NCBI RefSeq assembly: GCF_000284335.1
Contig: NC_017096.1
Span: 682,001 to 746,000 of the forward strand
Length of the DNA stretch: 64,000 bases
Direction: 5' to 3'
DNA from: Caldisericum exile AZM16c01
GTDB taxonomy: Bacteria > Caldisericota > Caldisericia > Caldisericales > Caldisericaceae
The translations under genes were made by a program, and so were the position numbers. The notes below the pieces were generated by a model, which had not been told where the DNA came from, ran no database searches, and was given only the letters and a program-made list of their open reading frames with translations. Within the stretch, counting starts at the first letter, position 1; each line of letters opens with the position of its first letter. Below, in pieces: positions 1-64,000 of this stretch.

Positions 1-563
1 TATAAAATAAAATAAAGTCTTAGAGCGGTTGTTATTGTTCCTTGAAGGTGCGATATGCGACCACCTTTTATCAGAAGATCTATGTTCATTGGAAGGAAAA
101 AACCATGAACTTTTGGATGCATTTTTTCAATTTCATCTTTAATTTGTTCTCGCGTTGCCCCATTTTTAATGAGTTCGTGAGCCTTCATTACCTTATAGAG
201 TAAATCTACCGAAGAAGATTTAGAGTCAATAACAGTTATCTTGTCTGTACCTAAGATTTCTTTTGCTGCATTTGCCGCATTTACAGTTCCTGATAAAATT
301 GAAGATATGTGAATCGAAACAATTTCATGCCCTTGTTCAATAAGTGGTTTGTATGCCTCGACAAAGTCATTTGTTGATGGTTGTGAGCGAGAAAACTCCT
401 CGCCATCTTTTAACCTTTTATAGAATTCTTCATCAGAGATATTAACCCTTTCTTTGTAGATGCCTTTGTTTGATGTTACATAAAGAGGAACAATTGTTAA
501 ATCCATTTCTCTAATTTCTTGTTCTGTGGGGTATGCTGTTGAATCGGTTACAATTTTAATCAT
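1..563 (-). CDS. DegV family fatty-acid-binding protein, C-terminus cut off by the window edge
   Basis: DegV proteins bind a fatty acid and present it to the fatty acid kinase system (FakA/FakB) for phospholipid synthesis. Reading the minus strand from the ATG at 563 gives an open frame to the window edge (187 codons of a family usually about 280). The N-terminus begins MIKIVTDSTAY, the family's DST motif that contacts the lipid carboxylate. Further in come an SRSQPS-type loop, the SxxLSGT-like stretch HISSILSGT, and near the edge a DLLKIGGRI stretch typical of DegV. A good Shine-Dalgarno (GGAGG) lies 7 bases upstream. It is divergent from rtcB. Family assignment is firm; the bound lipid is unknown. 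Confidence 0.85.
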   Translation of the reverse strand, partial: MIKIVTDSTAYPTEQEIREMDLTIVPLYVTSNKGIYKERVNISDEEFYKRLKDGEEFSRSQPSTNDFVEAYKPLIEQGHEIVSIHISSILSGTVNAANAAKEILGTDKITVIDSKSSSVDLLYKVMKAHELIKNGATREQIKDEIEKMHPKVHGFFLPMNIDLLIKGGRISHLQGTITTALRLYFIL

Positions 564-594
564 TTTTTCCTCCGTTAAAATTTTTATCCAATCT

Positions 595-622
595 ATTATA
601 ACTGTTATAACTTTTTTCACAA
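595..622 (-). promoter_or_regulatory. Promoter of the degV-like gene
   Basis: On the minus strand a TTGTGA -35 (617-622) and a perfect TATAAT -10 (595-600) are separated by 16 bases. The predicted start near 588 leaves a short 5' UTR carrying the GGAGG ribosome site of the degV-like gene. Assigned by consensus match only. Confidence 0.6.
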
Positions 623-803
623 AATAAAAAATGCCTTCCAATGTTCAAAGGAAAAATTTGTTTGTATGTTATATCCCTTTCATATCAAAAATTTTACAAT
701 TCTACATTTTAATTTCGATATCTTTCATTTATGCTATAAATAAACTATTGTAAAAATCAAGTTTTTGTATTGCTTTAAATTTCGTAATCTTTATTATGTT
801 TGG

Positions 804-832
804 TTAAAGGAATTGTAAAAAAGGCTTATAAT
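804..832 (+). promoter_or_regulatory. Promoter of the rtcB-nfo-yggS operon
   Basis: A perfect TATAAT at 827-832 follows a weaker -35 (TTAAAG, 804-809) with a 17-base spacer. The predicted start near 839 lies downstream of the possible TTG start at 800 and just upstream of the SD (AGGGGTG) for the ATG at 851. This argues that rtcB starts at 851. The AT-rich stretch 623-803 shows nothing else I can support. Confidence 0.5.
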
Positions 833-850
833 TATATTAGGGGTGAAAAA

Positions 851-2281
851 ATGGAATTTAAAAGAGTAAGCCCTTACAAGTTTGTTGTTGAAAAGCACGG
901 AAACATGAGGGTTGATGCGCTTCTCATTTCTTCGGATAAGTTAATTCAGTATGTGGAAAAGGATAAGGCGCTTGAACAACTTCTCTGGGTTGCAACTTTA
1001 CCTGGTATTGTTAAATATTCAATTGGTATGCCTGATATTCATCAAGGATATGCTTTTCCTATTGGAGGCGTTGGTGCGTTTTTTTATGATGGAGGAGTTG
1101 TTTCGCCTGGTGGGGTTGGTTTCGATATTAATTGTGGAGTGAGAGTCATAAAAACGAACTTAAAATACGATTACATTAAGGATTCACTAGAAGAACTTGG
1201 AAAAACATTATTTAAGATGATTCCTGCAGGTTTAGGCTCAACTTCTGACTATACATTTAGCATAGAAGAATCAAAAAGAGCGATGAAATTAGGGCTTGAA
1301 TGGGCTGTTGAAAAGGGTTTTGCAAAAGAAGAAGACATTGAGAACATTGAAGATAATGGAAGGCTCGAGGCGGATCCCGATTGTGTAAGCAGGCATGCAA
1401 TAGAGCGTGGACGTGAAGAGTTTGGGACGCTTGGTGCAGGAAATCATTTCCTTGAAGTGGACAAGGTGGTGGAAATATACGATAAAGATCTTGCAAATGC
1501 GTGGGGCTTGTATGAGGGTCAAATTGTTGTTTGGATGCATACGGGTTCACGTGGTCTTGGACATCAAATTGCAACCGACTACCTTGATTTGATGCGGCCA
1601 AAGATGGAGAAGTTTGGATTTAAGTTGGTCGATAGAGATTCAGTGTATTTTCCAATTCAAGAAGACTTATCTCAAAGGTATCTTCTTGCAATGGGTAGTG
1701 CGGCAAATTTTGCTTGGGTAAATAGACAGGTTCTTACATATTTTGTTAGGAAGGCTTTCAGTAAAGTTTTTGGAATGGACTATGAGAAACTTGGCATGGA
1801 GATACTTTATGATGTTGCGCATAATATTGCAAAACAGGAGCAATATGAAGTAAACGGAAAGTTGGAAACATTACTTGTACATCGAAAAGGAGCAACTCGA
1901 TCATTTCCCAAAGGGCATCCAAAATTAAAAGGCAAATTTAAAGAAACAGGGCAACCGGTCCTTCTCCCTGGCGACATGAAAAGAGGCTCTTACATTCTAG
2001 TTGGGAGTGAAAAATCCATAAAAGAGACATTCGGGAGCGTTGCACATGGTGCAGGAAGGGTTTTAAGCAGACACCAAGCGGTAAAACAAATTACTTTTGA
2101 AGACGTCCAAAAAGAACTTCAAAGAGAAGGAATTTTACTTTATACAAATGATAAAGTTGTTGCAAGAGAAGAAGCGCCTCTTGCATACAAAAGTATTGAT
2201 CTTGTCGTTGAGCCAATTGTAAATGAAGGACTTGCAAATCTTGTTGCACGTTCCAAACCACTTATCGTGATAAAAGGATGA
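851..2281 (+). CDS. rtcB: RtcB-family RNA-splicing ligase (3'-phosphate/5'-OH RNA ligase)
   Basis: RtcB joins RNA 2',3'-cyclic phosphate or 3'-phosphate ends to 5'-OH ends using GTP and Mn2+. The 476-residue product has the family metal and catalytic motifs: GFDINCGVR (Asp92, Cys95), GNHFLEV (His199), HTGSRGLGHQ (230-239), HRKGATR, and HGAGR with the guanylylated His near 399. The loop usually reading PGSMGTASY is PGDMKRGSY here, so this is not the archetypal tRNA-ligase form. Start chosen at ATG 851 because of its SD (AGGGGTG) and because the -10 element lies between it and the upstream TTG at 800. No archease gene is adjacent. The gene overlaps nfo (ATGA), suggesting coupling between an RNA end-healing ligase and a DNA repair enzyme. 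Confidence 0.93.
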   Translation: MEFKRVSPYKFVVEKHGNMRVDALLISSDKLIQYVEKDKALEQLLWVATLPGIVKYSIGMPDIHQGYAFPIGGVGAFFYDGGVVSPGGVGFDINCGVRVIKTNLKYDYIKDSLEELGKTLFKMIPAGLGSTSDYTFSIEESKRAMKLGLEWAVEKGFAKEEDIENIEDNGRLEADPDCVSRHAIERGREEFGTLGAGNHFLEVDKVVEIYDKDLANAWGLYEGQIVVWMHTGSRGLGHQIATDYLDLMRPKMEKFGFKLVDRDSVYFPIQEDLSQRYLLAMGSAANFAWVNRQVLTYFVRKAFSKVFGMDYEKLGMEILYDVAHNIAKQEQYEVNGKLETLLVHRKGATRSFPKGHPKLKGKFKETGQPVLLPGDMKRGSYILVGSEKSIKETFGSVAHGAGRVLSRHQAVKQITFEDVQKELQREGILLYTNDKVVAREEAPLAYKSIDLVVEPIVNEGLANLVARSKPLIVIKG

Positions 2282-3141
2282 AATTAGGTGCACACGTTTC
2301 AATAAGCGGTGGAATAGATAAGGCCCCACTCTACGGAGAGGAAGCAACTTGCGATGTCATTCAAATATTTTCAAAGAACCAGATGCAATGGGTTATACCG
2401 CCTATTAGTGAATTTGTTGCCGAAAAATTTATTAAAAATTCAAAATCTAAAAAAATTGAGGCAATATCGATTCATGCTTCGTATCTTCTTAACCTTGCAA
2501 GCCCAGATAATAACATAAGGAAAAAGTCGATAAAAGATCTTGCTCATGAATTAGAAAGAGCAGATTTACTTCATATAAAGTATGTTGTCTTTCATCCTGG
2601 CGCTCACCTTGGAAGCGGTGAAGAGAAAGGACTTAAAACAATTGCAGAATCAATTAAAGAAGTTTTCGAAACCTCTAATTCCAAAGAGAGCACTCTTCTT
2701 ATTGAGACAACTGCAGGCGAAGGAACTCACCTTTGTTATAGATTCGAACATATTAGAGATATTTTTGATGTTACTCAAAACTTTATAGATAGACTTGGTG
2801 TTTGCTTTGATACGTGCCATGTGTTTCAGGCAGGATACGACATAAGGACAGAAGAAAGTTTTAGAAAAGTGCTTCATACATTTGATGAAGTTATTGGGCT
2901 TAAATATCTTAAGCTATTTCATCTAAATGATTCAAAGAAAGATTTAGGTGCAAGAGTTGACCGTCATGAAGAAATTGGGCTTGGGAAAATTGGACTTGAA
3001 GCATTTAGATTTCTTGTTAATAATCCTCTTTTTAAAGATTTAGGGGGTATTCTTGAAATCCCAGGAAATATAGAGGGGTATAAAAGAAATTTAATTACTT
3101 TACGGAGGTTAATAAGTGGGCACAATTTACACGAACGTTAA
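2278..3141 (+). CDS. nfo: Endonuclease IV (AP endonuclease)
   Basis: Endonuclease IV cleaves DNA 5' to abasic sites in base excision repair, using a trinuclear zinc centre in a TIM barrel. The 287-residue protein has the family's metal-ligand motifs in order: HASYLLNLA, VFHPGAH, LLIETTAG, FDTCHVFQAGYD, LFHLNDSK, and the RVDRHEEIGLGKIG signature near residue 220, ending in EIPG. Length is normal. The ATG overlaps the rtcB stop (ATGA), so translation is probably coupled. The last 26 bases overlap the start of the yggS-like gene. Confidence 0.96.
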   Translation: MKLGAHVSISGGIDKAPLYGEEATCDVIQIFSKNQMQWVIPPISEFVAEKFIKNSKSKKIEAISIHASYLLNLASPDNNIRKKSIKDLAHELERADLLHIKYVVFHPGAHLGSGEEKGLKTIAESIKEVFETSNSKESTLLIETTAGEGTHLCYRFEHIRDIFDVTQNFIDRLGVCFDTCHVFQAGYDIRTEESFRKVLHTFDEVIGLKYLKLFHLNDSKKDLGARVDRHEEIGLGKIGLEAFRFLVNNPLFKDLGGILEIPGNIEGYKRNLITLRRLISGHNLHER

Positions 3142-3787
3142 ATCATTACTTCAGGAACTTGAGGGCAAGGCTAAATTATTGCTAGCAACAAAAGAAAGAA
3201 CAGTTCAGGAAATTCAGCAAGCTATTGAAGCAGGTGCAAGAATCTTTGGAGAAAACTACTTGCAAGAGGCGGAGGAAAAAATAAAGCAAATAGGTCATTC
3301 TGTGGAATGGCATTTTATAGGTTCGATTCAAAAAAGAAAAATAAAGAAGATCGTAGAACTTTTTGATGTGATTGAAAGCGTTGACTCAATTGAGGTTGCG
3401 AAAATTATAGACAAGTTTTCTAAAGAATACGGTAAGATAATGCCCGTTCTTATAGAAGTGAATTCTGGAAAAGAGCCTCAAAAGAGTGGTGTTATGCCTG
3501 ACGATGTATTAAATGTTTCAAAGGCGATAAAAGAATTAAAAAATATAAGACTTGTAGGCCTTATGACAATGGGCCCAAATCTTCCGAATCCAGAAGATCT
3601 TAGGCCTTATTTTCGTTTAACTTACGAACTTTTTGAGGAACTGAAAAGTTTAGGCCTTTTTGATGTAGATGAACCAATTCTTTCGATGGGTATGTCAAGT
3701 TCGTATAAAGTTGCAATTGAAGAAGGTGCAAATCTTGTAAGAATTGGGACTCTTGTATTTGGTGAGCGAAAAAAGAAAGTTATTTAA
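3116..3787 (+). CDS. YggS/PLPBP-family pyridoxal-5'-phosphate homeostasis protein
   Basis: This family binds PLP without known enzymatic activity and keeps cellular PLP and amino acid pools balanced. The 223-residue protein shows LLLATKERT (PLP-binding Lys), FGENYLQEA, WHFIGSIQKRK, GLMTMGP and the C-terminal LSMGMSSSYKVAIEEG...VRIGTLVFGER phosphate-binding region of a type III alanine-racemase-like barrel. Start is GTG 3116 with SD GGAGG 7 bases upstream, inside the end of nfo. The stop overlaps the rlmN stop on the opposite strand by 4 bp, with no terminator between them. Confidence 0.94.
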   Translation: MGTIYTNVKSLLQELEGKAKLLLATKERTVQEIQQAIEAGARIFGENYLQEAEEKIKQIGHSVEWHFIGSIQKRKIKKIVELFDVIESVDSIEVAKIIDKFSKEYGKIMPVLIEVNSGKEPQKSGVMPDDVLNVSKAIKELKNIRLVGLMTMGPNLPNPEDLRPYFRLTYELFEELKSLGLFDVDEPILSMGMSSSYKVAIEEGANLVRIGTLVFGERKKKVI

Positions 3788-4833
3788 ATCTTAAACTGAA
3801 GACTTTCTTTTGAGTTTGTTGCAAGTTGACCGCAAGCGGCGGAAACATCCGTTCCTTTTGAAAGCCTCAAAGTTGTTCGTAACCCATTTGATAAAAGGAA
3901 TTTTTGAAACTCAATTTCTTTTTTTGAAGGCTTGAAGGAAATAGAAGGGATTTCGTTATAGTGAATGAGATTTACTTTAACAAATTTTAGATCCCTTGAA
4001 AATTTTAAGAGTGCTTCTGCATCAGACTTTGTGTCATTTACATTATCTATTAGAAGATATTCCAAGGTTACAGTATTTCCGGTCCTTTCGTTATAGTAAA
4101 TTAGCGCTTCCTTTAATTTATTCAGGGGATAATTTTTAAGTCCGGGCATTAGAGAATCTCTTTTTCTTTGAATCGCTGCATGTAATGATATTGCAAGTTT
4201 TACTGATGGAATTTCGTCTGCAAGTTTATAAATCATTGGTGTGATACCTGAAGTTGAAATTGTTATTCGTCTTTTTCCCAGTTCTCTTCCGTTTTCATCG
4301 GTTAAAATTTCGATTGCCTTTTTTACGTTCTCGTAATTGAGGAGTGGCTCTCCCATTCCCATAAAAACGATATTTGAAACCGGACTTATTTTCTCAAGCT
4401 GTAAAAACTGCTCAACAATTTCTCCTGCTTCAAGATTCCTGATAAGTCCCATTTTTCCTGTTGCGCAGAATTGACAAGCCATAGAACAGCCAACTTGTGT
4501 TGATAAACATGCAGTAAACCATGTGCGACCAATGTTATTCGTATTTTTAATTAAAACGCTTTCTATGAGTCTTTTGTCACTTAACTCGAAAACAAACTTT
4601 GTTGCATCATCTTTCGAAGTTTTCCTTGATACTTCTTTGAACGTCGTAATATAAAAAATATTATCAAGAGTTTTACGAAGTTCCTTGCTTAGTGTTGTGA
4701 TCTCTGAAAAATTTTCTCTTTTTTCCTTATAGATTGCATTAAATACCTCTTTTGCTCTATATTTTTTTTCATTTAAAGATGAAAAGAATCCCTCCAGTTC
4801 TTTGAGTGTTAAGTTTTTTATATCTTTTTTCAT
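3784..4833 (-). CDS. rlmN: RlmN, dual-specificity 23S rRNA A2503 / tRNA A37 C2-methyltransferase
   Basis: RlmN is a radical-SAM enzyme that methylates C2 of adenosine in 23S rRNA and some tRNAs. The 349-residue protein has the cluster motif CSMACQFC (Cys116, 120, 123), the upstream conserved Cys109 in ACLSTQVGC, and the methyl-carrying C-terminal Cys334 in SAACGQLA. It also has GMGEPLLN and an SLHA motif. Both catalytic cysteines are present, so the full mechanism is expected. The start codon coincides with the predicted transcription start and has no convincing SD, so the mRNA is probably leaderless. It converges on the yggS-like gene. Confidence 0.96.
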   Translation of the reverse strand: MKKDIKNLTLKELEGFFSSLNEKKYRAKEVFNAIYKEKRENFSEITTLSKELRKTLDNIFYITTFKEVSRKTSKDDATKFVFELSDKRLIESVLIKNTNNIGRTWFTACLSTQVGCSMACQFCATGKMGLIRNLEAGEIVEQFLQLEKISPVSNIVFMGMGEPLLNYENVKKAIEILTDENGRELGKRRITISTSGITPMIYKLADEIPSVKLAISLHAAIQRKRDSLMPGLKNYPLNKLKEALIYYNERTGNTVTLEYLLIDNVNDTKSDAEALLKFSRDLKFVKVNLIHYNEIPSISFKPSKKEIEFQKFLLSNGLRTTLRLSKGTDVSAACGQLATNSKESLQFKI

Positions 4834-4839
4834 GTTTCC

Positions 4840-4867
4840 ATTTTAATCTCTATTTAAAAATTTGCAA
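4840..4867 (-). promoter_or_regulatory. Promoter of rlmN, predicted to give a leaderless mRNA
   Basis: On the minus strand TTGCAA (4862-4867), a 16-base spacer and TAAAAT (4840-4845) form a good sigma-A promoter. Seven bases beyond the -10 is the A of the rlmN ATG (4833), so transcription would begin at or next to the start codon. Confidence 0.6.
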
Positions 4868-4970
4868 TAATATTTTGCATATTTTGGAAAATTTAATAAA
4901 AGTTATTATGTTAGTTACTTTTTTAACTTTGATAATAGGCATAAATTTTAGAAAAATGTTTTTCTCCCTC

Positions 4971-4999
4971 TTGACAAAGAAAATTGTTTTTGTTAAAAT
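4971..4999 (+). promoter_or_regulatory. Strong promoter of the nucleobase catabolic operon
   Basis: A perfect -35 TTGACA (4971-4976), a 17-base spacer and TAAAAT (4994-4999) form the best consensus promoter in the window. The predicted start near 5006 leaves a 38-base leader with a strong SD (AAGGGAGGT, 5029-5037) before the ATG at 5044. A near-consensus promoter implies high expression unless repressed; no obvious operator was seen. Confidence 0.78.
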
Positions 5000-5043
5000 T
5001 TAATATCTTTTTTAAAAATCTTTGAATAAAGGGAGGTAGTGAG

Positions 5044-5769
5044 ATGAAAAAAGAGGTACCAGAGAAGGTATCGCAGAATGAGGTAATTTTTAAGGTAGAA
5101 GAGATTGAGCCACTGTTAAGTGGTCCTGCAATGGATCTTCCACGTTGGGAGCCGATGTATATCACCCTTCCTAATGGAAGAACAATGGTTATTAGAGAAA
5201 TGAGGAAGGATGAAGCACCGCTTCTTTTCCCTCTTTTGAAGAAATTGATCGACACAGATCACGATTTCTACGACATCGTTGGTGTAAGAGTTTATGCTGA
5301 ACTACTTGGATGGCTTAGAAATAGATTAAAAGATCCTTATCAAATGGTCGGTATTGTCGATGGAAAGCTTGCAGCGTTTTGTAATGGAAGATTAATGAAC
5401 AGGGATATCAACATAAGTTTACATACAATGGCTTTCATGCGTGGAATGAAGGCTGGTGCTGTAATGTACTATGCGAAGGCCTATTATACCTTTGAAATTC
5501 TTGGACAAAGAGAGTTTTGGGCAACTTATGAAAGTTACAACGGATGGAAGAGATGGGGCGTTGGAATGGCCCAGCCATCTTACCCTTGGCCAGATGTACA
5601 GCATGAATTAGGTGGAGCAAGGGTTTACTACATTACAAAAGAATATTGGCAAACAACAGTAAAAAGGTATCTTGAAGATATGATTGGTGCAAAATTGCAG
5701 GCACCAGTTCCCGAAGATCTTTTAAAAGCAGCTGAAAAATTTGAAGTTCCAGAAACCTTAGAGGAATAA
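5044..5769 (+). CDS. GNAT-like protein of unknown substrate, first gene of the nucleobase catabolic operon
   Basis: I do not recognise a characterised homologue. The 241-residue soluble protein looks like a GNAT acyltransferase fold. A beta strand plus helix (TMVIREMRKDEAPLLFPLL, about 59-77) is followed by strands around MVGIVDGKLAAFCNGR. A helix follows, then WATYESYNGWKRWGVGM (about 159-175), which resembles the late GNAT segment with its conserved Asn. No classical acetyl-CoA P-loop (Q/RxxGxG/A) is clear, so activity is uncertain. It has no signal peptide or membrane segment. It is separated from the DUF2877 gene by a strong stem-loop. Position immediately behind the promoter suggests a role in the same pathway, possibly modifying an intermediate or sensing acyl-CoA. 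Confidence 0.5.
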   Translation: MKKEVPEKVSQNEVIFKVEEIEPLLSGPAMDLPRWEPMYITLPNGRTMVIREMRKDEAPLLFPLLKKLIDTDHDFYDIVGVRVYAELLGWLRNRLKDPYQMVGIVDGKLAAFCNGRLMNRDINISLHTMAFMRGMKAGAVMYYAKAYYTFEILGQREFWATYESYNGWKRWGVGMAQPSYPWPDVQHELGGARVYYITKEYWQTTVKRYLEDMIGAKLQAPVPEDLLKAAEKFEVPETLEE

Positions 5770-5784
5770 AGGGAATATTGTGGC

Positions 5785-5808
5785 TCCCCCAAGAGGATTC
5801 TTGGGGGA
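5785..5808 (+). other. Intercistronic stem-loop, 9-bp perfect stem
   Basis: TCCCCCAAG (5785-5793) pairs perfectly with CTTGGGGGA (5800-5808) around the loop AGGATT. It starts 16 bases after the stop of the GNAT-like gene. It is not followed by a continuous T-run, so it is not a textbook terminator. It could be a partial terminator or a 3'-end stabiliser that makes the first gene more abundant than the rest of the operon. Confidence 0.7.
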
Positions 5809-5836
5809 AAATATTACTTTTTACAAAAAGGTAGGA

Positions 5837-6652
5837 ATGAAGGTAATCTCAGTGGGCGACAAAATAGATTTAGAATTTAAGATTTTAGGTATCCATTCCT
5901 CATTTGCGCATGCTATCAATCTTTATACTGATAGTGGATTGGTTTTTTTGGTTTCAGAAGATATCGGTGCTGGTCCTAATTCAGTTGTTGTTCAAAGCGA
6001 CACAATTGAAGAGATTTTTATTAACGAATTGAAGGAAGCACTATTGCATCATAGCCCCGTTATATATGATTCAACTTTTTCATTACCGCATAAAGATATT
6101 GATTTTATACTGAAAAACATCGTTAAAGTCAAAAACATTTTAAAACAATATTCTCAGCCTTTAAGTTCAGCTTTTCTTATCGATCCGTCAAGAAAGATTT
6201 ATTTTAAGGGATCATTTAATTTGAATTTAGTAGATAAATTAGAGAATTATTTCAACCGTTTAATAAACTTTGATTTTAGTTCGATTCATATTCTAAAAGG
6301 GTTAGGCTATGGTTTTACACCGCAAGGAGATGACCTAATCGAGGGATTTTTGTCTGCGATGTATTTGTATGAAAGGTTGTTTGAAATAGATCTTTCTGAA
6401 ATTCGCAACACTATATTTATTCTTGCACAAACGCAGAATGAGGTTTCTAACACCTTTCTTTATTTCACATCACTCGGATTTTTCTATGAGAGATTCAAAA
6501 ATGTTCTATTATCTCTTTTTACTGGGCAAAATTTAGAGCAGAGTGTTTTGAAGATGTTATCCTTTGGCGAAACCTCTGGTGCGGATATTCTCACAGGTTT
6601 TGTTAAAGGGTTTGAAAAACTTTTAGAAGGAGGCAAAAAATTATGGCAGTAA
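5837..6652 (+). CDS. DUF2877 protein, AllH-like subunit of an oxamate-carbamoyltransferase-type complex
   Basis: DUF2877 proteins (E. coli YlbF/AllH) act with FdrA (AllF) and YlbE (AllG), a set linked to carbamoyl transfer from oxalurate in allantoin breakdown. The hallmark motifs are present: GLGYGFTPQGDDLIEGFL near residue 155 and GETSGADILTGF near the C-terminus. A GTG at 5780 would extend the frame by 19 residues, but that codon sits directly before the 9-bp stem-loop. I prefer ATG 5837 (MKVISVGDKI), which has an AGGT-type ribosome site and gives 271 residues. The 3' end overlaps fdrA by 10 bp. The true substrate in this organism is inference. Confidence 0.82.
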   Translation: MKVISVGDKIDLEFKILGIHSSFAHAINLYTDSGLVFLVSEDIGAGPNSVVVQSDTIEEIFINELKEALLHHSPVIYDSTFSLPHKDIDFILKNIVKVKNILKQYSQPLSSAFLIDPSRKIYFKGSFNLNLVDKLENYFNRLINFDFSSIHILKGLGYGFTPQGDDLIEGFLSAMYLYERLFEIDLSEIRNTIFILAQTQNEVSNTFLYFTSLGFFYERFKNVLLSLFTGQNLEQSVLKMLSFGETSGADILTGFVKGFEKLLEGGKKLWQ

Positions 6653-8196
6653 AAGGCATGTTGAAAAAAGGCGAATACTATGATTCAGTAACATTGATGC
6701 TTGTTCAAAAAGACGCTTTAAATATCCCTGGAGTTGAAGATGCCGCCATTGTGATGGGAACGTTACAAAATAAATCAATTCTTGAGAATTCAGGAATGTT
6801 ACTTGAAGAATTTAAAAGCGCAACCGATTCTGACCTTTTGATAGTCATTAAGGGCAAAGATGAAGAAACTGTAAATAAGGCACTCTCTGAAGTGGAAAAA
6901 ATACTTAAGAAAAGTAGATCGAAGTCTGAAGAGACTCAGGATTATGTGCCAAGGAGTTTGGATGGTGCTTTAAAGGTAATGGGAGATGCGAATTTAGTGC
7001 TTATATCTGTTGCAGGCAAATACGCTGGAGATGAGGCAATTAAGGCACTTTCAAAAGACTTGCATGTAATGATATTTTCCGACAATGTGCCAAAAGAAAA
7101 AGCACTTCTTGCAAAGAAAATTGGTTACGAAAAAGGTCTTCTCGTTATGGGACCAGACTGTGGAACCGCAATTATAAATGGTGCACCTCTTGGATTTGCA
7201 AACGTAGTTGAGAGAGGCGATATAGGGATTGTATCTGCAGCGGGAACTGGTCTTCAGGAAGTTTCTTCAATCATTTCAAATGTTGGTGGAGGCATATCCC
7301 AAGCAATCGGAACAGGCGGAATAGACATGAAGGAATATTATGGTGGATTGTCGTTCCTTACCGGTCTTAAAGCCTTAATTGAAGATATAGATACAAAGGT
7401 AATTGTTCTTATCTCAAAACCGCCACATGAAAGTGTCCTCCAGAAACTCAAAGAAGTTCTAAAGAATAACAAGAAACCTGTTGTTGGATGTTTTCTTGGT
7501 GCACCAAATGAATTAGTTGAAAATCTTGGTGCGTATCCTGTCTCAACTCTTGAAGAAGCGGCACTTCTTGCAGTAAGCCTTTCAAAAGGAACTTCCTTTG
7601 ACTCTTTCAAGAAGGAAATTGAAGAAAGAGAAGAGGTAATTAAGAAAGAAGCACATGAACTTGCAAAACAACTCAAACATGGTCAGAAGTATTTTAGAGG
7701 GCTTTTTCAGGGCGGAACACTGGCTTATGAAACGGAACTAATACTAACCGATATGATAGGAGAGGTGTATTCTAATGTTCCACTTAGACCTGAATTTAAA
7801 CTTAAGGATTCTTGGAAGAGCGAAAAACACACAATCGTTGACCTTGGAGAAGATGAGTTTACGGTAGGCAGACCTCACCCCCAAATTGATTTCCAGCTGA
7901 GAAATAAAAGAATTCTTGAAGAAGCAAAGGATAAAGAGGTAGCTGTGATTTATCTTGATGTGGTAATTGGTTATGGAACTAATATGCATCCCATTGAAGA
8001 CCTCGTGCCTGTGATTGAGGAAGTTAAGAAGACAAGTGATGCAATTGTAATTGTTAATGTTACCGGGACAGATAAGGATCCTCAGAACAAAAGAGCACTT
8101 ATTACTGCATTAAAAAATGCGTCTGCACATGTCTATGAAAGAAATGCCTATGCATCTAAAGTAGCAGGTTACGTAATAAAGGAAATTGGAGGTTAA
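6643..8196 (+). CDS. fdrA: FdrA-family protein, AllF-like subunit (acyl-CoA synthetase-like fold)
   Basis: FdrA is related to succinyl-CoA synthetase alpha subunits but is assigned, with its YlbE and YlbF partners, to carbamoyl transfer in ureide catabolism. The 517-residue product has the CoA-ligase-like nucleotide-binding core with GPDCGTAIINGAPLGFANVV (about 167-186), SAAGTGLQEVSS and GTGGIDMKEYYGG, then a second Rossmann-like domain with PHPQID and DVVIGYGTNMHP. The start is ATG 6643 with SD AGAAGGAGG, overlapping the DUF2877 stop. The DUF1116 gene begins two bases after its stop, so equal subunit production by coupled translation is likely. Confidence 0.9.
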   Translation: MAVKGMLKKGEYYDSVTLMLVQKDALNIPGVEDAAIVMGTLQNKSILENSGMLLEEFKSATDSDLLIVIKGKDEETVNKALSEVEKILKKSRSKSEETQDYVPRSLDGALKVMGDANLVLISVAGKYAGDEAIKALSKDLHVMIFSDNVPKEKALLAKKIGYEKGLLVMGPDCGTAIINGAPLGFANVVERGDIGIVSAAGTGLQEVSSIISNVGGGISQAIGTGGIDMKEYYGGLSFLTGLKALIEDIDTKVIVLISKPPHESVLQKLKEVLKNNKKPVVGCFLGAPNELVENLGAYPVSTLEEAALLAVSLSKGTSFDSFKKEIEEREEVIKKEAHELAKQLKHGQKYFRGLFQGGTLAYETELILTDMIGEVYSNVPLRPEFKLKDSWKSEKHTIVDLGEDEFTVGRPHPQIDFQLRNKRILEEAKDKEVAVIYLDVVIGYGTNMHPIEDLVPVIEEVKKTSDAIVIVNVTGTDKDPQNKRALITALKNASAHVYERNAYASKVAGYVIKEIGG

Positions 8197-8198
8197 TT

Positions 8199-9626
8199 AT
8201 GAGCAAGGTGAACGAACTATTTAAAAGTGAACTTAAGGTTATAAATATTGGACTAACTGCATTTGCTGACAGCCTAAGAGCAACGGGCTATAAAGTTGTC
8301 CACGTTGACTGGTCTCCACCAGCTTTTGGTGAGGATGTAAGAGAGGCACTCGACAAATTTAACGAAATAGTAATATCTAAAAAAGTGGATATAGAAAAAG
8401 CAAATGAAGAGGCTTTTAAAAGGCTTGTTTCTGCAAGACCAAAACTTGTAAGGATGGGCAAGGCTCTTGATCTTATACCTGGCATGAAGAGTAATATGTT
8501 ATTACATGCTGGTCCCCCTGTTACATGGGATAGAATGTGCGGTCCAATGAAAGGAGCAGTCCTTGGTGCGATTTTATACGAAGGATGGGCAGAAAACCTT
8601 GAAGACGCTGAAAAGCTTGCTCAATCTGGAAAAATTGAATTTTCACCATGTCATCATCATCAGGCTGTTGGTCCAATGGCGGGTGTTGTTTCCCCCTCAA
8701 TGCCGGTTTTTGAAATTGTTAATGAGACCTACGGCAATAAAGCCTATACAAACATGAATGAAGGACTTGGAAAAGTTCTTAGAATGGGCGCTTATTCAAA
8801 AGAAGTAATTGAAAGATTAAAGTGGATGGAATCGGTCCTATATCCAACCTTATCAAGGGCAATCGAGTACCTTGGCGGAATTGACCTTAAAAATATTCTT
8901 GCCCAAGCCCTTCATATGGGTGACGAAGGACATAATAGAAACAGGGCAGCAACGTCTATTTTATTTAGGCAACTTGCACCTGCAATTGTGAAAACAACGT
9001 CCGATACAGATGTTGTAGAACGTGTTCTTAAATTCATTGACGGAAATGATCATTTCTTCCTCAATTTATCTATGGCAACAGCGAAGGCAAGTCTTGACGC
9101 TGCAAGGAATATTGAAGGTTCCACAATGGTTGTCGTAATGGCAAGGAATGGAACAGATTTTGGTATTCAGGTTTCTGGCTTAGGGGACGAATGGTTTACT
9201 GCACCTGCAGAAGTTCCACCTAATGCACTATACTTCCCTGGATTTACCAAGGAAGATGCAAATCCAGATATTGGTGATAGTTCTATAACAGAAACAGCAG
9301 GGTGGGGTGGCTTTGCAATTGCTGCAGCACCTGCAATTGTTCAATTCACTGGCGGTACACCTCAAGAAGCAATTAACAAGACAAAGATGATGTATGAAAT
9401 AACAATTGGTGAAAACACTACATATCAAGTTCCTTATCTTAATTTTAGAGGCACACCTACGGGCATTGATGTGAAGGCCGTGGTTGAGAAAGGAATCCCT
9501 CCTTTTATTGACACGGGTATTGCTCACAAGATGCCTGGAATTGGACAGGTTGGTGCAGGACTCGTTGATGCACCAATGGAAGTATTTAAGAAGGCATTAA
9601 TTGCTTTTGTAAAAAAATATTCATAA
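8199..9626 (+). CDS. DUF1116 protein, YlbE/AllG-like subunit
   Basis: DUF1116 proteins (E. coli YlbE) are encoded next to fdrA and form the third partner of the AllF/G/H set. The 475-residue protein carries characteristic conserved blocks: HAGPPVTWDRMCGPMKGA (about 106-123), FSPCHHHQAVGPMAGVVS (about 147-164), LHMGDEGHNRNRAATS (about 239-254) and GNDHFFLNLSMATAKA. The many His, Asp and Arg residues in these blocks suggest a phosphate-binding or carbamoyl-handling active site. SD GGAGG lies 5 bases before ATG 8199. Family identification is firm; chemistry in this organism is inferred. Confidence 0.9.
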   Translation: MSKVNELFKSELKVINIGLTAFADSLRATGYKVVHVDWSPPAFGEDVREALDKFNEIVISKKVDIEKANEEAFKRLVSARPKLVRMGKALDLIPGMKSNMLLHAGPPVTWDRMCGPMKGAVLGAILYEGWAENLEDAEKLAQSGKIEFSPCHHHQAVGPMAGVVSPSMPVFEIVNETYGNKAYTNMNEGLGKVLRMGAYSKEVIERLKWMESVLYPTLSRAIEYLGGIDLKNILAQALHMGDEGHNRNRAATSILFRQLAPAIVKTTSDTDVVERVLKFIDGNDHFFLNLSMATAKASLDAARNIEGSTMVVVMARNGTDFGIQVSGLGDEWFTAPAEVPPNALYFPGFTKEDANPDIGDSSITETAGWGGFAIAAAPAIVQFTGGTPQEAINKTKMMYEITIGENTTYQVPYLNFRGTPTGIDVKAVVEKGIPPFIDTGIAHKMPGIGQVGAGLVDAPMEVFKKALIAFVKKYS

Positions 9627-9644
9627 AAAGGGAGGCAAAACATC

Positions 9645-10460
9645 ATGACAACAGAAGAATTTATTAATTTAATGACTAAAGAAATTAAAATGTACGACTT
9701 AACTCAACCGCTTAGCGTTCACACACCACCTTGGCCGAGTTATATGCCACTTGGCATTCAATATTTCAAAAGAATTGCAGGCGCAGATAGAGGTCAAGGC
9801 GCTAATGGACAGATTATTACTTCAAGCAACCATGTAGGTACTCACATGGATGGTGAGATCCATTTCTACGGAGCAGGAAGAGCAATTGGTGCTGTTCCAC
9901 TCGAAGAGTGGGTCGGTCCTGGAGTTGTTGTTGATATTTCTGATGAAGTTGGTGATTACGACCTTTATACCCCAGAGATGCTTATGAAAAAAGCAGACAT
10001 AAGACCTGGGGATATTCTCATTATAAATACTGGCTATCATAGGTATGCATGGTATGAAAAGGAAGCAGATGAAGTGCGTTACATGGTAAAGCATCCTGGG
10101 CCAAGTCCAGATTTTCCTGATTGGGCTCTGAAGATGCAATTTAAGTGGATTGGTGTAGATTGTGGCAGTGCCGACCATCCAATGAATACAATTCTTAGGA
10201 ATTGGCACCCGAAACTATTCCTTGAGGCTGAAAAGAAGTTAAAAGAAAAATATGGTAAATCTTGGGATGAGATGTTCCCACCTGAAGAGTTCTATCAAAT
10301 TATGCATCTAAAACTTTTCCCAAAGGGATTAGTTCACGCAGAGAACCTTGGTGGAGATATTGATAAACTCAGTAATAAGAGAGTTTATGTTGGAGCGTTT
10401 AACGTTAAAGGAATAGAAATGGAGTCGGCCTGGACGCGTATAGTTGCCTGGGCTCCATAA
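9645..10460 (+). CDS. Cyclase-family metal-dependent hydrolase (kynurenine formamidase-like)
   Basis: This family (PF04199) contains kynurenine formamidase, isatin hydrolase and related amide or lactam hydrolases. The metal-binding signature HVGTHMDGEIH is present (His63, His67, Asp69, His73), preceded by the family's DLTQPLSVHTPPWP opening. Length (271) is at the upper end because of an insertion around PPEEFYQIMHLKLFPKG. SD GGGAGG lies 9 bases before ATG 9645. Placed between the AllFGH-like genes and the molybdenum hydroxylase, it is the best candidate for opening an oxidised ring in the pathway. Substrate unknown. Confidence 0.85.
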   Translation: MTTEEFINLMTKEIKMYDLTQPLSVHTPPWPSYMPLGIQYFKRIAGADRGQGANGQIITSSNHVGTHMDGEIHFYGAGRAIGAVPLEEWVGPGVVVDISDEVGDYDLYTPEMLMKKADIRPGDILIINTGYHRYAWYEKEADEVRYMVKHPGPSPDFPDWALKMQFKWIGVDCGSADHPMNTILRNWHPKLFLEAEKKLKEKYGKSWDEMFPPEEFYQIMHLKLFPKGLVHAENLGGDIDKLSNKRVYVGAFNVKGIEMESAWTRIVAWAP

Positions 10461-10473
10461 AGGGGAGGTTTTT

Positions 10474-11355
10474 ATGAAGACCTTTGAGTACTTTAAACCA
10501 TCGACAGTAGACGAAACTCTTCAATTGCTAAAACAATTTGGCGACAAAGCAAAATTGCTTGCAGGCGGAACAGATGTTGCAGTAATGGTTGATGACGGAA
10601 TGCTTGCGCCAGATTATGTTATTGATCTTAAAGGACTTGATTTCTTAAAAGGAATTGAGATTAGGGAAAACAACTATCTTTGGATTGGTGCGCTTACAAC
10701 TTTCTCTGAAATAATTCATTCAGATTTGGTGAAAAAGCACTTTCCTGTGCTTTTTGAAGCATCAAAAACTGTCGCCTCAGTTGGTGTAAGGAATCGGGCA
10801 ACTCTTGTTGGTAATATTTGTTCTGCAGTACCCTCCGCTGATTCAGCACCAACACTTCTTATACTTGACGCTCTCGTTGAGATAAAAGGAGACAGCGATA
10901 AACTTGTTCCTATTAGAGAATTTTTTACAGGTCCAAGAAAGACTGTTCTTCAAGTTTCGGAGATTGTCACGGGAATTAGAATTCCCCTTGAAGTGAGGAA
11001 ATATGGTGCAAACTATATAAAATTGGGTCGTTACGATGGTGAAGATCTTGCACAAGTTGGTGTTGCAACATTTATCTCTGAGGACCTTGAATATCGTATT
11101 GCATTTGGTGCAGTTGCTCCTACGCCAGTTAGAGCTTTTGAAGTAGAAGAGTTCCTAAAAGGTAAAGAGTTGAGTGATTCCCTTATTCAGGAGGCTATTC
11201 CAATTGCACTTAAATCTATATCTCCAATTTCAGATGTGAGGGCAAGCAAAGAATACAGAATGCATGTAAGTGGAGTTCTTTTCAAGAGGTCCTTAAAAGC
11301 ATCGTATGAAAGACTCCACGGAAGTGGTCCTGTTTATGGAACTAATTTGGTTTAG
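10474..11355 (+). CDS. Molybdenum hydroxylase FAD-binding subunit (xanthine dehydrogenase / CoxM type)
   Basis: This is the medium, FAD-binding subunit of a three-part molybdenum hydroxylase; it passes electrons from the iron-sulfur subunit to NAD or another acceptor. The 293-residue protein has the FAD-binding motifs AGGTD (30-34) and the VGNICSAVPSADS region (about 109-121), followed by a CO-dehydrogenase flavoprotein C-terminal domain. Start chosen at ATG 10474, which has the strong SD GGGGAGG; an in-frame ATG at 10444 lies inside the cyclase gene and adds non-conserved residues. The 2Fe-2S subunit follows 9 bases later. Confidence 0.92.
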   Translation: MKTFEYFKPSTVDETLQLLKQFGDKAKLLAGGTDVAVMVDDGMLAPDYVIDLKGLDFLKGIEIRENNYLWIGALTTFSEIIHSDLVKKHFPVLFEASKTVASVGVRNRATLVGNICSAVPSADSAPTLLILDALVEIKGDSDKLVPIREFFTGPRKTVLQVSEIVTGIRIPLEVRKYGANYIKLGRYDGEDLAQVGVATFISEDLEYRIAFGAVAPTPVRAFEVEEFLKGKELSDSLIQEAIPIALKSISPISDVRASKEYRMHVSGVLFKRSLKASYERLHGSGPVYGTNLV

Positions 11356-11364
11356 GAGGGTAAC

Positions 11365-11829
11365 ATGCAGAAAAAAGAGATAACCTTTATATTAAACGGC
11401 AAAAAGGTCTGGGTTGAAGTAAAACCTTATGAAAAATTACTTGATGTGTTAAGAGATAAACTTGGAGTAAAGAGTCCTAAATATGGCTGTGGAAGGGGAG
11501 AGTGTGGTGCTTGTTCCGTATTATTAGATGGTAAGGCAATCAGGTCTTGCATAGTTTATGCTATTGAGGTAGACGGGCATGAAGTTACAACAGTTGAAGG
11601 GCTCCAAGCTAATGGTCTTACACCGCTTCAGAAATCTTTTCTTGCACATAACTCATTCCAATGCGGATTTTGTGCACCAGGCATGATAATTCAAGCAACA
11701 GAACTTTTAAATGAAAACCCTCACCCAGATGAAGAAGAAATTAGAGAGTATATTGCAGGAAACCTCTGCAGATGTACAGGTTATAATCCAATAGTCGAAG
11801 CAATTTTGGATGTTGCAAAAAAGGGATAG
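11365..11829 (+). CDS. Molybdenum hydroxylase 2Fe-2S subunit
   Basis: The small subunit holds two [2Fe-2S] clusters that shuttle electrons from molybdenum to FAD. The N-terminal plant-ferredoxin-like cluster is bound by Cys42, 47, 50 and 62 (CGRGECGAC and RSC). The C-terminal helical cluster is bound by Cys100, 103, 135 and 137 (CGFC and CRCTGY). All eight ligands are present and the length (154) is normal. SD AGGAGGG precedes ATG 11365. The order FAD, Fe-S, Mo matches many bacterial xanthine dehydrogenase-like operons. Confidence 0.96.
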   Translation: MQKKEITFILNGKKVWVEVKPYEKLLDVLRDKLGVKSPKYGCGRGECGACSVLLDGKAIRSCIVYAIEVDGHEVTTVEGLQANGLTPLQKSFLAHNSFQCGFCAPGMIIQATELLNENPHPDEEEIREYIAGNLCRCTGYNPIVEAILDVAKKG

Positions 11830-11838
11830 GAGGGGCTT

Positions 11839-14181
11839 ATGAAAGAATTAGAACTTAAATATGTTGGTCATGAAGCGACGAGACTTGATGGCCTCGAAAA
11901 AATTACAGGAACTGCGAAATACGTAGACGACATTGACCTTGGACCTGCAACTCTGTATGTATCAATTTTAAGAAGCCCTTATGCGCATGCAACAATCAAG
12001 AAAATTGATACTTCTAAGGCCGAGGCCCTTGATGGTGTCTATGCAGTAGTTACGGGAAAAGATTTTCCTTATCGATACGGTCTTTATCTTAAGGATAATT
12101 ATGTTTTCCCTCTTGACAGAGTTCGATACGTTGGACAACACGTTGCGGCAGTAATCGCGGCGACCCAGGAAATTGCTGATGAAGCAGTAAAACTCATTGA
12201 AATTGAGTATGAACCACTTCCTGTTATCCAAGATCCTCTTGTTGCAATTAAAGAAGATGCACCATTAATTCATCCTGAACTTGGAAACTATGAAGTTGTC
12301 CCATGGCTTTATCCTCAACCTGGCACAAATATTGCTCATGTAAGGAAAATTCGAAAGGGAAATGTCGAGGAAGCCTTTAAAGAAGCAGATTACATATTAG
12401 AAGATTGGTATATAGTTCCGCATGTAGTACATGCCCCTATTGAAACACATGTTTCAGCTGCTCTTTATACACCGGATGGAAGATTAACAATGTGGAATTC
12501 GTCTCAATCTCCACATACTCAGCGTAACATTATCGCCCGTTCCTTTAAATTGAAACATAAGGATATAAGAGTTATTGCTCCTTATGTTGGTGGTGGATTT
12601 GGCGGAAAAGCAGGCGTGAACATGGAAGTTGTTGCTGCGGCATGTGCATTAAAGGTTCCTGGTCACCCTGTGAAAATTAGGTATACGAGAAAAGAAGAAT
12701 TCTATGATACCTCAATGCGTCAGGAACTTCATGCGTATATTAAGATGGGTGTAAAGAAGGATGGAACAATTGTGGCATTAAAGCATCAACTCTATTGGGA
12801 CGTTGGTGCTTCTGCTGAATACGGTTCAAACGTTGTTAACGCAACAGGATTTTCAGCCATTGGACCGTATAGAATTCCAAATGTGTGGATTGATTCCTTT
12901 GCGATTTATACAAATAGACCTCCTTGTGGAGCATATAGAGGCTTTGGCTACTCAGAATTTCACTTTGGACTTGAAAGCCACATGGATAGGGTTGCAAAGG
13001 CACTTGGTATAGACCCAGTTGAATTTAGAAAGAAAAATGCAATTCAAGAAGGTGATACGGTTGCTTATGGTGTTGAGATGGGTCCAACAGGAATACTTCA
13101 ATGCATTGATGAAGTTGCAAAGGCAATAGAATGGGGAAAACCATCAGAGCAGCCAAAGGAGTCTCACAAAGTTAGAGCAAAAGGGTTTGCTGCTGTTTGG
13201 AAAGCACCAGCAATGCCTGCAAACGAATCTTCTGCCGCTTTCATTAAGTTCTCCGAAGATGGAAGTATAAACGTCCTCGTATCAGGAATGGAACTTGGGC
13301 AGGGATTCTTAACTGCAATGGCGAAAATTGCAGCAGAAGAACTTTCGCTTCCTCTTGAAAAAATTAGAGTTGAACTTCCTGACACTGACAGGAACCCTTA
13401 TGAGTGGCAAACTGTTGCATCTCATGTCACTTGGTCATGTGGAAATGCAGTGAGACGTGCAGCAATCGATGCAAAAGAACAGATTCTTGATGTTATCTCA
13501 AGAGCGTACTATATCGAAAAAGCAAATCTCTATCTTGAAAATGGAAAAGTTAAATGCTACACTAAACCTGACTTCGAGGTTCCATTTGAAAGTTTTGTCA
13601 TTGATGGAGTACAAATGCCTGACGGAACATATCGAGGAGGGCCTATTCTTGGACGTGGATCATTCATGCCAGAATTTACTTCGGCAAAGGTGAATCCAGA
13701 AACCGGTCAAGGAGGACATCCCAATGTGCACTATACTACTGGTGCAGGTGCTGTGGAAATTGAAATTGATACCGAAACAGGAAGAATACGAGTTATAAGA
13801 ATGGCAGAAGCTTTCGATGCAGGTAAGGCTATAAATCCTGATATTGTAAAGCAACAAATCGAAGGTGGTTTTGTTCAAGGATTAGGAACAGCACTTTGGG
13901 AAGAGGTAAAATTCGCAGAAGATGGAAGAATTCTCAATCCTAATTTTACAGATTATAAAATCCCAACTGCACTTGATGTGCCAAGAGAGATGCACCCAAT
14001 TATCGTTGAAGTTCCTCAACCAGATGGTCCATTTGGAGCAAGAGGTATTGCGGAACATACTATGATTCCCGTAATGCCTGCTGTTGCAAATGCTGTTGAA
14101 AATGCACTTGGAATAAGGATTAAGAATCCACCTATTACTGCAGAAAAAATTATAAAGGCTCTTAATGAAAAAAACAGTTAA
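11839..14181 (+). CDS. Molybdenum hydroxylase catalytic (molybdopterin-binding) subunit
   Basis: The 780-residue large subunit binds molybdenum-cytosine-dinucleotide or molybdopterin and hydroxylates an aromatic N-heterocycle. Conserved blocks are VGGGFGGKAG, PPCGAYRGFGYSEFHF, GMELGQGFLTAMAKIAAEEL, and PFGARGIAEHT containing the likely catalytic Glu739. The AYRGFG loop is of the xanthine dehydrogenase/aldehyde oxidase kind, not the AYRCSFR loop of CO dehydrogenases, so a CO-oxidising role is unlikely. The neighbouring NCS2 permease and ureide-type genes point to a purine, but pyrimidine or nicotinate-like substrates cannot be excluded. SD AGGAGGGG precedes ATG 11839. Confidence 0.93.
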   Translation: MKELELKYVGHEATRLDGLEKITGTAKYVDDIDLGPATLYVSILRSPYAHATIKKIDTSKAEALDGVYAVVTGKDFPYRYGLYLKDNYVFPLDRVRYVGQHVAAVIAATQEIADEAVKLIEIEYEPLPVIQDPLVAIKEDAPLIHPELGNYEVVPWLYPQPGTNIAHVRKIRKGNVEEAFKEADYILEDWYIVPHVVHAPIETHVSAALYTPDGRLTMWNSSQSPHTQRNIIARSFKLKHKDIRVIAPYVGGGFGGKAGVNMEVVAAACALKVPGHPVKIRYTRKEEFYDTSMRQELHAYIKMGVKKDGTIVALKHQLYWDVGASAEYGSNVVNATGFSAIGPYRIPNVWIDSFAIYTNRPPCGAYRGFGYSEFHFGLESHMDRVAKALGIDPVEFRKKNAIQEGDTVAYGVEMGPTGILQCIDEVAKAIEWGKPSEQPKESHKVRAKGFAAVWKAPAMPANESSAAFIKFSEDGSINVLVSGMELGQGFLTAMAKIAAEELSLPLEKIRVELPDTDRNPYEWQTVASHVTWSCGNAVRRAAIDAKEQILDVISRAYYIEKANLYLENGKVKCYTKPDFEVPFESFVIDGVQMPDGTYRGGPILGRGSFMPEFTSAKVNPETGQGGHPNVHYTTGAGAVEIEIDTETGRIRVIRMAEAFDAGKAINPDIVKQQIEGGFVQGLGTALWEEVKFAEDGRILNPNFTDYKIPTALDVPREMHPIIVEVPQPDGPFGARGIAEHTMIPVMPAVANAVENALGIRIKNPPITAEKIIKALNEKNS

Positions 14182-14187
14182 TTTGTG

Positions 14188-14193
14188 TATAAT
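14188..14193 (+). promoter_or_regulatory. Possible -10 element of a separate permease promoter
   Basis: A perfect TATAAT starts 7 bases after the stop of the catalytic subunit gene. No good -35 is visible at the usual distance (TGAAAA-like at best). If used, transcription would begin near 14200, exactly at the 5' edge of the inverted repeat at 14201-14228. Confidence 0.4.
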
Positions 14194-14200
14194 GTTAAAA

Positions 14201-14228
14201 ATGTGGGTGCTATGTTAGGCACCCACAT
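14201..14228 (+). repeat. Perfect 10-bp inverted repeat / stem-loop in the permease leader
   Basis: ATGTGGGTGC (14201-14210) is perfectly complementary to GCACCCACAT (14219-14228) around an 8-base loop. There is no T-run after it; instead a strong ribosome-binding-like AGGAGGAGG (14234-14242) follows, without an open frame of useful length. The permease has its own SD (AAAGGAGGT) just before ATG 14336. Candidate roles are an operator at the transcription start, an attenuator, or a 5' stabilising hairpin. Confidence 0.65.
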
Positions 14229-14335
14229 AAGCAAGGAGGAGGTGGTAAGAGTTTAAAAAATGTTTGAAAAGTTCTTAAATCTTACAGTAAGCGAAAAGAC
14301 TGTTTATTAAAAAAAATTTAAAAAGGAGGTTTAAG

Positions 14336-15730
14336 ATGGCAGAAGAACAATTTAAAGCAACAAGAGTGGTACCATGGCCAGTGGATTCTTATCCATCGTG
14401 GGGATTCTCTTTTGTTGCAGGTTTGCAGCATGTACTTACACTTTTTGGTGCAACAACTCTTGTACCAATTCTCTTCTCACAAGCGATGGGAATGAGCCCA
14501 CAACAAACCGGAATCCTTATTGCTACAGTTTACATGGTAATGGGTATAGCAACACTTTTACAGTGTGATTCAAGAATTGGGTCAGGACTTCCAATTGTCC
14601 AAGGCTCGTCGTTCTCATTCATACCCGCTGCAACGGCAATCTTTGAGAATGTGAAAAAGGGCGGCGGTGGAATAAATGAGATGATGACAGCACTTGGAAG
14701 TGCTCTTTTCTATGGTGGTATCTATGAATTAGTTGTAGGTTATTCAGGTTTAATAGGGCTTCTTAAGAAAGTCATTACTCCTGTTGTAATTGGCCCTACA
14801 ATTATGCTTATTGGATTTAGCCTTGCGTCTGTTGCAGTCAATACTGCTTCAAGTTATTGGCCAGTTTCTATTGTAGGCGTTATCCTTATCTTTATATTTG
14901 CGCTTGTTGTAAAGAATAGTAAAATTAACTCTTTCCCAGTTTTCCTTGCAGTTGCAATTCTGTATCTTTTTGCTGTTCTTGGAACTGCGATAAAACTATT
15001 CCCTGAAGGACACCCAATGTTTATTAACTTTAAGGCAATAGCAGATGCACCTTGGATTGTTTGGCCAAAGCCATTAAGGTATGGAAATATCTTCAAATTT
15101 GACTCATTTGGATTTGCTGCAATTCTTGCTGCATATACATCCTCAATGATTGAGTCATTTGGAGATTATCACAGTGTTTCTTATGCATCAGGTCTTCCTG
15201 ATCCAACATCCCAAATGATATCAAAAGGAATTGGAGCAGAAGGACTTGGCTGTATCATTTCAGGTATCCTTGGCGGTGTTGGAACAACATCATACACAGA
15301 AAACATTGGTGTCGTTGCCCTTACGGGAATTGCTTCACGAAGAGTTATTAGGACTGGCGCTGTCATCCTTATTGTTCTTGGCTTCCTTTGGAAGCTTGGG
15401 ACAATCATTGGAACCATGCCTTCACCGATAATTGGCGCAGCATACCTCTCGCTTTTTGGTCTCATTGGTGCTCTTGGTGTTCAGGTATTTGCACGTGCAG
15501 ATGTAACATCAACAAGGAATCTTATGATTCTTGGGTTTGCATTCCTTTTTGGTCTTGGGTTGCCATCTGTCATTTCTGCACATCCTATTACAATACCTGG
15601 TGCAACGTGGCTTGCAAACATTCTCAATGGTATTTTCCACACCAGTATGGCAGTTGGTGGTGTTACGGCAGGTATTCTTGACAACATAATTCCTGGAACA
15701 GACAAAGAAAGAGGAATTGGCGTAAGGTAA
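14336..15730 (+). CDS. NCS2-family uracil/xanthine/urate permease
   Basis: NCS2 transporters take up nucleobases with protons or sodium. The 464-residue, roughly 14-helix protein begins with PSWGFSFVAGLQHVLTLFGATTLVP, whose QH pair is the first-helix signature. It carries the substrate-binding helix motif ESFGDYHSVS and the helix-10 signature GGVGTTSYTENIGVVALTG. Charged and polar residues at the binding site do not let me separate uracil from purine specificity. It follows the molybdenum hydroxylase genes and is closed by a canonical terminator, so it most likely supplies the substrate of the upstream catabolic operon. Confidence 0.92.
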   Translation: MAEEQFKATRVVPWPVDSYPSWGFSFVAGLQHVLTLFGATTLVPILFSQAMGMSPQQTGILIATVYMVMGIATLLQCDSRIGSGLPIVQGSSFSFIPAATAIFENVKKGGGGINEMMTALGSALFYGGIYELVVGYSGLIGLLKKVITPVVIGPTIMLIGFSLASVAVNTASSYWPVSIVGVILIFIFALVVKNSKINSFPVFLAVAILYLFAVLGTAIKLFPEGHPMFINFKAIADAPWIVWPKPLRYGNIFKFDSFGFAAILAAYTSSMIESFGDYHSVSYASGLPDPTSQMISKGIGAEGLGCIISGILGGVGTTSYTENIGVVALTGIASRRVIRTGAVILIVLGFLWKLGTIIGTMPSPIIGAAYLSLFGLIGALGVQVFARADVTSTRNLMILGFAFLFGLGLPSVISAHPITIPGATWLANILNGIFHTSMAVGGVTAGILDNIIPGTDKERGIGVR

Positions 15731-15760
15731 TTATTGCAAGTAAATTATCATTTAATTTTA

Positions 15761-15787
15761 AAGGGGAAGCATAAGCTTCCCCTTTTT
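15761..15787 (+). terminator. Rho-independent terminator after the permease
   Basis: A perfect 10-bp stem (AAGGGGAAGC with GCTTCCCCTT) closes a 4-base ATAA loop and runs into TTT, a GCA interruption and another T-run at 15791-15796. It ends the nucleobase island before the tRNA cluster. Confidence 0.9.
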
Positions 15788-15820
15788 GCATTTTTTAGGC
15801 TTAATAAGTGATTTTACCTC

Positions 15821-15848
15821 TTGATTTTTTTTGCAAACTCAATACAAT
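15821..15848 (+). promoter_or_regulatory. Promoter of the tRNA cluster
   Basis: TTGATT (15821-15826), a 16-base spacer and TACAAT (15843-15848) predict a start near 15855, a few bases before the first tRNA. Consensus-based call; other AT-rich hexamers in the same stretch are possible. Confidence 0.5.
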
Positions 15849-15860
15849 ATATTGCCTGAT

Positions 15861-15938
15861 CGGGGCGTGGCTCAGCTTGGGTAGAGCGTTTGGTTTGGGA
15901 CCAAAAGGTCGAAGGTTCAAATCCTTCCGCCCCGACCA
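15861..15938 (+). tRNA. tRNA-Pro (anticodon TGG)
   Basis: Acceptor CGGGGCG pairs with CGCCCCG. The anticodon loop TTTGGGA gives TGG, the T-loop is TTCAAAT, and the encoded CCA ends at 15938. First of seven closely spaced tRNA genes. Confidence 0.95.
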
Positions 15939-15944
15939 TTAGGT

Positions 15945-16021
15945 GCGCCCATAGCTCAGCAGGATAGAGCAACGGATTTCTAATCCGTCGGTCGCTGGTT
16001 CAAATCCGGCTGGGCGCGCCA
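15945..16021 (+). tRNA. tRNA-Arg (anticodon TCT)
   Basis: Acceptor GCGCCCA pairs with TGGGCGC. The anticodon stem ACGGA/TCCGT closes the loop TTTCTAA, giving TCT, which reads AGA/AGG. CCA is encoded. AGA is the dominant Arg codon by eye in the neighbouring genes. Confidence 0.95.
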
Positions 16022-16026
16022 TTTAT

Positions 16027-16104
16027 GGTGGGTGTAGCTCAACTGGTTAGAGTACCGGACTGTGGATCCGGCCGTTGGGAGTTCGAGTCTCCTCACCCAC
16101 CCCA
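16027..16104 (+). tRNA. tRNA-His (anticodon GTG)
   Basis: The anticodon stem CCGGA/TCCGG closes the loop CTGTGGA, giving GTG. The extra 5' G (16027) faces discriminator C73, the identity element for histidyl-tRNA synthetase. CCA is encoded. Confidence 0.95.
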
Positions 16105-16106
16105 AG

Positions 16107-16183
16107 GCGCCCATAGCTCAGAAGGATAGAGCGGTGGATTCCTAATCCGCAGGCCACAGGTTCGAATCCTGTTGGGCGCACCA
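16107..16183 (+). tRNA. tRNA-Arg (anticodon CCT)
   Basis: Acceptor GCGCCCA pairs with TGGGCGC. Anticodon loop TTCCTAA gives CCT (reads AGG). CCA is encoded. Only two bases separate it from tRNA-His, so processing must release both ends closely. Confidence 0.95.
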
Positions 16184-16186
16184 CGT

Positions 16187-16263
16187 GCGCCTATAGCTCA
16201 ACTGGATAGAGCAACGGACTTCGGATCCGTTGGTTGCGGGTTCGACTCCTGCTAGGCGCGCCA
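16187..16263 (+). tRNA. tRNA-Arg (anticodon TCG)
   Basis: Acceptor GCGCCTA pairs with TAGGCGC. The anticodon stem ACGGA/TCCGT closes the loop CTTCGGA, giving TCG (reads CGA/CGG). CCA is encoded. It is the third Arg acceptor in this cluster. Confidence 0.94.
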
Positions 16264-16276
16264 TTTATATATATGT

Positions 16277-16352
16277 GGGTTCTTAGCTCAACTGGTAGAG
16301 CAACGGACTCTTAATCCGTAGGTTGCGGGTTCGAGCCCCGCAGAACCCACCA
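16277..16352 (+). tRNA. tRNA-Lys (anticodon CTT)
   Basis: Acceptor GGGTTCT pairs with AGAACCC. Anticodon loop CTCTTAA gives CTT (reads AAG). CCA is encoded. The TTT isoacceptor is not in this window. Confidence 0.94.
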
Positions 16353-16375
16353 TTTTTATTTTGGACGATAAAAGT

Positions 16376-16460
16376 GCGAGGGTGGCGGAACTGGCAGACG
16401 CGCTGGACTTAGGATCCAGTGAGGAAACTCATGCGGGTTCAACTCCCGCCCTTCGCACCA
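16376..16460 (+). tRNA. tRNA-Leu (anticodon TAG)
   Basis: Class II tRNA of 85 nt with a long variable arm (TGAGGAAACTCA region). The anticodon stem CTGGA/TCCAG closes loop CTTAGGA, giving TAG (reads CUN). The acceptor GCGAGGG/CCTTCGC contains one G-U pair. CCA is encoded. No clear terminator follows, so read-through into tig is possible. Confidence 0.94.
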
Positions 16461-16519
16461 TTTTTTATTTTTAAAGTTTTCATTAAAATATGTTGGATTA
16501 TTTTAAAGAGAGGTGAAAA

Positions 16520-17740
16520 ATGGATTATACAGTAAAAGAGAGAACTCAATCAAAGATTTTAGCAGAAATTGCTCACACTAAAGACGAAATTGAGCACGCT
16601 AAAAAAGAGGCTTATTCTAATCTTTCTAAAAAAATTAAAATCCCTGGATTTAGATTAGGAAAAGCGCCTTACGAGATAGGTTCTGCGTATATTGGCTCTG
16701 AGCGTTTGCTTGAAGAAGCCTTTGAGTTGCTTCTTGATAAATCATTAGTTGAATTCTTTGAAAAAGAAAATATAGAACCTTTTACGAAGCCTTCGGTTGA
16801 TGTAAAAGAGTTTTCTCACGATAAGATTGTTTACGAAGTTACTGTAGAGTTTCTCCCGCAAATTGAATTTGACCCTGAAAAAAAGTTGGAAATAAAAAGG
16901 ACGATTGAAGTGAAAGAAAGCGAAATAGAAGAAAAACTAAAGGAACTTCAGGAAACTTTTACCGAACTTGAACCCAAAAATTCTCCTGTTGAAAATGGCG
17001 ACATAATTGAGGTTGCATATAGAATTGGGGATAAAGATGAACAGACTATCACTGTTGAAGTTGGGAAGGACAAGGTTGTTGGTAATTTTAATGAATTGGT
17101 CTTGGGAAAGAATATAGGTGAAGAGTTTGAAGTTGAAACTCAAAATACTGTTGTTAAATTTAGAGTAATTTCTATTAAAACAAAAAAGGTCCCAGAAATT
17201 AATGATGACTTTGCAAAGGAAATTGGATCGGAGTCTCTTGAAGCGCTTAGGGAAAAAATAAAGTCTGAAATTTACGAAAATAAAAAACTTCAATTGGAAG
17301 AGAATAGAGGAAGAGAAGCGTTGTATGAAGTTGCTAAAGATTTAAATGTTGAACTCCCTAAGAAATATATTGAAGGTGAAGTAGAGTCTCGTTACAAGGA
17401 GTATGAAACTGAATATCTAAAGCACGGGCTAAAACTTGAATCTTTACTTGAAAAAGAAGGAAAAACTGTTGATCAATTTAAAGAGGAAATTAAAAAAGAT
17501 GTAATTCAAGAATTAAAAGAAACGCTTATATTAAGAGAAATTATAAAGAAGAAGGGCTTAATGGCTTCTAAAGATGAAATTGAAAAAGAATTTGAAAGAA
17601 TTCTTCAAGATGAGCATATAGAAAAGGGCAGTGTTAAAATGAACGAGGAAATTGAAAGATATATAAGAAACGAAATATTGAAAAACAAGGCTATTTCAAT
17701 ATTGAAAGAAAATACTATAATAATGTTTGGAGGTGAGTAA
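16520..17740 (+). CDS. tig: Trigger factor (ribosome-associated chaperone)
   Basis: Trigger factor binds near the ribosomal exit tunnel and assists folding of nascent chains. The 406-residue protein shows the ribosome-docking signature [12 protein letters not shown] (about 41-52). A middle FKBP-like segment begins [14 protein letters not shown] (about 156-169), and the C-terminus is a long helical, charged chaperone domain. The FKBP part is poorly conserved, so isomerase activity is uncertain. It heads the classical tig-clpP-clpX-lon order. SD AGAGAGGTG precedes ATG 16520. Confidence 0.94.
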
Positions 17741-17741
17741 G

Positions 17742-18329
17742 TTGCCAATTATTCCAAGCGTTGTTGAAACAACAGGAAGAGGAGAAGTAAGTTTTGACAT
17801 TTATTCAAGACTTTTAAAAGACAGAATAATATTTTTAACTGGTGAGATTGAAACCGTACATGCTGATTTGATTGTTGCAGAACTTCTCTATCTTGAATCT
17901 CTGGACTCAACTCAGGATATATATCTATACATAAATAGCCCTGGTGGTGAGGTAATTCCCGGAATGGCTATTTATGATACAATGCAATACATTAAAGCAC
18001 CTGTTGCAACGATATGTTTAGGGCAGGCTGCATCTCTTGCTGCAGTAATTCTTGCTGCAGGAAGAAAGGGAAAGCGGTATGCACTTCCTCATTCGAGGAT
18101 TTTAATTCACCAACCTTGGGGTGGTGCACAGGGACAGGCAACTGATATTGAAATACAAGCAAAAGAACTTATAAGAATAAAAAGGATGATAAACGAAATA
18201 CTTTCAAAACACACTGGACAACCTGTTGAAAAAATACAAAGGGATACCGAAAGAGACTACTTTATGTCTCCAGAAGAGGCAAAAGAATACGGTTTAATCG
18301 ATCAAATTATCTCCATAAGGGAGCCTTAG
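17742..18329 (+). CDS. clpP: ATP-dependent Clp protease proteolytic subunit
   Basis: ClpP forms the tetradecameric serine-protease chamber fed by ClpX. The triad is intact: Ser98 in GQAASLAAV, His123 in LIHQPWGG and Asp172 in [10 protein letters not shown] place the start at TTG 17742 ([15 protein letters not shown]) because the SD GGAGGTGA ends six bases before it and the sequence then matches the family N-terminus. A TTG at 17727 would add five residues overlapping tig and the SD. The product is 195 residues with no obvious propeptide, so self-processing may be minimal. Followed seven bases later by clpX. Confidence 0.95.
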
Positions 18330-18336
18330 GAACTAT

Positions 18337-19548
18337 ATGGAAGAACCAAGATGTTCTTTTTGTGGAAAATCTTATAGTGAAGTTGACAAATTAATAACAG
18401 GCCCAGATGGTGTGTATATTTGTAATGAGTGCGTTTTAAAAGCATATAATCTCTTAATGCATGAGGGAAAGAAAAAACAGTCGAGGAAAAACATACCTCT
18501 TCCAAGCGAAATAAAAGCGTTTCTTGATGAGTATATAATTGGTCAAGAGGAAGCAAAACTTGTAATTTCAGTTGCGGCTTATAATCACTATAAAAGGATT
18601 TTTCAACAAAATGAAGAAGTTGAAATAGAAAAAAGCAATATTCTACTAATTGGACCAACCGGATCTGGTAAAACTTTTATTGCAAAAGTACTATCTAAAG
18701 TTCTTGATGTCCCACTTGCAATATCTGATGCAACAAGCATCACAGAGGCAGGTTACGTTGGAGAGGATGTAGAAAGCATTATCCAGAGGCTTCTTATTGC
18801 TTCTGATTTTGATGTATCTAAAGCGGAAAAAGGAATTGCTTACATAGACGAGATTGATAAGATTGCAAGAAAAGGCGAGAATCCATCAATAACAAGAGAT
18901 GTATCAGGTGAAGGTGTTCAACAAGGACTGCTTAAAATACTTGAAGGCACCGTTGCGAATGTACCACCACAGGGTGGAAGAAAACATCCTTTGCAGGAAT
19001 TTATTAAAGTGAATACAAAGGATATACTATTTATTGGTGGAGGTACCTTTGAAGGCATCGAAAAAATTATTGAGGAGAGAAATAAGAAGAGGAAAATTGG
19101 CTTTGCACAAGAGATTACAAACGATGATAATTTGAGAATCCTTCCACAAGACTTAATTAAGTTCGGCATGATTCCAGAGTTTGTTGGGAGATTTCCAGTA
19201 ATTGCAAGGCTCAATAGGCTTTCCAAGGAAGAACTCGTTAGAATTTTGGTCGAGCCAAAGAATGCACTCGTGAAGCAGTATCAAAAAATGTTCGAAATTG
19301 ATGGAGTCTCACTTGAATTCGAAAAGGACGCTCTTGAATATATTGCAGATAAAGCATTAGAATTGAATATTGGTGCTCGTGGCTTGCGTGCTGTAATTGA
19401 GCAATCTATGATTGAGCTCATGTATAAGATACCTCAGAATAAATCCATAAAAAGATGTATTATTACCAAGGCTTTCCTTGAAGATGCTGTTGAACCAATC
19501 CTTTTAAATACAAAGAATGAACGAATTAATCTTAAAGAGGCAGCGTAA
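18337..19548 (+). CDS. clpX: ATP-dependent Clp protease ATPase subunit ClpX
   Basis: ClpX unfolds substrates and threads them into ClpP. The N-terminal zinc finger (Cys6, 9, 29, 32) is followed by an AAA+ module: Walker A GPTGSGKT (about 107-114), Walker B IAYIDEIDK, the pore-loop region GYVGEDVES and sensor motifs around GRFPVIARL and GARGLRAV. The IGF-type ClpP-docking loop appears as KIGFAQEI (about 247-254). Length 403 is normal. The SD is weak (TTAGGA), consistent with coupling to clpP upstream. Confidence 0.97.
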   Translation: MEEPRCSFCGKSYSEVDKLITGPDGVYICNECVLKAYNLLMHEGKKKQSRKNIPLPSEIKAFLDEYIIGQEEAKLVISVAAYNHYKRIFQQNEEVEIEKSNILLIGPTGSGKTFIAKVLSKVLDVPLAISDATSITEAGYVGEDVESIIQRLLIASDFDVSKAEKGIAYIDEIDKIARKGENPSITRDVSGEGVQQGLLKILEGTVANVPPQGGRKHPLQEFIKVNTKDILFIGGGTFEGIEKIIEERNKKRKIGFAQEITNDDNLRILPQDLIKFGMIPEFVGRFPVIARLNRLSKEELVRILVEPKNALVKQYQKMFEIDGVSLEFEKDALEYIADKALELNIGARGLRAVIEQSMIELMYKIPQNKSIKRCIITKAFLEDAVEPILLNTKNERINLKEAA

Positions 19549-19563
19549 AGCGGAGGTAAACTA

Positions 19564-21903
19564 ATGAACGAAAGGAACTTTCAAAAAAGTTATGCACCAT
19601 ACTTTCCCCTAAGAGGGATAGTAATATTTCCACATATGGTTGTGCCATTAATAGTTGGTCGACCAAAATCGATAAACGCAATAGAAGAAGCCCTTTCTAC
19701 AGATAAGTTAATAGTAGTTTCAACGCAAAAAAACGGCCTCATTGAGGAGCCGGAACCAAAGGATGTATATGATGTTGGTGTTGGATGCGAAATTATTCAA
19801 GTATTGAGACTTCCTGATGGCACATATAGAATAATTGTTGAAGGTATCGAAAGAGTTAAAATAAAACAATTTGATTTATCGCCTACGATATGGCATGCAC
19901 ATGTTGAGCCTTTGAAAAGCGTATACGAGCCATCAACTGAAACAGAAGCCCTGATGAGGCTTGTATCGGATAAATTTGCACTCTATTCGGAACTTAACAA
20001 AAAAGTTCCTCAGGATGCGATTCTCAGTTTAACAAATATTGACTCACCAGATCGACTTATTATGGTTGTTATATCAAATCTTTTTGTATCGGTAGAAGAA
20101 AAACAAAAAATTCTTGAGACGACCGATGTAAAGGAACAGTTAAAATATCTTCATGAAATTCTTGAAAGGGAAAACACGATTCTTGAAATATCAAGAAAGA
20201 TAGACGAGGAAGTAAGAAACAGGATTGAGAAAAGCCAAAAAGAGTACTTTTTAAGAGAAAAATTAAAAGAGATCGAAAGAGAACTTGGTGAAGAAGGAGA
20301 AGGCGCAGGAACAATCTCAGAAATAAAAAATAAGATGAAGGGAAGAAAACTTCCCAAATATGTAATTGATAAGATTAACGAGGAGCTTGAAAAACTTAAG
20401 AAAATTCCGCCAATGAGTCCTGAAAGTGGGGTGATTCAAAATTATATTGATTGGCTTCTTGCGTTACCTTGGGATAAATCTACTGTTGATACAATTGACG
20501 TTAAAAAAGCACAGGAAATTCTCGATAAGAACCATTATGACTTAAAAGATGTTAAAGAAAGAATTCTTGAACTCATTGCAGTTAAAAAACTTAAAAGTGA
20601 TGTTAAAGGGCCAATTCTCTGCTTTGTTGGTCCTCCGGGGGTTGGTAAAACTTCCTTAGGAAAATCCATTGCTGAAGCGCTTGGAAGAAAATTTGTAAGA
20701 GTTTCTTTAGGCGGAATTAGGGATGAAGCAGAAATAAGGGGACATAGAAGAACCTATGTCGGTGCACTACCTGGGAGAATTATTCAGGGAATAAAGCAAG
20801 CAGGAGTTAAAAACCCAGTATTCCTTCTTGATGAAATAGACAAGGTTGGAGCAGATTTTAGAGGTGATCCAACAGCAGCACTTCTTGAAGCACTTGATCC
20901 AGAGCAAAATAATGCGTTTTCGGATCATTATATTGAACTTCCTTTTGATCTCTCCGAAGTGCTTTTCATAACTACCGCAAATGTTGTCGATACAATTCCA
21001 CCTGCACTACTTGATAGAATGGAAGTTCTTACACTGCCAGGTTACATTGATGAAGAAAAGCTACAAATTGCAAAGAAATTTATAATTCCAAAGCAACTTG
21101 TAGCCCATGGACTTGAGTCTCAAGATTTGGTGATTTCCGACAAAGCTATTCTTAAAATTATTAATGAATATACAAGAGAAGCAGGCCTAAGAAATCTCGA
21201 GAGATCGATTACCAAAATAATAAGAAAGGTTGCAAAAGAAAAGGCTGAACGAGGGAAAATTCGAAGAAGAATTACAGAAGAAAACCTTCGCAAATATCTT
21301 GGAAAGCCAGAATTTGAAAGGGAGTCCCAAGAAAAGAAGAGCCTTGTTGGTGTTGCTTGCGGAATGGTTGTGACTCTTGCAGGCGGAGACATTGTTTATA
21401 TAGAGGCAACCAAAATGCCAGGTAAAGGTAGCCTTATTCTTACAGGACAGTTAGGTGAGGTGATGAAGGAATCTGCCCAGGCTGCATTGAGTTATATAAG
21501 AGCTAATGCTGAAAAACTTGGAGTTCAACCAGATTTTTACGATAAGTACGATATACACATTCATGTGCCTGAAGGTGCGGTGCCTAAAGAGGGGCCGTCT
21601 GCTGGAATTACAATGTTTGTAGCTCTTGTTTCTGTGTTGAAAGGCGTTCCTGTTAACAAGGATGTCGCTATGACCGGGGAAATTACTCTAAGAGGTAGAG
21701 TGCTTCCAGTTGGCGGAATTAAAGAGAAAGTACTTGGTGCATATAGAGCGAACATCAGGACAATAATTCTTCCAAAGGCAAACGAGATTGATATTGAAGA
21801 TATACCAGAAGGAGTTCGCAATAACATAAGGTTTTACTTTATAGAAAATGTAGAAGAGGCGCTGAATATTGCACTTGAAAATGAGCATAGGGAAAGTACT
21901 TAA
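19564..21903 (+). CDS. lon: ATP-dependent protease Lon
   Basis: Lon degrades damaged and short-lived regulatory proteins. The 779-residue protein has the N-terminal substrate-binding domain (PYFPLRGIVIFPHM), a coiled region, the AAA+ domain with Walker A GPPGVGKTSLG and Walker B VFLLDEIDKV, and the C-terminal protease domain. The catalytic dyad is Ser679 in GPSAGITM and Lys722 in GGIKEKVLGA. SD GCGGAGG precedes ATG 19564. Its end overlaps the RodZ-like gene by 23 bp. Confidence 0.97.
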   Translation: MNERNFQKSYAPYFPLRGIVIFPHMVVPLIVGRPKSINAIEEALSTDKLIVVSTQKNGLIEEPEPKDVYDVGVGCEIIQVLRLPDGTYRIIVEGIERVKIKQFDLSPTIWHAHVEPLKSVYEPSTETEALMRLVSDKFALYSELNKKVPQDAILSLTNIDSPDRLIMVVISNLFVSVEEKQKILETTDVKEQLKYLHEILERENTILEISRKIDEEVRNRIEKSQKEYFLREKLKEIERELGEEGEGAGTISEIKNKMKGRKLPKYVIDKINEELEKLKKIPPMSPESGVIQNYIDWLLALPWDKSTVDTIDVKKAQEILDKNHYDLKDVKERILELIAVKKLKSDVKGPILCFVGPPGVGKTSLGKSIAEALGRKFVRVSLGGIRDEAEIRGHRRTYVGALPGRIIQGIKQAGVKNPVFLLDEIDKVGADFRGDPTAALLEALDPEQNNAFSDHYIELPFDLSEVLFITTANVVDTIPPALLDRMEVLTLPGYIDEEKLQIAKKFIIPKQLVAHGLESQDLVISDKAILKIINEYTREAGLRNLERSITKIIRKVAKEKAERGKIRRRITEENLRKYLGKPEFERESQEKKSLVGVACGMVVTLAGGDIVYIEATKMPGKGSLILTGQLGEVMKESAQAALSYIRANAEKLGVQPDFYDKYDIHIHVPEGAVPKEGPSAGITMFVALVSVLKGVPVNKDVAMTGEITLRGRVLPVGGIKEKVLGAYRANIRTIILPKANEIDIEDIPEGVRNNIRFYFIENVEEALNIALENEHREST

Positions 21904-22612
21904 GGAAGAACGTGAAAAAAGAAATTTAACCCTCGAGGATGTCTCGAAAGGGACCCTTATAAGAGAATATTATCTTGAAAAAATTGAAGCTGATGATTTT
22001 GGTAATGAGTTTGATGGTTTTGTGCTTTCCTATATTAAGAAGTATGCAGAGTTTTTAGAAATTGATGCACAGCCACTTTTAACCGAGTATAAGGAACTGT
22101 TCAAGGAAACAAAGGTTATTAAGCGGAGTACAAATAAAAAACTTAAATTTATAGCTTTAATTTTTATTTTGCTTTTTATTGTTGGATTTGTTTTTTCTCT
22201 TGGAAAATTCAAAAGTGGAACTCAAGTTACAATAAATGAGAGTATTAGCCAGACAGAAACTTCCCCGAAGGAGTCCGAAATTCCCATCCAAACACCTCAA
22301 GAACAAACCCCATCACAACCTCAGAACAACTTACAAGAACAGTCTCCTAACTACCCTGTTATACTCGTTTTGAAAAGTAATGGGAGATGCTGGCTCGGAA
22401 TGACAATTGATGGTAATTATTCACAAAGATTTATTAACCAAAATGAGACACTTGAATTACATGCAAAAAACTATATTCAAATTCGTTTTGGAAACGCAAA
22501 GGTTGTTACGGTAATCTATAACGGCAAGGATCTTGGACCAGTAAGTAGTAGTGAAACCGTTGTTGAACTCAGGTATACCACGAGCGGGGTAGAAAAGGTT
22601 AATTTCCCATGA
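21881..22612 (+). CDS. RodZ-like helix-turn-helix membrane protein
   Basis: RodZ proteins link MreB filaments to the membrane and help set rod shape. The 243-residue product has a cytoplasmic HTH_25 domain (GKVLKEEREKRNLTLEDVSK), one transmembrane helix (KFIALIFILLFIVGFVFSLG, about 87-106) and a Pro/Gln/Ser-rich linker. The C-terminal extracytoplasmic beta domain resembles DUF4115 (CWLGMTIDG...). The start at ATG 21881 lies inside lon; a TTG at 21869 would add four residues. No strong SD is seen, so translation is probably coupled to lon. Start overlaps rimO at the 3' end (ATGA). Confidence 0.82.
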   Translation: MSIGKVLKEEREKRNLTLEDVSKGTLIREYYLEKIEADDFGNEFDGFVLSYIKKYAEFLEIDAQPLLTEYKELFKETKVIKRSTNKKLKFIALIFILLFIVGFVFSLGKFKSGTQVTINESISQTETSPKESEIPIQTPQEQTPSQPQNNLQEQSPNYPVILVLKSNGRCWLGMTIDGNYSQRFINQNETLELHAKNYIQIRFGNAKVVTVIYNGKDLGPVSSSETVVELRYTTSGVEKVNFP

Positions 22613-23898
22613 AAAAAGTTTCAATAATTAGTTTAGGTTGTCCTAAAAACCTCGTTGATTCTGAGCGTGTTCTTGGTGAACTTGCAACGAAGTATTCGAT
22701 AACTTTTGATACTGATAATGCCGATATTGTCTTAATTAATACATGTGCTTTTCTTAAAGAATCAAGAGCTGAATCTGAAGAAGTAATAAGTGAATTTGTT
22801 GAAAAGAAGCAAAAGGGTAAAATTGACAAATTACTTGTCCTTGGATGTTATCCGTCTTTAGATGTAGAGGGACTTAAAAGGAAATTTCCATCTGTTGATG
22901 GTTTTGTTGGAACAAACAATCTTAGAAGTGTTTTAAAGGCAATAGAAAATGGCGGTGTTTTTGTCGATAAAACACCTGAGTATGCAGATTTGCCACGACT
23001 CCAAGTTACCTTACCTCACTACAGTTATTTAAAAATTGCAGATGGTTGCTCGCATAGATGTGCCTTTTGCCTTATACCAAAGATAAAAGGCAACACCCAC
23101 AGTTACGATATAGATTTTCTTGTTAGAGAAGCGAAGGCACTTTCGGAAAATGGTGTTAAAGAACTCGTTTTAATTGCGCAAGATACCACCCAGTATGGCA
23201 TAGATTTGTATAAGGAAATTAAACTTATCGAACTTTTAAAAGAATTGGAAAAAATAGATAATCTTGAATGGATAAGAATTCTTTATACATATCCTCATCC
23301 TTATATGCAATTGCTTATTGAATATATTCAAAAGTCTAAAAAAATTGTGCCATATATCGACATGCCAATACAACACGCTTCGGATAAAATACTCAAAGCA
23401 ATGCTTCGTGCATATTCCAAAAAAGAACTTGAAAGCATAGTTTCTAAAATTAAGGAATCAGACATTGCCTTTAGGACTTCTGTTATCGTGGGATTTCCAA
23501 CCGAAGGTGAGGATGATTTTAAGGAACTTGAAGAATTCATAGAGAAGTATGGAGTCGACCATATTGGTATTTTTAAGTATTCAAATGAATTTGGAACAGA
23601 AAGTTACACATTGGAACAAGTCGATGAAGATACAAAAGAAGAAAGGTTTAAAAGATTAAATGAATTAAAGGAAAGACTTGCAATAAAGAGAAGCAAGTCA
23701 TTCCTTGGAAAGGAAATTTCTTTTATAGTTGATTTTTATGATTCAAGATTAAAGAAATCATTTGGGCGATCCATTTACGATGCTCCGGATATTGATAATG
23801 TAGTTATTGCACAGGGAAAACTAAAACAAGGTGAAATTTATAGAGGAATTGTAAAAGAGGCGAACCCTTATGAGTGGGTGGTTGAAATAAAAAAATGA
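22609..23898 (+). CDS. rimO: Ribosomal protein S12 methylthiotransferase RimO
   Basis: RimO is a radical-SAM enzyme that adds a methylthio group to an Asp of ribosomal protein S12. The N-terminal MTTase domain has Cys11, 46 and 80 for an auxiliary cluster. The radical-SAM motif CSHRCAFC (Cys147, 151, 154) follows, and a C-terminal TRAM domain ends the protein. RimO rather than MiaB is supported by the opening SLGCPKNLVDSE, the ADGCSHRCAFCLIP context and the compact IKGNTHSY motif. Start overlaps the rodZ-like stop (ATGA); its stop overlaps thpR the same way. Confidence 0.94.
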   Translation: MKKVSIISLGCPKNLVDSERVLGELATKYSITFDTDNADIVLINTCAFLKESRAESEEVISEFVEKKQKGKIDKLLVLGCYPSLDVEGLKRKFPSVDGFVGTNNLRSVLKAIENGGVFVDKTPEYADLPRLQVTLPHYSYLKIADGCSHRCAFCLIPKIKGNTHSYDIDFLVREAKALSENGVKELVLIAQDTTQYGIDLYKEIKLIELLKELEKIDNLEWIRILYTYPHPYMQLLIEYIQKSKKIVPYIDMPIQHASDKILKAMLRAYSKKELESIVSKIKESDIAFRTSVIVGFPTEGEDDFKELEEFIEKYGVDHIGIFKYSNEFGTESYTLEQVDEDTKEERFKRLNELKERLAIKRSKSFLGKEISFIVDFYDSRLKKSFGRSIYDAPDIDNVVIAQGKLKQGEIYRGIVKEANPYEWVVEIKK

Positions 23899-24437
23899 GA
23901 ATTTTCATATCTTTAAAAACAACTCCTTATGAAGACGAACTTTTCAAAATTCTATGTGATCTCAAGAAGAAGATTAGAGGAGATATAAAGTGGGTTTCTA
24001 AAGATAACCTTCATGTTACAACAAAGTTCCTTGGGGAAGTAGAGGAGTCATTTCTTCAAGAAATTTTTAGAATTGTTAAAGAAACTGTAAAAATTAGCAA
24101 ACCTTTTTCATTTGAAATTAAAGGGATCTCTGGCTTCCCGAAGAAGGATTTTGCAAGAGTTCTATTCTTTTCAATAGTCGACTTCGACAAAAACATAGAA
24201 AACATAATGAAAATACTTGATAAAGATTTCGAAAAGTATCATTTTAAAAGAGAAGAATCCTATGTGCCTCACATTACTTTTGGAAGATGCAGGAGAAACT
24301 ATATAAATCTTAACGAATATAAGTTTGAGGATTTTGATTTTGTTGTAAACGCCTTAGGGCTTACAGTATATGAAAGTATATTGATGAGCAATGGCCCTAT
24401 TTACAAAGAAATTGAGACTTTTAATTTTAAAGATTAA
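23895..24437 (+). CDS. thpR: RNA 2',3'-cyclic phosphodiesterase (2H family, ThpR)
   Basis: ThpR hydrolyses RNA 2',3'-cyclic phosphate ends to 2'-phosphates and belongs to the 2H phosphoesterase superfamily. Both HxT motifs are present: LHVTTKFLG (about residue 40) and PHITFGRCR (about residue 130). Length 180 is typical. The gene is translationally coupled to rimO. It acts on the same kind of RNA ends as RtcB, encoded about 21 kb away, in competition with ligation. Confidence 0.92.
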
Positions 24438-24441
24438 TCAG

Positions 24442-24447
24442 TATAAT
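24442..24447 (+). promoter_or_regulatory. Possible -10 element of the recA promoter
   Basis: A perfect TATAAT lies 5 bases after thpR and 26 bases before the recA ATG. The hexamer at 17-base spacing (TTTTAA) is a poor -35. No recognisable LexA box was found. It may add to read-through from the upstream genes. Confidence 0.4.
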
Positions 24448-24472
24448 AAATAAAAAAGAGAGGTTGATGCGT

Positions 24473-25489
24473 ATGGCAAATACTGAAAACGACAAGGAAC
24501 AAGCCCTTAAACTTGCAATGATGCAAGTTGAGAAGGAGTATGGAAAAGGTTCAGTAATGAGACTTGGCGATAAAAAAGCCAGTTTAAGTATAGAGGTAAT
24601 TCCAACCGGTATTTATTCTCTTGACCTTGCCTTAGGTGTAGGAGGCTTCCCGAGGGGCCGTATCATTGAAATTTTTGGACCAGAGGGAAGTGGAAAAACC
24701 ACTCTTGCTCTCGAGGCGATTGCAAATGCCCAGAGAATGGGCGGAAAGGCGTTATTTGTGGATGTAGAACATGCGTTTTCTCCTGAATATGCGAAAAGTC
24801 TTGGCGTAAATATAGACGATCTTATCGTTTCGCAACCTGATTATGCAGAACAGGCACTTGATATTATAGACATTTTTGTAAGGTCTGGTGCTGTTGACAT
24901 TGTAGTACTTGATTCTGTTGCTGCCTTAGTACCCAAAGCGGAGTTAGAGGGAGACATGGGAGACTCCTTTATGGGAGTACAAGCAAGACTTATGTCTCAA
25001 GCATTGAGAAAACTTGCAGGCACAATAAACAAATCGAAAACTTGCATGATTTTTATTAACCAGTTGCGTGAGAAAATCGGAGTTGTGTTTGGTAATCCTG
25101 AAGTAACCCCAGGTGGACGTGCGCTTAAATTCTATGCTTCAGTTAGACTTGATGTAAGACGTGTTGAATCAATTTCTGGCGATGGTGCCGACAAAGGTAA
25201 TAGAATTAGAATTAAGGTTGTAAAAAATAAAGTTGCGCCGCCTTATAAAGAAGCAATTGTTGATCTTATATTCGGTGAAGGTATTTCGCGACTTGGAGAT
25301 TTATTTGATGTTGCAGTAGAAAATGCTATTGTCAAAAAAAGTGGATCTTTCTTCTCATATGGTGACATCAAACTTGGACAAGGAAGAGATAATGCGATAA
25401 AATTGTTGCAGTCGAATGAAGAACTACTCAATAAGATAAAGAAAGAATTAGATGAAAAACTCTTTGCAAAGAAAGAAGAAGCCCAGTAG
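24473..25489 (+). CDS. recA: RecA recombinase
   Basis: RecA catalyses homologous strand exchange. The 338-residue protein has Walker [11 protein letters not shown], the catalytic region [25 protein letters not shown]-type Walker B ([17 protein letters not shown]) and the [26 protein letters not shown]2 region. Three in-frame starts cluster here (TTG 24464, ATG 24467, ATG 24473); the SD AAGAGAGG at 24456-24463 best suits ATG 24473 ([10 protein letters not shown]). The 3' end overlaps recX. Confidence 0.97.
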
Positions 25490-25895
25490 TATTTTAAACT
25501 ATGCGTTGAATTTACTCTCTCGAAAAGATTATTCTGAGTATGAATTAAGAGGAAAACTAAGTACTTATTTTGATAGTGGTATTGAAGAAGTTATATTTAA
25601 ATTAAAGGAAAGAGGACTTCTTTCAGATGAACGATATGCTTTGAGGCTAATAGATAGATATATTAAGAAAAAATATGGTTTTTTAAAAATAAAAGTGGAA
25701 CTTGAAAAGCGCGGGTTGAGGGAATTTAACGATATTTTATCTAATTTATATACGGATGATTTAGAAAAAGAAAATATAAAATACTTTTTACACAAAAAAC
25801 CAAAAGAAAAACTCTATGCCTATTTAATTCAGAAAGGTTTCAGGCCTCATATCGTTCAGGAAGTCCTCGCCGAAAAAAATAATTTAGGGAGGTGA
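25452..25895 (+). CDS. recX: RecX, regulator of RecA
   Basis: RecX binds RecA filaments and limits recombinase activity. The 147-residue protein has the three-helix repeat pattern of the family, with [19 protein letters not shown] (about 17-35) and [26 protein letters not shown] (two neighbouring parts of repeat 2). It overlaps the recA 3' end by 38 bp, the usual arrangement that ties RecX level to RecA. Confidence 0.9.
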
Positions 25896-25900
25896 GGATA

Positions 25901-27448
25901 ATGTCGGTACCGTACATTTTGTATGTCCTTGTTACTATTTTTATGTTTGCTATTGGTGCAATAATAGGATGGGTAGTTCAAGGTTATATCTATAAGTCTA
26001 AGATAGGTTCATTCGACGAGTATGTTAAGAAGAAGCAGGAAGAGTTGGAAAGGAAATTAGAAGTTCAGGAACGTGAATTAAAGATTCATTCGAAGGAAGA
26101 ATTAGAGAGAAAGATACAGGAGTTAGAAAGCAAATACAAGGAAAGACAGAGAGAACTTCAGGAAATTGAGAATAGACTTTTAAAAAAGGAAGAAATTGTT
26201 GATAGACGTGCACAATTTCTTGATAAAAAGGAAAAAGACCTCCTAAAAAAAGAGGAAGATATTTTAACTTTAAATAAACAAATCGAGGAAAAAGCGAAAA
26301 GTATCGAAGCAGAGCTCTTTAAAATTGCATCCTTAACAAGAGAGGAAGCAAGGCAGATCATTCTGAAGGAGGTTGAGGAGAGTTTAAAGAAAGATATAGC
26401 AAGAAAGGTTTCTGAGGCTGAGGAGGAGATAAGATCAATTGCAAAAGAGAAAGCAAAAGTAATATTATCCGAAGCAATGGAAAGTTGTGCAATTGATTAT
26501 GTTGCAGAAACCACAGTATCGGTAGTGCCGCTTCCTTCTGATGAGTTAAAGGGAAGGATTATTGGTCGTGAAGGAAGAAACATTAGAACCTTTGAAACTC
26601 TAACAGGTGTTGACCTCTTAATTGATGATACACCTGAAGCAGTAACATTGTCTTGTTTTGACCCAATAAGAAGGGAAATTGCACGACGAGCACTTGAAAA
26701 ATTGATCATTGATGGAAGAATACATCCTGCAAGAATTGAAGAATTTGTAAGCGAAGCAGAGGCACAATTCGAAGAAAGTCTAATAAAGGATGCAGAGGAT
26801 GCCCTAATGAGTATTTCGTTGTATGGCTTCCCAATTGAATTAAAGAAGATAATTGGTGAAATGAAATATAGGACAAGTTACGGTCAAAACCTTCTAAAAC
26901 ATTCTCTTGAAGTTGCAACAATTGCTGGAATCATTGCTCAAGAAATTGGTGAAAACGTTGTACTTGCAAAAAGGGCGGGATTTTTGCATGACATAGGGAA
27001 AGTTATTTCTCAGGAGTATGAAGGCCCTCATGCGCTTACTGGAGGGGAACTTTTGAGAAAATTTGGTGAAAACGAATTAGTTATTCATGCTGTTCAGTCA
27101 CACCATGGTGATATAAAACAAGAAACTGCTCTGGACGTTATAGTCCAGGTGGCTGATACGTTATCTGCAACAAGGCCTGGTGCAAGAAGAGAAGACCTTG
27201 AAAACTACATAAAGAGAATGGAGGAACTCGAGCGAATTGCAAGCTCTGTAACTGGTGTTAAAAAGGCGTTTGTAGTCCAAGCGGGACGTGAAGTTAGAAT
27301 TCTTGTAAATCCTGAGGAAGTTGACGAAGAAACTTCGCAGAAGATTGCAAGAGATGTTGCAAGGACGATTGAAGAGTCTTTGGTATATCCAGGCATTATT
27401 AAGGTTACTGTCGTAAGAGAAACTCGATATGTAGAGTATGCAAAATAG
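25901..27448 (+). CDS. rny: Ribonuclease Y
   Basis: RNase Y is a membrane-anchored endoribonuclease that initiates mRNA decay in many bacteria without RNase E. The 515-residue protein begins with a transmembrane helix (ILYVLVTIFMFAIGAIIG). A long charged coiled coil follows (about 30-190), then a KH domain (GRIIGREGRNIRTFE) and an HD domain with HDIGK and HHGD metal ligands. ATG 25901 has the SD AGGGAGGTGA; a GTG at 25892 sits inside that SD. It overlaps uvrC by 11 bp. Confidence 0.96.
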   Translation: MSVPYILYVLVTIFMFAIGAIIGWVVQGYIYKSKIGSFDEYVKKKQEELERKLEVQERELKIHSKEELERKIQELESKYKERQRELQEIENRLLKKEEIVDRRAQFLDKKEKDLLKKEEDILTLNKQIEEKAKSIEAELFKIASLTREEARQIILKEVEESLKKDIARKVSEAEEEIRSIAKEKAKVILSEAMESCAIDYVAETTVSVVPLPSDELKGRIIGREGRNIRTFETLTGVDLLIDDTPEAVTLSCFDPIRREIARRALEKLIIDGRIHPARIEEFVSEAEAQFEESLIKDAEDALMSISLYGFPIELKKIIGEMKYRTSYGQNLLKHSLEVATIAGIIAQEIGENVVLAKRAGFLHDIGKVISQEYEGPHALTGGELLRKFGENELVIHAVQSHHGDIKQETALDVIVQVADTLSATRPGARREDLENYIKRMEELERIASSVTGVKKAFVVQAGREVRILVNPEEVDEETSQKIARDVARTIEESLVYPGIIKVTVVRETRYVEYAK

Positions 27449-29075
27449 TCTTAAATTTCCGGAGGAGTTGGAGTTTTTACCTGACTCTTCCGGTGTGTAT
27501 ATTTTAAAAGATAAAGAAAATAAAGTCATTTATGTAGGAAAGGCAAAATCACTTAAAAAGAGAGTAAGTTCATACAAAAATCCTAAAGATACAAAAGGTA
27601 AAGCGCTTTTTTCAAGAATAAGAACTATTGAATTTATCATAACAGAAAACCCAGATGAAGCCCTTCTTCTTGAAAACAATCTTATTAAAAAATTCAAGCC
27701 GCCTTTCAATGTAAGACTTGTAGATGACGAGAACTATCCATATATAAAGATAACTGATGAAGAGTATCCAAAAATTCAAAAAGTCTACAGGATTAGAGGC
27801 GAAAAGGGAAATTATTTTGGCCCATTCCCTCATGGAAAGGCAGTAGATACAACAATTAAGACTCTTCGTAAGATATTTCCAATTCGTTCGTGTAATCTAA
27901 AAATAAGTGAAGAAAAAAAGTATCAGCCCTGCATGCTTTATCAAATTGGACTTTGCTCTGCACCATGTGCACATCTTATAAGCAAAGTAGATTATATAAA
28001 AACAGTTGAAAATTTGAAGACTTTTTTAAGAAGCGAAGACAAATCAATTATTAACACTCTTGCAAATGAAATGGAAAAAGCAAAAAGAGAATTACAATTT
28101 GAGAGAGCAATCATATATCGTGATGCAATTAATGGGCTTAATGCGATTTTCTCCTCGCAACGTGTTATTACCGAAGAAAATGTGAATTTCGACCTAATTA
28201 CAGGCGAGATAAAAGGTGATAAGAGTTGTGTTGTGAAAGTAACTATAAGAAACGGGAGGGTTGTAAGCCTTTATCCATTTATTTTGGAATCTTTAGAAGA
28301 TAAACCAACGCTTATCGAGCAATTTTTGATTTCGTATTCACAACATGCGACATCTGAAAAGATATATGTTGATTGTTCTTTGGAGAACAAAGAAGCACTT
28401 GAAAAATTTCTGAAAGAAAAAACAGGACATAAAGTGCAAATTGTAAAAGCTAAAGGGAAAGCTTCCAAAAAAGTTTTAGAATTTGCAAAAGAAAATGCAA
28501 AATTACACCTTGAGAATTATCTAAAAAGAAAAGAAAATGAAACACCAAAAGTCCTTGTCCAAATGAAAGAGATACTTTCCTTAAAGCATATTCCTATAAG
28601 AATTGAAGGCTATGATATTTCAAATATACAAGGGAAATTCGCAGTGGGATCAATGGTTGTGTTTACTCGTGGGAAAAAAGATAAAGATGAATATCGTAGA
28701 TTTAGAATAAAATTTGTGGAAGGTCCAAATGATTATGCAATGCTTTATGAGGTACTTTTAAGGAGATTTATGCATAATGAAGAAGGCTTTTCAAAAGAAC
28801 TTCCTAATCTTGTCCTTATTGACGGAGGTTTAGGTCAACTTGAAGTTGGGAAAAAAGTAAAAGAGATATTGAACCTTGATGTTGATTTTATTTCACTTGC
28901 AAAAAAAGAAGAACTTGTTTTTACTGAGAAGAGTAACGAACCGATAAGACTTGAAAGAGACTCACCTGTTCTTAAGTTATTACAACAGGTAAGGGATGAA
29001 TCACATAGATTTGCAAAGGCATACTTTAAGGAGTTGCATTCTAAGATAATTACGGAGGACGGAAATGAAGAATAA
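27438..29075 (+). CDS. uvrC: UvrABC excinuclease subunit C without the C-terminal HhH domain
   Basis: UvrC makes both incisions in nucleotide excision repair. The GIY-YIG domain (GVYILKDKENKVIYVGKAKSL), the cysteine-rich region with CxLYQIGLCSAPC, the UVR motif (LANEMEKAKRELQFERAI) and the RNase H-like second nuclease (EGYDISNIQGK, LVLIDGGLGQLEVG) are all present. The protein stops at residue 545, shortly after RDESHRFAKAYFKEL, where canonical UvrC continues into a tandem helix-hairpin-helix DNA-binding domain. The next gene starts inside its last codons, leaving no room for a remnant. It overlaps rny at the start. Confidence 0.93.
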   Translation: MQNSLKFPEELEFLPDSSGVYILKDKENKVIYVGKAKSLKKRVSSYKNPKDTKGKALFSRIRTIEFIITENPDEALLLENNLIKKFKPPFNVRLVDDENYPYIKITDEEYPKIQKVYRIRGEKGNYFGPFPHGKAVDTTIKTLRKIFPIRSCNLKISEEKKYQPCMLYQIGLCSAPCAHLISKVDYIKTVENLKTFLRSEDKSIINTLANEMEKAKRELQFERAIIYRDAINGLNAIFSSQRVITEENVNFDLITGEIKGDKSCVVKVTIRNGRVVSLYPFILESLEDKPTLIEQFLISYSQHATSEKIYVDCSLENKEALEKFLKEKTGHKVQIVKAKGKASKKVLEFAKENAKLHLENYLKRKENETPKVLVQMKEILSLKHIPIRIEGYDISNIQGKFAVGSMVVFTRGKKDKDEYRRFRIKFVEGPNDYAMLYEVLLRRFMHNEEGFSKELPNLVLIDGGLGQLEVGKKVKEILNLDVDFISLAKKEELVFTEKSNEPIRLERDSPVLKLLQQVRDESHRFAKAYFKELHSKIITEDGNEE

Positions 29076-29418
29076 AATTTTGGTGAGTTTCATTGTTAAC
29101 GCAATTGCCCTTTACTTAGTAAGTTTAATTGTTCCCGGGATATCTTTTGATAACACATTAAGTATTCTTGTTGCAAGCCTAATTTTTGGTATTGTGAACT
29201 CAGTCATAAGACCTTTCTTTATGTTCTTATCGCTTCCACTAATATTTCTTACCTTAGGTCTATTTATGTTTATAATTAACGGATTAATGCTTAAAATCGT
29301 TTCGCTTCTTGTTCCCGGCTTTCATGTCTACTCTTTCTGGGATGCGGTATTTGCATCTCTTCTTTTGTCAGTAATTTCGGTGGTTTTGAAGGGGGTTTTA
29401 TTTGGAAAAAATCGATAG
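29065..29418 (+). CDS. YvlD-like four-helix membrane protein (Phage_holin_4_2 family)
   Basis: The 117-residue protein has four predicted transmembrane helices. The family pattern VNAIALYLVSLIVPGI, SLIFGIVNSVIRPF and LSLPLIFLTLGLFMFIING is clear; VPGF near residue 86 echoes the first VPGI. Despite the Pfam name, chromosomal copies are not phage holins; their role is unknown and some belong to envelope-stress regulons. SD GGAGG lies 6 bases before ATG 29065. It overlaps uvrC upstream and hflX downstream. Confidence 0.82.
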   Translation: MKNKILVSFIVNAIALYLVSLIVPGISFDNTLSILVASLIFGIVNSVIRPFFMFLSLPLIFLTLGLFMFIINGLMLKIVSLLVPGFHVYSFWDAVFASLLLSVISVVLKGVLFGKNR

Positions 29419-30667
29419 AAAGGCAATCCTTGTACATATCATAAGTAAGGAAAATAAAGAGCTAAGAGAAGAGTATCTTGAAGAATTTAGACTTCTTGTA
29501 GAAACTCTTTCCTATGAAATTGTTGCAGAAACAACATATTCACTGAGAGAACCGCGTTATTCAACTTTTCTTGGAACAGGAAAAATCGAGGAATTAAAAA
29601 AACTTGCACAACTTACAGATGCTAAAATTGTTTTTATTGATACTACTTTAACATTCCTCCAGTTAAGAAATCTTTCTAAGGAACTTGGCGTTCCCGTTGT
29701 TGATAGACCACATCTTATTCTTATGATATTTTCTATGCGAGCACGGACAACTGAAGCAAAACTTCAGGTAGAATTATCACAACTCAAGATGCGTCTTCCT
29801 GAAATTGTTCATGAAGACGTAGATTTAGATCAACAGACAGGTTCTGAAATGGGATTAAAAGGACCAGGTGAAAGAAAAACTGAGTTAAAGAGGCGATATA
29901 TTGCAAAAAGGATTCAAATACTTGAGAAAAAACTGGAAGAAATTAAAAAACACAGAGTTGAAATTAGAAAACGAAGGACAAAAAGTAGTATTCCTATAAT
30001 TTCAATAGTAGGATATACTAATGCAGGCAAGTCAACTCTTTTAAATACATTGACTCAAAGTGAAGCTTATGTGGAGGATAAACTTTTTGCAACGCTTGAC
30101 AGTCTTTCGAGGGTGGGTGAGATAAAACAAAATATCTCTGCTATTTTTGTTGATACAATAGGTTTTATAAGAGATTTACCGCCACAACTTATCTATGCAT
30201 TTCACTCAACTCTTGAAGAAATTCTTGATTCGTGGATAATTATACATCTTGTTGATGCATCAGACCCTCTTTTTAGGGATAAAATGGAGGTTGTTCTTTG
30301 TACACTTAAAGATTTAGGAGCATCTAATATTCCAATTATTACAGTATTTAATAAGATTGACAAAATCGGTGAAGAGCCTCTCAAATATCTACAATCAATT
30401 TACAAAGATGCCATTTTTATCTCAGCCAAGGAGAGTATTGGTATCGACCAGTTAAAAGAACGTCTTGCAAACATGCTTAGCGAATTGATAGTAAGAGTAA
30501 AAATAGTTTTGCCTTATAAAGACGCTCATCTTCTTGATGAGATTTACACTGTAGCGAATGTCATTTCAAGAAAAGATACAGAAGAAAATATCATATTGTA
30601 CGTCGAAGGCTACTACTCAAATTTAGGTAAATTCAAAAATTATTTTTCTTCCCAAAGGACTGCTTGA
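29402..30667 (+). CDS. hflX: GTPase HflX
   Basis: HflX is a ribosome-binding GTPase that splits or rescues stalled 70S ribosomes under stress. The 421-residue protein has the N-terminal HflX domain with FLGTGKIEEL and the glycine-rich GLKGPGERKTE linker. The G domain follows (G1 GYTNAGKST, G3 DTIGFIRDLP, G4 FNKIDK, G5 SAKE). Start is TTG 29402 with SD GAAGGGGG, inside the end of the preceding gene. Confidence 0.94.
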   Translation: MEKIDRKAILVHIISKENKELREEYLEEFRLLVETLSYEIVAETTYSLREPRYSTFLGTGKIEELKKLAQLTDAKIVFIDTTLTFLQLRNLSKELGVPVVDRPHLILMIFSMRARTTEAKLQVELSQLKMRLPEIVHEDVDLDQQTGSEMGLKGPGERKTELKRRYIAKRIQILEKKLEEIKKHRVEIRKRRTKSSIPIISIVGYTNAGKSTLLNTLTQSEAYVEDKLFATLDSLSRVGEIKQNISAIFVDTIGFIRDLPPQLIYAFHSTLEEILDSWIIIHLVDASDPLFRDKMEVVLCTLKDLGASNIPIITVFNKIDKIGEEPLKYLQSIYKDAIFISAKESIGIDQLKERLANMLSELIVRVKIVLPYKDAHLLDEIYTVANVISRKDTEENIILYVEGYYSNLGKFKNYFSSQRTA

Positions 30668-30692
30668 AAAATACTTGAAAAATTGGTAAAAT
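30664..30692 (+). promoter_or_regulatory. Promoter of the cvpA-like/queA/tgt operon, predicted leaderless
   Basis: TTGAAA (30664-30669), a 17-base spacer and TAAAAT (30687-30692) make a good promoter whose start falls at 30699-30700, the A of the ATG. There is no SD. The -35 overlaps the hflX stop codon. Confidence 0.62.
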
Positions 30693-30699
30693 CATTAGT

Positions 30700-31407
30700 A
30701 TGAATACGAACTACGTTGATATTTTTGTATTTGCTTTATTGTTGACTGAGTTTTTCGTTGGGATAAATAGAGGTGCAATTCTTTTTATATTTGATATTAT
30801 TGGGATAGTCTTAGGAGTTTTTTTGTCAAACTTGCTTGCGCCTAAGTTATCGCTTTTTCTAAATCATAGTTTTCATCTTGATAAAAGTATTGCTGAAAAA
30901 ATTCAAAATCTTGTAAATATTCCTGGAGGTTTTTCAAGTCTTGGAGCAACTTTTGAAAATGTTTCTAAGACTATAACGAATATGCATCTTCCTAAAACGC
31001 TTGAAAATTTTATCCTCGCAAATGGAACAGAGCCTTATTTGAGCGTGAAAGATTTTATAACTCTGCGTTTATCTCAATTTCTTGTAAATGCGATTTCTTA
31101 CGTACTTGTTTTTGTTATCGTAATTTTGATAGTTAGAATTGTTGCGTTAATAATTAGGCAAACCTTGAGAGTAAGTCCTTTCTTAAGGTGGATTGATATA
31201 ATCCTTGGCGGCGTTTTGCGTGTTGCATTATCACTTACCATAATTGCAGTTGTGATACATATGCTGGGGTTCGTTTTCTCATATCTTGATCTATCGCAAA
31301 GCGAGTTTTTCAAGATGCTCATAAGTTCGAGAACATATTACATTTCGGAAACTTATTTTCAATTGATCTCAAATTACCTAACTTCCATTATTGCGAATTT
31401 TAAATGA
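30700..31407 (+). CDS. CvpA-like integral membrane protein
   Basis: The 235-residue protein has four to five transmembrane segments: about 7-45 (two helices), about 130-150 and about 164-190. The N-terminal arrangement, Asp in the first helix then GINRGAILFIFDIIGIVLGVFLS, fits the CvpA/colicin V production family. That family has poorly defined functions in envelope integrity. A longer soluble insert (about 50-120) is unusual. The gene appears to start a leaderless mRNA and is followed two bases later by queA. Confidence 0.65.
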   Translation: MNTNYVDIFVFALLLTEFFVGINRGAILFIFDIIGIVLGVFLSNLLAPKLSLFLNHSFHLDKSIAEKIQNLVNIPGGFSSLGATFENVSKTITNMHLPKTLENFILANGTEPYLSVKDFITLRLSQFLVNAISYVLVFVIVILIVRIVALIIRQTLRVSPFLRWIDIILGGVLRVALSLTIIAVVIHMLGFVFSYLDLSQSEFFKMLISSRTYYISETYFQLISNYLTSIIANFK

Positions 31408-31408
31408 T

Positions 31409-32434
31409 ATGGCAAATTTAGATTTTCTTGACTACAACCTTGACAAAGAACTTATTGCGCAACATCCGATCTATCCAAGAGATCATGCACGTCTTATGGT
31501 TGTTCACAGAGATACAGGCGAAATTGAGCATAGGAAATTTTACAACATTGTGGAATATTTGAAGAAAGGTGATTGTCTTGTCTTAAATAATAGCAAGGTT
31601 TTGAAGGCTCGATTTTTGGGAACAAATATTAGAACAGGTGGCAAAAGAGAGATTTTTCTTTTAAAATACCTATCTTATAAAAAATGGCTTGCTTTAACAT
31701 CGCCAAATGATAGAGTTCATGTTGGAGATGAGATACTTGTTAGTAAAGATCCAGAAGTCAAAGTTAGGGTATTATTAAAAGGCGAATTTGGAGAGAATAC
31801 AGTTGAATTTGAAAGTGCTCTTGAGATGGAAGAGGTTTTAAAATATGGAGAAGTTCCTCTTCCACCTTATATAAAGGCAAAGGTGAATTTGGAGGAATAT
31901 CAAACAGTCTATGCGAATCTTTTAGGATCCGTTGCATCGCCTACTGCAGGGCTTCATTTTACGAAAGAACTTTTAAAGCAAATTGAAGAAATGGGTGTTT
32001 GTGTTAAATATATTACACTACATGTTGGCCTTGGGACATTTAAACCAATCAAGGAAGATGATTTAAATAAACACAAAATGCATGAAGAGGAATTCTTTAT
32101 TTCAAAAGACACCGCAAAAACTGTGAATGAAGTAAAAGCAAATGGTGGAAGAATAATTGCTGTTGGAACAACAGTTGTAAGGGCTCTTGAAACAGCATCG
32201 ACAAGAAACCACATTTTGAAACCATATTCAGGCTCGACACGCCTATTTATTAAACCTGGATATCCATTTAAGATGGTTGATGCACTTATTACAAACTTTC
32301 ATTTTCCAAAAACTACACTCCTTGCTTTGGTTTGTGCCTTTGCTTCAACTGAATTAACTTTGAAGGCGTATAATATTGCCGTAAAAGAAAGATATAGATT
32401 TTATAGTTTTGGCGATGCAATGCTTATCCTATGA
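31409..32434 (+). CDS. queA: S-adenosylmethionine:tRNA ribosyltransferase-isomerase QueA
   Basis: QueA transfers the ribosyl moiety of SAM to preQ1 in tRNA, giving epoxyqueuosine. The 341-residue protein begins MANLDFLDYNLDKELIAQHP, the family opening. It also has SVASPTAGLHFT and LHVGLGTFKP, and ends in NFHFPKTTLLALVCAF and the YRFYSFGDAMLI signature. I choose ATG 31409 just after the preceding stop; a TTG at 31391 adds only overlap-coded residues. It sits next to tgt, the preceding step of the pathway. Confidence 0.96.
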   Translation: MANLDFLDYNLDKELIAQHPIYPRDHARLMVVHRDTGEIEHRKFYNIVEYLKKGDCLVLNNSKVLKARFLGTNIRTGGKREIFLLKYLSYKKWLALTSPNDRVHVGDEILVSKDPEVKVRVLLKGEFGENTVEFESALEMEEVLKYGEVPLPPYIKAKVNLEEYQTVYANLLGSVASPTAGLHFTKELLKQIEEMGVCVKYITLHVGLGTFKPIKEDDLNKHKMHEEEFFISKDTAKTVNEVKANGGRIIAVGTTVVRALETASTRNHILKPYSGSTRLFIKPGYPFKMVDALITNFHFPKTTLLALVCAFASTELTLKAYNIAVKERYRFYSFGDAMLIL

Positions 32435-32442
32435 GGTGATAC

Positions 32443-33570
32443 ATGTTTGATATAAAGTTCAAAGTTTTAGCAGAAGATAGTTGGTCAAGGGCTCGAATTA
32501 CACAGTTCGAAACGCCACATGGCACCATTGAGACACCTGTTTTTATGCCTGTTGGAACACAGGCAACCGTTAAGACGCTTACATCTGATGAAATTAGAGA
32601 AATTGGCTTTAAGATTATACTTTCAAACACATACCATCTATATTTACAACCAGGTGCTTCAATCATTGAAAAAGCGGGTGGCATCCACAAATTTATGGAT
32701 TGGGATGGAGCAGTGCTTACAGATAGCGGTGGCTTCCAGGTGTTATCTTTGAAAGATTTGAGGAAGATTAACTCAGATGGCGTGGAATTTAAGTCATTTA
32801 TTGATGGGTCAAAACACTTTTTCACTCCTGAACTTGTAATTGAGACACAAGAAAAAATTGGATCTGACATTGCAATTCCACTCGATATATGTGGAACATA
32901 CCCAAGTCCGCACTCTGAAACGAAAAGGGAACTTGATATAACAGTTGAATGGGCAAAAAGAAGTTTAAAAGCACACAAAAGAGAAGATCAAATTCTTTTT
33001 GGTGTAATTCAAGGAGGATTTTATAAAGACCTCCGAAAAGAGGCTGTTGAAAGAATTTTAGAATTGGATTTTCCTGGCGTTACACTTGGTGGATTAAGTA
33101 TTGGAGAAGAAAAAGAACTTACAGCCGAGATGGTTGACTACACGGTGTCTCTCTTGCCAAAATATAAACCAAGATACTTTATGGGAGTTGGAGATCCGAT
33201 AAGCATACTTGAATATGTACGGCTTGGAGTTGATATGTTTGATTGTGTCCTTCCAACAAGAATTGCAAGAAATAGAACTCTTTTTACAAAAACTGGTACA
33301 ATAAAAATAACAAAAGCAATATATAAAGAGGATTTTACTCCTATAGAAAATGATTGTGGATGTTATACCTGTAAACATTATACAAAGGCATATTTAAATC
33401 ATCTTTTTAAAGCAAAGGAGCATCTTGCAGGTCGTCTTGCAACCATTCATAATCTCTATTTCATGAACTGGTTAATACAAGAAATAAGAAAATCAATTAA
33501 GGAAGGGTATTTTAAGGACTTTTACCAAGAATTTAAAAGTAAGTATAAAGAGGGGAATAATTCAGAATAA
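32443..33570 (+). CDS. tgt: Queuine tRNA-ribosyltransferase (tRNA-guanine transglycosylase)
   Basis: Tgt exchanges guanine-34 for preQ1 in tRNAs with GUN anticodons, for example the tRNA-His at 16027. The 375-residue TIM barrel has the substrate-site block LTDSGGFQVLSL and the nucleophile Asp in DCVLPTRIARNRT. The zinc site is CGCYTCKHYTKAYLNHL plus a downstream His. SD GAGGTGAT precedes ATG 32443. No queF, queC, queD or queE is nearby. Confidence 0.97.
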   Translation: MFDIKFKVLAEDSWSRARITQFETPHGTIETPVFMPVGTQATVKTLTSDEIREIGFKIILSNTYHLYLQPGASIIEKAGGIHKFMDWDGAVLTDSGGFQVLSLKDLRKINSDGVEFKSFIDGSKHFFTPELVIETQEKIGSDIAIPLDICGTYPSPHSETKRELDITVEWAKRSLKAHKREDQILFGVIQGGFYKDLRKEAVERILELDFPGVTLGGLSIGEEKELTAEMVDYTVSLLPKYKPRYFMGVGDPISILEYVRLGVDMFDCVLPTRIARNRTLFTKTGTIKITKAIYKEDFTPIENDCGCYTCKHYTKAYLNHLFKAKEHLAGRLATIHNLYFMNWLIQEIRKSIKEGYFKDFYQEFKSKYKEGNNSE

Positions 33571-33582
33571 TTTAATCCGAAT

Positions 33583-33609
33583 TTGAGATAACGAAATTTT
33601 CTGTATAAT
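33583..33609 (+). promoter_or_regulatory. Promoter of the GH57 lipoprotein gene
   Basis: TTGAGA (33583-33588) and a perfect TATAAT (33604-33609) are 15 bases apart, slightly short; the next base register gives 16. The leader contains the strong SD AAAGGAGGT before ATG 33644. Confidence 0.5.
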
Positions 33610-33643
33610 TTATTACGTATTGTAAATAATAAAGGAGGTAGGT

Positions 33644-36600
33644 ATGAAGAAAGTATTGGCGGTGTTAGTGCTAATTTTGATTCTTACGCCATTTTTTGCA
33701 GGATGTGCTCCAAAGGCAAAACCACTTAACGTCATTGTAATGTTTCACAATCATCAGCCTTTTTATAAAGATCCCGAGTCTAATACATATATTCTACCTT
33801 GGGTAAGGCTTCACGGGGCTAAAGATTACTATAGGATGCCTTATCTTTCATCTCAATTCAAGGATATACACATAACGTATGATCTTTCCGGGAGCCTTAT
33901 TGATCAAATAAAAGACTATCTAAGCGGAGTAGAAGATAAATATCATATTGTTTCCAGAGTTGACCCAGATAAACTTACAATTGACCAAAAGTTTTTCATG
34001 CTATCTATCCCTGGTGGGTTCTTTGATATCAATTGGGATCACATTATAAAGAAAGTTCCTCTATACACAGATTTATTAAATAAAAGACAAGACATTTTCA
34101 AACAGTATTCAATAGAGGATAAAGATAAATTGGTTAATGCTTATTCAAGTCAAGATTATTTAAATTTACAAACACTCTTTAACCTCTTTTGGCTTGATGT
34201 AAATTACATAAAAAGCGATCCTGAATTGGCACCTCTTTTAGATAAGGCATATAAGAAAGAAAATTTCACTATAGAGGAAAGAAATCTTGTCTTAAGAAAA
34301 CAGATGGAAATAATGTCAATGATTCTGCCTGAATACAAGAAGTTAATGGATGAGAAACTCATCGAAATTGTTTCAACGCCATTTGCGCATCCAATTTCTC
34401 CACTTCTTGTAGATTTTGGTTTATCAACTGAATTAAAAGAACAATTGGATGCTTCTAACAAGCTTTTTAATGAAACGTTTGGCTCAACACCAGCAGGAAT
34501 TTGGGCTTCGGAATGTGCTCTTAACGACGATGTTTTGAAAATATTTAGCGAATTTAATTTAAAGTGGACCATCTCCGATATCGATAACCTTCCTCAACTC
34601 GGGATAGACAAAAATGATCCTATAAAAGCGCATCTTCCATATACTATTAACGGGGTTACAGTATTTTTTAGAGACAAATATTTATCTGATGGAATTAGTT
34701 TTAGATACTCAGGAAAATCTGTTAATGAGGCAATAACTGATGTTGAAACAACGCTTACGAATTTACAAAAACTCAATACGGCAGGTGATCTTGTTTATAC
34801 AATTGCTCTTGATGGAGAGAATGCGTGGGAATACTATGAAAATGACGGAAACGATTTCTTAAACGCGTTTTATGGTAAACTTTCGGAACTTCAAAAGAAG
34901 GGAATTATAAAAGTAGTAACACCGTCTGAATATCTTTCGAAGTTTAAAGGCCATGAGGTGACTTTACATAAAGTATCAGCACTTTATCTTGAGAATAAAG
35001 ATATATCTAATATTAACTCTTATTCAAATCTTCCAAAGAGAGAGTATGATGGGTATTTTGGAGAATCAAGTTGGGTGAATCCAACGCTTGATACATGGAT
35101 TGGTGAACCTCAAGAAAATATTGCGTGGATGTGGTTAATTGACGCATATAAAAAATACAAAGAAAAAGAAAATTCTCTCAGTTTGAGTATTCAAACTGAA
35201 GTTAGGCGAGATTTGATGATTGCAGAGGGATCTGATTGGTTTTGGTGGTATGGAAGTGATCAAAGTTCAGGAAATGACCCTGCATTTGATAGATTATATA
35301 AAATACATTTGGGAGAAATTTACAAAAAAATTGGAAGTGATATTCCAGATTATCTTTATGGAAATTATTTCCCAGATGGGGAACCTTATGTATCAACTGA
35401 AATATCCTTAAAGGATGATGAGGTTGTTTCTGTTAGTAATCTTTCGAATATGAAAATAGGGGAAATGGTTTATAGCAAAAAGAAAAATTTGCTAACTTTA
35501 AAACTCAATTCTCAAGATTTCATTGTTGCAGTATATAACGGAAAATCTTTAAATTCATTTTTAAGCGAACAGACAAAACCCAGAAACTTTAATATGAGCA
35601 ATTTCCCATATACAAACGAAAGTATTGGAATGCCCGTTGATTTTGAGATTTACGGGAAAGATAGTGTATATTCTTTGGATCTAAATGGTCTCAACTTGAA
35701 CAAGTTATATATCGTAATAGTAGGTGTTAAAAACGGGAATATAAAGGTAGAAACACAACCTATTAAATTAAAATTCCCGCTAAACATTGGAGGAACCCTT
35801 ATAGGTGAACTTTACGATCAAGCAAATGATGATAGCGGGCCTGGAACTTATACCTATCCTCTTAACGATGTGTTTAAAAATAAGGGTCATCTTTTTGATT
35901 TAATTTCCTTTAAGATGTATGATGCAGGAGAGAATTATATACTTCAGTATGAAATGGGTTCCATAGGTGGAAATCCTTGGAATGGACCTAATGGTTTTTC
36001 TTTTCAAATTATTGAAACATACTTTGATGTTATTGATGGTGGAATGACCGAGCCTATTGATGTTAATGGTCCAAATGCTTTGCTTGATGATAAGCATCCT
36101 TGGGATGTTGCAATTCGTATTGCAGGGTGGTCATATGGCAACTATATACAAAATTCAAAAGGTGAAGTTGCACAAGGAGAACTTGGAATTTCAGTTGACA
36201 ATGAAAAGAATACAATAAACGTTGTAGTACCTAAAAAGTATCTTTCAATTAATTCCAATTATACTCCTTATGTGTGCATCATTTCGGGAAGTCAAGACGG
36301 ATACGGAGCCGGGTATTTCAGGGCAATCACGCAAACTGCAAGCGAATGGACCTGTGGAGGGGGAGATCCTGAGGCACTTAATGCAGGAGTACTCCCGAAA
36401 GTAATGGATATCTTTACACCTAAGGATAAGACTCAAAAAGAAATCCTAACCTCTTACGATGTGAACAGTAAAAAACTTGCAATTATTCCTATGCTTCCCC
36501 TTGAAAAAGCAAAAGAAGTACCTAATCTTATCTCTTCTTACAAATTAAACATTGGAGAAATTACTCCTCCTAATTCGGAATTTTCTCTTGATATTCAGAT

Positions 36601-37312
36601 TAAAAATATTGGTAAAGGTGATCAAGATGATCTTGAAGGTAATGAGCTAACATTGTATATCCCTGATTTTGTCAAAGTTAGGAAAATAGAAACAAGTTCG
36701 TTTAAAAGCGTTATCAATGGTAAAGTAATTGCCTTCAATGGAAGTGTTAAAAAAGGAGAAGTTGAAAAGGTTAAGATTACTTTTGGTTTGGCAAGCAACG
36801 TTCCTAATGCATATAAAGAGAACTTTAAAGGTATTCTGAGTTTTAATGGAGATGGATTAGGGAAAAATTCTACATCCTCAGCTTTTGAATTTTACTTTTA
36901 CACGAGTTATAAATTGGAAATTTGTCTACCTTTTGATAAAAATTATCTTGTAAGAAATGGTTCAAATATTCAATTCAAAAATGCGAATATTAAAACTGAA
37001 TTTTCAGAGAGATTTAATGATGCAACAACTTCTCTTGAAGACCTTTGCAATGCTTTGGGTATAAGTTATTCTTTTGATGGTAACAAGCTTACTCTTGTAT
37101 TTATGGATAATAAATATGAACACTGGGTAGGGCAAAACAAAGCACTTCTTAATGGTAGTGCAATACCATTAGTTCAAGGAGAACAGAATATAAGGAGTTA
37201 CGTAGAGAACGGTATCTTGAAATTCCCTATAAAAGCACTTGCATATGCGTTCAAATTTAAGTATAATATAGACAGTGTAAATAAAACTGCAAATCTCTAC
37301 TACCTCCCATAG
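33644..37312 (+). CDS. Glycoside hydrolase family 57 lipoprotein with glucodextranase-like and copper-amine-oxidase-N-like C-terminal domains
   Basis: A 1222-residue surface alpha-glucanase (amylopullulanase type). The signal peptide ends in FFAGC, with Cys21 as the likely lipidation site, so the enzyme would be anchored outside. GH57 conserved regions are present: HNHQPF (35-40), WVRLHGAKDYYRM, the nucleophile Glu290 in GIWASECA and the acid Asp390 in ALDGENAWEYY. Residues about 700-930 resemble a glucodextranase C-terminal sugar-binding module (DSGPGTYTYPLN, NGFSFQI). About 960-1080 is a beta-sandwich, and the last 130 residues look like a copper-amine-oxidase N-terminal-like domain, common in thermophile surface proteins. 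A ROK regulator follows. Exact glucan is unknown. Confidence 0.88.
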   Translation: MKKVLAVLVLILILTPFFAGCAPKAKPLNVIVMFHNHQPFYKDPESNTYILPWVRLHGAKDYYRMPYLSSQFKDIHITYDLSGSLIDQIKDYLSGVEDKYHIVSRVDPDKLTIDQKFFMLSIPGGFFDINWDHIIKKVPLYTDLLNKRQDIFKQYSIEDKDKLVNAYSSQDYLNLQTLFNLFWLDVNYIKSDPELAPLLDKAYKKENFTIEERNLVLRKQMEIMSMILPEYKKLMDEKLIEIVSTPFAHPISPLLVDFGLSTELKEQLDASNKLFNETFGSTPAGIWASECALNDDVLKIFSEFNLKWTISDIDNLPQLGIDKNDPIKAHLPYTINGVTVFFRDKYLSDGISFRYSGKSVNEAITDVETTLTNLQKLNTAGDLVYTIALDGENAWEYYENDGNDFLNAFYGKLSELQKKGIIKVVTPSEYLSKFKGHEVTLHKVSALYLENKDISNINSYSNLPKREYDGYFGESSWVNPTLDTWIGEPQENIAWMWLIDAYKKYKEKENSLSLSIQTEVRRDLMIAEGSDWFWWYGSDQSSGNDPAFDRLYKIHLGEIYKKIGSDIPDYLYGNYFPDGEPYVSTEISLKDDEVVSVSNLSNMKIGEMVYSKKKNLLTLKLNSQDFIVAVYNGKSLNSFLSEQTKPRNFNMSNFPYTNESIGMPVDFEIYGKDSVYSLDLNGLNLNKLYIVIVGVKNGNIKVETQPIKLKFPLNIGGTLIGELYDQANDDSGPGTYTYPLNDVFKNKGHLFDLISFKMYDAGENYILQYEMGSIGGNPWNGPNGFSFQIIETYFDVIDGGMTEPIDVNGPNALLDDKHPWDVAIRIAGWSYGNYIQNSKGEVAQGELGISVDNEKNTINVVVPKKYLSINSNYTPYVCIISGSQDGYGAGYFRAITQTASEWTCGGGDPEALNAGVLPKVMDIFTPKDKTQKEILTSYDVNSKKLAIIPMLPLEKAKEVPNLISSYKLNIGEITPPNSEFSLDIQIKNIGKGDQDDLEGNELTLYIPDFVKVRKIETSSFKSVINGKVIAFNGSVKKGEVEKVKITFGLASNVPNAYKENFKGILSFNGDGLGKNSTSSAFEFYFYTSYKLEICLPFDKNYLVRNGSNIQFKNANIKTEFSERFNDATTSLEDLCNALGISYSFDGNKLTLVFMDNKYEHWVGQNKALLNGSAIPLVQGEQNIRSYVENGILKFPIKALAYAFKFKYNIDSVNKTANLYYLP

Positions 37313-37316
37313 ATTT

Positions 37317-37343
37317 AGAGTGAAGGAGAATCTCCTTCACTCT
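37317..37343 (+). repeat. Perfect 12-bp inverted repeat between the GH57 gene and the ROK gene
   Basis: AGAGTGAAGGAG (37317-37328) and CTCCTTCACTCT (37332-37343) are perfect complements around a 3-base AAT loop, starting 5 bases after the GH57 stop. No T-run follows; the ROK SD (AAAGGAGG) starts 10 bases later. It could be a strong 3' hairpin for the GH57 mRNA or an operator for the adjacent ROK regulator. Confidence 0.75.
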
Positions 37344-37366
37344 TGAACATTTAAAGGAGGCAAAAA

Positions 37367-38539
37367 TTGAAAGGCAAAAATCAAAGAGATCTAAAAGAAG
37401 AAAATACCTCAACGGTACTTAAATTAGTAAAAGATAATCCAGGTATTTCAAGAATATCTGTTGTGAGAAAAACTGACCTAACACCTCCAACTGTTTCAAG
37501 AATTATAGGTTTTCTTCTGGAACAAGGCGTTGTCTCTGAAACCCCCGGAGAGTCAAGTAAAGTTGGAAGAAAACCATATTATCTTAAATTTAACGGAAAC
37601 AATTTTCGAGTTTTTGCAGTTGAGATGTCATACACACAAGTAAAGTTTGCTCTCATTGATTTCGATGGAAAAATTTACCATGTTGAAACTATTGAAACAT
37701 CTACTGATATCTCAAATAAAGAACTTCTTGAATTGATCGTTAAACATTATAAGAAGTTTGCTGATAAGTTTGGTAGAATTTTTGCAGTAGGAATCTCTGC
37801 ACCAGGACGAGTTGATCCTAAGGAAGGGAAAATAATTAGTATTCCAAATCTTAAAAATCTTTCGAACTTCTCAGTCTATGAAGTAGCAAAAGTAGTTGAT
37901 AAGCCAGTTTTTGTTATGAATGATGCAAATGCTGAAGCCCTTGCTGAAATGTTTTTTGGATATGGTCGTGATGTGAATGATTTCTTACTTGTGCACATTG
38001 GCTTTGGTATTGGTGGTGGGATTGTTTTAAATAGGAAACTTTATAACGGAAATTTTGGTGTATCTGGAGAAATTGGCCATATTTCAGTTGATATGGACTT
38101 TGGAATTGAATGCGATTGTGGCAATAAAGGCTGTATTGAACTGTATTCGAGTGCAAATGCAATGCTAAAAGCAGTTCAAAAACAGTTGAAAGCAGAAAAT
38201 CTTACGTTAGATAAACTTTACGAACTGCTTAAAAAGAAAGATAAGATAGCACTTAGCATAATTCAAGAAAGAAGCAGAATGGTAGGAAATGTGCTTGTAA
38301 GTGTTGCAGATATACTTGCTCCTCAAAGAATTATCATTGCAGGTCCTGTGGTAAAGATTTCAGATTTTATTATTCCACAAATTAAAGAGACTTTGAAAAA
38401 ACGTTCCTTCTATGGGTTTGGAGAGAATATCGAAGTTGTTTCTTCTGCTTTGAAAGAAAACACAGGACTAATTGGTGCAATGTCAGTTGTACTGAATGAG
38501 TTTTTAGAGCATCCCTATGAGTTTATAGCCCAAAAATAA
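37367..38539 (+). CDS. ROK-family transcriptional regulator (XylR/NagC type)
   Basis: ROK repressors bind operators through an N-terminal winged helix and respond to sugars. The 390-residue protein has a winged helix-turn-helix (ISRISVVRKTDLTPPTVSRI, about 26-45), the sugar-kinase-like fold with VGISAPGRVD and GFGIGGGIV. The zinc signature is GEIGHISVDM followed by CDCGNKGCIE. Start is TTG 37367 with SD AAAGGAGG. Being downstream of the GH57 gene suggests control of glucan or maltodextrin use, possibly with autoregulation through the inverted repeat in front of it. Confidence 0.92.
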   Translation: MKGKNQRDLKEENTSTVLKLVKDNPGISRISVVRKTDLTPPTVSRIIGFLLEQGVVSETPGESSKVGRKPYYLKFNGNNFRVFAVEMSYTQVKFALIDFDGKIYHVETIETSTDISNKELLELIVKHYKKFADKFGRIFAVGISAPGRVDPKEGKIISIPNLKNLSNFSVYEVAKVVDKPVFVMNDANAEALAEMFFGYGRDVNDFLLVHIGFGIGGGIVLNRKLYNGNFGVSGEIGHISVDMDFGIECDCGNKGCIELYSSANAMLKAVQKQLKAENLTLDKLYELLKKKDKIALSIIQERSRMVGNVLVSVADILAPQRIIIAGPVVKISDFIIPQIKETLKKRSFYGFGENIEVVSSALKENTGLIGAMSVVLNEFLEHPYEFIAQK

Positions 38540-39086
38540 TACTTACTATTGTGATTGTTATAAAAAGAAGGATAATTACACCTAACGTGTAGCGCTGATT
38601 ATTTACAAGTGGATATTCTTTTTTCTTTAAGTATTCTTTGGTTTCTCTGTGTAGTAAAAGATAGATGAGATATACAAGCCATGGAATTTGAATTAGAAGG
38701 ATGGCAATAATTTTTTCTGGTGTGAGTCTTGCAATGCCGAGGACAAGATAAGGCGTAAAAGCGTTAACTTTGTATTTATTCATTAGGAAGGCGGCAAAAG
38801 ATTTGAAATTAAGCATTAAAAAAGTTATTATGATGTTGACCAATATATTGAGAGTTATAATTGCTGTCAAAAATTTTCTTGAAATTTCTTTTCTTAAAAG
38901 TAAAAGGATTGAAGGAATTAAATAAACTAAGAACACAATAGCACACAACATAAGGATAGGTTTACTAAGCGTACTTTCAACAACTTTGAATCTAAAGAAA
39001 AGAGTTGCAGAAAACAGCACAAAATAGGAAAGGCTTATGAAGAGTATATAAACTGCGATTTTATACTCTTTTGGCATCCTATCCAT
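38523..39086 (-). CDS. Five-helix integral membrane protein of unknown function
   Basis: I do not recognise a family. The 187-residue protein has about five hydrophobic helices (about 10-30, 43-62, 70-93, 122-146, 168-186) separated by short Lys/Arg-rich loops. It has no soluble domain or obvious catalytic residue. It overlaps the end of aspS by 8 bp, so it is translated from the hisS-aspS transcript, and its own 3' end overlaps the ROK gene on the other strand by 17 bp. An alternative ATG at 39077 would remove three residues. Confidence 0.6.
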   Translation of the reverse strand: MDRMPKEYKIAVYILFISLSYFVLFSATLFFRFKVVESTLSKPILMLCAIVFLVYLIPSILLLLRKEISRKFLTAIITLNILVNIIITFLMLNFKSFAAFLMNKYKVNAFTPYLVLGIARLTPEKIIAILLIQIPWLVYLIYLLLHRETKEYLKKKEYPLVNNQRYTLGVIILLFITITIVSIIFGL

Positions 39087-40827
39087 TTTTAATATCTATA
39101 CCTAACTCATCGAGTTGTTTTTTATCTACTTCACTTGGGGCATCTGTTAATGGACAAGTGCCAGAAGTAGTTTTTGGGAATGCAATTACATCACGAAGAC
39201 TATTCGCCTTGCTCAAAATCCATACAAGCCTATCAAGGCCAAAGGCAATTCCTCCATGAGGTGGTGCGCCAAATCTAAATGCTTTTACAAGAAATCCAAA
39301 CCTTGATTCTATTTCTTCATCACTTAAACCGATTGCCCTAAAAACTCTTTTTTGTAATTCAGAGTCATGTATTCTTATACTCCCTCCTCCGAGTTCGTTT
39401 CCATTGAGAACAAGGTCGTATGCAATTGCTCGAACGTTTTCTTTGTCAGTTTCAAGCTTGTCAAGATCCTCCGGATTAGGCATTGTAAACGGATGATGCT
39501 CTGCAACAAATCTCCCTTCCTCTTCGCTATATGAGAAGAATGGGAAGTTTACAACCCAAAGGAAATTAAATTTTTCTTTGTCAATTTTATTAAATCTTTC
39601 ACCAAAAAACAATCTAATTCTTCCGATTTTTTCAAATCCGCCCTTTTTATCAACTACAAAGATAGTAACTAATGAATCGTCTTTAGTGTATTTCAAAATA
39701 TCTTTTCTCTCTTTTTCGGTTAAAAATTTGCTAAATTGAGAAGAAATTTCTTCTCCGTTAATTTTAAAATCAATAAAACCGTTTACACCAAATTGCTTAA
39801 CTTGTTCTTTTAACTTGTCTACCTCACTTCTTGAAGTGTTATTTACTCCATCTATTGCTAAGCCTAAGATTAATTTAGAGCCATCGTTTTGAAAAACTTT
39901 TATTTGAGTATCTTTAAATGTATCTGTAAAGTCAATAATCTTCATATCAAATCTTGTATCTGGTTTATCGGAGCCATAGAACCTTATTGCATCTTTATAA
40001 TCAATTCTTGGGAAGGGAGTTTGAATTTCAATTTCCATAACTTCCTTAAAAAGTGTTTTATACATATCTTCAACAAGAGCTATTATATCGTCCTGTTCAA
40101 CGAATGACATCTCCATATCAATTTGAGTAAATTCTGGTTGTCTATCAAGCCTTAAATCTTCGTCTCTAAAACATCTTGCAATTTGAAAATACTTTTCAAA
40201 ACCGCTTATCATAAGAATTTGTTTAAAAAGTTGTGGTGATTGAGGCAATGCGTAGAATTTTCCCCTATTAAGTCTTGAAGGAACCAAAAAGTCTCTTGCG
40301 CCTTCCGGGGTACTTTTTGTTAAATATGGAGTTTCAACTTCAATAAAGCCCTTTGATGAAAGATAATTTCTTATGCATTGCGTAATTTGTGCTCTAAATT
40401 CAAAGATATTTCGCATTTCCTCACGTCTAAGGTCAAGGTATCTATATTTAAGGCGGACAATCTCATCTACATCTTGCGGTACAAAAGGATTAAAAGGAAG
40501 ATCTTCAGCTTTTGAAAATATTTCAAAATCTGAAAGTTGTATTTCAATAAAACCTGTTTTTAATTTCGGGTTTGGCGTTTCACGTCTTTTTACTGTTCCT
40601 TTAACAGCCAAAACTGACTCAACCTTGAGATTTTCAATAGTTTCGAATTTTTCCTTTGGAATATCGTTTGGGTTAACTACTACCTGGACGATGCCAGAGC
40701 GGTCTCTTACATCTAAAAATAAAATTCCACCAAGATTTCTTTTTCTATGAAGCCACCCGTTTACTATAACAACATTACCTATTAGATTTTCATCTATTTC
40801 ACCTGCACCAACTGTTCTTTTAAGCAT
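39079..40827 (-). CDS. aspS: Aspartyl-tRNA synthetase
   Basis: AspRS charges tRNA-Asp, or also tRNA-Asn if nondiscriminating. The 582-residue protein has the N-terminal OB fold (VNGWLHRKRNLGGILFLDVR), class II motif 2 (RCFRDEDLRLDRQPEFTQ), a bacterial GAD insertion and motif 3 (GIAFGLDRLVWIL). Length and the GAD insertion mark it as the bacterial type. It overlaps hisS by 8 bp. Confidence 0.97.
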   Translation of the reverse strand: MLKRTVGAGEIDENLIGNVVIVNGWLHRKRNLGGILFLDVRDRSGIVQVVVNPNDIPKEKFETIENLKVESVLAVKGTVKRRETPNPKLKTGFIEIQLSDFEIFSKAEDLPFNPFVPQDVDEIVRLKYRYLDLRREEMRNIFEFRAQITQCIRNYLSSKGFIEVETPYLTKSTPEGARDFLVPSRLNRGKFYALPQSPQLFKQILMISGFEKYFQIARCFRDEDLRLDRQPEFTQIDMEMSFVEQDDIIALVEDMYKTLFKEVMEIEIQTPFPRIDYKDAIRFYGSDKPDTRFDMKIIDFTDTFKDTQIKVFQNDGSKLILGLAIDGVNNTSRSEVDKLKEQVKQFGVNGFIDFKINGEEISSQFSKFLTEKERKDILKYTKDDSLVTIFVVDKKGGFEKIGRIRLFFGERFNKIDKEKFNFLWVVNFPFFSYSEEEGRFVAEHHPFTMPNPEDLDKLETDKENVRAIAYDLVLNGNELGGGSIRIHDSELQKRVFRAIGLSDEEIESRFGFLVKAFRFGAPPHGGIAFGLDRLVWILSKANSLRDVIAFPKTTSGTCPLTDAPSEVDKKQLDELGIDIKNG

Positions 40828-42073
40828 TATTTATCAACTCCTTTATCGATTCTTTAAGTTCATCAATTTTCACTTTTATTTGATTTCCTTTTTCCATATC
40901 CTTAATGCTTACACTATTTTCGGAAAATTCATCTTCTCCAAGAATACATACAAAGTTTATCTCTCTTCTACTTGCTCTTTCTATCTGTTTTTTAATAGAA
41001 TCTCCTTTTGGATCAATTTCCACAATAAAATCCGGAATTAGTGAATCTCTTATTTTAAATGCAGTACTGCTAAACTTTTTATCATATGCAATATAGATTT
41101 TTTTATTGTCAGGAATTTTATAATTTCTTGCTTTAAGGATTTCAATAAACCGCTCAACACCCAATGCGAAACCAACACCTGGAGTTTTCCTTCCGCCGAG
41201 GTCCTCTATAAGATAGTCATATCTTCCCCCACCAAGTAAGGCATTTTGTGCTCCAAGGTCTTCCGAAACTACCTCAAAGACAGTCTTTGTGTAATAGTCA
41301 AGGCCTCTCACAAGAGTGTTATCAACCTCAAAGGGAATTTTTAACTCTGTGAGTAATTTTTTTACTTCTTCAAAATGCTCCATACATTCATCGCAAAGAT
41401 AATCAGTTATCTTTGGAAGACTTTCTTTCAAAGAGTCTTTTTCTTTTTTGCAGTCAAGAACCCTTAGAGGATTTGTATAAAGTCTTCTTTGGCAGTCAGA
41501 ACAAAGTTCATTATAATGTGGCTTAAGTGCTTCCGTAAGCGTTTCTTTATACTTAGGTCTACAGACTCTACATCCGATACTGTTAATTTTAACTTTTAGA
41601 TTTTTAATGTTGAAGTGTTCTATTATCTTAAGTGCAATTTGTATTACTTCAACATCAAGTATTGGTGAAATATCACCCAGTGCTTCAATACCTAGTTGAT
41701 AAAATTCTCTGTATCGACCTTTCTGCGGATTTTCGTATCTAAAACATTGACCAAAATAGAAAAACTTAAGGGGCATTGGGTTTGTTTCCATGTGATGCTC
41801 GATGAAAGATCGAGCAACGGAAGCAGTCATCTCTGGTCTAAGTGAAAGAGTTCTTCCACCTTTGTCGTCAAATGTGAACATTTCTTTTTCTACTATATCT
41901 GTTGTATTTCCCACAGACCTATCAAAGAGTTCGGCATACTCTACTGTTGGAAGAACTATCAGTTTATATCCAAAGGCGTTTGCAATGTTATAGCTTAGTT
42001 TTTGAATTTCATTAAAAAGGATTGCGTCTATTCCTAAAATATCTTTGAAGCCTTTTACTGTTTTAATTTCCAT
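40820..42073 (-). CDS. hisS: Histidyl-tRNA synthetase
   Basis: HisRS charges tRNA-His. The 417-residue class II enzyme opens KTVKGFKDILG. It has motif 2 region FRYENPQKGRYREFYQLG, histidine-binding LVRGLDYYTKTVFE, motif 3 GVGFALGVERFIEIL and a C-terminal anticodon-binding domain. It heads the hisS-aspS-membrane protein transcript. The SD (AGGAGA) lies before ATG 42073. Confidence 0.97.
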   Translation of the reverse strand: MEIKTVKGFKDILGIDAILFNEIQKLSYNIANAFGYKLIVLPTVEYAELFDRSVGNTTDIVEKEMFTFDDKGGRTLSLRPEMTASVARSFIEHHMETNPMPLKFFYFGQCFRYENPQKGRYREFYQLGIEALGDISPILDVEVIQIALKIIEHFNIKNLKVKINSIGCRVCRPKYKETLTEALKPHYNELCSDCQRRLYTNPLRVLDCKKEKDSLKESLPKITDYLCDECMEHFEEVKKLLTELKIPFEVDNTLVRGLDYYTKTVFEVVSEDLGAQNALLGGGRYDYLIEDLGGRKTPGVGFALGVERFIEILKARNYKIPDNKKIYIAYDKKFSSTAFKIRDSLIPDFIVEIDPKGDSIKKQIERASRREINFVCILGEDEFSENSVSIKDMEKGNQIKVKIDELKESIKELINNA

Positions 42074-42093
42074 TCTGCTCTCCTATATAGTGA

Positions 42094-42121
42094 ATTTTAC
42101 ATAATTTTATCTAAAAATCAA
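42094..42121 (-). promoter_or_regulatory. Promoter of hisS-aspS
   Basis: On the minus strand TTGATT (42116-42121), a 16-base spacer and TAAAAT (42094-42099). The start is near 42087, with the SD then ATG at 42073. Its -35 lies only 4 bases from the -35 of the divergent VIT1 promoter. Confidence 0.55.
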
Positions 42122-42125
42122 GTTT

Positions 42126-42154
42126 TTGGGATTTGTGTTGGTTTTAAATATAAT
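42126..42154 (+). promoter_or_regulatory. Promoter of the VIT1-like gene, predicted leaderless
   Basis: TTGGGA (42126-42131), a 17-base spacer and TATAAT (42149-42154). Seven bases on is the A of ATG 42161, and no convincing SD exists, so the mRNA is likely leaderless. It is divergent from the hisS promoter. Confidence 0.58.
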
Positions 42155-42160
42155 TGAGAT

Positions 42161-43015
42161 ATGAACCACAAATTTATAGAGGCCCAAGTAAGTGAAATAA
42201 CAGGTGCAAAAATATACGGATTTTTATCAGAGAAACTAAAAGGAAAAAACAGAGAGTTAATCAAAGAAATTTCAAAAGATGAATTTAATCATTATCTGCT
42301 ACTTAAGAAGATCACTAAAGTAGATGTTAAAGAGGACTTTCTACAATTAATACTTTATAAAATTCTATATTATGTATTTGGGGTGGTATTTGTAGTTAAA
42401 TTGATGGAGAGAAGCGAAAGCGACGCAGTAAGGCTATATAAGGAACTATCAAATAAGGATAGTGAGTTTTTGTCTGTTCTTGAAGATGAGGAACGACACG
42501 AAGAGGAATTGATTGGGTTAATCGAAGAGGAAAGAGTATATTACGTAAGTTCTGTTGTTCTTGGGTTGAATGATGCGCTTGTTGAAATTACGGGAACAAT
42601 ATCTGGTTTATCCTCTGCCCTTCAAAATGCAAGAACTATTGGAGTTGCTGCACTTATTACAGGTGTTGCTGCCTCCTTATCGATGGCTGCGTCAGAATAT
42701 ATTTCAAAAAAAACCGATTTATTGTCACAAAGAAATCCACTTAAAGCTGCAGTTTATACTTTTGTTGCGTATTTCCTTGTTGTCCTTGGACTTGTTTTAC
42801 CATTTTTCTTTGTAAATAATTTTGTAATTGGTTTTATTTTTTCAATAATATTTGGCTTCTTAATAGTAGTAGTGTTTTCTTTCTACGTTTCTATTATTCA
42901 TGATACAGAGTTTAAGAGAACTTTTTCTGAAATGTTTTTTGTAGTTATTGGTGTTGTTGTAATCACATTCTTTTTGGGTTATATTGCAAGAAAATTATTC
43001 AATGTAAATATTTAG
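42161..43015 (+). CDS. VIT1/CCC1-family iron/manganese transporter with N-terminal ferritin-like domain
   Basis: VIT1/CCC1 proteins move Fe2+ or Mn2+ across membranes. The first 120 residues form a rubrerythrin-like four-helix domain with diiron-type ligands: Glu7, Glu12, the DEFNH motif (Glu41, His44) and the EERH motif (Glu110, His113). The transporter part then begins (VVLGLNDALVEITGTISGLSSAL), with ASLSMAASEYIS carrying the conserved metal-path residues, and about five helices. Fused ferritin-like plus VIT1 proteins resemble membrane-bound ferritins that oxidise and export iron. A TPR gene follows. Confidence 0.85.
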   Translation: MNHKFIEAQVSEITGAKIYGFLSEKLKGKNRELIKEISKDEFNHYLLLKKITKVDVKEDFLQLILYKILYYVFGVVFVVKLMERSESDAVRLYKELSNKDSEFLSVLEDEERHEEELIGLIEEERVYYVSSVVLGLNDALVEITGTISGLSSALQNARTIGVAALITGVAASLSMAASEYISKKTDLLSQRNPLKAAVYTFVAYFLVVLGLVLPFFFVNNFVIGFIFSIIFGFLIVVVFSFYVSIIHDTEFKRTFSEMFFVVIGVVVITFFLGYIARKLFNVNI

Positions 43016-43032
43016 ACGAGGTGAATAGGAAT

Positions 43033-43764
43033 ATGATTAAGAGAGTTCCAAAAATTTTTATTTCGTTAATTATTCTTGGCTATATTTTTGCCTTCTTTTC
43101 ACTATTTGATCCGACAAAAAGAATTGTTGGGTTGTTGTCGTTTGTTGTTGCAGCAATTCTACACATTATACTTTTGATGTCTAATGAGTATAAATCTTCA
43201 AGACATCTTTCGCTTGCTTCGAAATATATTGAAAAAAATATGCCAAATAACGCATATGATGAGATTCTTAAGGCAGCAAGACTTTACGAAAACGAAGAAG
43301 AGCTTTACAAGTTGTTCTACAATAAAACAAAATTCAAGGAAACAGTTAGGAAAGTTGCGAACCTCATTTACGATAACATAAAGGATCATGATACACCTTA
43401 TTTGCGATTTATTGGTTCAATGCTTGAATATATTTCAGGAGATCTTGAGAAAGCAAAGAGATTGCTTGTCAGTATTGATACTGATAAATTGACAATAAAG
43501 ATGGTAAGATTGCTGGGTTCGGTGTTTTATGATCTTAAAGACTTTGATAATGCTATCAAATATTTGTCTTTGTATGATCCGCCATACACCCCAATGAATG
43601 AAGATGAGCTTGCAGTTGTATATGGCTTAGGCATATCCTACTTACAAAAAGGAGATCGACAAAAGGCAAAAGAGTATCTCGAACGAGTTGAATTAAGAAA
43701 CTCAACATTTGGAAACGTATCACAAATTTTAAAGTTATTAGAAAATGACTCTAAAGAATCATAA
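43033..43764 (+). CDS. Membrane-anchored TPR-like protein of unknown function
   Basis: The 243-residue protein has two N-terminal transmembrane helices (about 8-25 and 32-49) and then a helical repeat region of TPR type. Candidate repeats are ASKYIEKNMPNNAYDEILKA, FYDLKDFDNAIKYLSLYD and LGISYLQKGDRQKAKEYLER. It probably faces the cytoplasm as a scaffold. ATG 43033 has the SD GAGGTG nine bases upstream; a GTG at 43021 overlaps that SD. Its end overlaps the MFS gene on the other strand. Confidence 0.7.
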   Translation: MIKRVPKIFISLIILGYIFAFFSLFDPTKRIVGLLSFVVAAILHIILLMSNEYKSSRHLSLASKYIEKNMPNNAYDEILKAARLYENEEELYKLFYNKTKFKETVRKVANLIYDNIKDHDTPYLRFIGSMLEYISGDLEKAKRLLVSIDTDKLTIKMVRLLGSVFYDLKDFDNAIKYLSLYDPPYTPMNEDELAVVYGLGISYLQKGDRQKAKEYLERVELRNSTFGNVSQILKLLENDSKES

Positions 43765-44962
43765 TTTTTGCATTTTTCTTCGTGAGAAAAGAAAAAGATA
43801 AAATCCCGAGGGTATAGAATAAGAAAAAGGTAACAATTGCCGATTTGTAATCCCCACCCATAAACGCAAAAAGCAAAGAACCAATAAACCATGCAAGATT
43901 CCATGATATTTCTTTCACACTCGAAGCGATTGCTTTTATTTCATCTTCCATTAAATCCATGTAGTATGAAGTATAGACTGGAATCGATGCGTTTATAAAA
44001 ATACCTCTTAAAAGATAGGAAATTATAGACAACGTTTTGTTTTTTGAGAGAAGTAATATGATGAATGGAAGGGAAAGGCTTTCAAGAGTAATTACGGAAT
44101 AGAATTTTTTAAATTTTTTAACTACATATGGTATAAAAAATGATGCAAGTGCTATTAAAATGCTTTGTGCACCAAATATAATTCCAAGTTTTTCGTATCC
44201 AATACCTTGATACTCGATGAAGTAAAGGTTAAAGAAAGGAACCATAACACCTGCTCCTATACCCATTAGAAACTCACTTATTGCGAAAATTCCGATAATT
44301 TTAAAATTTTTCTTATAGTTGAATAGTTTAATTAGCGGATCTTTTATTTTAGAAATTATACTTTCACTTTCCTCTATAACCCATTCCTCATCAATCCTGA
44401 TAATAAATAGAAGTCCTAATATTGTTAAGGTTGCTGCAATAATAATAGCGCTTCTCAATGCGAAGGCTTGATCGCCGTTTAATATCTTTGGTAAAAAACT
44501 ACCCAAAATTTCTCCAATAAAATTTCCAAGAACAACACTACCAAAACTTAAACCAAATAAATGAGTTTGCTCATAGGAAGTACTGTTTCTTGAAAGGAAT
44601 GGTGCTTCGTTGACAAGGAAAAGCGAGGAACCAAAACCTATTAAAAATATAAAAATAATCAATGCAAATCCATTTTTAGATAAAACCATACCAATTTCAC
44701 CTAAAAACTGAAGCATAGTCCCTATTGCAAAACTTCTTTTATGACCTGCAATGTTTGAAATTAATCCAGAAAGTAAAGCAAGCACTGCAATACCTAAGTA
44801 ATAAATACCATTGATAAATCCTATAAATTCATTTTTTACTCCTAAGCTTTTCAAATATAGATTCAAAGTGAGAAAAAATATTCCAGTCCCTATAGAGATT
44901 ATAAAACTTGCTAAAATATAACATCTTGCATTTTTATTTTCAAGTAAAACTTTTCTTATCAT
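43751..44962 (-). CDS. MFS-family transporter
   Basis: The 403-residue protein has about 12 transmembrane helices. The MFS intracellular loop motif between helices 2 and 3 is present in a degenerate form (GLISNIAGHKRSF), and a central cytoplasmic loop lies near residue 200. Substrate cannot be inferred; the sequence looks most like drug/sugar-efflux or uncharacterised MFS groups. ATG 44962 has SD GGAGGTG; the upstream frame extension (to 45001) lies over the predicted promoter start. Confidence 0.8.
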   Translation of the reverse strand: MIRKVLLENKNARCYILASFIISIGTGIFFLTLNLYLKSLGVKNEFIGFINGIYYLGIAVLALLSGLISNIAGHKRSFAIGTMLQFLGEIGMVLSKNGFALIIFIFLIGFGSSLFLVNEAPFLSRNSTSYEQTHLFGLSFGSVVLGNFIGEILGSFLPKILNGDQAFALRSAIIIAATLTILGLLFIIRIDEEWVIEESESIISKIKDPLIKLFNYKKNFKIIGIFAISEFLMGIGAGVMVPFFNLYFIEYQGIGYEKLGIIFGAQSILIALASFFIPYVVKKFKKFYSVITLESLSLPFIILLLSKNKTLSIISYLLRGIFINASIPVYTSYYMDLMEDEIKAIASSVKEISWNLAWFIGSLLFAFMGGDYKSAIVTFFLFYTLGILSFSFLTKKNAKIMIL

Positions 44963-45004
44963 AAACGCACCTCCAACTTTTCGAAATGAATTATATAACA
45001 AAAT

Positions 45005-45033
45005 ATTATAATAAAATTTTATTTAAATTGCAA
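45005..45033 (-). promoter_or_regulatory. Promoter of the MFS transporter gene
   Basis: On the minus strand TTGCAA (45028-45033), a 17-base spacer and a perfect TATAAT (45005-45010). Start near 44998 gives a 36-base leader with the SD for ATG 44962. It separates the MFS gene from the lapA-like operon upstream. Confidence 0.68.
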
Positions 45034-45066
45034 TCAAAACTAATCCCGAATAAAATAGTTTAAGAT

Positions 45067-45378
45067 TTAGTTTTCAGTTATGTTCGTTCTTGTTTGTTCT
45101 GTTGTATTGTTTTCTTTAGTAATTTTGCTTATCTTTGACTCGCAATCAGACAATTTCCGCTTTAATTCCGAAATTTCTCGGTAATGCACTATCAAGGAAA
45201 TTAACCACATTATGACAACTCCCGCAAACAGCATTATGATTCCAAATAGCCCAACTGTTGTGTTGAACTTAAATGTAAAAAAGTTAATAACTGTTGGATT
45301 GTAGTTTTGTGCAATTAAAAGCACAGTTGCAAGAGAAACTAAAAGAATAAAAACAAGAAATACGTTTAACTTCTTCAT
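45067..45378 (-). CDS. LapA-domain (DUF1049-like) membrane protein
   Basis: The 103-residue protein has two transmembrane helices (about 5-24 and 40-65). The pattern LLIAQNYNPTVINFFTFKF between them and a C-terminal coiled coil (REISELKRKLSDCESKISK) match the LapA family, linked to envelope assembly. The Thr/Asn-rich tail is not conserved. SD GGAGGG precedes ATG 45378, 11 bases after the alaX-like stop. Confidence 0.78.
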   Translation of the reverse strand: MKKLNVFLVFILLVSLATVLLIAQNYNPTVINFFTFKFNTTVGLFGIIMLFAGVVIMWLISLIVHYREISELKRKLSDCESKISKITKENNTTEQTRTNITEN

Positions 45379-45389
45379 AATCTTCCCTC

Positions 45390-46490
45390 CTATTTTTCAA
45401 GTAATTCCCTTAATACTTCCTCTTTTTTATTAAGATCAAAAGTGTAAAAAATTACTCCATTTATATCGTAACCTTTAACTTGCAAAGTAACAACGCTATT
45501 AAAAGTTGCAACTACGAATTTCTCTTTTTCCATCAACACAATAAAACCACTTTTTCCTAAATTTTTCAACTTATGAGCCATTGCCTCGAAACCTTTTCTT
45601 GAGATGTTTTCGAATACTTCCTTTATTATCTTTTCACTACTTAACCTTTTTATAACCTCATCCAAGAGTTTCTCCTCAAGACTTCGATTAATATTTGAAA
45701 GCATTTTATTAACGTTAATTGTTTTGTTAATTTTTGATATGAGTTCTGATTCGCCTGTCGTAAGCATCTGTGATATTTGTTCAATTATTTTTGTTTTTTC
45801 TTGGAACATTTTAAGCGCTCTTATTCCCGATGCAAAGTAGATCCGTGTTAACTCTTTTTTTGTCTTTTCGGCCTTGATAACCTTAATTATTCCTATTTCA
45901 CCAGTTCTTTCAACATGTGTTCCACTGCACATTGAAATATCAAAACCATTAACCTCAACTATCCTTATTGATCCTTCAACATCAATCTTTTTTCGCAAAT
46001 TCAACTTCTCAAGATCTTGACTACTTACGTAATATTTTTTTACTTCCCGATTTTCCAAAACTATCTTGTTTGCAAGAAGCTCAGCCTCATAAATTTTTTT
46101 ATCATCTATTTCAATTGAGTTCAAATCAATTGTTGAATAATATTCGCCCATATGGAAACTCACTGTTTCTATGTTATATAATTTTAAAAACGCTTGTGAA
46201 AGAATATGCTGAGCCGTGTGTTCTCTTGAAATTTCGAGTCTTCTTTCTCTGTCGATAATGCAGATAGGGTTTTCTTCAACGTCTAAGGTATCAACCTCAT
46301 GAATTATTCGCGAGTCCCCTTCTTTTACAGAAAGTATTTTAGCTTTTCCAATGTAGCTTCTATCTCCGAGCTGTCCACCTTTTCCATCAGGATAAAAATT
46401 GGTTTGTTCAAGTTCAACAAAAAATTTTCCATTATTTTCAAATTTGTCTTTTACTTTTCCTTTAAATTCAAATATATCGTAGTCTATCAT
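45390..46490 (-). CDS. AlaX-like alanyl-tRNA editing protein
   Basis: Freestanding editing proteins hydrolyse Ser- or Gly-tRNA-Ala mischarged by AlaRS. The 366-residue protein has the zinc-binding editing motifs REHTAQHILSQ (HxxxH, about 95) and SMCSGTHV (CxxxH, about 189). An N-terminal OB-like beta domain (YPDGKGGQLGDR) precedes them, and a C-terminal helical extension resembles the DHHA1 region of AlaRS, making it a long AlaX form. It overlaps dapF by 4 bp. Confidence 0.9.
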   Translation of the reverse strand: MIDYDIFEFKGKVKDKFENNGKFFVELEQTNFYPDGKGGQLGDRSYIGKAKILSVKEGDSRIIHEVDTLDVEENPICIIDRERRLEISREHTAQHILSQAFLKLYNIETVSFHMGEYYSTIDLNSIEIDDKKIYEAELLANKIVLENREVKKYYVSSQDLEKLNLRKKIDVEGSIRIVEVNGFDISMCSGTHVERTGEIGIIKVIKAEKTKKELTRIYFASGIRALKMFQEKTKIIEQISQMLTTGESELISKINKTINVNKMLSNINRSLEEKLLDEVIKRLSSEKIIKEVFENISRKGFEAMAHKLKNLGKSGFIVLMEKEKFVVATFNSVVTLQVKGYDINGVIFYTFDLNKKEEVLRELLEK

Positions 46491-47302
46491 AATTCAATTT
46501 CTCCTTTGAATACAAATCGTGCATCTCCTTCTAAAAGGTTTTCTGACTCTTTGATAATTACTGTAAGATCGCCTCCCAGGGCTTTTACGGATATTACATT
46601 ATTTCCACCGAAGAACTCATGCAATACGTATGCAGAAGCAACTGCACCTGTTCCACAAGCAAGCGTTTCTTCGTAAACACCGCGCTCAATTGTCCTAATT
46701 TTTATTGTGTTTTTATTAACAATTTCAATAAAGTCAACATTAATTCCATAAGGGAAAAGTTTGAAGTTTTTTGCAATCTTGACGCCTTTTGCTTTTGGAA
46801 TTTTATTAATATTCATCATTGGGATTACTGCGTGAGGTTCTGATGAATTTACAATATATAGTTTTAAAGAAAATAAGTCTAGTGTTGTTTGGTAATCTTC
46901 TTTAAAACCTATAACAAAATTTCCAAGTTTTTGGACTGGTCCCATAGATACCACAAATCTACCATCGGCTACTTTTTTAACTTCTTTTAAACCGGATAGT
47001 GTTTCAATCTTTATACTTCTTTTACCAAAAAATTTGTCGAAATACAATCCAACACAACGAGCCCCATTTCCACACATTTGAGATTCGCTACCATCTTTTT
47101 CAAGAACTCTCATTTTGATATCTGCAACGTTGCTTTCTTCAAGATATAAAAGAGAATCACCACCAATTGATGCGTGTCTATCAAGTAGCATCCTCGCTAC
47201 TTCTAACGGATATTCTAACTTATTGGAACGTCCGTCAATAATAACAAAATCGTTAAGCGCTCCTTCGAATTTGTAGAATTCAAGAATTTTTCCTTTCGAC
47301 AT
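46487..47302 (-). CDS. dapF: Diaminopimelate epimerase
   Basis: DapF converts LL- to meso-diaminopimelate for lysine and peptidoglycan. Both catalytic cysteines are present, in QMCGNGARC and LACGTGAVAS, along with the opening LNDFVIIDGR and GDSLLYLE. The usual GLGNDF is EGALNDF here, a mild deviation. ATG 47302 is chosen, but TTG 47311 and GTG 47308 are possible because the purine-rich GGTGGAG abuts the ATG. It overlaps the murA 3' end. Confidence 0.93.
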   Translation of the reverse strand: MSKGKILEFYKFEGALNDFVIIDGRSNKLEYPLEVARMLLDRHASIGGDSLLYLEESNVADIKMRVLEKDGSESQMCGNGARCVGLYFDKFFGKRSIKIETLSGLKEVKKVADGRFVVSMGPVQKLGNFVIGFKEDYQTTLDLFSLKLYIVNSSEPHAVIPMMNINKIPKAKGVKIAKNFKLFPYGINVDFIEIVNKNTIKIRTIERGVYEETLACGTGAVASAYVLHEFFGGNNVISVKALGGDLTVIIKESENLLEGDARFVFKGEIEL

Positions 47303-48539
47303 CTCCACCAAGCCTTTGTATTTTCTCTATGTAATTTTCATAACCTCTATCAATATGTATAGGGTCTAAAACTTTACTTATTCCTTTTGCAGATAAAGTT
47401 GCAAGTAGAAGCGACATTCCTCCTCTTAGGTCTTTTGCTACCACAACTGAAGGTTTCAGTTCTTTTACTCCGGTAATGAAAGCAGAGATACCTTCAACTT
47501 TAATATTTGCACCCATTTTTATGAGGTCGTCAACAATTCTAAACCTATTTTCAAAAACAGTTTCCGTTACGACACTTGCTCCATCAGCAAGTGTAAGTAG
47601 GGTCAAAATTTGAGATTGTGCGTCTGTTGGAAAGCCTGGGTAAGGTAGAGTTTTAACCGTTGTTGGTGACATTTTTCCTGTATATTTTGCTACAATTTCG
47701 TTTTCTTTAACAGAAATGTCAAGACCAATTTCTTTTAATTTCATTATTACTGCCTCAAGATGCTCTGGGATAGTTTTTTTTACTTTTATTTTTCCTTTTG
47801 TTAAACCCGAGAGTATTAAGTAAGTTGCAGATTCAATTCGGTCTGGGATTATTGAGTATTCTATAGGTCTTAATTTTTTTACCCCATGGACTATAATTGT
47901 ACTTCCAGTTCCATTTACCTCTATATTTGCTCCTGCAAGTTTGAGAAAATTAATTAGGTCTCTTATTTCAGGTTCTCTTGCCGCATTTTCAATAATTGTA
48001 TCTCCTTCAGCAAACACTGATGCCAGAATAATGTTTTCGGTTGCGCCTACGCTTGGCATGTCTAAAAATATCTTGTTACCTTTAAGTCCTTTTGGCGAGT
48101 TTGCCTTTAAGATACCCTTGTCCCAATTAAATTCAACTCCAAGACTCTCAAGTCCTTTTATGTGTTGGTCTATAGGACGTTTACCAATATTACATCCACC
48201 TAAGCCAGCAATTGAAGCTTTTCTGTGCTTTGCGATAAAAGCGCCTAAAAGAGTTTGAGTGCCTCGTATATTTTCTGTTTCTTCAGGTGGAATTTCTGGT
48301 TTATAGGAAGAGGTTGCATCTATTTCAACTTCATGATCTCCTTCTAAGACATTTACTCCAATCTTTTTAAGTTGAAAGAGAAATTTTTTGACATCCAAGA
48401 TATTCGGAATATTGTTTATATGGCACTTTCCCTCAATAAGTAAACAAGCTGATAAAACTGGAAAGGCAGCGTTTTTTGATCCAGAAATCTCAACTTCACC
48501 TTTAAGAACCTTACCACCATTTACTTCAAGATATTCCAT
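47280..48539 (-). CDS. murA: UDP-N-acetylglucosamine 1-carboxyvinyltransferase
   Basis: MurA adds enolpyruvate to UDP-GlcNAc, the first committed step of peptidoglycan synthesis. The 419-residue two-domain protein opens with GEVEISGSKNAAFPVLSA and has the catalytic Cys in GGCNIGKRPIDQH, the fosfomycin target position. FPTDAQSQ and the C-terminal DRGYENYIEKIQRLG follow. A Cys, not Asp, in that loop predicts fosfomycin sensitivity. It overlaps wecB by 14 bp. Confidence 0.96.
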   Translation of the reverse strand: MEYLEVNGGKVLKGEVEISGSKNAAFPVLSACLLIEGKCHINNIPNILDVKKFLFQLKKIGVNVLEGDHEVEIDATSSYKPEIPPEETENIRGTQTLLGAFIAKHRKASIAGLGGCNIGKRPIDQHIKGLESLGVEFNWDKGILKANSPKGLKGNKIFLDMPSVGATENIILASVFAEGDTIIENAAREPEIRDLINFLKLAGANIEVNGTGSTIIVHGVKKLRPIEYSIIPDRIESATYLILSGLTKGKIKVKKTIPEHLEAVIMKLKEIGLDISVKENEIVAKYTGKMSPTTVKTLPYPGFPTDAQSQILTLLTLADGASVVTETVFENRFRIVDDLIKMGANIKVEGISAFITGVKELKPSVVVAKDLRGGMSLLLATLSAKGISKVLDPIHIDRGYENYIEKIQRLGGDVERKNS

Positions 48540-49652
48540 CGTTTCCTCCGTTCAAAAGATAATCAAAAACAATTTTTGCTATTCTAATTCCTGCCTTACC
48601 ATCTCCAAATGGATTTTTGTTTGAAATCATTTTCTCATATTCTTCTTTATTTTTTAGAATTTTCTCTACTTCGGAAATAATTCTTTCTTTGTTAGTTCCA
48701 ACAAGTCTTACTACTCCACTTTCTATTGCCTCTGGTCTTTCTGTTGTGTCTCTCATTAGAAGTACTGGTTTCCGTAATGTCGGTGCCTCTTCTTGGATTC
48801 CACCTGAGTCAGTAAGGATTAGATCTGCTCTTGATAGAAGTTTTACAAAAGAAAGATAGTCCATAGGTTCAACGAGAATTATGTTCTGTGTATCGCTTAA
48901 AATTCTTTTTACGGTTTCTCTCACTATTGGGTTTTTATGGACTGAAAACACAATTTTAAACTCATTTCCAAATTCTTCTGCTATAGATTTTATTGCATTG
49001 CAGATCTCTTCCATAGGCTTTCCCCAATTTTCTCTTCTATGAGCAGTTACTACTATGTATTTCTCGTTTGAGTTTACTGGCAAATCAATTTTTATGTTCT
49101 TTTGAATAATTTCCATTAGTGCATCTACAACAGTATTGCCCGTTACATAAATTGAACTTTCATTCACGCCTTCTCTTAGAAGGTTTTCTTTCGCCTTTTC
49201 GGTAGGCGCGAAGTACAGATCAGTTAGTGCATCGGTTAATTTTCTGTTCATTTCTTCTGGGAAAGGAGAATATTTATTATAGGTTCTTAGTCCTGATTCA
49301 ACATGACCTACAGGAATCTTTTCGTAGAACGCTGCAAGCGCTGATGCAAACGTAGTAGTAGTGTCTCCGTGAACAAGAAGAATATCAGGGTGATCACTAT
49401 CAAATATGTCTTTCAGCCCGGTTAAAACTTTATTTGTAATCTTCGTTAGTGTTTGCTTTTCTTCCATTACTTTAAGGTCATAATCAACATTAATATTGAA
49501 AAGTTCAATTACTTGTCGTAGCATTTCTTGGTGCTGACTTGTTATAATAACCTTTGTTTCAATTTCTTTAAATTCTTTCAAAGCCTTATAAACGGGATAC
49601 ATTTTTATTGCTTCTGGTCTTGTTCCAAAAATGAGAAAAACTTTCTTTTTCA

Positions 49653-49656
<4 letters not shown>
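48526..49656 (-). CDS. wecB: UDP-N-acetylglucosamine 2-epimerase (non-hydrolysing)
   Basis: This enzyme makes UDP-ManNAc from UDP-GlcNAc. The 376-residue GT-B-like protein has FGTRPEAIKMYPV, HVESGLRTYNKYSPFPEEMNR (read as adjacent blocks), AHRRENWG and DSGGIQEEAP, all diagnostic. Two consecutive Met codons at the start leave the first residue ambiguous. With the WecC-type dehydrogenase and tandem TagA upstream, it supplies ManNAc units for a wall polymer. It overlaps the tagO/wecA-like gene by 4 bp. Confidence 0.95.
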
Positions 49657-52508
<2,852 letters not shown>

Positions 52509-52520
52509 TTTTTTACCTCC

Positions 52521-53189
52521 TTAATTAAAAGTTTGAGATAGTGCAACAAAATAAATATTTCCGTTTTTTATACTTTTTTTAAAAGCCTTTGTAACTTCTT
52601 TTGCAGTACTTCCTGTTGTGTAAACATCGTCAAATATTAAAATGTTTCCAGAGTATTCTCCTTCTACAATAAAGGCATTTTTTAAGTTTTCAATTCGTTC
52701 CTTCTTGGAGAGATTTGTTTGCTTTTTTGTTTCCCTAATCTTATAAAGATTTTCAATAATAGGTTTTTTGGTTTTGAGCGAAATATCTTTTGCAAGAAGA
52801 TATGTCTGGTTATAGCCTCGTGCTCTAAATTCTTTTTTTGACATTGGTACAAAACTTACGAAGTCAAATTTTATATTGTTTAATTCAATAAAGTTGAGAA
52901 TTAGAGGTGAAAAAAATTTTGATAAAACCTTATAACCTTCAAATTTAAACTTTTTTATCAGTTCTTCCATTACTCCTTCATAACGAGTCATTCCATAATA
53001 GTATACCATTTCTTCGTGTAAAATCAGAGGATATTCATTAAATTTAATATTTTTTACACAATCATCGCATACAAATTTACTTTCATACAATTTTTTTCCG
53101 CACACAGTACAATGCGCTGGTGCGAACAATTCAAGGAAAAACTCTTTAATGTATGAGTTGTAAAAGGAGTTCAAAATTTCTTTTTGCAT
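52521..53189 (-). CDS. ComF-family phosphoribosyltransferase-like protein
   Basis: ComF proteins are PRTase-fold proteins associated with DNA uptake in competent bacteria and of unclear enzymatic role elsewhere. The 222-residue protein has an N-terminal four-Cys zinc motif (CTVCGKKLYESKFVCDDC) and the PRPP-loop motif ILIFDDVYTTGSTAKE. RGYNQTYLLAKDI lies between. It overlaps csaB by 44 bp, so a later start is possible, although the zinc motif requires most of the N-terminus. Confidence 0.88.
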   Translation of the reverse strand: MQKEILNSFYNSYIKEFFLELFAPAHCTVCGKKLYESKFVCDDCVKNIKFNEYPLILHEEMVYYYGMTRYEGVMEELIKKFKFEGYKVLSKFFSPLILNFIELNNIKFDFVSFVPMSKKEFRARGYNQTYLLAKDISLKTKKPIIENLYKIRETKKQTNLSKKERIENLKNAFIVEGEYSGNILIFDDVYTTGSTAKEVTKAFKKSIKNGNIYFVALSQTFN

Positions 53190-54159
53190 CTTCTTTTGCT
53201 TTGATTACCTTATCCTTAATTTTCGATTCAAAATTATCTTTTTCTTTTAGGAATTTTGTAAAAATCCTTGAAAAATTTGACAATTTTAGATCTCTCAAAT
53301 CTATTCCTTCAATCTCAAAATAATTTGAGATATTTTGCACCTTCTCGTCGTAAAAGATTGGAAGGACAGGTTTTTTAAGTAAGAGAGAAAATACTACTGA
53401 GTGGTATCGCATCCCCACAATGGATTGAGCACCGCTAAAAATTGAAAATACATCGTCGATATTTTCAGGAATTACTACTTTAAATTTTGTTTTTTCTTCT
53501 ACTTTTTTTGCTATATCAAGGTCAACGTCTTTATAAAAAGGAACTAAAATTGTTTCACACTCTGTTTTGTAGTGCATGAAACGTACGATATCTGCAAGTT
53601 CTTCGACATCAAAGCGCTCATTTCCTTTTATCTGAAACACATTGTAAGGTTCATCGAATGTAAATTTTTTGTAAATTTGCGGTTCATATAGAAATGCAAG
53701 ATCCTGTGTTACATGTATTTCTTTTTTTACTCCTATGCTTTTAAGAAGGTCCTTAGACTCGTTGTCTCTAACTGTAATGAGGTCTACTTTTTCGAGAACA
53801 CTTTTTAGCAATTTTTTATCGATATTTTTTGTGATTGGACCAATGCCTTGAGCAAAGACAATGCTATATTTCTTAAAGAATTTTGGAATTGTCAAAAGCG
53901 AAAGGTAATAATAAAGGCTTCTTGAACTTGTTTTATCTTGAAGTAATCCACCTCCACCAGAGATAAAAATTTCTGACACTTTAATTTCATTCAATATTTC
54001 AAATAAATTTGTTCTTATAATCTCGTTTTCTTTATTTTTAGATTTTGTTAAAAAAATAGGTTCAATATTTAGTCTCGTAAGTTCTTTTTCAATGACGTTT
54101 TTTATTGCTTCATCGCCTAAATTACCAAACCCAAAGTATCCTGAAATGATTGCTCTCAA
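53146..54159 (-). CDS. csaB: CsaB-type polysaccharide pyruvyl transferase
   Basis: CsaB adds a ketal-linked pyruvate to ManNAc in secondary cell wall polymers, creating the ligand for SLH domains of surface proteins. The 337-residue GT-B-like protein opens GYFGFGNLGDEAI. It also has ISGGGGLLQDKTSSRSLYYY, FAQGIGPI, VRDNES and GMRYHSVVFSLLLKKP, all family motifs. It is directly downstream of the tandem TagA gene (4-bp overlap), as in SLH-using bacteria. Confidence 0.92.
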   Translation of the reverse strand: MRAIISGYFGFGNLGDEAIKNVIEKELTRLNIEPIFLTKSKNKENEIIRTNLFEILNEIKVSEIFISGGGGLLQDKTSSRSLYYYLSLLTIPKFFKKYSIVFAQGIGPITKNIDKKLLKSVLEKVDLITVRDNESKDLLKSIGVKKEIHVTQDLAFLYEPQIYKKFTFDEPYNVFQIKGNERFDVEELADIVRFMHYKTECETILVPFYKDVDLDIAKKVEEKTKFKVVIPENIDDVFSIFSGAQSIVGMRYHSVVFSLLLKKPVLPIFYDEKVQNISNYFEIEGIDLRDLKLSNFSRIFTKFLKEKDNFESKIKDKVIKAKEDAKRNFELLLQLIH

Positions 54160-55595
54160 TCTTCGATCCTCCCTGTGATTAATTTAAAAGAAAGGACGAT
54201 TAGATTTTTAAGTCTAAATATCCGCTCAGGTTGAGTAACTGTTCGATAGAGCCACTCAATTCCAAGTTTCCTTACCCAAGAAGGGGCTCTCTTTACTTTC
54301 CCGCTCCATACATCAAACGATCCACCTATTCCAATATTTACTGGGACGTCCAAATCTTTATTTTGAACAATCCATTTCTCTTGTTTTATTCCACCCATTC
54401 CTACAAAAAGTATATCTGGTTTAGAATTTCTAATTATGTCTCTTATCTCTCTATCATTTGTAAAATACCCATTATGACTGCCAACGATTTGTAAATTAGG
54501 AAAATTTTCTTTTATCGTTTTTATGGCAGATTGCAGTATATCTTCTTTTGCTCCTAAGAAAAATACCTTATATTGCCTTTTTTCTGCAAGATTTAATAAC
54601 TCCCATGCAAATTCAATTCCTGGAATTCTCTGTGTGATTCTTTCTCCAAATCTTTTTGCACCAAGCACAACTCCAATTCCATCAGGTATTACAAGATCTG
54701 CTCCTTTAAGTATGTTTAGAAAATCCTTTTCGCTTATTGCTCTTGAAAGCATTTCGCCATTTATCGTTACAATAAGGTGAAATTTCTTTTCTTTGATGAA
54801 TTGTTCTACAATCTCGAGATTCTCTTCAATAGTTCTATTTGAAACCTTTATTCCCAAAAATTCGATGACTTTCTTTGGAGTAAATCTTCTTTTAAATGCT
54901 TCTTTAAGGAAAGTAGGTAGACTTAAAATGCGAGGTAGTCTTTTTGGGTCAAGTACAAATCTATAAAGCCATTCGAATCCAAGTTTTTGAATGATATGTG
55001 GCGCTCTTCTAAACTCATTTGCATATACGTTAAATGTACCGCCTACTCCCATTGCAAACTTAACATTCAGTTTGCCAAGGTTCTTGTATATAAATTTTTC
55101 TTGTTTTGGAGATCCCATTCCAACAAAAAGAATGTCAGCGTCACTTTTTGCAATAGTTTCGACAATTTTTTCTTCATCTTCAAAGTATCCGTTATGAAAA
55201 CCTGCAATTTTCAAATTCGGAAAACTATTTTTAATATTTTCAATTGCCTTTTTTATGCTTTCCTCTTTTGTGCCAAGAAAGTAGACTTTGTAACCTTTCT
55301 CTTCAGAAACTTTTAATAATTCTGTAAAAAGATCTATACCAGTTAACCTTTCCTTTATTTTTATGCCTTTAAATAATTTTGCGGCAAATATAATTCCCAC
55401 ACCATCAATAAAATTTAAGTGAGAATTTTTTAAAATATCATGCAGTTCATTATCATTGTAGGCCTTCATAGCTTTCTCAGGATTAATTGCAACGGCAAAG
55501 TGAGGCTTATCCTCTTCGAGAAGATTTTCTATATATTTAATTGCTTCTTCTTTTGTGAGGTTGTCTACTGGTATGTCAAAAATTTCAATTCTCAT
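54156..55595 (-). CDS. Tandem-fused TagA/WecG/CpsF glycosyltransferase
   Basis: One 479-residue chain contains two complete GT26 domains (about 1-238 and 241-479). TagA/WecG enzymes transfer ManNAc or ManNAcA to lipid-linked GlcNAc. Both copies keep the catalytic Asp motif (Asp64 in FIDGVGI, Asp305 in IPDGIGV), the HNGYF and ILFVGMG blocks and a KQEK motif. The Thr of the canonical T(I/L)N motif is present in copy 2 (Thr277) but is Ala36 in copy 1. Each copy ends in the RRAP/KRAP..LG.EWLYR appendage that docks the enzyme on the membrane. The gene sits between the WecC-type gene and csaB. Confidence 0.93.
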   Translation of the reverse strand: MRIEIFDIPVDNLTKEEAIKYIENLLEEDKPHFAVAINPEKAMKAYNDNELHDILKNSHLNFIDGVGIIFAAKLFKGIKIKERLTGIDLFTELLKVSEEKGYKVYFLGTKEESIKKAIENIKNSFPNLKIAGFHNGYFEDEEKIVETIAKSDADILFVGMGSPKQEKFIYKNLGKLNVKFAMGVGGTFNVYANEFRRAPHIIQKLGFEWLYRFVLDPKRLPRILSLPTFLKEAFKRRFTPKKVIEFLGIKVSNRTIEENLEIVEQFIKEKKFHLIVTINGEMLSRAISEKDFLNILKGADLVIPDGIGVVLGAKRFGERITQRIPGIEFAWELLNLAEKRQYKVFFLGAKEDILQSAIKTIKENFPNLQIVGSHNGYFTNDREIRDIIRNSKPDILFVGMGGIKQEKWIVQNKDLDVPVNIGIGGSFDVWSGKVKRAPSWVRKLGIEWLYRTVTQPERIFRLKNLIVLSFKLITGRIED

Positions 55596-56884
55596 ATCGT
55601 ATAGTAATGAAATCCTAAGTTAGTTACTTTTTCCTTGTTGAATACACCTTTTGCATCAAAAATTATTGCATCTTTCATTAGAAGGCTCTTCCATGTATCA
55701 ATGTCGTATGAAATCTCATTGTGAATAATTGGTATTACTATAACATCTTTTGCACTTAGTAACGCCTCAAAATGTCTTTCATCATCATCGAAATTGCCTT
55801 TAACTTTAGGGTCAAAGAAGGAGACTTGCGCGCCTTTTGCCTTTAGTATTTCCTTGAGCATTATTGCAGGACTTTCAGAAATATCAGATGAATTATCCTT
55901 CATTGCAATTCCAAGGAAACCAATTTTTGAATTATTAATATTTTTCCCAACCTTTTGAAGCGCATTCTCAATAATTTCTGCAATGTCTTTTGGTCTTCTA
56001 TCGTTTACGGATCTTGCTGCATGTAGCAATGGCATCTCAAGTCCAATCTTATCGCTTAGATAAAAAATATATTTTGAAGCAAAAGGAATGCAATGACCGC
56101 CTACACCAATTCCGGGTGTCAGGAGCTTAACCCTTTTGTGTGTATTTGCAACCTTTATGACTTCCATTGTATCAACACCCAAAGCCTTAGTTAAGTTTGC
56201 AAGTTCGTTTACAATTGCAATATTAACATCTCTTGATGCATTTTCTATGAGTTTTGAAATTTCTACTACTTCTGGTGAACTTGCTTCGATTACATTTGGG
56301 TTTATAAGTTCAAGCAGTCTTTTTGCTCGCTTTGTTCCCTCAATGCTTAATCCAGAAACTGCAACTGGCATTGTCTGAAATTCTTCAAATGCTCTACCTT
56401 CAGCGATCCTTTCCGATGAATATGCAAGGTAAAAATCTTTTCCTTCTTTTAATCCACTTGTCTCTTCAATGAGGGGTTTAGCAATATTTTTTGTAGTAAG
56501 TGGAGGGACTGTTGAGCGAATAAGCACGATTGAATCCTTTTTTAAGTTTTTACCAATTGACTTCATTGCATTTTCAAAAACACTCATATTGACTTTGTCG
56601 TTTTCTATTGGGATTCCAACTGTGACAATGATTTCTTTTACGTCCCTTAAACCTTCCTCATAAGAGTCTGTGGGTTCAAAAAGGCCATTTTCCAGACTTT
56701 CCTTAAGAATAGTCTCAATGTGTTTTCCGTTGTATTCTTCATAAACATGTGTTTGACCTTTTTTAAGTCGTTCAATATAATCTTTATTTATATCGATACC
56801 AACAACTTTTACTCCATGAAGAGCGTATGTAAGCGATAATGGTAAGCCAACAAACCCTAAACCTATAACTGCAATCTTTTCCAT
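55592..56884 (-). CDS. Nucleotide-sugar dehydrogenase, WecC-like (UDP-ManNAc to UDP-ManNAcA)
   Basis: The 430-residue protein has the NAD-binding GLGFVGLPLSLTYA, STVPP loop, central substrate domain and the catalytic Cys in GIGVGGHCIP. The C-terminal UDP-binding domain completes the family layout. The SERIAEGRAFEE motif and the wecB, TagA context favour UDP-ManNAc dehydrogenase over UDP-glucose dehydrogenase. ATG 56884 has SD GGGAGG; the longer open frame to 56944 would cross the predicted promoter. It heads the long surface-polymer transcript. Confidence 0.88.
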   Translation of the reverse strand: MEKIAVIGLGFVGLPLSLTYALHGVKVVGIDINKDYIERLKKGQTHVYEEYNGKHIETILKESLENGLFEPTDSYEEGLRDVKEIIVTVGIPIENDKVNMSVFENAMKSIGKNLKKDSIVLIRSTVPPLTTKNIAKPLIEETSGLKEGKDFYLAYSSERIAEGRAFEEFQTMPVAVSGLSIEGTKRAKRLLELINPNVIEASSPEVVEISKLIENASRDVNIAIVNELANLTKALGVDTMEVIKVANTHKRVKLLTPGIGVGGHCIPFASKYIFYLSDKIGLEMPLLHAARSVNDRRPKDIAEIIENALQKVGKNINNSKIGFLGIAMKDNSSDISESPAIMLKEILKAKGAQVSFFDPKVKGNFDDDERHFEALLSAKDVIVIPIIHNEISYDIDTWKSLLMKDAIIFDAKGVFNKEKVTNLGFHYYTI

Positions 56885-56916
56885 TTTAACCTCCCAAAAA
56901 TTAACTTCCAAAGGGT

Positions 56917-56944
56917 ATTTTATATTAAAACTTGTATTTTGCAA
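56917..56944 (-). promoter_or_regulatory. Promoter of the wecC-like/tagA/csaB transcript
   Basis: On the minus strand TTGCAA (56939-56944), a 16-base spacer and TAAAAT (56917-56922). The start near 56910 leaves a 26-base leader with GGGAGG. It is back to back with the tRNA-Arg promoter, whose own TTGCAA lies 16 bases away. Confidence 0.62.
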
Positions 56945-56960
56945 AATGATGGAATGAGTG

Positions 56961-56989
56961 TTGCAAAAAATACAAGCGCGTTATATAAT
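56961..56989 (+). promoter_or_regulatory. Promoter of tRNA-Arg(ACG)
   Basis: TTGCAA (56961-56966), a 17-base spacer and a perfect TATAAT (56984-56989) predict transcription from about 56996, three bases before the mature tRNA 5' end. Confidence 0.72.
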
Positions 56990-56998
56990 TTAAAAGAC

Positions 56999-57075
56999 GC
57001 GCCCATAGCTCAACTGGATAGAGCAACGGTCTACGGAACCGTCGGTTGCGGGTTCGACTCCTGCTGGGCGCGCCA
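56999..57075 (+). tRNA. tRNA-Arg (anticodon ACG)
   Basis: Acceptor GCGCCCA pairs with TGGGCGC. The anticodon stem ACGGT/ACCGT closes loop CTACGGA, giving ACG, whose A34 should be deaminated to inosine by TadA to read CGU/CGC/CGA. CCA is encoded. It lies alone, 3 bases from the 3' end of hutU on the opposite strand, without a visible terminator. Confidence 0.95.
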
Positions 57076-57078
57076 TTA

Positions 57079-58731
57079 TTATTTCTTAAGCATTGGCATT
57101 TTTATGTTATGTTTTTTTGCAGTTTCAATTGCAATCTCATATCCTGCATCTGCATGTCTTACAACACCACTTGCAGGGTCGTTATGGAGTACTCTTGCAA
57201 GTTTTTGTTGTGCCAAGTCTGTTCCATCTGCTACAATTACGAAACCTGCATGAATTGAATAACCAATGCCTACACCTCCACCATGATGTACAGAAACCCA
57301 TGTTGCACCTGAAGAAGCATTAAGTAATGCATTAAGAATTGGCCAATCCGCAATTGCGTCTGATCCATCAAGCATTTTTTCTGTCTCTCTATAGGGAGAT
57401 GCAACTGATCCTGTATCATGGTGGTCTCTTCCTATTACAATCGGCGCTTTTATTTTTCCGTCTCTAACTAATTTGTTTATCTCAAGACCAAAGGCTTCTC
57501 TTTCACCTTGCCCTAACCAACAAATTCTTGCTGGTAATCCCTGGAAATGAACCTTTTTGTGTGCAAGATCGATCCATTTTCTTAGATGTTCGTCTTTCGG
57601 GAAAAGGTTTAAAACAACCTGGTCAGTAAGATAGATATCTTCAGGATCTCCAGACAAGGCAACCCACCTAAATGGACCTTTTCCTTCAGAGAAAAGTGGC
57701 CTTATGTATTCTGGGACATATCCAACTATTTCAAAAGCATCTTTAGCGCCATGGTCAAAGGCATTCCTTCTGAGATTGTTTCCATATTCAAATACCTTTG
57801 CACCTTGCTTTTGCATTTCAACCATTGCATCTACATGTTCAACCATGGAGTCATAAACTCTCTTAAGATATTCATTAGGTTTTTCTTTACGCAATGCGTT
57901 TGCTGTTTCAACCGTGAATCCCTTTGGAATATACCCATTGAGAGGATCATGTGCAGCGGTTTGATCGGTTATAACATCAGGTATAAACCCTTCTTTAAGC
58001 ATACGTGGTAAAACGTCCACAATGTTTCCTAGAAGACCTATTGAAATTGGTTCATTTCTCTTTTTGTGCGTTAACGCAATATTGATTGCCTCTTCATAGC
58101 TATCAGTCCACGTATCAAGATAGCCCGTTTTTAAGCGTCTGTCTATCATTCTTTTATCAACTTCAACTGCAATTACAACACCGTCATTGAGAGTCACTGC
58201 AAGTGGTTGTGCACCACCCATTTCTCCCAAACCTGCCGTTACAACGATTCTTCCCCTCAAAGTGTTTCCAAAGTATTTTTTTGCAACTGCATAAAATGTT
58301 TCATAGGTGCCCTGAAGGATACCTTGAGTGCCTATGTAAATCCAACTTCCCGCGGTCATCTGCCCATACATTATTAGTCCGCGTTCTTCAAGTTCTCTAA
58401 AATATTCCCATGTTGCCCATTTTGGTACAAGCATTGAATTTGAAATTAGGACTCTTGGAGCCCATTCGTTTGTCTTGAATACAGCAACCGGTTTTCCAGA
58501 CTGTATAAGAAGCGTCTCATCATTTTCTAATTCCTTGAGTGACTCAATTATCGCATCAAAGCATTCCCAATTTCGTGCTGCCTTACCAGTTCCACCGTAC
58601 ACGATTAGATTTGCAGGATCTTTTGCAACTTCTGGATCAAGGTTGTTCATAAGCATACGTAGTGGTGCTTCTGTTTGCCAACTCTTACATGTTAATGCTG
58701 TTCCTCTTGGTGCTCTTATTACTCTTTCCAT
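57079..58731 (-). CDS. hutU: Urocanate hydratase
   Basis: HutU converts urocanate to imidazolone propionate in histidine degradation using tightly bound NAD. The 550-residue protein has [12 protein letters not shown], the NAD-binding [37 protein letters not shown] and [17 protein letters not shown] blocks of the family. No hutH, hutI or formiminoglutamase gene is next to it; the downstream ATPase gene is unrelated. SD GGAGGTAG precedes ATG 58731. Confidence 0.97.
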
Positions 58732-58740
58732 ACCTACCTC

Positions 58741-61269
58741 CTATCTACCGTATTCGTCCTTTCTTATTATCTTGGAAAATTCTGATATTACAAGTGGAAG
58801 GGTAGCAAGAAGAAGTATATCTAAGCTCTCTATAATGGTTGGGACAGTATTTTTAAAAATGAACCTTAGCTGTGGCACGTATATTGTTGCAAATAACAGT
58901 ACTATTCCAAAGATAAAGGAAAAGTTCATAAAACTGTTTGAGAAAATTCCAATTTTAAATAGATATCCTTCAAAAGAACGTCCAGAATATGCTCTTAAAA
59001 GTTCGGAGATAACAAGAACCATATATGCAATTGTTCTTGCCTCGTTAAGATTACCTGTTCTTTTATAACTCAGAATAAAACCAAGTAATGTAGCAATTGT
59101 TATTGCAATGCTCTGGGTGATTATAATACTATAGTGATATTTCGTAAGTATTGACTCTTTTTTACCGCGAGGAGGTCTTTTCATTAAATCTTCTTCGCCT
59201 TTTTCCATTCCTAACGCAAGTGCAGGAAAACTGTCAGTTACGAGGTTTAACCATAGAAGATGCAACGGAAGAAGAGGTGGAGGGTATCCCAAAAGTAGGG
59301 CAAAAAACATTACCATAACTTCTGCAATGTTGCATGAAAGTAGGTATACGATGAATTTTCTTATATTCTCAAATATAGTTCTGCCTTGGAATACTGCTGA
59401 TACTAATGTTGCAAAATTATCATCCAAAAGCACCATATCAGATGCTTCTTTTGCAACTTCAGTTCCTGTAAGTCCCATTGAAACGCCAATGTCAGCCTTT
59501 TTAAGAGCAGGTGCATCATTAACACCATCTCCAGTCATTGCAACAACTTCGTTCTTCCTTTGCAGCGCCTCGACAATTCTTAATTTATCAAGTGGATTTA
59601 TTCGTGCAAAAATTGTAACATTTTCAACAATTTTTGTTAGTTCTTCATCTGAAATACTTTCAAGTTCTTTGCTTGTTAAAACAACACCCTCAGGGAAGTC
59701 AAGCTCTTTTGCAATTGCGTACGCTGTAATTGGGTGGTCTCCTGTAATCATTACGGGTCTTATACCGGCACTTCTACATTTGTCTATTGCTTCTTTAACT
59801 TCACTACGTAGCGGATCTTTCATCATAACAAATCCTAAAAAGACAAGATCTTGTTCTATTGCTTCGTTTAGATTGGATATTACCTTATCTGCAAATGCAA
59901 GGATTCTAAGCCCTTTGGCTGCATTTTCCTCTACAATGTTCAGAAGTTCTTGTTTTCTTTTTGAAGAGAGCTCAGAAACTATTGAATTTACCTTCTCAAA
60001 TTTTGACAGTTCTAAAATGACCTCAGCTGCACCTTTAGAAACAACAAGGAAATTTTCTCCAAACTTGTGAATAGTAGTCATTCTTTTGCTTTCGGAGGTA
60101 AAGGGAATTTCTGATATTCTTTCAAATTTTTCCCTTGTTTCTTTAATTAAATCGTCGTCAACAAAATCAATAAGGGCTATTTCTGTTGGATCTCCCCTAT
60201 ATTTTTCTGCGTCGTTACAGAGAATCATTGCCTGCTTTAATCTTTCACTTATATTTAAATCGTTACCAATCTTTCCATCCTCAAAAACCGCAATAATTTG
60301 CATTTTATTTTGTGTTAATGTTCCTGTCTTATCTGAGCAGATGTATGTAACGGCACCTAAGGTCTCGACAGCTGGAAGGTTTCTTATAACTGCGTTTCTT
60401 TTTGCCATCTCATAAACACCGATCGCAAGAACTATGGTAACAACTGCTGGAAGCCCTTCGGGAATTGCTGCCACTGCAAGTGAAACACTGGTAAGAAGCA
60501 TATCTAAAATTTTTCCGCCTCTTATCCAACCTAACAAAAATACAACGGCACTTACAATAAGGAAGAGTATACCTAATAGTTTACCTATGTTATCAAGTTG
60601 CACTTCAAGCGGTGTTTTTTCTTTTTTTGTTTCACTTATTTTCTCTGCGATTTTTCCAAGTTCTGTATTTATGCCCGTTTCTGTAACGAGAACTTTTGCC
60701 TTACCTTTTACGACAGTTGTACCCATGTAAACTTTGCAGTCTTCCGTAGGTTCACTGGTGCAGACACTCTTCTTAACAGGAACTGACTCGCCTGTAAGCA
60801 TTGATTCATCAACAAAAAGGCTTACTTCTTTTATTACAATTCCGTCCGCCTGTATTTTGTCTCCTGCTTCTAAAAGTAAAATGTCCAGTGGCACAATTTC
60901 ACTTGATGGAATTTTTAAGACTTTCCCATCTCTTAAAACTGTGCTTGTAGGAGTTGTAAGTTTTTTGACTTTTTCAAGTGCATTCTCTGCTCTTCGCTCC
61001 TGTACAACTCCAAGGATTGCGTTTAATATTACAATTGCAAGAATAACAATAGAATCAATTAATTCACCAAAAACTGCCGAAACAATACTTGCAAAAATTA
61101 AAATAATAATAAGAAAATTCGTAAATTGATTAATGAATTTTTGAATTAGAGTCTCTTTTTTTCCTTCGGGCAATTCATTTTTTCCAAATTTCTTGAGTCT
61201 TTCTTCTACTTCTTCGCTTGTTAGTCCTTTTTCAAACAATTCCCTCTTAATGGTTTTTAGGTCAATCAT
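58741..61269 (-). CDS. P-type cation ATPase, P2A (Ca2+-type)
   Basis: The 842-residue pump has the N-terminal cation-ATPase domain, actuator TGES motif, phosphorylation site SDKTGTLTQNK, nucleotide-binding KGAAE and hinge GDGVNDAPALKKADIG. Ten transmembrane helices are expected. Ion-site motifs PEGLPAVVT in helix 4, NIAEV in helix 5 and NLVTDSFPALALG in helix 6 match SERCA/PMR1-like Ca2+ or Mn2+ pumps. ATG 61269 follows the SD GGAGGAG; a TTG at 61281 would overlap that SD. It lies 19 bases downstream of the moaD-like stop. Confidence 0.92.
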   Translation of the reverse strand: MIDLKTIKRELFEKGLTSEEVEERLKKFGKNELPEGKKETLIQKFINQFTNFLIIILIFASIVSAVFGELIDSIVILAIVILNAILGVVQERRAENALEKVKKLTTPTSTVLRDGKVLKIPSSEIVPLDILLLEAGDKIQADGIVIKEVSLFVDESMLTGESVPVKKSVCTSEPTEDCKVYMGTTVVKGKAKVLVTETGINTELGKIAEKISETKKEKTPLEVQLDNIGKLLGILFLIVSAVVFLLGWIRGGKILDMLLTSVSLAVAAIPEGLPAVVTIVLAIGVYEMAKRNAVIRNLPAVETLGAVTYICSDKTGTLTQNKMQIIAVFEDGKIGNDLNISERLKQAMILCNDAEKYRGDPTEIALIDFVDDDLIKETREKFERISEIPFTSESKRMTTIHKFGENFLVVSKGAAEVILELSKFEKVNSIVSELSSKRKQELLNIVEENAAKGLRILAFADKVISNLNEAIEQDLVFLGFVMMKDPLRSEVKEAIDKCRSAGIRPVMITGDHPITAYAIAKELDFPEGVVLTSKELESISDEELTKIVENVTIFARINPLDKLRIVEALQRKNEVVAMTGDGVNDAPALKKADIGVSMGLTGTEVAKEASDMVLLDDNFATLVSAVFQGRTIFENIRKFIVYLLSCNIAEVMVMFFALLLGYPPPLLPLHLLWLNLVTDSFPALALGMEKGEEDLMKRPPRGKKESILTKYHYSIIITQSIAITIATLLGFILSYKRTGNLNEARTIAYMVLVISELLRAYSGRSFEGYLFKIGIFSNSFMNFSFIFGIVLLFATIYVPQLRFIFKNTVPTIIESLDILLLATLPLVISEFSKIIRKDEYGR

Positions 61270-61288
61270 TTTCTCCTCCAATTATCTT

Positions 61289-61576
61289 TTAGCCGCCACC
61301 GTCTGGTGGGAAGAAATCAATCATACCACCATCTTTTAGGGTTAGACTTACTAGATCAAAATCTTCAAGTTGTGTCGCTTCTTTTAAGAGTGTTTCAATA
61401 TTTCTACCATTTATGAGAATTATTAGTCTTCCGAATTTAACGTCATCTTCAAGATTGGGAAATTTATCCTTGAGTTGCTCTATCAAATCTTTCACAGTAT
61501 CCGCTTTTAAATATAATCTTTCAATTCCTAACTTTTCTCTTAGGTCGCCGTGCAAAAAGATTGTAACTCTTGCCAT
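61289..61576 (-). CDS. MoaD/ThiS-family sulfur-carrier-like protein
   Basis: MoaD carries a C-terminal thiocarboxylate used to insert sulfur into molybdopterin. The 95-residue protein opens with a beta-grasp pattern (ARVTIFLHGDLREKLGIER) and ends in FFPPDGGG, so the reactive Gly-Gly terminus is present with one extra Gly. A ThiS-like or tungsten-cofactor carrier role cannot be excluded. No moaE, moaA or thi gene is adjacent. It could serve the molybdenum hydroxylase at 10474-14181. SD AGGAGG precedes ATG 61576, close to the 3' end of the SRP RNA gene. Confidence 0.82.
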   Translation of the reverse strand: MARVTIFLHGDLREKLGIERLYLKADTVKDLIEQLKDKFPNLEDDVKFGRLIILINGRNIETLLKEATQLEDFDLVSLTLKDGGMIDFFPPDGGG

Positions 61577-61614
61577 TAAGAGAACCTCCTATTTATGCAC
61601 ATTTAAATTTAAGG

Positions 61615-61882
61615 CTGTGCATCTGCGGTTGACATGTTGTTACAAACTGTACAGATTTACGAGGCTCCAGCAAGATTTTCTCAAGCCAAATACCTGACTC
61701 TTTTACCGTTGCTTCCTTCCGGAGCTCGCGGGGTTCAAGAGTAAGTATTGCTTGAGGTCCTGCCTTCATAGCCCTTTCAATCTGCCTCGGTTTACAACAG
61801 CATGCCTTCCAGCAGATTATCAGCCCCTGTATAGCGGGTTCAGGGTTACAGGGCACCGCTATCTCCCCGCTTTAGCACAGCC
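61615..61882 (-). ncRNA. ffs: Signal recognition particle RNA, large bacterial type with Alu domain
   Basis: SRP RNA with Ffh delivers nascent membrane proteins to the translocon. On the minus strand the 5' end GGCTGTGC pairs with the 3' end GCACAGCC. The 5' part has the Alu-domain block CTAAAGCGGGGAGATAGCGG then TGCCCTGTAA, as in Bacillus scRNA. The S-domain tip reads CTCCGGAAGGAAGCA, the conserved Ffh-binding loop. Length about 268 nt is that of the Firmicute/Thermotoga-like form, not the 114-nt E. coli 4.5S form. An apparent 87-codon reading frame over it is not a gene. Confidence 0.95.
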
Positions 61883-61888
61883 TTATAT

Positions 61889-61917
61889 ATTATAGGAACT
61901 TTAGGGTAATTTTAAAA
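61889..61917 (-). promoter_or_regulatory. Promoter of the SRP RNA gene
   Basis: On the minus strand a perfect TATAAT (61889-61894) lies seven bases before the RNA 5' end at 61882. At 17-base spacing the -35 is TTTTAA (61912-61917), weak. The -35 lies inside the last codons of the PEGA-repeat gene. Confidence 0.65.
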
Positions 61918-62833
61918 GATTAATTGAAATAACAGTTGGTTGGTTTTGGACAACTATAACTTCAGTTTCGTATGGGAGATAACCGTCTAATTCAACGTGA
62001 ATTTTATGCTTTCCTTCTGTTATGGACGATGTGTTATATGGTGTGGTACCGACTTCAATCCCATCTATTAATACTTTTGCTCCAGATGGGTTGCTCAAGA
62101 TAGAGATGTAATATTTTGTCTTTCTGAGGACAACATCACGTTTTACAATTACTCCTTTTTTTATTTCAATATCTTCTGTATAGGTTTCATATTGTAATAA
62201 GCTTACTGTCAAGGTATATTTGCCTTCGGGTATATCTTTTAAATCAAGCGGGGTTTTTCCAACTTCAGATTTATTAAGAAAGACAGTTGCTTTATCGGGA
62301 ACAGAACTAACAATAAGTTCTGTCGTAATAGGTTCAAGTTGTGCGAATAAATTTAATGAATCATTTGCTTTAACAGAAATTGTTTGTTTCCAATCTCTAT
62401 AATTCTCATGCTTCACTTCGATTAGATGGCTTTGATTTGCAATTAAATCTGCGATTACTATCGGTGTTTTACCTTTCAAAACACCGTCAACATAAACATC
62501 AGAATTTGTTGGTGAGGAATCTACACTTAGCGTGAAAACAGCATGTTCTAAGATTGGATTAACTAAAGCATTTGGATTTGAACTTGAGAGTTTTACTTCT
62601 TCTTTATACTCTCTGTATCCTTCAAGCCTTACCAGAATTTCATAAGTTCCAAAAGGAAGGGAATTCACAGTAAGGGGTGTTTCTCCTTTTAGTTCGCCAT
62701 TTATGTAAACCGAAGCTTTTTGTGGATAAGAGTTAATAGATATACTACCAGTTTCTTTTGATAATACTTTAAACAGTACAAAACCAATTACAAAAATCCC
62801 AAGAAAAATTACTAAAAGCATTAGCCTTTTCAT
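61901..62833 (-). CDS. PEGA-repeat extracytoplasmic protein
   Basis: PEGA domains are beta-sandwich modules, often surface-exposed, of unknown function. The 310-residue protein has an N-terminal transmembrane or uncleaved signal helix (LMLLVIFLGIFVIGFVLFKV) and four PEGA repeats at about 30-95, 98-167, 172-235 and 240-308. Each carries the pattern S.P..A.VY.(D/N)G...G.TP, for example YPQKASVYINGELKGETP and NPSGAKVLIDGIEVGTTP. It overlaps tmk by 4 bp and ends 18 bp from the SRP RNA 5' end. Confidence 0.88.
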   Translation of the reverse strand: MKRLMLLVIFLGIFVIGFVLFKVLSKETGSISINSYPQKASVYINGELKGETPLTVNSLPFGTYEILVRLEGYREYKEEVKLSSSNPNALVNPILEHAVFTLSVDSSPTNSDVYVDGVLKGKTPIVIADLIANQSHLIEVKHENYRDWKQTISVKANDSLNLFAQLEPITTELIVSSVPDKATVFLNKSEVGKTPLDLKDIPEGKYTLTVSLLQYETYTEDIEIKKGVIVKRDVVLRKTKYYISILSNPSGAKVLIDGIEVGTTPYNTSSITEGKHKIHVELDGYLPYETEVIVVQNQPTVISINLLKLP

Positions 62834-63420
62834 TTTAGTTTCTCCAAAACCTTGTTAAGTATTATTTCTTCTAATTCTTCAACGGTTTTGCTTCCATCAA
62901 TCACAAAAAACCTATCTTCGTTTTTTGCAATTTTTAGATATCCTTTTCTTACATTCCTAAGAAAATCGATACCTAATCTTTCTATTCGATCAGCATCTTT
63001 AATTCTTTCAAAACTTAGATTTTCGTCTATATCCACAAGAACTGTGATGTTTGGAATAATTCCTTCTAAAATGAAATTATGGACATAATAAATGAAATCA
63101 AGTGGAACTCCTCTTCCATAGCCTTGGTACGCAACTGAACTATCATGAAATCTATCAGAAATTACAGTAAATCCTTTGGATAAGAAAGGTTTAATGACTT
63201 CTTTAACGTGTGTTTTTCTGTCAGAAGCAAAAAGCAGAAATTCGGAAACCGGATCCATTTCAACGTTTAGCAATATTTTTCGTATATAACTTCCCAATTC
63301 TGTTCCACCTGGTTCTTTTGTCAAGATAACATTAAAACCGAGTTTTTCAAGATTAACCTTTAGAAGTTTTGCTTGTGTTGTTTTCCCAGAACCGTCAATT
63401 CCTTCAAAAGAAATAAACAT
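62830..63420 (-). CDS. tmk: Thymidylate kinase
   Basis: Tmk phosphorylates dTMP to dTDP. The 196-residue protein has the P-loop FEGIDGSGKTTQ, the substrate motif SDRFHDSSVAYQGYGRG (DR(Y/F) motif) and a LID region around RIKDADRIER. Length is normal. The start abuts the stop of the upstream R3H-protein gene, indicating one transcript. Confidence 0.96.
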   Translation of the reverse strand: MFISFEGIDGSGKTTQAKLLKVNLEKLGFNVILTKEPGGTELGSYIRKILLNVEMDPVSEFLLFASDRKTHVKEVIKPFLSKGFTVISDRFHDSSVAYQGYGRGVPLDFIYYVHNFILEGIIPNITVLVDIDENLSFERIKDADRIERLGIDFLRNVRKGYLKIAKNEDRFFVIDGSKTVEELEEIILNKVLEKLK

Positions 63421-64000
63421 TATCTTCTCCTTGGATAAATGATGAGCCTAATGTGAGGTTTTAAGCCGACAAGTTCTGTAACAAGGCCATATTTTTCTAT
63501 GAGATCTGCCGTTTCTTGAAGTTCTTCAAGATTTCCCTCAATCTCTTTAGGAACACCTAACTCCAATACTTCCTCGACAATGTTTTCTACCTCTTTGAAA
63601 TCAATAGAGGTTCTTGGCTTGCCTTTATTTTTTAATTCTTTTATTAGGTCTTTTATTCCTCCAAGAGAATTCCTCTCGACTATTCTTATCGGAATCTGAA
63701 GAGTTGATGCATACTCAAGAATTTCTTTTCTCTTTTCAAGTGATTTCTTGTCGCAAATGATTAGATTTGATTGTTCTATATTTTTCACTGTTTTACCCTT
63801 TAGACGTATCGAGTGAAGTGCACGTTCTATGTAACTTGCATTTATTCCAAGGGGAAAAATTCTTAATTCATGAATCTCTTTCTGTTCAGTGCTTCCTTTT
63901 TCTTCTCTTAATTTTTCTTGTTCAAATTTTAAACTCTCACCGGACTTTCTTATTTCTGGAAATACGGGAAATCCTCTAAGCAACGCATCAACCGTTTCTG
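63420..64000 (-). CDS. R3H-domain protein, C-terminal part of a Ycf45/SpoIIIAA-like ATPase, cut by the window edge
   Basis: The frame is open to the right edge, so the N-terminus is missing. The visible 193 residues contain LRIFPLGINASYIERALHSI and then a Rossmann-like SNLIICDKK...LQIPIRIV segment. The last part is an R3H-like domain ending LIEKYGLVTELVGLKPHIRLIIYP. This layout matches the C-terminus of AAA ATPases of the Ycf45 type (ATPase domain upstream, nucleic-acid-binding R3H downstream). The ATPase domain lies outside the window, so the call rests on the C-terminus. The stop abuts tmk. Confidence 0.65.
   Translation of the reverse strand, partial: ETVDALLRGFPVFPEIRKSGESLKFEQEKLREEKGSTEQKEIHELRIFPLGINASYIERALHSIRLKGKTVKNIEQSNLIICDKKSLEKRKEILEYASTLQIPIRIVERNSLGGIKDLIKELKNKGKPRTSIDFKEVENIVEEVLELGVPKEIEGNLEELQETADLIEKYGLVTELVGLKPHIRLIIYPRRR

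Follow-up and report, generated by a model that had tools for sequence, protein, structure and literature searches.

Homologues of all three subunits of the Escherichia coli oxamic transcarbamylase (OXTCase) occur in the thermophilic anaerobe Caldisericum exile AZM16c01 within a run of nine genes that also encodes a cyclase-family hydrolase, a molybdenum (Mo) hydroxylase and a nucleobase permease, raising the question of which compound this island serves to break down. We describe the genes and their arrangement as an operon, how widely they are conserved, the folds and motifs assigned to them, what else the genome encodes and how the tail genes are swapped in other loci; which compounds each enzyme uses and makes, and in which direction each reaction runs, we infer. 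All positions are those of the window, the stretch of 64,000 nucleotides of contig NC_017096.1 (positions 682,001 to 746,000, forward strand) that was analysed.

Gene content and organization of the island

All nine reading frames between positions 5044 and 15730 are open and co-directional (Table 1), with intergenic gaps of -10, 2, 9, 9, 10, 13 and 18 bp and one of 154 bp ahead of the NCS2 gene, and a purine-rich ribosome site is clear at nearly every gene. The gene content of the original prediction was recovered in full, by Pfam for AllH, AllG, the cyclase, the Mo hydroxylase subunits and NCS2, by NCBIfam for FdrA and by a structure model for the GNAT protein. The one strong promoter it had described corresponds to the site ahead of the first gene, which is the top-scoring of 27 promoter-like sites between positions 4000 and 18000, a count that is not above that of shuffles (36 +/- 7). 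A riboswitch was set aside as an explanation, the 5' leader being only 45 nt long. A further promoter-like sequence, ATGAAA-17-TATAAT (14165-14193), lies at the edge of the 154-bp gap, which, judging by its sequence, is a possible secondary promoter or processing site. Taken as a whole, the island is probably a single catabolic operon for a nucleobase.

Table 1. Features of the island and its flanks (positions in the window)
Feature	Position	Strand	Evidence
Promoter-like TTGACA-17-TAAAAT, extended TG	4971..4999	+	11/12 matches; 45 bp 5' of first gene
Probable CoA-dependent acyl transferase of 241 aa with GNAT fold	5044..5769	+	AlphaFold + Foldseek
AllH (DUF2877), carbamoyltransferase subunit	5780..6652	+	PF11392 64 bits (cut-off 25); 24% to E. 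coli AllH; start refined to GTG 5780
AllF/FdrA, carbamoyltransferase subunit	6643..8196	+	NF004760 468 bits (cut-off 433); 37% to E. coli AllF
AllG (DUF1116), carbamoyltransferase subunit	8199..9626	+	PF06545 344 bits (cut-off 27); 47% to E. coli AllG
Metal hydrolase of the cyclase family, proposed to open the ring (barbiturase-type)	9645..10460	+	PF04199 117 bits (cut-off 23)
FAD subunit	10474..11355	+	PF00941 (FAD_binding_5), PF03450 (CO_deh_flav_C); XdhB models below cut-off; start most likely ATG 10474
2x[2Fe-2S] subunit	11365..11829	+	PF00111 (Fer2), PF01799 (Fer2_2)
Molybdopterin catalytic subunit, proposed uracil hydroxylase	11839..14181	+	PF02738, PF20256 (MoCoBD_1/2), PF01315 (Ald_Xan_dh_C)
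154-bp gap, GTGGGTGC...GCACCCAC hairpin + TATAAT-like hexamer	14182..14335	+	sequence, gap size
NCS2 (SLC23/NAT-like) nucleobase permease	14336..15730	+	PF00860 (Xan_ur_permease) 244 bits; SLC23A1 PDB match E 3e-65
Intrinsic terminator-like hairpin + T run	15760..15785	+	stem of 11 pairs

All three OXTCase subunits are represented above family cut-offs (Pfam for AllH and AllG, NCBIfam for FdrA), a likeness to the E. coli allFGHK operon [PMC11326118], whose enzyme acts on the acylurea oxalurate [PMC11326118]. The N-terminal ~60 aa of AllG are the counterpart of the E. coli AllF C-terminus (residues 12-44 match AllF 511-543), so that a segment located on AllF in E. coli is carried by AllG here. 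In contrast to the E. coli operon, the island is without an adjacent carbamate kinase gene allK or allCDE, and adds the cyclase-family hydrolase, Mo hydroxylase, NCS2 permease and GNAT protein. A plain allantoin pathway is out, the island lacking allCDE. The claim that the usual enzymes are missing stands for the operon but not for the complete genome, in which a carbamate kinase-like gene lies ~240 kb from the island and an allantoinase/HyuA-like (HyuA/AllB-like) enzyme is encoded elsewhere, together with PreA/UacX-like and YgeW-like proteins.

The protein encoded by the first gene has no match in Pfam or NCBIfam, and a PDB sequence search with its family gave none either, whereas a fold search did. 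Its AlphaFold model (pLDDT 86) yielded 131 PDB matches in Foldseek at E<=1e-3 (TM about 0.4-0.65), the matches listed being GNAT acetyltransferases, and R133, G138 and H187-E188-L189-G190-G191 are invariant in the 25 family members. Based on the model, it is a probable CoA-dependent acyl transferase.

In the cyclase-family protein, the metal motif H63-x-x-T66-H67-x-D69-x3-H73 is conserved to at least 97% across 80 homologues, and the family pattern HxG[T/A]HxDxPxH reads H63-V-G-T-H67-M-D69-G-E-I-H73, with the proline replaced. Its PDB matches include kynurenine formamidase and isatin hydrolase; the protein reaches 53 bits with the kynurenine formamidase model TIGR03035 (cut-off 223), and the GLQC/GLAS signature of isatin hydrolase [PMC6117287] is absent from it. 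Enzymes of this family open the cyclic lactam isatin [PMC6117287] and, in anaerobic phloroglucinol degradation, a 1,3-dione six-ring [PMC10470551]. The phloroglucinol pathway, with DPGC, would share with the island the cyclase-family opening of an oxygenated six-ring in an anaerobic cluster, but differs in its carbocyclic substrate, its reductive first step and the absence of carbamoyl chemistry [PMC10470551].

Conservation of the core and exchange of the tail genes

When the neighbourhood was searched for across genomes, as had been suggested for all nine genes, a core of FdrA-AllG-CYC-FAD-FeS-Mo (CYC, cyclase) recurred, intact in 44 of the 51 loci with enough sequence, but the tail genes were replaced between loci. 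The core order is found again in about a dozen bacterial phyla, which is more than chance. CYC accompanies AllG in 64 of 73 loci, the two occur together in 25 of the 26 Caldisericota genomes having either one, and the core genes co-diverge (Mantel r 0.80-0.87). Module membership in high-GC loci was established by tblastn, since the longest-ORF caller picks antisense frames there. Five loci (L058, L067-L070) carry FdrA-AllG-CYC without a Mo hydroxylase within the sequence examined, which speaks against the uracil route proposed below. No description of the cluster was found in the open-access literature searched.

The tail genes never overlap among loci (thiolase 19, CoA-transferase 9, nitrilase 9), the alternatives being an amidase with a CoA-transferase, an omega-amidase-like nitrilase, an isochorismatase-type hydrolase (present in L021 and L038) or GNAT (with a Cys-less thiolase and DUF35). 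At least 12 tail-gene changes were counted, and sister loci carry swapped tails, as in L012 compared with L013/L014, where the exchanged genes occupy one and the same slot behind Mo, and in L063 compared with L073/L075. This pattern of mutually exclusive, slot-swapped genes implies that AllFGH would release an acyl amide, which the tail enzymes would then hydrolyse and activate.

A proposed route for uracil

The NCS2 permease of the window scores 230 bits with pbuX (xanthine permease) and 110 bits with UraA (uracil permease), both below cut-off; as it is itself xanthine/SLC23-like, uracil as the substrate here stays a proposal. For the module NCS2 proteins of other phyla, the uracil permease ranks top: L014, L027, L035, L054 and L065 reach 344, 358, 352, 227 and 414 bits, all under the UraA equivalog cut-off of 477, and 205, 221, 214, 142 and 211 bits, respectively, with the xanthine permease, and the L027 protein matches UraA with an E of 1e-73. 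In L060, methylmalonyl-CoA-decarboxylase-type subunits are encoded immediately 5' of AllH, at a distance of 0 bp, and AllH is separated from FdrA by a cytosine-deaminase-like gene; in L073 mmdA adjoins FdrA. The decarboxylase link was counted only if contiguous and co-directional (L060, L073), leaving out L003, L004, L135 and L136, where the genes are separate or opposite. The uracil-permease, deaminase and decarboxylase links that support uracil all stem from other phyla.

We propose, at close to an even chance of being right, that the operon mediates an anaerobic, oxidative and energy-conserving breakdown of uracil via barbiturate and ureidomalonate to malonamate and carbamoyl phosphate, and we favour this chemistry over that of xanthine or oxalurate. 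The base would be imported by NCS2 and hydroxylated at C6 by the FAD/FeS/Mo enzyme to barbiturate, which the cyclase-family metal hydrolase would open to ureidomalonate (HOOC-CH2-CO-NH-CO-NH2), the homologue of oxalurate longer by one carbon. Phosphorolysis of this N-acylurea by AllFGH would give malonamate and carbamoyl phosphate, from which ATP would be formed via the carbamate kinase encoded outside the island. The amide may be processed in this genome by the GNAT protein or by a nitrilase encoded elsewhere (the genome has one nitrilase and an mmdA-like gene), and in other phyla by an amidase with a CoA-transferase, a nitrilase, an isochorismatase-type hydrolase or GNAT with thiolase-like and DUF35 proteins, to yield malonate or malonyl-CoA, whose decarboxylation would provide acetyl units. 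The scheme originally put forward, of import, Mo oxidation, ring opening by the cyclase and carbamoyl transfer by AllFGH, fits the core conserved across about a dozen phyla.

Pyrimidines are known to be degraded by reductive (Pyd), oxidative (barbiturase), Rut and URC routes. The oxidative pathway of actinobacteria proceeds through uracil/thymine dehydrogenase, barbiturase and ureidomalonase, and the same intermediates are proposed here (uracil, barbiturate, ureidomalonate and malonate). The ring would, however, be opened by a cyclase-family enzyme instead of a Toblerone-fold barbiturase, and carbamoyl transfer would be phosphorolytic and ATP-yielding, in contrast to the hydrolysis to urea in actinobacteria. 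Neither a Toblerone-fold barbiturase nor an amidase-type ureidomalonase domain was found among the nine island proteins with Pfam and NCBIfam, and hence two of the proposed steps rest on analogy.

Alternative substrates

The substrate specificity of the Mo hydroxylase is not readable from sequence. The top PDB match of its catalytic subunit is 4-hydroxybenzoyl-CoA reductase alpha, and uracil does not explain the GNAT protein or the Cys-less thiolase/DUF35 pair, as might be expected if the Mo enzyme acted on an unrelated aromatic or aldehyde compound, or if the substrate were a further ring yielding an N-acylurea (thymine, a modified pyrimidine or a hydantoin derivative). We consider this unlikely, as nucleobase permeases are linked to the module in several phyla and the carbamoyltransferase family to which it is tied acts on acylureas. 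CO dehydrogenase or aldehyde oxidase identity is out, with scores far under the cut-offs.

Less probable still is a route in which the Mo enzyme would oxidise an imide with a five-membered ring, either hydantoin or an imidazole derived from a purine, to parabanate, the cyclase would open this to oxalurate and AllFGH, as a true oxamic transcarbamylase, would produce oxamate and carbamoyl phosphate, the oxamate being hydrolysed and activated as oxalyl-CoA. Oxalurate is both made and used by the one member characterised so far, to which AllF, AllG and AllH are homologous, and the cyclase family includes isatin hydrolase, an opener of a dione lactam. The Cloacimonadota CoA-transferase has CoA:oxalate CoA-transferase as its best model (379, cut-off 522), a match that would suit oxamate/oxalate and counts against uracil. 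However, no oxalyl-CoA-decarboxylase gene was recognised next to any module in the neighbourhoods examined, where uracil-permease-like NCS2, cytosine-deaminase-like and methylmalonyl-CoA-decarboxylase-type genes are found instead, and we know of no Mo hydroxylase that takes hydantoin to parabanate, which also argues against this route.

Equally improbable is a purine route, with the Mo enzyme acting as xanthine/hypoxanthine dehydrogenase (XDH) and the cyclase and AllFGH degrading a purine-derived ureide, close to the purine/ureide pathway of the original prediction, which is no longer the best reading. The three subunits are broadly XDH-like and the window NCS2 scores best with PbuX, below cut-off, but all XDH equivalog cut-offs are missed by far (Mo 525 vs 780, FAD 232 vs 310, FeS 171 vs 217) and a uracil permease ranks first in other phyla. 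Bovine XDH binds purines through Glu802 and Arg880. The Arg is retained in the window's Mo subunit (GAYRGFG), whereas every core-module Mo subunit that was checked has Ala at the Glu802 position, within the module-specific motif GGGFGGKAG; the two other Mo hydroxylases, encoded outside the island, read GSKQE and GRKDE there. The genome also has a separate purine set, which comprises XDH-like enzymes and, over cut-off, adenine deaminase, 8-oxoguanine deaminase, SsnA and YgeY, and these genes and Mo hydroxylases suggest that purines have other routes; the island as the sole nucleobase pathway of the genome is out. The reductive uric acid pathway (XdhD-YgfK/UacX-SsnA-HyuA-YgeW-YgeY-YgeX) [PMC12507026] shares a Mo hydroxylase homologue with the island and resembles the proposed uracil route in breaking down a nucleobase anaerobically with carbamoyl phosphate as an end product. 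Its ring-opening and ureido-cleaving enzymes differ in location: none of SsnA, YgfK/UacX, HyuA, YgeW/UacY, YgeY and YgeX is inside the island, most are encoded elsewhere in the genome, and YgeX was not found in the genome by family searches.

Implications

The uracil proposal, taken at its widest, would add a further, anaerobic and ATP-yielding bacterial uracil pathway with a cyclase-family barbiturase, AllFGH as ureidomalonate transcarbamylase and interchangeable tails, one of which, GNAT with the Cys-less thiolase and DUF35, would convert an acyl amide to an activated or decarboxylated acyl unit in a new way; we consider this combination possible, at somewhat short of an even chance. If true, it would define a second substrate class for AllFGH, provide a large and as yet uncharacterised clade of the cyclase family with a function, make the Cys-less thiolase/DUF35/GNAT set testable and correct the annotations 'xanthine dehydrogenase', 'acyl-CoA synthetase FdrA' and 'cyclase'. 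The module would conserve energy as carbamoyl phosphate and would explain how mostly uncultured anaerobes from a dozen phyla live on the nucleobases of dead cells.

Organisation and conservation of the operon

The island is a real and conserved operon. The nine genes predicted at 5044-15730 of the window are all present there on the same strand, separated by -10 to 18 bp except for a 154 bp gap ahead of the permease gene. They are preceded at 45 bp by one 11/12 promoter match, in line with the single strong promoter predicted, and a terminator follows immediately downstream. Pfam and NCBIfam identified AllH and AllG, a cyclase-family hydrolase (PF04199), three Mo-hydroxylase subunits (FAD, 2x[2Fe-2S] and molybdopterin) and an NCS2 permease; FdrA (AllF) scores above its NCBIfam cut-off. 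The first gene has no family match in either database; its product takes a GNAT fold in an AlphaFold model built from 25 homologues. The gap between the Mo subunit and permease genes (14182-14335) contains a hairpin (GTGGGTGC...GCACCCAC) and a TATAAT-like hexamer, through which the permease is perhaps separately expressed. The first ~60 aa of AllG (8199-8390) are a mobile segment, fused here to AllG, whereas in Escherichia coli it forms the AllF C-terminus; in the related loci L123, L130 and L133 it appears to stand alone as a short piece, and a cyclase gene separates it from the remaining AllG.

An AllG query with one genome per species gave 486 relatives, of which the best 80 were read. FdrA, AllG, cyclase, FAD, FeS and Mo genes are intact in 44 of the 51 loci with enough sequence, and AllG is accompanied by the cyclase in 64/73. 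The loci, some too short to display the whole core, are labelled as Caldisericota, Cloacimonadota, Chlorobiota/Ignavibacteriota/Bacteroidota, Marinimicrobia, Verrucomicrobiota, Kiritimatiellota, Elusimicrobiota, Eisenbacteria, Zixibacteria, Bdellovibrionota, Chloroflexota and Spirochaetota. Inter-locus distances of AllG, cyclase, Mo, FAD, FdrA and AllH are correlated (Mantel r 0.80-0.87). Among 54 Caldisericota genomes, 25 encode AllG, 26 the cyclase and 25 both. Within one genus the cluster is split, FdrA adjoining a close cyclase copy and AllG, on other contigs, tandem cyclase and Mo genes; the cyclase therefore follows the carbamoyltransferase. L123, L130, L133, L126 and related Caldisericota loci encode a 545-aa two-cyclase-domain fusion next to AllG, with a degenerate metal motif in the first domain, and a separate single-domain cyclase next to FdrA.

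Variable tail genes

Beside the core lie a GNAT, thiolase-like and DUF35 set (19 loci), a class III CoA-transferase and GatA-like amidase set (nine loci), a nitrilase whose nearest model is the omega-amidase PRK10438 (nine loci) or, in L021 and L038, a hydrolase of the isochorismatase family. The first three never co-occur in the loci read, and tail type switches at least 12 times on the AllG tree. For instance, the same slot in close relatives holds CoA-transferase and amidase genes in L012 but GNAT, thiolase-like and DUF35 genes in L013 and L014. The thiolase-like protein has Pro for the nucleophilic Cys in 19/19 copies read, with HDAF and GHPxGATG motifs retained, and is therefore not an ordinary thiolase. 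At L009:6022-7544 and 18 other loci, this Cys-less protein is found together with a GNAT protein and an OB protein of the DUF35/ChsH2 type, a set with putative chemistry on an amide or acyl-CoA. On the simplest reading, AllFGH releases an acyl amide that needs hydrolysis and activation.

Nucleobase genes elsewhere in the genome

Carbamate kinase and the companion allantoin enzymes had been thought absent, which is true only inside the window: the complete 1.56 Mb genome encodes a carbamate kinase and an allantoinase/HyuA-like gene elsewhere (Table). The latter scores 398 against a TIGR03178 cut-off of 358; adenine deaminase and SsnA are also above cut-off. These scattered sets, which include a PreA/UacX-like protein, probably form a reductive uric acid pathway, resembling the published one (PMC12507026) except that YgeX was looked for in the genome and not found. 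Since this dispersed set is present, purines have other genes in this organism. Sequence identity between the island Mo enzyme and the genome's two other Mo hydroxylases is only 35-36%. No class III CoA-transferase is encoded in the genome.

Table. Nucleobase-related and candidate tail genes elsewhere in this genome (C1)
Position	Locus	Genes
204-213 kb	L116	PreA, GltD-like flavoprotein, second Mo hydroxylase, 8-oxoguanine deaminase
447-450 kb	L082	Carbamate kinase adjoining YgeY (above cut-off) and a YgeW/ornithine-transcarbamylase-like gene
652-655 kb	L115	Third Mo hydroxylase, resembling XdhA/XdhD
879-889 kb	L146	ABC transport genes read as BmpA/Nup-like, allantoinase/HyuA-like gene, adenine deaminase, SsnA
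911 kb		Single nitrilase of the genome
1018 kb		mmdA-like gene

Substrate and proposed pathway

The original scheme, in which an imported heterocycle is oxidised, opened by the cyclase and passed to carbamoyl transfer, was right in outline, but a purine or ureide substrate is less likely than a pyrimidine. In five module loci of other phyla, uracil permease is by a wide margin the top match of the NCS2 permease, below the equivalog cut-off; the caldisericote permease is SLC23/PbuX-like and does not decide the substrate. The island Mo subunit falls below XDH cut-offs, and the bovine Glu802 position is Ala in every core-module copy checked. Decarboxylase genes (mmdA-type, biotin carrier, OAD_beta) directly precede AllH in L060, where a cytosine-deaminase-like gene separates AllH from FdrA, and mmdA precedes FdrA in L073; no oxalyl-CoA-decarboxylase gene was recognised at module loci. 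Cyclase-family enzymes open isatin (PMC6117287) and dihydrophloroglucinol (PMC10470551), whose carbocycle is an analogue of barbiturate-type rings. Ureidomalonate is a homologue, longer by one carbon, of oxalurate, the known AllFGH substrate (PMC11326118). AllFGH genes adjoin biuret hydrolase in nitrifiers (PMC12625717), and a BiuH-like gene lies beside FdrA-AllG in L122, which fits a family whose substrates are acylureas.

A biuret/allophanate variant is probably encoded at L122:6906-11000, where a second AllF-AllG pair lacks both cyclase and Mo hydroxylase and has as neighbours a BiuH-like isochorismatase, an NCS1 permease and an ABC transporter of nucleoside type. In L134 and L137 the AllG is more distant (50%) and shares its cluster with genes for amidohydrolase, class III aminotransferase and other Mo hydroxylases; these clusters probably serve a different heterocycle.

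From gene linkage and family chemistry, we hypothesize that the Mo enzyme would convert uracil and H2O to barbiturate and 2 e-, the cyclase would hydrolyse barbiturate to ureidomalonate, and AllFGH would split this with Pi into malonamate and carbamoyl phosphate, from which carbamate kinase, encoded elsewhere, would form ATP from ADP. Tail enzymes would then take malonamate via malonate/malonyl-CoA to acetyl units, the candidates in this genome being the GNAT protein, the nitrilase and the mmdA-like gene product. Hence, the island quite likely represents an acylurea-forming nucleobase catabolic operon, while uracil as the nucleobase degraded is a tentative assignment with close to an even chance of being correct. 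Though assembled from known enzyme families, the pathway is probably new.
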